64,000 nucleotides of DNA from Strix aluco (taxonomy: Eukaryota > Chordata > Aves > Strigiformes > Strigidae): positions 28,693,029-28,757,028 of the forward strand of contig NC_133933.1 in assembly GCF_031877795.1 (NCBI RefSeq), written 5' to 3'. Within the stretch, counting starts at the first letter, position 1. Each line of letters begins with the position of its first letter. The position numbers were made by a program, and so were the translations under genes. The notes under the pieces were generated by a model, which worked only from the letters and a program-made list of their open reading frames with translations, searched no databases and was not told where the DNA came from. Positions 1 to 64,000 of the stretch are shown here, piece by piece.

Positions 1-1446
1 TTGGTCTCATTTAAATCCTGATGATGAAAGACCCTGTGATTTGATCAAGGGTGGTCTGAGGGTCTGTCTGAGGGTTTTTTTCTCATTCGAGAGAGAGGGG
101 GATACACATGCTCTCAATGTAGTGGAAATGAAAATAACAGGAGTTGAGTGTTAAGTCTTCTTGTGAAAAAGTTACAATATGGTGTTACTCGTTAAGGAGC
201 CATGAGTGTATGTATTAGTGCCTCAGTACACATACCTTCTTTGTAAGCAGGCCTCTTTTGTGTTATCTAGGTGTTTTGTTCATGGAAGTATTAAAACCTC
301 TAGAGTGCTGTTCTCAGAAAAATGGCAGTGCCTATACATCATTGGAAATAATCTTTTTTGTTATATTAGGAATTTGCATTTAAAGCTTTATTACATGAAA
401 TGCAATAGGAATATTATGTGAAGGGTGCAGCACTCCTTGTTATATGACAGAAAATGGTTGTAAAGGGACGAATACAAATCTCAGAGTCTAAGGTCATTCT
501 CAGTCTCAGTTTCAATGCAAGCTTGGGCCTTTGATGCAACCAAAGGTTAGCTTCCAAGCTGACCATGAACAGGCCTCGTTCTGTTCTCTCTCTGCCATGG
601 GCTGCTTGCATGTTCTTGGTTAACTCAGACTTGATTGGTTAACTAGGACTCTTTAGTACTATTTCTGCAACACAAAGAACAAATATTTATCCTCACTTCA
701 GCAGGTAGATCACAGTCTACCTCCTTTCTCTCCCTCTTTCTCCCAAGTATTTGTATGATTCCTATATTTCTGTTTGTAAGCTGTGGTAAGGAGGAGCAAA
801 GAGCAGAAATACTAATAGTGGCCTTCTTTTGGAACAACCTGCAGTCTATTCTAACCTGCTTTTGAGAACTGAAACCTGTCTGAATTCCTGAGCTATGTGA
901 CAGGAGCATGTGTAGACATGTGTGTAAAAGTTTTCAGCTGGTTGCTCTCTTATGAAAGAGAATCTGCTCAACATTTGGATTTAGCGCCTGTGTTTTTGAA
1001 CAGCCAACTTGAGAATGTAGGTCTTCCCCTTTAAGTCATTTTAAGAAACTTCAATGGATTTGTATACTACTTATGTAAATCAGGACCCATATGGCTCAAA
1101 TTGGCTATCCAAAACTAGACACAACCTGATGCAATGGTCTGATGATTTAATAAAGCCTGGAAAACATTTGATGTGTGCAGAAGAAACTGAGTAATATGAT
1201 CAGTTCAGTTTGTTCCTCCTGTAATTTGAACTGTGCTTTGTACCCTACCTTAGCTACACTTAGTAAAATTCCTCCCCTTGCTGATTATGATCCTAATGTT
1301 GAAAGTTAGTTTTGTGTTGTGCATTTCTAGGCAGCATCTCCAAAGAGTCTTCTAAAGTGGTTTGTGAATCTCCCATTTCTTCCCTGGTATTTTCTGTGTG
1401 TGTATAATATTGAACCATTTGCTGCCTTTTGTTACTCTAATTGCAG
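1..1446 (+). other. PTPN14: PTPN14 intron 6, 3' part
   Basis: This is intron sequence left of the first visible exon. I searched for the preceding FERM exon and did not find it here. It ends with a pyrimidine-rich tract and an AG acceptor at 1445-1446. I see no repeat or other gene in it. Confidence 0.8.
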
Positions 1447-31064
<29,618 letters not shown>

Positions 31065-32299
31065 TCTTTTCAAGCATCCCAGACCCAGCTTTGTGGATAT
31101 GACTGAACCTTACTGATGAACAAGGGGAACTGCCTTGACAACACTGTGTGCATATGTTGCACTTTTTAAAGTTGTCTTGAAAGTAAGGAATGATTGTTCT
31201 TTACTAGAGTCTCCCACGGATTATTTTATACAAGATATAATTTATTTTTCTTGGAATAACTTGTGAATTACTTTAATAACTTGTAAAACTTAGTGACCTT
31301 CAAATTGAACCACATTTGACATGACTGGTCTGCATTGTAACATATCCATAAGGAAAGCAATCCTTTGTAAAGGTAGTTTACTGGCTTCTATTTTGCTACA
31401 CAGCTTCTGAAATGAACAGTTATTTGGCAGTGGGCTTTTTCTCACGTAAGAACATTTTGGACCCAGATATGTGGCTTCTATGGTAAAAACAAAGATCTGC
31501 TAGATGTCAGCTCCAGCTCTGTACAAGTGGAAGCTTGAAGGAACACAGCCCTGGAGCAGGGAGACCTGAGCCTCTGCACATGCAGCAGGGCATGTTACAG
31601 AGAGCTCACACACAGGCCGTTGTGAGGGCAGAGAGTTTTGGGTGCTAAACTGTTCAAATTCCACAAGAATTACAGTTTTAGATTAGTCCTAGAAAAAAGC
31701 AATATTGGATCTTTTAAACGAGGACTTTGCTACTGTCTGCAATCTTTGAAGGGATTTGTAAGAGTTGTTGAAGCAGTACAGGGTGAAGTGCAGTGACCCA
31801 GAGCAGACTGGTCAGTGAATGAGTCTTTCCAGTAACTGGTGGACTGTGGGCTGAACAGTGGAGAAATTTCAACTAAATGCAGCTGAAAAAACCTCAAATC
31901 AAGCACCATCTCATGAATTACATGAAAAGTTTTACTGCCCTGAGGCTCACCTCCTGTAGAAATGAAGTCTCATTTAGGTTAGGCATCTCCAGTTGCCTTA
32001 GTTTCACGTGTGAACTATCATCTTCAGCACTGTAATCCTTTTACTTTCTAGTCATTTGAACTTTGTCACAATGATTGATATGGTCTTTCCTCTGTATCTG
32101 AGACCTCCAAACACTGACCCTTGAGAGCTTTAACTCAGTCTGCCTTGATTCTTCCTCCATCAAAGTCTTGTGGTTTATGAACATATGGAGCAGTCTTCCT
32201 TTTGGTATTGGCAAACCTCACTTTGTTAGGGTGTTTTTTGTATTAAGTTGCACAGACCATCTCTTTTCTCTGTCTGGTCACTTTGGATTCTCCCTCCTA

Positions 32300-32560
32300 T
32301 TTATTATTACTATTTTATCCTGGTAGTGTTCAGGGATTCCAAGGATTAGGGGGATGTATAAATATATAAAGGAAAAATGGTCCTTGCCTGAAGTTTACAA
32401 TTAGAACAGAAAAGGGAAACAAACCTCCTCTGCTGCATAACTAGGGCACAGATTCTTAACTGGCTTGCCCTAGGCCAACAGTAAAATATGTGACAGAGCT
32501 AAGAAGAAATCCATGTGTCCTCTTAAGTATCTCAGCAGTTAGACCTGTCCTCCTCTCGCT
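32300..32560 (-). repeat. MIR/CORE-SINE-type relic
   Basis: The order of words on the + strand is a TTATTATTACT start, then tggtccttgcctgaagttta, caattagaacagaaaaggg, cttgccctaggccaacag, and gtgacagagctaagaag. Amniote MIR-like elements show this order in antisense (ggtcc-tgcc, ttacaatcta, cttgcccaaggtcacacagc, ggcagagctgggaa). It is old and diverged. Confidence 0.5.
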
Positions 32561-32945
32561 TTCTCACCCTCTGTCCCTCAGCATTGGCTAGCTGTTTTGC
32601 ACAACTTAGTCCATATCCCTTTTTCCAAACCGTTTATTTCACTGGAGTAAAGCACGTTAGGAATTGCCTTGCGGTATGTGCATGGTAGCATTTACTTACA
32701 GTTATTTAGAAACAATAGTAAGTGTACTTTTTAAAAAATTTTAAAAGGGGGGGGAAAAAAAAGCGCTTTAGCATATTGTGGTGGGACTCCCACACTGTTA
32801 TTTCTGGTGTAAGAGATGGAAAGGAAAGTTCCTGCACTGATGTGGCTCCCCTCCTCACACTGACTCCTCTTCCCATGTCTGCACGCTGCCACCCTCCTGT
32901 GGGCTGTCCAGCCCAGCTTCGACTTGGCAGTCCTGTCGGGTCGCT

Positions 32946-33150
32946 AGAGAATGGATCAGGCTGGAGAGGAGCCCTGGAGGCCTCTGGTCCCAGCCCTGCT
33001 CACCCCACGGCTTATCCAGGGTCATACCCAGTTTCAAAAATCTCCAAGGGTGGAGATTTCGTGGCCTCCTGGGACACGTGATGCAATGCAGTTACTCTGT
33101 CATGGTGAAATTATCTTTCATGGTATCCCTTTCCCAGATAAATATAATCT
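32946..33150 (-). repeat. CR1 LINE 3' fragment, antisense
   Basis: The + strand reads ggaggcctctggtcccagcc, then cagtttcaaaaatctccaag, ggtggagatttcgtggcctc and ctctgtcatggtgaaa. These are successive blocks of the antisense of the avian CR1 3' UTR. The 3' end of the element is at the left. It lies inside the inferred PTPN14 3' UTR. Confidence 0.75.
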
Positions 33151-36100
33151 TTCAGTCCCATCATTGCTTTTCTGCGGCATCCCCACCTCTGGCCCCCGGT
33201 CAGTACACAGAGGCCTATGCCTACAAGCACTCTCAACTTCAGCACTAAAGGAACCTACACATCTACCTTTCCCTAAAATCAGTGGGAGCTTAAGGTAACG
33301 CTCTGTACCAGAACGTTTCTTAAATATATTTAAAACTGCGCTGTGTCAATTTGGTGCTCTGCAATGCAGGCCTAACAAGGTGACAAGGATCCTGGTGGAG
33401 ACTTCTAGCTACCAACTAATGGTGAGGAATTATTTAGCTGTAATATCTTGACCATCTTTGTTTTAGGGATCATTTGGGTTTTCAGTCAACTTCAGTTTTC
33501 CTCTAATTTCTTCTGCCAATGCCAACATATCTCTTGTTAAATTAGCAGCAACCATTTAAAGTCTTTTCAGCAGCATCTGCATGATAATTGCACAGAGATG
33601 CTTTATATCTGGGAAACAAGCCAAGGAATAAACCTTGAAGCAAAGTGTATTAAATTAGTTATCTCGTTATAACTTTTTGAATAATTTCCTAATGATGAAT
33701 TAAATTTGAACTCAGGGCTGTCAAGTCCCATTGCTCTACTTGGATGTGAGAAGTAGAAAATCAGGAGGGAAAAGAATCTGTTCCTATGTCGTCTTAGTCA
33801 GCTCTTCTCAGCTGAAATGTATACTTCTGTTTCTACAATAAGCACAGGAAAGTTATTGCAAAGAGAATGTAAAGAGCTATGTTTGAAAGGAAGAAAATTA
33901 AGCAAATGTTTTTTATGTAAAGATGCATCACAGGTGTCTTAGAAAAATATTAATTACAAAATGGCACCAAAAATCCTTTCCACATTAAGTCAGTGCCTAC
34001 TAATGAGCCAAGTAAGTGGCCATGTAGTAAACAGTCATTTCCAATTAACTCCTAACGTGGCTGGTATGGTAGATAGAGGCCAATGTGACTCACTTTTTCC
34101 CTTTCATTGTCAAAGAATGGTAATTTTAAACTTTTCCTTTCATCTGACTTCAATGTATTCTTTCCTACTAGATTTTATCTTGCCTAGATTTGCTAATATC
34201 ATAAGTGAATTGGGCTGGTGCATGTCTTCAGAGGTTCGTTTCCATCCCAGCTTGCAACCAAACCTCAGCATGCCGATGTTTTATGATTGAAATGTGATAC
34301 AGTTTTGTAGGGGAAAAACTGAACCTTCTGACTTTGAACCTGTTGTAGTTTTAGCAGACTGAAATTGCTTGGACAGTATTTCCTAACCTTTAGGGAGTGA
34401 CAGGAAAATGCATTTTGCATCCAATTTTATTAGTCACAGCAGGAATGAATGCATGAGACTTAAAGCAACAGTACTGTTTAGTTTGTCCCACAGACTTTAA
34501 CAGCAGAATCCTTAAGTAGAGAAGGAGGACAGTTTGAAGTTTCTGTATGTTGTGTTGCTTTTTTTTTTAACATCAAAGCATGACAGTGCATAGGTTCTAA
34601 GAGACCTGTTTCATTCATTTGGACTGAAGTCTGGATTGAAAATCTCACAAAGGTGCATCAATGGTCAATGAACAGAGGTGCACCTTAAGAAGTTTGAGAC
34701 AAGCAGTCTCCTCCCAAGGTGCCCATGTTGTAGTCTGACATGTTCAGCCAATGCTCACTGACTTTCTGAGAGAGAACTTGGAGTGGATGGGGAAGTCCAC
34801 CTTGGGAATCCATTGTGTATGTTTTCCTTTCTGTGTAGTCTTCACCTGTATTTTACCCCTTTTTTTTTTTTTTCCCCTTTAAACTCATACCAATGATAGA
34901 ATTGAGGTTGTTGGCATCAAATTTTTGGTTAAAGTTATGGTCTGAGCATTTCATGCCTAACATTGTCCAATCAGGGATGGGAGAGATGACAGCTGAGTTC
35001 TGACACTGCTCAGTGCTGTGGGTATCCTGTTTCCTACCCAGGCTGCACTGGGTGATGGTGGCATTCGCTGCTCAGGTCCTACCTGTTCCAGCTTCTCCAC
35101 AGGCTGCTTTGGTACCTCTTGTCCTTGATTACCTGAGGAAAGGTGAAGCTTGTTCCACAAACTTTCTCCTCTATAGGGACCCTAAATGCTCAGTCCTATT
35201 AGAAATACCTTTTCCCTAAACTAGTTTCAGCTGACAGGAGACACATCTGTGAGAACTTATTCAACCTCTTGCTAATGCAGTTCTTTTATAAAAGTACACT
35301 GAAGGACATTTCTGTTCCACTTATTTAAATCAGTTGCCTCAGCTACAAATATTATTAAATATTTGCATGATTTCAAGACCTTTTTTAAAAATTTACTTTC
35401 TTGTAAACAGAGAGAAATGCAAGTGGCAAAACATAGGTTGGAAAAGAGTAAGTCTCACTGCTTCAAGAGATGGTCATTTTAAGCTAATACGTTATTTTTT
35501 TGATCCAATACCTGTTATGTCTGTGTAGCCCACAAGCGACTCTAAAATAAATGCTGATGGGCAATCTCATACTTCGATACAGCCCACAAATCTGTGGGGA
35601 AAATTCAGCAGCTACTGACTGTTGCATTCTCAACAGCTGACTTCTCACCGGTCTCCTGGGCCGAGATGACAACTAAATTAGGTCTTGTCAGTCTCGCTAA
35701 CACTTCGTGAACTGTGTGCTCAGAAAGTGGAAGCATCAGTATGGCTGATACCTGCTGTAGCAGCTCTCACGCATCATTGAGAGGTCAGAGTTAAATTTTG
35801 CTGCTTGTCTGTGTGGAAAATTATGCTTTACATCCAGAGAGCTAGAGTGGCACCCACTGCATGACATAAAAGACATCATATTGAAGGAGCAAATACCAGA
35901 ATTGACCTTGAAAGGGAAGCACTGCATGAAAACATCATTTGGCCACCCCTCTACAAAATTGGATATAAATCAGCTGATGTATAGTCCAAATCATATGGAA
36001 TTTGGACATGGGTTTTGATGCTAACAAGAGAAAGGTTGCGAGTTGAAAACCCCGAGGGCATTTGTCCCCAGCTCGTTCTTAGCCTTCTAGAGAGGTTTTC

Positions 36101-36879
36101 TTGTAGAATCTGGTGCTATGGGAACTACAGCTGCCATCTGAGTCTTTAGAGAGGAGGAGGATGTACATGCGGCTGCATGCAGCCTTGGCTTGCAGGGACT
36201 GTGACTTGAGGAAGGGAACAGCTGGCTGCTGAGCAAACAACACAAGATGGAGGTCTTAACCATAGATAAACTATTAGATTGTGAAACAAAACATTTAGTG
36301 CATAGTGGTGTGTGTTTACTTTGAATATTTATATAAACTCTGTCAGTGTTTTTAGAGCATCTTAGGCTACAATTCTGTTGGTTCCTCTCAGCCATTTTTT
36401 GGCTGGTGTTTCTTTGAAGTTTTGTTGCCTGTGCTTTATGTGTACCCTCACTGAGAGCTTCCTACATGCTACAACAGCAGGACTTTGCCTTTGGAAGGTG
36501 AACTGAAGTCAGCTGTAAAATAGCAGCTTTCACTGAGGACTCCCAGCACAATTTAACAGCAAGGGAAAGACGGATCCCTGAAATGAATACAGTGCTTAAT
36601 AGTTTTAGTCTTCCAAATCACCTGGGTAAGGACTCAGTGTTTTGGATGCTCAGCTCCAGGTATTTCAGGGGCAGTGTTCCCTGATTAGGCAGGCAGGAAT
36701 AAAAGACAAAGGCTTCCCACAAACTACTTCCATGGCAGGTTGGAGGTCACACCCTGTCTTGGACAGTGGCTGGCAGCTGACACTTAAGAATTATGAATGT
36801 GTCTGGAAGAGGGTGCTCAGCCCCTCTAGCCCACCTGGCAACCAGTCCTTTAGGGACTTCTGGAGGCAAAAGTTATATC

Positions 36880-37070
36880 CTGCTTACTGTGTTTAATAAC
36901 TACTGGTTCATCTTCCATGAATCACATTACCTTTTCTTTAGAACTCATTTATTCCTTTGGCCTTCACAATGTCCTGTGGTGGTGAGTCCTACAATTTAAT
37001 TATACATTATGTCTGTAAGAACTTCCTTTTTGTGTATGTTAAAAAGAAGTACTTTCTTGCTGCTACTCGG
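36880..37070 (-). repeat. ancient CR1/L3-like relic
   Basis: The segment contains cttcacaatgtcctgtggtg, gtgagtcctacaatttaatt, and ctgtaagaacttcctttttg. It resembles an amniote CR1/L3-type element block (acatcctgtggcaatgagtt, ccacaatttaatta, aagtacttcctttt). The family name and orientation are tentative. Confidence 0.5.
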
Positions 37071-37833
37071 TCTTTAAAAGAAAATAAATCTTTAGTGCCA
37101 GAAATGCTGTTAATAGGGTGTTTATCCTGTTGAGATTGCTCCATATGGAAAATGTGTTTTCCTCATTCGTAACATACCTTTTTTTTTAGCTCTTTTACAA
37201 AGGAAGAAAGTTTACACATGCAGATGACCGTAATATTCCCATGTATAATTGTGTGGGACATGTGTTAAATGAAATAACATGTTTAAGTAAGTTTTATGTC
37301 ACTGGATTTTACTCTCCTGTTTTACTTCAGTATTTTGATGCTTCCTGTTTTATTTGTTCCGTAATTCTGTACACAACAGTTTAGCACAAAACAGTGATCT
37401 GACTCTCACAACCTCATTGTATGTACACATTTTGTAGAGACATGAGACATCAGTTGTATGCTCTTCCTGCTCCCTACTCCCTCCTGTTAGGGCTGAATGG
37501 CAGAACTATTCTATGCTATTGAAAGCCTTTACAAAAAAAAAAAAATCTATGCATGCTATTTTATATTCTAATGTATTATTCATATCAGTACATAAGCTTA
37601 TGCTTGTCAGTTTTATCTTGTGTATAGAACTGATTACTTTTGACAGTATTTTTGCACTGTTTCTTTTCTTTCTCTTTTTATAAAGTTCTATTCAGCATTA
37701 ATTGACTGCAATAATTTTTTACCCCTTTCACTGCCTTTGTGTAAATAGTTTCTTATACGCTTTTGCAAATATGAGAATGTCTTCAGTCACTAAGGTTTTT
37801 TTGGTAAGGCTGTCCTTCATATTCACAGTATAC

Positions 37834-37839
37834 AATAAA
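37834..37839 (+). promoter_or_regulatory. PTPN14: likely PTPN14 poly(A) signal
   Basis: A canonical AATAAA is followed 25-40 bases later by a GT-rich stretch (tatgcttgtgttcttgcc), the usual downstream element. Cleavage would fall near 37855. Confidence 0.6.
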
Positions 37840-37855
37840 CCATTTTTTTTCAAGG

Positions 37856-39095
37856 AAAACTATGCTTGTGTTCTTGCCTCTACCAGCTTCACGTTTTGTA
37901 TTTGCACCTACTGTGCTGGTGTTAATGTCCCGTGTTAAACTGACAGGCACAGCCAGGGCCACAGTGATGTAAACAGTAATCCAGGTTCACAGGAACAAGG
38001 TTCCTACCACTGCTCAGGCTAGGCTAATCCTGCTCTTCAGTGTTGAAGTAGTCTGGGCTCTGGACAGACTTTCTGAAATGAAGGTGCTGTTTCCCTGGAC
38101 AAGAGTTTAATGACAAGATAAGGTCAGCTGGTGCCTTCATTCTAGGCTGGGCTGTAGTTAAGGGGCCCTGGCTTTCTGGAATCTTAAGATCTGGTGCAGT
38201 TTTATGTACTCCAGCAACAATTGCTGGTTAGAGAGCAATGAAAGCTTTCAGCAAAATGAGCTGACAAACCCTTGTTCTCTAGCAGTTTTATTTTCAGAGC
38301 AGGGCTTAAAGAAAGAAAATATGATGAAGTTCTTAATGGTGATGTGTCCTCTCTCCAATCTCATCCTACTTTATAACCAGTGGAAGCAGTAAGGAATGGT
38401 CATGTAGTTTTATTGTGCAACATATTTTAACTTCAGTGCTGGAAGTACACAGCCACACTCTCTCCTCCTTTTCCTTCCCCATTCTTAAAAGCGATCTCCT
38501 GCCATTGATCTAAATGGAGAAAAAAACCCCTCCAGTCTTATATATGGGCAGAGAAAGCCCAGTCCTGGGTTTTTTCCTCAGAAAATGTTCTTGTTCCTCT
38601 ATTGAAAGCAATTGCTAACATGTTAATAGAATAGTTTCAATCCACAGGAGGGAAAGGTTTGGCTATAAGGAAATATGAGCTCTCCTCTGCAATAAATTCA
38701 CTTCAACCTGTAAAGGGGATTAAAAAGCCAGAAGTTGCACAGTTCACATCTCGTGCAAGCCTTCGAGCCCTGCGGTAGGTGCCAATGTTCTCTGTACAAG
38801 ACATGCTGAGCTCGAGGTCCTTACAGCAGTGAATCCCTCCTCAGCCAGGAGATTCACCGGCTGAGGGAACAGTGGTAGCTTTCCTGCACAATGCACTGAA
38901 TTCATCACCCCCCTTTCCCCTTTCTCTCAGCTAAGCCACTGCAAACAAAAATGATTTGTGAAAAGAGGAATTAGATACTGAACCACCACAAGAAAAAGTA
39001 CAGCTTTTGCTAATTAATTTGTCAGATTAAAAAAAACAACTTGGGCAAAAGTAGATGTCACAAAACTACTGCACCCATGGAGGTGTACAAGTGGA
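37856..39095. other. intergenic gap between convergent PTPN14 and SMYD2
   Basis: About 1.2 kb lies between the two inferred 3' ends. It holds a + strand AATAAA at 38691-38696 and a - strand AATAAA at 38409-38414, both possible alternative poly(A) signals. No gene or repeat was recognised. Confidence 0.6.
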
Positions 39096-39429
39096 ATCAA
39101 GAGGGGTCAAGACCACTTTATTTACTTTACACAAATAAGATACACATTGGAATCCATAAAGAAAAAAGTGACCATTTTTGCACATGAGCTGTCAAAAGGC
39201 ATAACCTTTAAGAAACCATGAATGTTTCCTTAAAAAAAAAAAAAGAAAGAAAAAAGGCAATTGTAGATGTGTGGAAACTAGGAACATTTTGCAAGGCCTA
39301 AGTGTGTTTGTCATTCCAATTATAGGACAGAACTGTGTTCATACTCTACCGCTTTTCAAAGCGCTCCTGAAGGTTTCCATAACAAGGCTTTTTAAATAAA
39401 GGTTTGAAGGATTGCATAGATTCAAAGGC
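39096..39429 (-). other. SMYD2: SMYD2 3' untranslated region (inferred)
   Basis: It lies between the stop codon and the expected cleavage site below the poly(A) signal at 39117-39122. It contains a long A/GAAA-rich run (+ strand) at about 39232-39256. A + strand AATAAA at 39395-39400 is antisense to SMYD2. Confidence 0.65.
39117..39122 (-). promoter_or_regulatory. SMYD2: likely SMYD2 poly(A) signal
   Basis: The + strand TTTATT reads AATAAA on the - strand, in the context gtaAATAAAgtgg. It lies 308 bp after the stop codon and is the first canonical signal on that strand. Confidence 0.65.
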
Positions 39430-39510
39430 TCAGTGGTCCTCTAATTCCTTTTTGATCTCTGAAATGTATGGATGATCTTTCCCATGTGCTACTTCCATGA
39501 TAGCAATTGC
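39430..39510 (-). CDS. SMYD2: SMYD2 exon 12 (terminal coding exon)
   Basis: It encodes AIAIMEVAHGKDHPYISEIK and then KELEDH, followed by TGA at 39430-39432. Human ends QEIESH at the same length. It is the last helix of the C-terminal domain. Acceptor TTTCATAG, phase 0. Confidence 0.96.
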   Translation of the reverse strand, partial: AIAIMEVAHGKDHPYISEIKKELEDH

Positions 39511-42500
39511 CTATGAAAAGAAAAAATATTCACACAATTGATTCATATATAACACCAGGCTATAAATACTCTCTTTAGAGGTTTGAAACAGTCTGACACC
39601 TCGAGCTACTTTTTGTCCCCTTGTAGTCATAAACCCAGTAGGAAATAAAATGAAATTCAAAACTAAGTAATAAAGGTTTTACATTCAGAGAATACACCTT
39701 TCATCTTAAAGGATCCCAAAGCACCTTTCAAAATTATATTCCTGACAAAACTACTTTGAATGCAACCAGCTCCAGGACAGAAAACTGCAAGTGGGGTGGG
39801 TAATATTCTGGCAGAGGACTTAACCAGTATCAGACGGAGCTCTGTTCCTACCGATTTATCCTTCAACTGTCTGACGAGCAGGCCTATTGCAGAAGTTAAA
39901 TTAAGGCACTTCAGACTTGATTTTGTAAACCCTCCACCGGTACCAGAGGCTACCAATGGTTTATGAAGGAAGCAATTGTTTAGGTAACCACTGAGGCAAA
40001 AGCAGGATCTTGTCAGATTCGGACAGATGCTGCTGTGCCTGACTGCCTTCTCACCTACAGCCTGCTCTGGCCCTAAGAGTGAACGCATCAGGCAGCCAAA
40101 CCCACTGACTTGCGGTTTCCTGCCACTATCCCCACGGCATTGCAGAGTGGGTGTCGAGGCAAGATTTCCACTTCAGGAAAGGATAGCAGTGGCCCCGAAC
40201 ATATAATAAAAGGCAGCAGTAGGTAGGGCTGAAAGAAGCAAGTTCATCTAAGTCTGAGAACATTTAAAGACCACAGTGCTGAGACAAAGCAAGGAATTGC
40301 AGCATCCTAGCCCTCAGAGCATTTAGTCATTTTCTCCTTGGGAAACTTTTATGGAATCATGCTCTTATGTTTGTTAAGTCAGTACAACAAGAGCCTTTGG
40401 TTCCACCTCAGCAGCAGTGCAAAATGACTCCATTCCCCCTCCTGCCCAAAAGAAGAAAGGAGGGCCTTCTGGACGAGCTGCTCGCAAACTGAGAGAGAAC
40501 AATAGTTTTGTTTTTCCACTAAATCCCAAGCATCAGGGGCTGGGATAACTTTGGGCAGTTCCTGTAGGCAGTTTTTGGAAGTGAGTCATTAGAAAATGTT
40601 TGTGTTAGGAAGCTAACTACGCCAACAAATCTACCTCCAGTTCCCAACCCCCCATCCCAGGTTCCTACTGGCACAAATCCCAGTTTTAGTCAAAGCTTTA
40701 ACACCACAGCAAAGGAAACCCTACGCTAATTTTAAATTAGCTAATAGTTAAATTTTAGACCATATATTCTTGTAGTATCTTTCACCATGGCTGGATGGCT
40801 CTGTTATTGCTGGCTAAAAACTTGCCAGCATCTAAAAAGGAAGAAAGAAAAAAAAATCATGACATTCCACACCAGGTCATTATATGCTACAGTAGTCACT
40901 GATGCTTAAGAAACTAAAATACACTTCTGTCCAACAACAATAGGGGAAGAAAGTCAAGAAACATGGTACAGACTAATAAAAAAAATAGAAGAATAAAAAA
41001 CGAAAGTATAAGGAACACACTAATAAAAAGGGGTGAAGAAAAATGTAAAACCAAATGCTGTATTTGCCAATTTCAGCCTTACCAGATGCACTGAATTCCC
41101 TTCAGCTATTTAAAAATCAATTGGTTCCAGAACAAATAACTACCAAAAACATGCCTAGTTTAATTTGGATATAGAAATCACCGACTTCAATGAAACACTA
41201 TGTGCCTTTTATAAGAGCAAAGCATTTTTCCTGCCCTTAGCTAGCAAGCGAGAAGCTTCATTTACACTAGTTCAGCTCTAGCTCAGTGCAGAATGTATAG
41301 CAAATGTTTAAGCATAATGCTCACTCCAGCTGCTGCAGTAAAGTCCACCGTGAAAAGGTAAGACCCCTTGTATGCAAGAACAGACCTATACTCCATCTTT
41401 GGAAAAATCAAAACTGAGCCAAAAATCCAGTAACCAAATATATTAACACATGGTGCATTTCCTACCAAGCCAGGCTTACTAACAGAGAAGCACGTAGCAT
41501 TTCAATGATCCCATGCCTGAACGGGTATTATTAATGAAGAAACCAGGAAATAAATACCCTCTTCAGAGCTTTAACTCCAGCCATTCTGTTCTCCAGTGCC
41601 ATATACAGTCTCCCTAATTTCAGCCACATGGAGGCAACATTCAGCGAGTAGGAGGGATAATGTTTACTGCAAGAGAGAAAGAAATTCAGCTTTATCAAAC
41701 CTGGCAGTTTCATAGCATTTTCCCAGCCCCCGTCCCCCTCTCTGGGGGCAAGAAGCTGCCTCTCCTTGCCCCTGCCCATTCACTGCTCATCCCCTCTGCC
41801 ACGACTGCCAAGACTCAGTGCCAATTGTGTCTGGGATAGGGACGCCTGTCAATTGGGAATTGAACTGAAACTACCATATGCCTCTGAACAGCTGTCAGAT
41901 GGCAATGACTTTCTGCCACTAGTTTTAATCTAGCCAGCTACAGAAAGAGACTGCATTGTTCTGAGTTTTTGGAGCCACCCTACACTCGCAGAAGTAACTC
42001 TGCCTATTCCACAATAGTTGGTCTTTAATGGAAAGCGAGGGGCCCTCAGCAGTGCGACAGCACACATGCCATTCTGTACTCGCACACACTGAGCTAGCGG
42101 AGTCCGGTTCAGCAGAGCTGACCTGGAATGCCAGGCTCGGAGCCAGAGGAGCTGGGCAAGTCCCAGGGAAGATAAATAGTACTGAGCCCCAGGGGGGGGA
42201 ATGTTGGCTCCTTCTCTGTATCACTGCTCTCTGCCAAGTGATCTGTGACTTTACGTTGGCATCTGCTCCAAAGGGAGAGCTTTACTTGCGCTTCCCCCAG
42301 CTGGCAAGAAAGTCATGTCTCAAGATGAGAATCTGCCTGGGAGATTCATGGCAGGATCAGATACAGCGCGGAACTGGCAGGCTCTAATGAACGAGAGCAC
42401 TACTGTAAAAGCACAGAAAAATTTATCGGAGAGAGTATTAATTTTTTCCTGCAGAGGCTGCGTGCTGCCTTGCCCCACACGGGGCTTCAGCCTGCACATT

Positions 42501-45500
42501 CTCCCACGCCTCCAGCTCTAGGGCAGTGGAGATCAGGGCACCCACAGCCTCCGAGTGCAGGAGCTGAGCTCAGCTCCAGCTCCCTCTGCTGCTCAGCCCC
42601 AGCCCTGGGACAGGGCTCTGCTCTCCTGCAACCGGGACCACCGTGCTATGGCAGAGAGAAAGGACTGGGAGAGAGCGGGAGGTTGGCGGCAACAGCGGGC
42701 TTTGCCTCCATTACCTTACACAAAATATTGACTGCAGATGCAATTCGAAGCTCTGCTTCAGTAAAGTACTAGGATATTCAGAAAGCCAGTATTTATCTAG
42801 CTAAGCAGAACTAGCACAGTACCCAAGGTGGTACAAACTTATTTTGAGAAACCAAAGCAAGCACCTTCTGCCATATATTGCAGACCACATTTTGACAATA
42901 ACAAAATTTGTCCCAGCATTTAAACATTCCTTTTTGAGCACTGATGTCATGGGTAGCGTGTTTATACAATACGTACTGAGAGAACTGATCTCTGCCCAAA
43001 CTTGTCTTAATTATTCAGATTACAGAATTAGAGCACTAGAACAAAAATAGTGAGTCTCCTATTTACCTGTATGGTCTGATAATTTTTTGCCCATAACGCA
43101 GTGCACCTTCCCAGTCCTGCACGTAGAGACAGACACCCATGGCTTGGTACATCATATGTAACATGTAAACATTACTGTCTTCAAACACTGCACCCATCTT
43201 GTCCAGGCTGAGTTCACAGATCTCCAGTAATTCACTTGGAGGTATGAAGAAGTCAAGGAACCCAATAAACAGAGGGCCTCTCATCAGACAACTATCGGGT
43301 AACGCCAAAGAAGAATCGACTTCAACTTCAGAATGGTTCTGAGAAGCCCTCTTTTCTCTCAAATGGCATCAAAGCATCCATGCTACAACCCCAGAGCTAC
43401 TCTGAGAGGTATTCTATACTCAGAGCTATTCTGCTCATGAGATTATTCCCCCTCCTACTCAGATATTCTACAAAACTAGCTTTCAGATTTAAAAAGCAAC
43501 AAAAAAAAGTAGCTTTCCTGAATCACCACCGCACCAGCAATGTGTCAGAAGGCGGCAGAGTGAAATTCCCCATGCAGTGGGTACTGAATCGGCATGAGAT
43601 AGCCTGGTCTGCTTCTGGCCCAACGGATCTTGCATTTTTGTCCAAATCGCACCACTGTTACAACAGGTAGGCTTGTGCCCATCAGCAATAGCTGCAGCCT
43701 CACATGCAGTCTTTCAAAACAGGGCAATACTACAGCACACTAACACAAGCATGCACCTATGCTCACTGGCTTGTGTGGAGACAGCCACATGCTGCACTCC
43801 ATGGAACTGAGAACCACACAGGAAGGCACAAACACAGGGTCTCACAATCCCACACCACCTGCTGTGTTAAACCACCCCTTGTCTCCATGGACAACTCTTC
43901 AGAGACAAAGAGGGCAGAGGTAAGTCTAACTTCTAACGGTCATAGCATTTCTCCTGCAGGTACTTCTGAAGCAATCCAGCAGGTAAGACTTTTAGGTCAC
44001 ACACCAAGCCAGCGGAGTCAGGGTGAGACAAAGGATATATTTGTAGTGTTTGGCTCTCCTGAATTCCTCAATCACATTCCTGGCATATTTGATCATGTCC
44101 CGTACCGTCTCTGCTGATGGAGGATCATTCAACTTGCGGATTTCCAGTTTCTCTTTATCCTGAAGGAAACACAATGGATGTTATAAATGCAGGTTCCAAG
44201 CCCTACAAATAAAGGTGCACCTGCTACACAGAATTACTCTAATAAAAAGACACAGATGGGAACTTAAGCTCTTCAAAGAATGTAAAAACAAAGGTAGAAT
44301 GTGCACCTGCAGTTTTTCTCTAAAGCCTTGGCTGGGAACCCTAGAATCCTCTGCACCTTCCAGTTCATCTGACATTCTCTACTTCCATGAAGTCTCTTTC
44401 TTTTGAAAGATCCAAGAGCTTTTCGATTTTGTGATGAAAGCACTTTTACATAGGAAATTTCACTGCTTCCGAGAGATTAGGGATTAAAACAAATTTAGTT
44501 TCAAGGGTAGAAAAGCCCAAATACCTTAGGCCTGCCACCAAGTGATAGCTCAGTGGAAAATGAGATGATATTAAATACAGAAAAGGATCCTTCATATCTA
44601 CAGACAAAAATATTTCGTTATTTCTGCTGGACAGCTCCACTTACTCTGATCTTTCTATCTAACTTAGTACTTCATGAAGAGTCAGCTGCAATCTGGAGAC
44701 AATCTTTTGCTGTTTAAGCCTCACATCGTTGCTCGATTTCTTTTTCATTTATTATTTCATCTGCCAGCTGAGAGGACTACAGGGGACTCTTTCCAGAGCT
44801 GAAGGAGGCTGAACAACAGGTGATTCCAAGAGTAGCACATTGTTGGAAATCACAGATGAAATCCTGGCTTTGTTAAACTCGGTGACAAAATTATCATGGT
44901 AACTGTGGGGAAAAACACAACTACGGTATTAACAGAATGGCCTCAAACAAGAATACTGGGTACTATTTGGAAAAAAAAGTTACAAAAGGTGACACCATTT
45001 AGAGGAAGAAGATGGTTGTCTGGTGAGTTTGGCAAGCAGCTCTTAAAAGGACACCTTTATAAAAATGGGGGGAAAAAAATGATCTGGCACTTAAGGATCA
45101 GATTATGCCAGCCAGACTGATCTTGGCTGGAATGACAGATGAGCCACACAAAGCTCAGTTCTCCTAGGACCTTCAGTGAAGGAGGTCCAAACGGTTGCAC
45201 AGGCACAGTTGTTTCAGGATCTGTTGGGGCTGGGTACCTTTTTTTATTCTCCATAAGTGCTCTTCTTCAAAATAACTAACACCTTGTTTTAAGGAACGCT
45301 GTCTGGATGTCTGCCTTTGTCCCTTGAAGGGCACCAGGTGATATCTAATGAACATAAATCTGACCTGCACTTCACAAGGGGCTGTGACCCAGGACCGCCC
45401 TGTCCGTCAGAAGATCGATACGAGGCCATTGCAGGAAAGCCCATTTCGCAGATTTTGCTGGGTCTCCAAACCACCCAACAGTGTCATACAGTGCCACCTA

Positions 45501-48500
45501 GAATTGACTGCGATGTCCCAACCAGGAACTGCAGCAGCATTCTATCCCAGAACAGGACCCCAGAAATGCCCCAAGCAAGATTCACTAGCTGAGAGTTGGT
45601 AGAAAGTTACAAAAAAAAAAAAAGGAGTTCTGAGCTAAATTCTTTTGGCCAGGTAGCATACTCACAGTATAATTACCTATTTTTAACAAAGTTTTCATCT
45701 GTGCTTTGTAGTTCAACTTTAAATAGGCCTCCACCAGGAAATTTCCTGATGTGTCATGGTTACAGTGGAAAGAATGAGTATCAGAAAGTCTTCTAAACAG
45801 AAAAACAGAACCACCACCCCCCCATTATCCTACTTTTCAAAATGTAATTAAACCAGATAGAATATCACATCTAAGGACCTGGGTAGGTGCTTTCACAGTC
45901 AGAAGCACATTTCACACTGAATTTATTACCTTTTCTTTTGTAATGCACTCCCTGCAATCACAATTAAAGAAATAGGAGTCTCTTAACCGGTCATTTCTGT
46001 CTTCTGTGGGATACAACAGGTCAATATAGCTGGTAAAAACCTACATGGTAAAAACATAGCAGTCAGTGAAAGCAGTATAACTATACATATTTATCACTAC
46101 TAGTTCTGGTCACATAGTGTAACATTCATGCAACTTGTGGACCCCTGCAGCCACATCACCTGCCTGTTCCTTCACATTCCAAGCTTCTCGGCAGCATCAG
46201 GAGTTGCCATTTGTGAATGCAATCTGAAGAGAAGCGTTTCCTTTGCTATTCATTATGGAATTTCCCTCAAATATTACCCTGGCTTAAACCCAGGACAGCA
46301 AGATTCAGGTGTGGATAAGGACACTATCACAGCATAAATCTCAGGCTTCTGTCAGACTACAAAGAGATGCCTACTTTTCAAAAGTAAAATAATGATTTCA
46401 GGTATCCAGCCTAGCATAAATTACAGCGGCCTGTTTTTTCAGAGGCTGGAATCTCAAATTTTTCTTTCTGAAAACCTACAAAAATTGAGGCAAGAGCAGT
46501 CACTAGTAACTTTAGAAACTTAGGACCAGACCTTTAGATCTCTGAAGAAAGGCCCAGTGCTCCAGTTCTAGGAGAGTTAATACCAGATTTACTTCAGCAA
46601 TAATATTTTAAAGGAAAGAAAATCTGCTTTTGAACATTTTAAAGGCCCTTCACATGCACTATTCTTAAGTTCTCCTCTACTTGAACAGTCTTCAGAAAAG
46701 AACCCCTGCAATTAGATTTAACGCTCTGTTTTTGAGATCTCCCCCAAGAAACATGTCATATGTACAGCGCAGTTTATCATTTTGCAGACCAAGGAACAGC
46801 TTTAGTTCCATTTCATCATTTATAGTTATTTGGAACGTTCTGCTCAGTCTTTATGCTTAAGGTTTCTTTCTTCTTTAAAGTACAATGTGCAAGTAATTTC
46901 ATACAGTACATGTTCTTCTTAGTCTGTGTGATCTCACACTCCTCTCCTCCCTTCCCTGTTTTCAAAGCATGCAAAATGCAGGAACTACATCTACAGCAAA
47001 AACTCCAAGAATGTTGCAATGCAGTGGCTGCATCGAACCTGAAGATGGAGACACAGGCCGTAAGACCACAGAGAGCACAAGCGAAATCAAAAGCTCACAT
47101 TTACAAAATTTTTAAGTGCCAGAAAAGCAAACGCGCAAAAGCCAGGAGGTCCTGGAGAACTGATGCAGCTTCTAAGACACAACTCAATCAAAAGAAGATG
47201 CCAAGCAAGGTAAATACTCCACATCTCTACATTTCACAGTAAGCCCTCCCCAAAAATGCTGAAAATGTCCAGGATCCTGCAGTAGAATCCCAAAACCAGG
47301 ATCAGTCCTTGTCCATTACCATAATGCATTTGCAGTGACTGCCAACATCACAGACAAATCATCACTAGTAAATGGCATAAAAATAAGTTGCTCACCTGAG
47401 TCATTCACCCTTGGCTCCAGCAACTAAATTCACTTTGTTCACAATGGTGAACAGCTATAATCCACAAAAATAACCTCTCTCCCCTTCTTCAAAACTCGTA
47501 TCATGTACTTCAGAAAGCGATAAGAGTTATCAAAATAAAATCTGAAATTATTTTTATGAGCATTAACCTTGCCCACTAAATTAACATTAGCAAATGAGCC
47601 ACTGAAACTGCGCAAACTCCATCCCCAGAGAGAATGTTCTGTATCATCATTCCCTGCAGATATTTGAACATTCCCGTCAACTCTGTTTAACACCTTTTTT
47701 ATTAAAAGCAAAAAGCAGCTCTGTTGCTGAATACTCCCTGCCAAGTTCATTATTTGATTGAGAAAGTTTCAAGGTAAACCCAGAGCCTTCCTCAATTTCA
47801 CAGAATTTTATCCATCACTATTCAGCTTCACTCCACCTAAAAACACACTCTTGCTGTTCTGTGACATCCCAGCAAACACCACTGAGGTGATATGACCGAG
47901 TCCCGTGTTTTGTGGACGTTCTGTCCAAACAGAAGTCAGAGGACTTATCTGTACCCACTTACCTTGTTTATTCTGGCTTCAATTTCAATACATTACTATT
48001 CTACTGGGAACTATTATAGCAGTAATAATTTGCTTTGATCTTGGAATTTCAAAGCACCAGCCAAACACCAGTAAACTCAGCCTCATTTTACAGATGGGTA
48101 AACTGAGACAGAGGCTGGCAGATACACAGTGACTGCTGCAGGTGCCCTTCCCTTGTTTTAGCACAAAACAGGATACTGCCTCCGAGAATCACTTCAGTCC
48201 TCCAGAGCCACCCCAACTTTTCCAAAGCAACATCTTACACTTCTCTGAGAAACAAGAGATCCTTCCTCGCTATTATTAAATTGTCACCTAATTGAAATGG
48301 ATCCTGAAAAGCAGAATGGATCCTACTTTTAGGATGCATGCGTACAGCGTACATTCAAACACAGTGCATTTACCTCTTCTCCAGGCTCAATCTCTTTAAC
48401 GGCTCTGACTTCAGCCAAGGTCCCCTTGTAAGTTACAATCACATTTGGACAGCAGCTGTGGTTCATCAATGCAACACTGTAAAAGTAGAAAAGTAAATCT

Positions 48501-51500
48501 TTTCTGCCCCCTACCACCAAAAGCAACAGGCAAAAAGTTAAGCACCACTTCACAAAACACATCAGCCTGAAAGATAAGAGTCAGGCTCTCTCTGTAAGCT
48601 GTTTTATTCTGAGGCTTAACATGAAGGTAACCTTGGGAAAATCTGTTGTACTGTTATTTATTCTAATGATATGGAGAATGGCTGTGCTAATGAATCATTA
48701 CAATTTTTAAATCCTATTATTGCAGGACTAGGCAACTTATTTTCCATTCTTATAGTGCTATGGGACAGCTGACAGGGTTGTTCACATAGCTTAACTATCA
48801 ACATCCTATTTAGGTATCTATGACAGACAGACTGTTTTCCTCAGAGAAGAAAGAAACAAACACATTTAACCTACAGGACACAAGCAAATACAGGAAAACA
48901 AAAGTAATTTGCTGCATCACAACTTAAGATACACGTTAAAATTTTAGCTGGTTTCTGTGCAAACATAAACAGCCTCCATATTTGAAGTGGGAGGAAAGAT
49001 ATCTCTGTTATACAAGCACACGACTCGCACAAGAACTTGGGACTGCTAGAGAAAAGTACTCCCCCTTACTACCAAGCTTGCAGAAAGCGCAACTTGCTGC
49101 TTATTTGAGATAAAATTTATAAAATGTTAATTCTTTCTTTTCCAATACAGCTAAATAATAATTGTCTCGTCAGCTCACAGGCATAACTGCTAAGTAGAAA
49201 AGATCTGGCTCTTGCATGCTGAGCACTTACAAAGGATGGTGCTGGACATGTTTCCAGAACATTTAATGCTCTCCTCTCCCCACCATGACCCTGATCCTGG
49301 GCATTTCAAGCCCTTAATCAGGGCTAGATCAGGGATATGGACTTCAGACAGACCTGCCTGAAGAAGCAGAATCTGTGAGGCAAGGACTATCTACTACTGT
49401 CTGTATGCAGACTTAGCAAAATCAGGTCCTGCTTGAATTGGGCACCTGCAAGTTTCAGATTACTTTGACATAGGTAAGATACTAGTAACCTATGCCTCAC
49501 AAGGAAGTCAACCTAAGCGGACAGTGATAATACTTTCAGTACAGGGCTTGCAAAGAATAGGGGCAGAAAATACCCTCCTTTGCTAGCACATTAAGTGGAA
49601 AGGACAGACTTAAAAGGAAGAAATGTTCCTCAGCCTTAAAGAGAGCTGTTCTCCCCCATCCGCAAACTGCAGTTAACACTTAACATCTGCAGTGATTTGT
49701 AAAGCTAAGAAGCTTGTACGTATTTTTTCCACTGTCACAGCAACATAAAGCATTGTAGTTTTTAAAACACCTGAGGAGGCTGAAAGGAATTATGAAAGGG
49801 ATTTAGTGTTTGCCAAGGAACAAAGGTAGAAGGGATGTTGTTCAGAGAACATCAGGTGAAGGATTATACCCAGCCAAAACAGAAAGTTGTGAATAGAGCA
49901 AGTCACCTGCAATCCTTTTCATTTCGCTTTGATCATTACATGATGTCCCTGTCCAGAACCTGCTAGCCAAGTAACTGTTTCCTACCAACGTGCATATAAT
50001 TCACAATCTAAACTTCAAAACAAATTACAAGTGCAATTTTACCAAAATTACCACATTTTTAAGTAAAACTGCTGTAAATCATTGGCCACATTAGATAAAG
50101 ATATTTAAAACAAGACAAATTAAGTGTTCAATTGAATTTCTTTCACTAGAGATCTAATTCCATACATGTGTAAGAACCTTTGTTTGTTTTTAAATAAGTT
50201 AATTTTATTTTTTAAAATATCTAAATCAACCTACTCAGGAAATATGGCTGATCCCAAATGAGAGAGTTCTTCATCTTCAATTGTAAAACCATTACAGTTA
50301 ACCTAAGGAAAAAGAGAGAGAGGTCAGATCAGCTCCTGGTCAGCTAAGTACTCCGCACCCACATGTCACATTCTCATACTTGAAACTCAATTGTAGTAAT
50401 TTGCTTACAATTTTCTTTCCACCTCACCAGTACTCACAGGGAGCTACACGACGTCTCAAAACGTGAGGTGAGGACAAAGCCCTGACCAAAGGAATGTGCA
50501 GGACACTAAAGAACTGACAGTCCTACACTTGCACCTGCTCAGGACACAACCTCTAGTGGATTGCTCCTTGGAAGGGAAATGAGGCTTGAAAAGAGCGATA
50601 GAAAATGTCAAGGCAAGATCATTGCAAACACGAAACAAAGCCTGACACTGACCGGGCAAAGAGACTTCAGTTGGCCATGACAAGTAAAGGGCCAAAGCAG
50701 AACTACACATGCAAGGAGCAATATGGGGATGAACAGCAGCAAACTCAACTGGGGTGGGGCAGTACAGAGCTTTGATGGAGCGTATGTTACGGAGACTTGC
50801 CACAATGACATCTGTCATCAAGGGCTGCATGTATCAGCTACAGCTAAAGCACATATAAAGAACAACAAAGGCAGTGAGAAAGACTTGAACCTAATAAAGA
50901 ATAGAAGGGGACAGAAAAAGGACAGGGTTTGAGAGGTTGTGCATTCCTAATTTAAACAGACACAAGATCAAAAGAAGCTTGTTCACAAATCCTTCTTACT
51001 ATTCTCCCTCTTTTATTCTCACTAAGCTCAAGGGAATCTTACAGGAATTTCAGCTTTGTTTCACATGGTTTGTGTTACTTTAAGTGACCAAAATGCACCT
51101 CAGTCGAGTTTCATTCCACTTTCACTGCAAGTCACATACATGCCAATGCGAAGAGAACCCTCTCCACATTCACCAACATCTCCCTACAATCATCAAAATG
51201 TTCACAGAAGCACCAGTAAAGCACTAAAACAACTGCTGTCACATGACCAAGGCCAGCTGAAGCTACAATGGGCACAGGAACAGGCAATCAAGTAGAGCAT
51301 AAGTATTTGTTCTGGAAGGGTAAGAGTTGACAACAAACACCACCAACAATGACATGCCCCACAAGCTAGAATGCAGCTCGGATTGGATTTTAGAAATACA
51401 CAAGCCACTCCTCAGGTATGAACTGTTCAGGATGAGTTCATGATTAAGGGAAGTGTCCTGTTTCTCTGATTCACTCACCAGTATCTTTGCTTGATCTTTA

Positions 51501-54500
51501 TCCTGCTATTTTTAGCAAGGTAGCATCCAAAGGCTCCCTGTCTCTCAAGATGAGCATGGTACTGCGTTAGCCAATGTATGAGCATACCTGAACCAAAACC
51601 AAAATGTAATTGCTGAATACAAAAACAATAGGAGGGAAAGATTATATCCACAGCAAGTAAGAACATAAGGCTACACAGGCTGACATGTACAACAGCTTGA
51701 TGGTTCTGAATCACAGGGAAATATTTAAAAATATGCAGTGAGTTATCATCAACTCCCCTCCACTAAGCCAGAGACAACTCACTTCTTGAATGCATCATAC
51801 CAGAAATGACACAAGAGAAAGAATCAGAAGGGATGAGATACCACCGGTTTCACCAGATGAATACATGACTGAAAAAGGCAATGTGGAGGGAGTAAAGAGA
51901 GAACAGTGAAAAAACTACAGATCAAGGTTGTTCCCAATGGTGGAAAAGAGAACGTGCAAAGGGAGGCATAAAATTATGCAAGGTCTTCAAGAAAAGGATG
52001 AGATGCTGGAACTTGAGACAAGGGAGAAACTGTTTGAAGAGTATGACAAGGTGATACTGGGGAGGAAGAGCACCAGTCTCAAGAGCTATGCTCCACAGGG
52101 ACAAAAGAGAGCAGAATGATACCAACAGCTGGGGAAGAGAGCAGTGAAAGGCAAGGATGGTTTACGGACAAAAATCTTTGCTCCACCCAAAAGGACCACT
52201 TACACCTCAGCCATGTTGAGTAAGAAACGACATCAGACAAAGCCCACAAAAAGCAGTGAGCAAGGAGTAATAAGTATCCTAGTCCAAAACAACTGCCCTG
52301 AGCCACAAGGAGAAAGAATGCTGAATGGAGGAGTGAAGTAGACAACATGAAGCCAGAGAAAGTGTTGAAGCAAAACAAAGGAGCAGCAGCATATCCATAC
52401 TACTGGTTTTAGGTCAAGTTAACTAATTATTAGGAAACATGTTTGTACATATCAAGTACAGACATGTCTTCCCTTTTTCCGGAAAGATTCATGCTGGGGC
52501 TAAAACCTCAGAAGGTTGTAACCTGTAAAATACTTCTGAGGAACATCCAGATGACCTTTGGAGATTTTAGTTCCAAAAATGGCGACGTTGACAGTGGCAG
52601 ACAGTTGCCTGACAGTCAGGATGAGCTTAAGGTGACACCTAAGTGCAACATTATACATTTACAGACAAGACCAGATAAGACTTCAGATCTGGAGTCAGCA
52701 GTTCACAGAAGTCCGTTAAAGTACCATGATCTAGTGAGCTGGTTCAGGACAGCACATGAAGCGAAAGTCATTCTAGCCAAAATAATGAAATCTTTGGGGA
52801 TTCTGGCTACTTTCTAACAGAAACACTCAGAAACACCACAAGAAACTGGATGTACTGATGTCTTTAAAGTATCCCTCTGGCAAATATAAATTGCAAAGTC
52901 TTCAAAACACAAAAAACTTTTCACTGAAGGGAAATGTATAATTAGAAGCAACACAATGGATGACGAGTAGATGCTAAACATGCTAAAGAATCATTCCCCT
53001 ACAGAGTAACAGTATCTCTATATTAAGGAAATAGTAACTGTGCCTCTTTGTTGGTAGAGGCCCAGTTGCCATCTCAGCTTTCATCACAGCAGTTAACATT
53101 TGCACCCATCTCAAAAAAATTAAACTTTTTACTCAGACGTTTAAAACTAGCTTATTTTGAAGTACAGGAGGAAAAAGAAGAAAATGGATTTTTCGGTATT
53201 CCACTGGTGTTATTCCATCCACTATAATACATTCAATTCAGATGCGTATGAAAAGCAGGTGAGAAAAAAGAGGTGACACATTTCAGAAGTTATCTAACAA
53301 GACATCCTGCCTTTCCTTCATCTCTCCAGATGACCAAACTACCTGACTGCATTTAAAAGCCACACACCAGATAAAAGTTTCAGACTGCTCTTTCTACTTC
53401 TCTGAAGTTTACTCCCTGTGAAGGTCAAACACAACGACGACCTGACCAGCAAGGATTTCCACAAGTTTGAAGCCGGAACGAAGGATTTTGCCTCTGCAGG
53501 ATCTCAGACCAGCAGCCTTCCATGTAAGTCAACAGCAGCTGCACTATGCTTGGCCCACAAGAAGCCTAACTTTGACAGGGTCTAATACAGGCTGTTTCCC
53601 CTTTTCTCCAGCGTTTGAGAAGCACCTCATAGAAAGTCTGCAGACAAGTCTCTCTTCCCTCACTACTGAAATGGGGCATGTCCAGCCACTTCTGCTCAAG
53701 GAAGTAGATCTTCTCCATCAAGCACACCCAGCTCTCCCTAAGATAAGCAAAGAGCTTACCACTTCCATTGCCATTAACAACTTCCTCTTTCACAAAGGCT
53801 AAACTCCTACAGCACCATCCACCTAAGCAGGCCGTGTTCTAGCCAACTTACTTGTGCAAAGAGAACTACAAGGGCAGCATTGTCAGGGTACTCCAAGTGC
53901 TTTGAGTAAAAGTGATGAAGAGCAGCAATGTCGTTCTGAATCAGCTCTCTCTTTTCATTGTCTAGTTTGTCAAGGTCTGTGGACAAAGAATACATTCCAT
54001 TTCAGTAACAGGAACACTCCCCCATGAACTGCAGCTAGACTTACGTTAGAACAGGCCTGGACTTAAACAGAAACCCCTCAAGGAACAGCTGCTTGGAAGT
54101 ACTGCAAGAAGTGTCTGTTCTTCCATAAACGTAATGCTGCTCTGCCAAAGCCACATGTGTGCTCCAAGAACATGCAGGATTAAAAAGCATTTTCTAACAT
54201 CTTTACATTAGCAGGTAATGGGACACAAATTTCCCTTTCATGGGAGAAGGGTTACAGTATTTAAAGTGCATTTGTTAACCCTAGCAAACAGACCAGCCAG
54301 CCCTGGCCCTCTAGAAGCCTATCAGCTGTGGGTAGCTATCATCAGCTGTGTAACACGACCTACGAGCTACTTGGTCCCATCTACTGTGGTATGAAGTCAC
54401 ACTCAACATCACACTTCTTAAAACATGCTTTACATAGTGAAACTTCCTCATATTGTTGGTTGTAATTCTTATCAGTACAAACCAGCCCAGACTCCTGCTA

Positions 54501-57500
54501 AGGAAGGCTGCTTATCTCTGCTTTTAAAAGAGTGGTCTTTCCCAGCACAGAGGCCCTAACTATTCGTGGCCACATGTGATGGGGACCTAATATTGGTTGA
54601 CAACAATGCTGGGGTTAGTCACCAGGGGTTCCCTTTGCAGCAAGAGGAGGATAACATGAGGGTGCCCAGGACTGTAATCCACCTGACCTACTGCAGGCAC
54701 CTGCTTCAGGAGGTAACAAACAGTGCTTGAGAATGCCCATGTCTCCATGGGCTGGGGGGTGACCATCAACAGAGGTGTTTTTAACTGGCAGATATCTGAG
54801 AACAATAGGAGACAGCACGAACATCAGCAGAAACGTCCTGGCACACCTGCCAAGCGCACTGCCTTATGGGTTTGTTCAGAGATTTACCCTCAGGCCCGTG
54901 ACAGGTTCTAGACAAACCTGTGGCCACTGAACCTTTTCCTGCTTGGTCCATGCAGAGCAAGCTAGATATTGACCATATACTCCTGGTCCCTTCTCTCTCC
55001 TCAAGAGCAGAGTGTTGGAAACTTTCTTCCTAATACTCTCTCTCACAGTGGCAGTGTCACCAGCTCACTCCTGCTCTAAGAGAGCCAGCAACTCATCAGT
55101 TTCCCCTCTCCAACTCAAAATAACAGTGGAGAGGAAAACATGTAGGAGGAGAAAATGCTGCACAACAGTGGAAGAAGAGGGAAATGATTTCTAAGAGCAG
55201 ATGTGAATGACAGGAGAACCACAAAAAATACTGAGGAAAGTGAAATGGGACAATTTGATGAGAACTAGGACAAATCAGAAATAAGAAATTTTGAGCTTCC
55301 AACTGACAACCAGGTGCCTTTGCCACTCCTGTGCAGGGTGTTGCAAAGCGTAAGGCAACTGCTGAACACAGCAAAGTTGTGCTAAGAGATGAGGAGAGTC
55401 AACAAGGCAGAAGGAACAGGGGTTCTTACTAACAAAACAAGGGCTCCTAGAGGACAAGGGGGACGTTGCAACAGTAAAAAAAAAATCAGCCTTTTAGCTC
55501 CCAAATTAATAAATTATTGAAGACAAGCTGTAATGCAGAATATACAGAAATTACTTCAGCACCTACCCATCCTCCTCAAGCTCAATCCTACTAACCTACC
55601 TGTAAAAATTATCCTTGCCTTAGGCAAAGTCAAGTATTGGCATTTTTCCCCCTTATTTCCCCAGTTGTCCCAACAGCTGTGACAGAAGCTTTTGTTCAGG
55701 AAGCAAGTAAGACTGTGATCTTGCTGTGCTTGTTACTCCGCTACCTCAAGTCCTAGCAATGACTGCATTTATTCAAGCATTTTATAAAGGGTTTTGGAAG
55801 CCATCAGAGTGAAAAATGAGAATATACAAACCTATTGTCTCCTTGTATATTACCCCCAGCACCAAGAAAGAGAAACGAGAGACCAGTGAACACTGCCAGG
55901 ATGGTTACTAGTCCCCTAGTTCCTCACTTTCTAACTCTGTCTCATCGGACATAAACAGTAGCCTTCCAGTTAAAAGCAAGCTATTGCCTCATCTCCTTCC
56001 TTGGATTATTTTGGAGCATTTAGGACATGGAATTTCAACACAATCATATATAACATGTCAGATTTGACTGGCAGTGACAGATACTGAAGCACAGTCCAGA
56101 GGGTTCTGCAATTAGCCCCTTAGTCACTGTCACCATCAAGCAACTGTGCTGTCTCTGATTTTATGCCTCCTGGTAACAAATACCAGCTATTTTAATTTTA
56201 CAACATTACAATTCTCAAAAGACACTAGAGTACCAGAAAAGCCATGAGATAGATGTATGCTACATAATTAATTCTGTCTAGATTCTCACCCCTGTTTCAC
56301 ATCCCCGACAAGCAACCAAGAAAAAAAAAAAAAGAAAGAAAGAAAGAAGAGCACTGCACTTTCAAAAAAATGAGGAACCACAATTCTCTTTGTTTAATCC
56401 CTTCCTCCAACAGGAGTGGGATGCTCTGAAAGGTTTTGATGGAGGGGGCCAGGGGGAAGCAAATCATTAATATAAATAACTGCCTCTGTTTACCTGCAAG
56501 CCTTTTTTACTTACGCGATTCAAACTCTTTTACAGCAAGCAGCTTCTCCGACTGTGTTCTTTCAGGGTGAGTTTTCTAACAATAAGGGGGAAAAAAAACG
56601 AAGAAAATATTTTAATGTTTTAAGTTGGCGGTTTTGCCTACTCATTCATAAGCTGGGAACTCCTACCTGTAAAACAAACCCAAATCCACACTGTATGGAA
56701 TTTATAGAAGTTGATTAACAGCAATGAGTTAAACTGACTGCCCTTAGTAAAGCCATAGAAATATTCTCTTCACACCAAATTAGGCAGCTGAAGATTAACT
56801 CCTATCAAATTTATATACATAAACTGAACAGTATTTTAAATATGTCATTTGCTTTGTTCTAGACACCCAGAAAGCTGCTAACAATAGCAAGCAGGCAGGA
56901 GACAGGCTTCGCTTTGAGGAAAGTGAATAAACTGACTGTTGACAGAGTTCAAAAGCAATGCTCCATTGTTGGCCTAAGGCCACTTCTTTGTAATCTTGGC
57001 CATTAAATATGGCTTTGCAGGTGGCCCAGCAGCTGAGGTTCAGGGACTATGGTTTGCATATTTAGCTTTTATATGACATGTAGGGTTCTCCCCCCTCCCT
57101 GTAAGTGATAAAAGCACAAATTTATTCCAATGACTTTTTGTCATTAAACATTCGATTTTGTTTGTGGATCACCACTAAACCACGCTTTAATTAAGTCACA
57201 CACACATACATTCACACACACATCTACACACACAGCAAGTATGCAGCTACCTTCCCAGCAGGCCACCAAAATCCTCACTACATACAGTATCCAGGTTGCC
57301 CTTGTCACATAAGCAGACCTCAATCACACAAATATGCTTCAAAGAGGATTTGTTTTTGTGGAAAGAGTTTAGAGCTCTACAAAGATACACAGCATAATAA
57401 CCTTGAAACTCATGAATCCCGTCCCCTCCCTTAAGCACTTGTGTTATCCTCAGTATCCATTTAGTTAGGGAACACTGAAATGGAGGTTGACATTGCAATC

Positions 57501-58326
57501 TTATTTCCTTACTAATAACATCCTTTTCCTCCAAAGAACAAGATCCAGAGATTTCTCTCTCATTCTCTGTTTTTCACCAGTTAACTCCAGTAATCGTAAA
57601 CATTTATATCTGAGTATCTCAGAGGTGTTCTGGACTCACAAATGTACTGGGAGTTATATACTACATAATGCTATGCAGATACAGCTGAAAAATAGTACAA
57701 CAGGCAACTGCTTCATAGAGATGTCAGTGCCTGCAGACAGGTAACACTAGGAACATTCATCAGAATCTAACCACATACACCAAGTCTCAATTCTTCTTTC
57801 TTCTTCACCAACGTGGCCTTGGTGCTAGCCCACATATGTAACCAAGAGCTGGACCAATCTACTAGAACGGAGGCTGAAACACCATTCACATTGCAAAACT
57901 ATCAATAAACTTTTCCAGACCCTGTTCAACAGTACTCTTGGCTGTAAGTTATAGCTACACAGCTTAAAACCTCACTAGCCTTTTGCCATCTTCCCCCAAA
58001 CGTCTCCAGCTGGACTACGGTGGCCCTCACACTGCTGCAGTGGTCTGATGGTCAGTTCGTTCAGCTGCTCATGCTCTGTATTACACCCGCCCGTACACAG
58101 GAAGCTAGTATGTACGTGCTTTGCAGGGACAGTTACTGTCGGTCAATTTTTATTTTCCTGCCTTCCCTGGCACCCAGAATAGGAAGATACCTCCCAAGTC
58201 TAGCCTCCTGCTCACCTGTTTGGCAAGGATCCTCGCTGTTAGCCTCACAGTCTCCGAGGGATTCCAGTTCTGCCCAAAAGCGCACATGGCAGAACATTCT
58301 AGCTTGTGCATTGGCCAGTCTTCCTT
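39430..58326 (-). CDS. SMYD2: SMYD2, SET and MYND domain lysine methyltransferase (partial, exons 3-12)
   Basis: Ten exons on the - strand join in frame: 58216-58326, 56515-56575, 53852-53976, 50235-50302, 48374-48476, 45930-46040, 44039-44159, 43067-43241, 41558-41666 and 39430-39510. They give 354 residues and a TGA stop. With 79 residues expected from exons 1-2 the total is 433, the same as human. Visible features are the last two MYND zinc ligands (MHKLEC), the SET motifs NHSCCPN and GEEVFTSYID, the post-SET cysteines (CDCREC), and the C-terminal TPR-like helical domain. SMYD2 is known to methylate lysines on histone H3, p53, RB1 and HSP90 using S-adenosylmethionine, in cytoplasm and nucleus. 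All introns are GT-AG except intron 9, which is AT-AC. Confidence 0.97.
39511..41557 (-). other. SMYD2: SMYD2 intron 11
   Basis: GT-AG intron of 2.0 kb. A short segment at about 39690-39745 resembles an old amniote retroposon (tcatcttaaaggatcccaaa followed by gcacctttcaaa). A 141-residue open frame on the - strand here has no recognisable homology. Confidence 0.85.
41558..41666 (-). CDS. SMYD2: SMYD2 exon 11 (C-terminal helical domain)
   Basis: The 109-bp exon completes a split Ser and adds 36 codons, KHYPSYSLNVASMWLKLGRL and YMALENRMAGVKALKR. It is a TPR-like helix pair matching human. Acceptor CTTGCAG, donor GTATTT (weak). Confidence 0.95.
41667..43066 (-). other. SMYD2: SMYD2 intron 10
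   Basis: GT-AG intron of 1.4 kb. A GC-rich block at about 42470-42700 stands out from the AT-rich surroundings but matches no repeat I recognise. Confidence 0.85.
43067..43241 (-). CDS. SMYD2: SMYD2 exon 10 (C-terminal helical domain)
   Basis: This 175-bp exon has two bases of a split Ser, 57 codons and two bases of the next split Ser. It includes PSELLEICELSLDKMGAVFE and DSNVYMLHMMYQAMGVCLYV. It follows an AC, not AG, 3' splice site. Only that boundary restores HYK-SPSELLEI as in human. Donor GTAAAT. Confidence 0.95.
43242..44038 (-). other. SMYD2: SMYD2 intron 9, U12-type AT-AC intron
   Basis: The 797-bp intron begins ATATCCTTT and ends CTTCATAC. The U12 branch-point consensus TTCCTTGAC lies at 43252-43260, with its adenosine about 12 bases from the exon. 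These are the defining signals of minor-spliceosome AT-AC introns. No GT-AG alternative keeps the conserved protein. Confidence 0.93.
43252..43260 (-). promoter_or_regulatory. SMYD2: U12 branch-point sequence
   Basis: TTCCTTGAC on the - strand is an exact match to the TTCCTTRAC consensus, at the usual short distance from the 3' splice site. Confidence 0.93.
44039..44159 (-). CDS. SMYD2: SMYD2 exon 9
   Basis: The 121-bp exon of 40 codons plus one base reads DKEKLEIRKLNDPPSAETVR and DMIKYARNVIEEFRRAKHYK. It starts the C-terminal domain after the post-SET region. Acceptor CCTTCAG. The 5' splice site is ATATCCTTT. Confidence 0.95.
44160..45929 (-). other. SMYD2: SMYD2 intron 8
   Basis: GT-AG intron of 1.8 kb with a (+ strand) A-run near 45610-45622. 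No gene was recognised. Confidence 0.87.
45930..46040 (-). CDS. SMYD2: SMYD2 exon 8 (end of SET, post-SET zinc site)
   Basis: The 111-bp exon of 37 codons reads VFTSYIDLLYPTEDRNDRLR, then DSYFFNCDCRECITKEK. It holds the SET tyrosine of TSYID, the Tyr of DSYF, and three post-SET zinc cysteines in CxCxxC. Human has TCECQEC here. Acceptor CCATGTAG, donor GTAATA, phase 0. Confidence 0.96.
46041..48373 (-). other. SMYD2: SMYD2 intron 7
   Basis: GT-AG intron of 2.3 kb. It holds an old retroposon relic at about 48031-48140. A 129-residue + strand open frame at 46853-47242 is not supported as a gene. Confidence 0.86.
48031..48140 (-). repeat. MIR-like ancient retroposon relic
   Basis: The + strand has ttggaatttcaaagcaccag, then cctcattttacagatgggta and aactgagacagaggc. 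That matches the antisense of a MIR-type core (cctcattttacagatgagga, aactgaggcacagagagg), preceded by the aaagcact block seen in related amniote elements. Confidence 0.6.
48374..48476 (-). CDS. SMYD2: SMYD2 exon 7 (SET core)
   Basis: The 103-bp exon completes a split Asp and adds 34 codons, VALMNHSCCPNVIVTYKGTL and AEVRAVKEIEPGEE. NHSCCPN at 48443-48463 is the S-adenosylmethionine-binding and zinc-ligand motif of SMYD SET domains. Acceptor TTTACAG, donor GTAAAT. Confidence 0.97.
48477..50234 (-). other. SMYD2: SMYD2 intron 6
   Basis: GT-AG intron of 1.8 kb. I recognise no repeat or gene in it. Confidence 0.87.
50235..50302 (-). CDS. SMYD2: SMYD2 exon 6 (SET domain)
   Basis: The 68-bp exon encodes VNCNGFTIEDEELSHLGSAI, then FP and two bases of the split Asp. 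It is nearly identical to human. Acceptor CCTTAG, donor GTAGGT. Confidence 0.96.
50303..53851 (-). other. SMYD2: SMYD2 intron 5
   Basis: GT-AG intron of 3.5 kb. Several + strand open frames (such as 52443-52817) have no recognisable homology and no supportable splice sites. No repeat family was recognised. Confidence 0.85.
53852..53976 (-). CDS. SMYD2: SMYD2 exon 5
   Basis: The 125-bp exon completes a split His and adds 41 codons, LDKLDNEKRELIQNDIAALH and HFYSKHLEYPDNAALVVLFA plus Q. It is the helical insert before the SET core. Acceptor TCCACAG, donor GTAAGT. Confidence 0.96.
53977..56514 (-). other. SMYD2: SMYD2 intron 4
   Basis: GT-AG intron of 2.5 kb. It holds an A-rich (GAAA)n tract at about 56320-56349, and no gene was recognised. 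Confidence 0.86.
56320..56349. repeat. poly(A) plus (GAAA)n microsatellite
   Basis: A run of about 13 A is followed by four GAAA units. It could be a retroposon tail that expanded, but the body was not recognised. Confidence 0.85.
56515..56575 (-). CDS. SMYD2: SMYD2 exon 4
   Basis: The 61-bp exon encodes KTHPERTQSEKLLAVKEFES and one base of the split His. Human reads KIHPERTPSEKLLAVKEFES. Acceptor TTGTTAG, donor GTAAGT. Confidence 0.95.
56576..58215 (-). other. SMYD2: SMYD2 intron 3
   Basis: GT-AG intron of 1.6 kb with a CA-rich imperfect repeat at about 57197-57234. I see nothing else in it. Confidence 0.87.
57197..57234. repeat. imperfect (CA)n microsatellite
   Basis: Three short CACACA blocks are separated by tacatt and tcta interruptions. 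It looks like a decayed dinucleotide repeat. Confidence 0.8.
58216..58326 (-). CDS. SMYD2: SMYD2 exon 3 (end of MYND finger)
   Basis: The 111-bp exon of 37 codons starts KEDWPMHKLECSAMCAFGQN and ends WNPSETVRLTARILAKQ. The His and Cys of MHKLEC are the last two MYND zinc ligands (H86 and C90 in human). Acceptor TTTTCAG, donor GTGAGC. The rest of the MYND finger is in exon 2, outside the window. Confidence 0.96.
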
Positions 58327-61300
58327 CTGAAAATGTAGAAAACTATTAAAAAAAATAAGCCATGAAGATAAAGTGATGAAAAAGAGGATGCAGTAAGTCC
58401 TGCCAGATCCTAGAGGTCAAGTGAAATGTGTTTCCTTTAAAAAAATAAGATGACGCTCACTAAACCTGAACAAAAGCTTGAGTCACATTTAAGGGGTACA
58501 GCTATCCTGCTTTTTTCAAACAAATTCACAAGGGATGAGTTAAGGTCAGAACATCTTCATTTATTCAACGGAAAAAAAGAATTAAATGATGAAGAAGCAA
58601 ACAGACAACATGATTTATAAATCACCAGTTCTTGTTGTTCAGATCAAGCACGTGCGGACAGAGTAGCTCTGAGATTGATGGCTTTATTGGGTGCATTTCC
58701 ATTTAATACCTTGGTCCCTCATTATGAGACAACCCCGGTGTAATCAGGAGTAATGTGTCTGAAGTCAATGGATTCACAATCGCTGTAAGAATCGGTATAT
58801 GTAAGGTCAAAACCAGACCTACTGAATAGAATTATGAGATTTTTTTACTTAAATGTTGTAGAATAAGAGTACAGCTAGGCAATGAAAACACACTAATAAA
58901 GACAAACACATTTTAGTTAAAAATATAGCATATTCCTAGCTCAACATACAATAACACTTGGAGTGATGGCACAAGCCACTGGCTTTTGGCACTCTACCAA
59001 TTTCCTCCACAGCAACAGAATCTTTCAAAGATGAGCACAGAATCACTGATTAACACTCTGCACTGGCACACAGCCTGGCATGGGCTGTCCTCAGACTACA
59101 TCAAATTTAGTTTTATTTATTTATTCAAACATGGAAATATTCTTATTTCTGTATTCAAGCAATGCACTATTATTTATTTCTTTATCTTATCCCAGACACA
59201 CATTTATAGCACTGTGTTAGAACAGACTTAAAGTGTTCTGCCTGTATAGGGAGCATGAAGTTTTGTTTTTAGACCAGATTTAAACCGGTAGAAAACAGTA
59301 GCAGAGGAAAGAAATCACAACAAATCCCACAAATTTATAATTGATTGAAAGCGAAAATTTGAAAAACTTTTTGTAGCCTCCAGAAAGTTCTTAATTCGCC
59401 TTGCTGTGATTCACCCACTATCACAGACCCTGTATTAGCCCACTCCAAAAAAAAATTAAAAATAATTGTTTTGTTTTGTTTTTTTAAATATAGCCCATGA
59501 TAGTGACTGAGTGGCAGGAACAAAAGAAACACAGAGTTTCCCTTGGCTGCCTAACCACTGATGGCAAAAGCCATTTGAGACACCACAGGCTATCTAAAAC
59601 ACCTACGTAGGACCAGTAGATATGATACAGGTCTACTGGGAGATGCATTCCTTGTGGGACCTACAGCTGGAGGTCACACTGGACAACCCAAGGCACCTCA
59701 AACAGCCAGCCAAATCAGGACCCCCAGCATCTCCTGCCTTGGCTGGTCCACCGATTTACAGGTTTTGCAGATCAAAGCAAAAGCTGAGATCACTAATTTC
59801 AGAGTTAGTACACCAAAAATTCTTCCATTGAAAATGGCCATTTTAATTGCCCTGGTCACGGACAGCTTTAGGAATTTATTTTATTAGGAAAAGAAAGATG
59901 AACACCTGCCCCAGCCTCACATAGGATTTGAAGCAGTGCAACACTGCAAGGGTATTCAGCCCCTCACAATGTCAACTTCATTGTCCTTGATATCTCAGTA
60001 TGGTACTTCCAAAAAAACCCACATCCAGGCTGCTTGAAATAAACTCCAGTGTAAATGTTCTAAGAGGATGCAGCAATACAGACCAGGAGAACCAAAATAG
60101 TGTATTACACTGTAACCATGTCACGTGAAATTACACTCTCAACTCTCCTACAGCTGTCACACTACAAAACGCTTCTCTGGAGAGGCCCGTTTCCTATGTA
60201 CGCCCCAAGACCTTTTCTGGAAAATTCTCAATAGCCTTTGCTTAGGAATCCACAGGCTAAAGGCTAAGAAGTGAGACAGAGGGAGACCTCACCTCTCAAC
60301 ACCCACAGCACCCACCAACTTCAGCGTGATTTCTCGGTGTGCAAGAAGGGAAGGCACAGAACCTGAAGTTTTGTAGGACCCACACCCATACACACCAGTT
60401 AAATAAACAAGAGAGATTACCCGATAACAAAAAAAAAAAATCAAAATGCAAAATCACGTGCCTGTCTCAAACCAGCGTTTTTAAAAATCCGTTTGCTCCC
60501 TTTATTCTTTACACATTGTTAATTAAAATCTTTCCCCAGGCAGAATCATACTGAGTTATATGAACTAGTAGGGAGGTTAAAGGGACAAGATATGGCTGAA
60601 TTGTGCAAAATGAGATAAAAGCCTGAAACACCACAAGAAGAGAGAGTACTGATGACTGAGTAATACCTGGGATGGAAACACTGTGACAGCAGCTTTCCCT
60701 GCAATCACAGCAGGGCTGTATTTTGCATTCTTTTCCACATTTTTCTCTACGTAGTTTGAATTATAACAGGTAGCATTGTTCTAGTTGAATCCCTAACGCT
60801 ACGTTAATGATATTTTCTTCCTATTTTCATTACATCCACAGTATTTTTCCCTTCATTTAGGAGTGAGTGACAACATTTTTGGAAGGGAAGTTCTTTAAAG
60901 CTTATGCTTTTCACATCAAAGCATGGAAACAATCTTCTCCACCAAGTTCTTCAAAATGATTCCACTGTCCAGGACTACTGGATTAATTCCCAGGACAGTG
61001 TCATATATATAGCTCAGCATAAAAAAACACCCAGAAACAACAAAATGTAATACGCCCAAACACATAGCCACAAGTCCAAACAAATGTCCTCGTACCTCCT
61101 TCCTCACGTGAACTTTTTCAATAGGATGTAAAATTTCTGTTGCATTTCATTTGATTGAAAAGAAACACACACAAATACCAGGCAGAAATACTGAGCAAGC
61201 CAGCACAGAGGTTAAGCCCACTTCTTCAAAAGCTTAATGCCCAATTATGCTCAAATGGCATCCAATTCTTTAATCGAATTTCAGTGAGGCAATTTCTGAC

Positions 61301-64000
61301 GTCTGATATTATTCAGTAGAATTCTCCGATACAGTCCTTCACCAAGCAGTGAAATAAGAGTTTCACACATCTTCACACCCATCCTTCCCTACCATCATTT
61401 ACTGAATGCCAGACCATAGAGAGTACTTGACTTCCACAGGTTAATGTTCAAAAGGTTCACCGGAGACATTTATCAAAGAAAGTTACATGGAGAAAGTTTT
61501 TGGATAGGGGGGCAGACACTTTTCCAAGGCAATCTTAAGCAGAGTCTTGCAGCATCAGGTTCATCCCGGGCAGAATCATTACAGCAAGAATTTTGTATTT
61601 TTTCTAAGGCTCACCAAAAACGAGTGGGCAATTTGTACAAGGTCCCATTTAAAACACATCTGCTTGATGCTAATTCCAGGTCTACAACTACATTTTGAGG
61701 CTTATCAGCTGGTTAAAAATATGTTTTCCTTACTCCAGAAATACCAACTACAGGTCTCTTTAACATGACATGTTCAGAAAAACCTGTAAATATTTTGTTT
61801 GAAATATATTTCAGCTATGGAAAGTCATGACAAAAACATCTCCTTCTGCACTTTGGCTAGTTGATCTCCACTCTGTCTGGGATAAATAATAGCTATGTGT
61901 AATAACAGAAAGAGGAGCTCCAGTAGCTGGTTCAAGTTCACCAGTTCCACAATTGCAACCACATAACCCTCTTAAAACATTTCTCTTCAGAGTGTTTCAG
62001 CAGCTAATTTCGGAGGAGAAAAAATGAGCGCAGGTCTCCTGCTGTTTGACTAAAATTATTATAATTTAAGAAGTCAAGACCCGAACAGCTGCAGATGGGG
62101 TCTGAAAGTCACTGTTACAATAACAGCCCTGTGCTTCGAGAAGGCAATAGTGGAGAGCAGAACGGTATGAATAAGCTGGAAATCGCAAACTCTTTTAAAA
62201 GGAGAACTGGATTAGAGGCTGGGAAAAGAAAGACACAGCAAACCCAGGCTAGATTCTACCAACCCACAAAACATTCAAGGCAGCAAGGACAGGCAGCGAA
62301 GACAACTTCCACTCTCACATGCCCCACATCTGAGACTGAACCTACACCTATGAAAACATCCAGCTTAGTACAGGTCAAACTTCAGGTTATCTATCTTAAA
62401 AGCAAAATAATAGACCAAAATAGGCAAAAGACACCTTAGCACTAAGGGAACTGTGCCAGGGTCAGCGTATGAGTGTATGTGTGAGTAGAGAGAGTGCCCT
62501 AAACAAATCAGCCACTGTATCACTGCAAGACTTTGTCTTCCTGAGTTCAGTCCCTCACACTACAGTGTGACACCACCTTTCCCTGCAACCAGGGCAAAGA
62601 AATTACACTGCAAAGCAGGACTTGGTCAATGCATCAAACACCTGGCCATACGGCAAGAGATGCACTTTTTTACCACCTGGGGGATCAGCTGTATCTTTTT
62701 GTACCTATACCCCATCCGCAAAATCAGAAATGCCACGAAGGCGGCTGTGAGGCTTCATTCATTAAATGCTTGGAAGTATTTTAAGAACCTCAAAACAAGG
62801 ATACTATATGGCTCAACAGAGTGGGAAATACATGCAGCGTCATTAACTCACTTTCAATAACCACGTTATTCTGAAAGAGAAAAAAAAAATCTCATTTAAC
62901 AGAAATGCACTAGAGGATGAGGTCTGCAGTTACAAAATCCATAATTCTGAAAAGGACATCCAAAAAAAAATGTTTCCTGCTGCACACTCTGGCACCCTTC
63001 TCTTGTCTCCTCCTGATCCATCTCTCCCTACCACTAGAAAGAATTCCTATGAACTGTGGTATAGCAGGTCTTTAAGTAAAAGAGTAAGCTCAGAAAATTT
63101 GGTTTTCTATCCCATACAGTATATTTCACATGATGAACAATTGTCAAACTGAATTATATGGAGTAACAAGGTACTAACCAACACCTGAAATCATACCGTG
63201 TCTTTGTTGAGTACATGTAATTTTTAGCTGAACTAAGCAAAGAAAACATGGATTTACAGAGAAAATTAACTTAATAAAATAAAAATCAAATGAACAATGC
63301 CATCGCAATTCTCAAGTACAGCCCTGCCCCTTTATCAGCATTGCATGAAGTCTCACATCCATGGAAGCAAAAGGGACACATTTACTGTACATCCCAGTGT
63401 TACAAGTTCAGTATCAAGGCACAGATGTCCTTTTTTGCTTTGACAAAGAATTGCTGAACTGCTGAAAAGTGCCTTTGAACAAGACAGGGATGAAGATGCA
63501 GTGCAGATTGTCTGTGCAGCACGTACAGTCAGTGGAGACCAGTTACTAGAGAATATTATGCTTGAAGGTAACTTTGAAAGAATGTCAAAGAATTCAATCT
63601 CAGCAACATTCATAAATTTCATCAGACTGACTCAGAAAGGCCCAAAACATGGAAGATAATGTTATATTAACTAGGGAGTCAAAAGCCATATGCATATCAC
63701 CAGTACGAGTGTAGTGCTAGTACCTGGGCTTGTCATACTATTGTCTAGACATCACAACATCTAAAAAATGCCTTTATATCTAAAGCATCATACTACATAC
63801 CAACAGGTAAGAAAGATTTTAATTCATTAACTTATCAGACAGACAAGCAGGTTTTTGCTGAGCATCATCTCCTGCAGTCTTAAGGACACTCAGTTTGAGC
63901 AGTTCAGTTTTTAATTCTTGGAATACGCCTTACTAGAGAAAGAGTATTCCGAGCACCAAAAAAAAAAAAAAAAAAAAAATCAAATTAAGAAAGTAACACA
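58327..64000 (-). other. SMYD2: SMYD2 intron 2, 3' part
   Basis: At least 5.7 kb of intron continues to the window edge. I searched for exon 2 (MYND cysteines) and did not find it. An unexplained stop-to-stop frame lies at 63444-63659, and a 22-base A-run lies at 63958-63979. No repeat family was recognised. Confidence 0.75.

Follow-up and report, generated by a model that had tools for sequence, protein, structure and literature searches.

Judged from its sequence, intron 9 of SMYD2 in Strix aluco is almost certainly the orthologue of the U12-type AT-AC intron already known from this gene. The preliminary description of this DNA had proposed the gene, the exon joint and the U12-type class, and all three are borne out by signals that match at 9/9 positions, by a gapless SMYD2 alignment and by the listing of the intron as U12-type in five mammals. 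The SMYD2 AT-AC intron is real and was correctly read, but it was already known in mammals, a point on which that description was silent; since it is on record for human, mouse, rat, dog and chimpanzee, it is an ordinary intron of its kind. The coordinates given earlier (43242..44038) and the AT-AC ends proved exact, with 797 nt in the sequence of the minus strand. Positions refer to the window, that is, the whole stretch of 64,000 nucleotides that was analysed, and the elements of the intron are as follows.

43242..44038, minus strand: SMYD2 intron 9, assigned to the U12-type (minor) AT-AC class, phase 1, 797 nt
44030..44038, minus strand: 5' splice site ATATCCTTT, 0/9 mismatches to RTATCCTTT
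43252..43260, minus strand: branch point motif TTCCTTGAC, 0/9 mismatches to TTCCTTRAC
43242..43243, minus strand: 3' splice site AC

Read off the minus strand of the window, the intron starts with ATATCCTTT (longer, ATATCCTTTG) and ends with TTCCTTGACTTCTTCATAC, and the junction reads exon ...CAC TAC AAA T / ATATCCTTTG...GGGTTCCTTGACTTCTTCATAC / CT CCA AGT GAA TTA CTG GAG. The exons at 44159-44039 and 43241-43067, joined in phase 1, give HYK-SPSELLEI, and this joint, which had been proposed for SMYD2 beforehand, matches the solved SMYD2 chains without a gap. Introns of the minor class have the consensus strings RTATCCTT(T) at the donor and TTCCTTRAC at the branch, and the branch A of U12-type introns usually lies about 10-15 nt from the 3' end. 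Both strings are borne out by the entries in Table 1 of PMC7367187. In intron 9, the 5' splice site ATATCCTT(T) sits at the exact exon end with a 9/9 match (44038-44030), and the branch A lies 11 nt upstream of the final base of the intron, close to the estimate of about 12 bases before the exon that had been made for the branch point. Downstream of the AC within the branch motif, the intron holds no AC but the terminal one.

The junction belongs to a ten-exon model of SMYD2 that runs from 58326 to 39430, in which the exons were placed by reading frame and splice sites. All ten exons listed below rest on this model and on its alignment to solved SMYD2, and exons 9 and 10 also on the sequence itself.

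58216..58326, minus strand: SMYD2 exon 3
56515..56575, minus strand: SMYD2 exon 4
53852..53976, minus strand: SMYD2 exon 5
50235..50302, minus strand: SMYD2 exon 6
48374..48476, minus strand: SMYD2 exon 7
45930..46040, minus strand: SMYD2 exon 8
44039..44159, minus strand: SMYD2 exon 9 (121 nt)
43067..43241, minus strand: SMYD2 exon 10 (175 nt)
41558..41666, minus strand: SMYD2 exon 11
39430..39510, minus strand: SMYD2 exon 12, coding part and stop

The numbering of exons 3-12, and hence of intron 9, is based on the 12 exons that human SMYD2 presumably has, and the exon numbers 9 and 10 used in the preliminary description are consistent with this count. The model encodes 354 residues with no internal stop and ends in a terminal stop codon. 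Against the solved SMYD2 chains, 354/354 residues were aligned gap-free with 727.6 bits, while the paralogues scored 176.4 bits (SMYD3) and 172.2 bits (SMYD1). Identity to the best-matching solved chain, which we take to be the human protein, was 310/354 residues. With a collinear match and clearly weaker paralogues, the locus can be assigned by sequence comparison to the SMYD2 orthologue. If the locus were a pseudogene or an assembly error, the junction would be irrelevant, but ten exons with intact splice sites, 354 codons without a stop and the gapless SMYD2 alignment make this extremely improbable.

The two motifs are not rare in themselves. The window contains 5 copies of RTATCCTT (4.15 expected) and 3 of TTCCTTRAC (1.64 expected); genome-wide, RTATCCTT showed no enrichment, with 46245+46731 occurrences against 49658+49220 for the reversed pattern. 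For this reason, motif counts were not used as evidence by themselves: the window holds both motifs about as often as chance would give, and the genome has no excess of the donor motif. The probability that both motifs fall at one protein-defined junction is about 9e-9 per junction, using the window's own rates and allowing 10 branch positions, and the joint placement of the donor and branch motifs at one junction is not chance. The other eight introns of the SMYD2 model, whose exon ends were picked assuming GT-AG and are supported by the gapless alignment, are all GT-AG, with donor mismatches at 3-6 of 9 positions and a best branch match that differs at 2-4 of 9 positions, whereas intron 9 matches the minor consensus at 9/9 positions in the donor and 9/9 in the branch motif. 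AT-AC introns that are removed by the major spliceosome do exist (PMC6717393, main text), so intron 9 could in principle be spliced in that way despite its ends. But these two full matches are to the minor-class consensus, with the branch A placed 11 nt from the end, and the orthologous SMYD2 intron is classed as U12-type in five mammals in Table 1 of PMC7367187, which leaves removal by the major spliceosome scarcely credible.

To define which splices could work here, donor-acceptor pairs that are in-frame and stop-free within set position limits were enumerated across exon 9-exon 10 (n=161), comprising 25 GT-AG, 19 GC-AG, 39 AT-AC, 56 AT-AG and 22 GT-AC pairs. The exact SMYD2 protein was obtained from 1/161 pairs, the AT-AC pair at 44038/43242, and the claim that only the AT-AC splice restores the joint thus holds for the enumerated pairs within the set position limits. 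No exact protein came from GT-AG (0/25), GC-AG (0/19), AT-AG (0/56) or GT-AC (0/22) pairs. The nearest miss was the GT-AC pair 44029/43242, which uses the same acceptor and inserts three residues (YIL), and among the 25 GT-AG pairs none came near the SMYD2 protein. These results bear on the idea that the AT-AC look is coincidental and that the major spliceosome uses a nearby GT-AG pair. There are indeed 25 in-frame, stop-free GT-AG pairs across the exon 9-10 junction to choose from, but none of them restores the SMYD2 protein, and the sole GT-AG pair that keeps the length swaps SPSELLEICELS for unrelated residues, although the SPSELLEICELS stretch is identical in Strix aluco and the solved SMYD2 chain. 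We consider a GT-AG splice at this position exceedingly unlikely. The enumeration means that gene prediction limited to GT-AG cannot build the correct SMYD2 joint here, so the main import of the AT-AC intron is practical, and gene finders would be expected to mis-join exons 9-10.

Genes for the U11 and U12 snRNAs were searched for in the same genome (1.41 Gb, 202 contigs). This search gave a U11 gene of 110.2 bits with the 5' end AAAAAGGGC and a U12 gene of 147.2 bits that carries GTAAGGAA near its start; at gathering thresholds, no Rfam families were found in the window. A second U11 match (L010:1501-1608, minus strand, 50.9 bits) is without much of the internal stems, has a poor 3' fit and looks like a U11 pseudogene. 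The calculated U11-donor duplex of intron 9 was -5.3 kcal/mol, compared with no better than -1.3 for any of the other eight introns, and 284/5000 random 11-mers paired with the U11 end equally well or better. For U12, pairing with the branch end of intron 9 gave -8.9 and pairing with the pyrimidine-rich end of the GT-AG intron 5 gave -9.2, while 185/5000 random 30-mers paired with the U12 region equally well or better. Because the intron 5 end and random 30-mers do as well, U12 pairing fails to discriminate the branch region. The calculated snRNA pairing is therefore weak support, which separates the donor of intron 9 from the other donors of the gene and does not separate its branch region.

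By the steps of established minor splicing, U11 would base-pair with the donor ATATCCTT; U12 would base-pair with TTCCTTGAC and leave the branch A bulged out; U6atac would then displace U11 from the donor, and the acceptor would be the AC 11 nt past the branch A. Introns 8 and 10 on either side, as ordinary GT-AG introns, would be handled by the major spliceosome.

Table 1 of PMC7367187 contains no bird, and all of its SMYD2 rows are from mammals. In these rows, the SMYD2 intron of human, dog, mouse, chimpanzee and rat is U12-type, AT-AC and phase 1, and the human row reads ATAAAT|ATATCCTTTA...CTTTCCTTGACT...AGCAC, so that comparison with the human orthologous intron, which had been suggested as a check, gave AT-AC ends, the U12-type class and the same branch motif. 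Phase 1, the exon end AAAT, the AT-AC ends and TTCCTTGAC are the same in Strix aluco and the five mammals of that table. The donor ATATCCTTT is common to Strix aluco, human, dog and chimpanzee, but position +10 is G in Strix aluco and A in the other three; mouse and rat have the donor ATAACCTTTC, unlike Strix aluco, and the intron end is CATAC in Strix aluco and AGCAC in the five mammals (mammalian sequences from the rows of PMC7367187). The class is thus U12-type in 5/6 mammals that have SMYD2 rows, and in the sixth, macaque, the intron is entered as U2-type and its ends as GC-AG; the authors use the SMYD2 group to illustrate class conversion. The macaque row keeps the same TTCCTTGAC branch motif, and because this motif is unchanged, we suspect that the macaque entry may be an annotation artefact, of the kind the preliminary description had predicted for GT-AG-limited gene finding.

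Compared with U12-type AT-AC introns in general, intron 9 has the same RTATCCTT donor, TTCCTTRAC near the 3' end and AC acceptor, with no notable difference. The AT-AC share of U12-type introns is 18% in chicken and 26% in human (Table 2, PMC7367187). In the main text of PMC2831892, 156/180 U12-type clusters were conserved in each of the eight vertebrate lineages under comparison, among them chicken, and since such clusters are mostly conserved across vertebrates, the SMYD2 intron would be expected in a bird. The U12 class of this intron most likely predates the split of the Strix aluco and mammal lineages. In the literature that pairs SMYD2 with a U12-type intron, the minor spliceosome or AT-AC, PMC7367187 alone was relevant in the text available; PMC5877747, which also surfaced, deals with FUS and is apparently unrelated, and the main texts of PMC2831892, PMC10639083 and PMC6717393 do not mention SMYD2.

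The consequences of failed splicing were computed from the model. If intron 9 were retained, HYK would be followed by 15 residues and then a stop, and loss of exon 9, exon 10 or both from the transcript would likewise lead to an early stop each time. In 4/4 of these cases the stop lies at least 86 nt upstream of the last junction, which would predict nonsense-mediated decay. The abstract of PMC8034651, however, reports that when exons next to minor introns were skipped, the aberrant isoforms escaped decay and bound polysomes, so mis-spliced SMYD2 transcripts may or may not be degraded. That SMYD2 expression depends on the minor spliceosome, as had also been proposed, would follow from the class of the intron. 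A further idea is that the AT-AC intron was kept unconverted in mammals and in the Strix aluco lineage because the limited capacity of the minor spliceosome tunes SMYD2 output, with intron 9 as a rate-limiting switch, and this we regard as unlikely. Should minor splicing limit the output of SMYD2, the gene would join those affected in minor-spliceosome disorders, which is a general expectation for genes holding minor introns and not special to SMYD2; human minor introns number 770 according to the main text of PMC6717393.

Upstream of exon 3, a pattern search of 58326-64000 on the minus strand of the window found no exons for the first 79 SMYD2 residues, and one MYND-like pattern match for the N-terminal exons was rejected as spurious. 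The missing 5' exons probably lie beyond position 64000, outside the window. At the other end of the window, a long open frame lies at 13182-15215 on the plus strand, followed by phosphatase-like exon pieces in the same orientation near 23494 and 25805. We take this open frame to be the large exon of PTPN14, which is presumably a neighbour of SMYD2 in human too.
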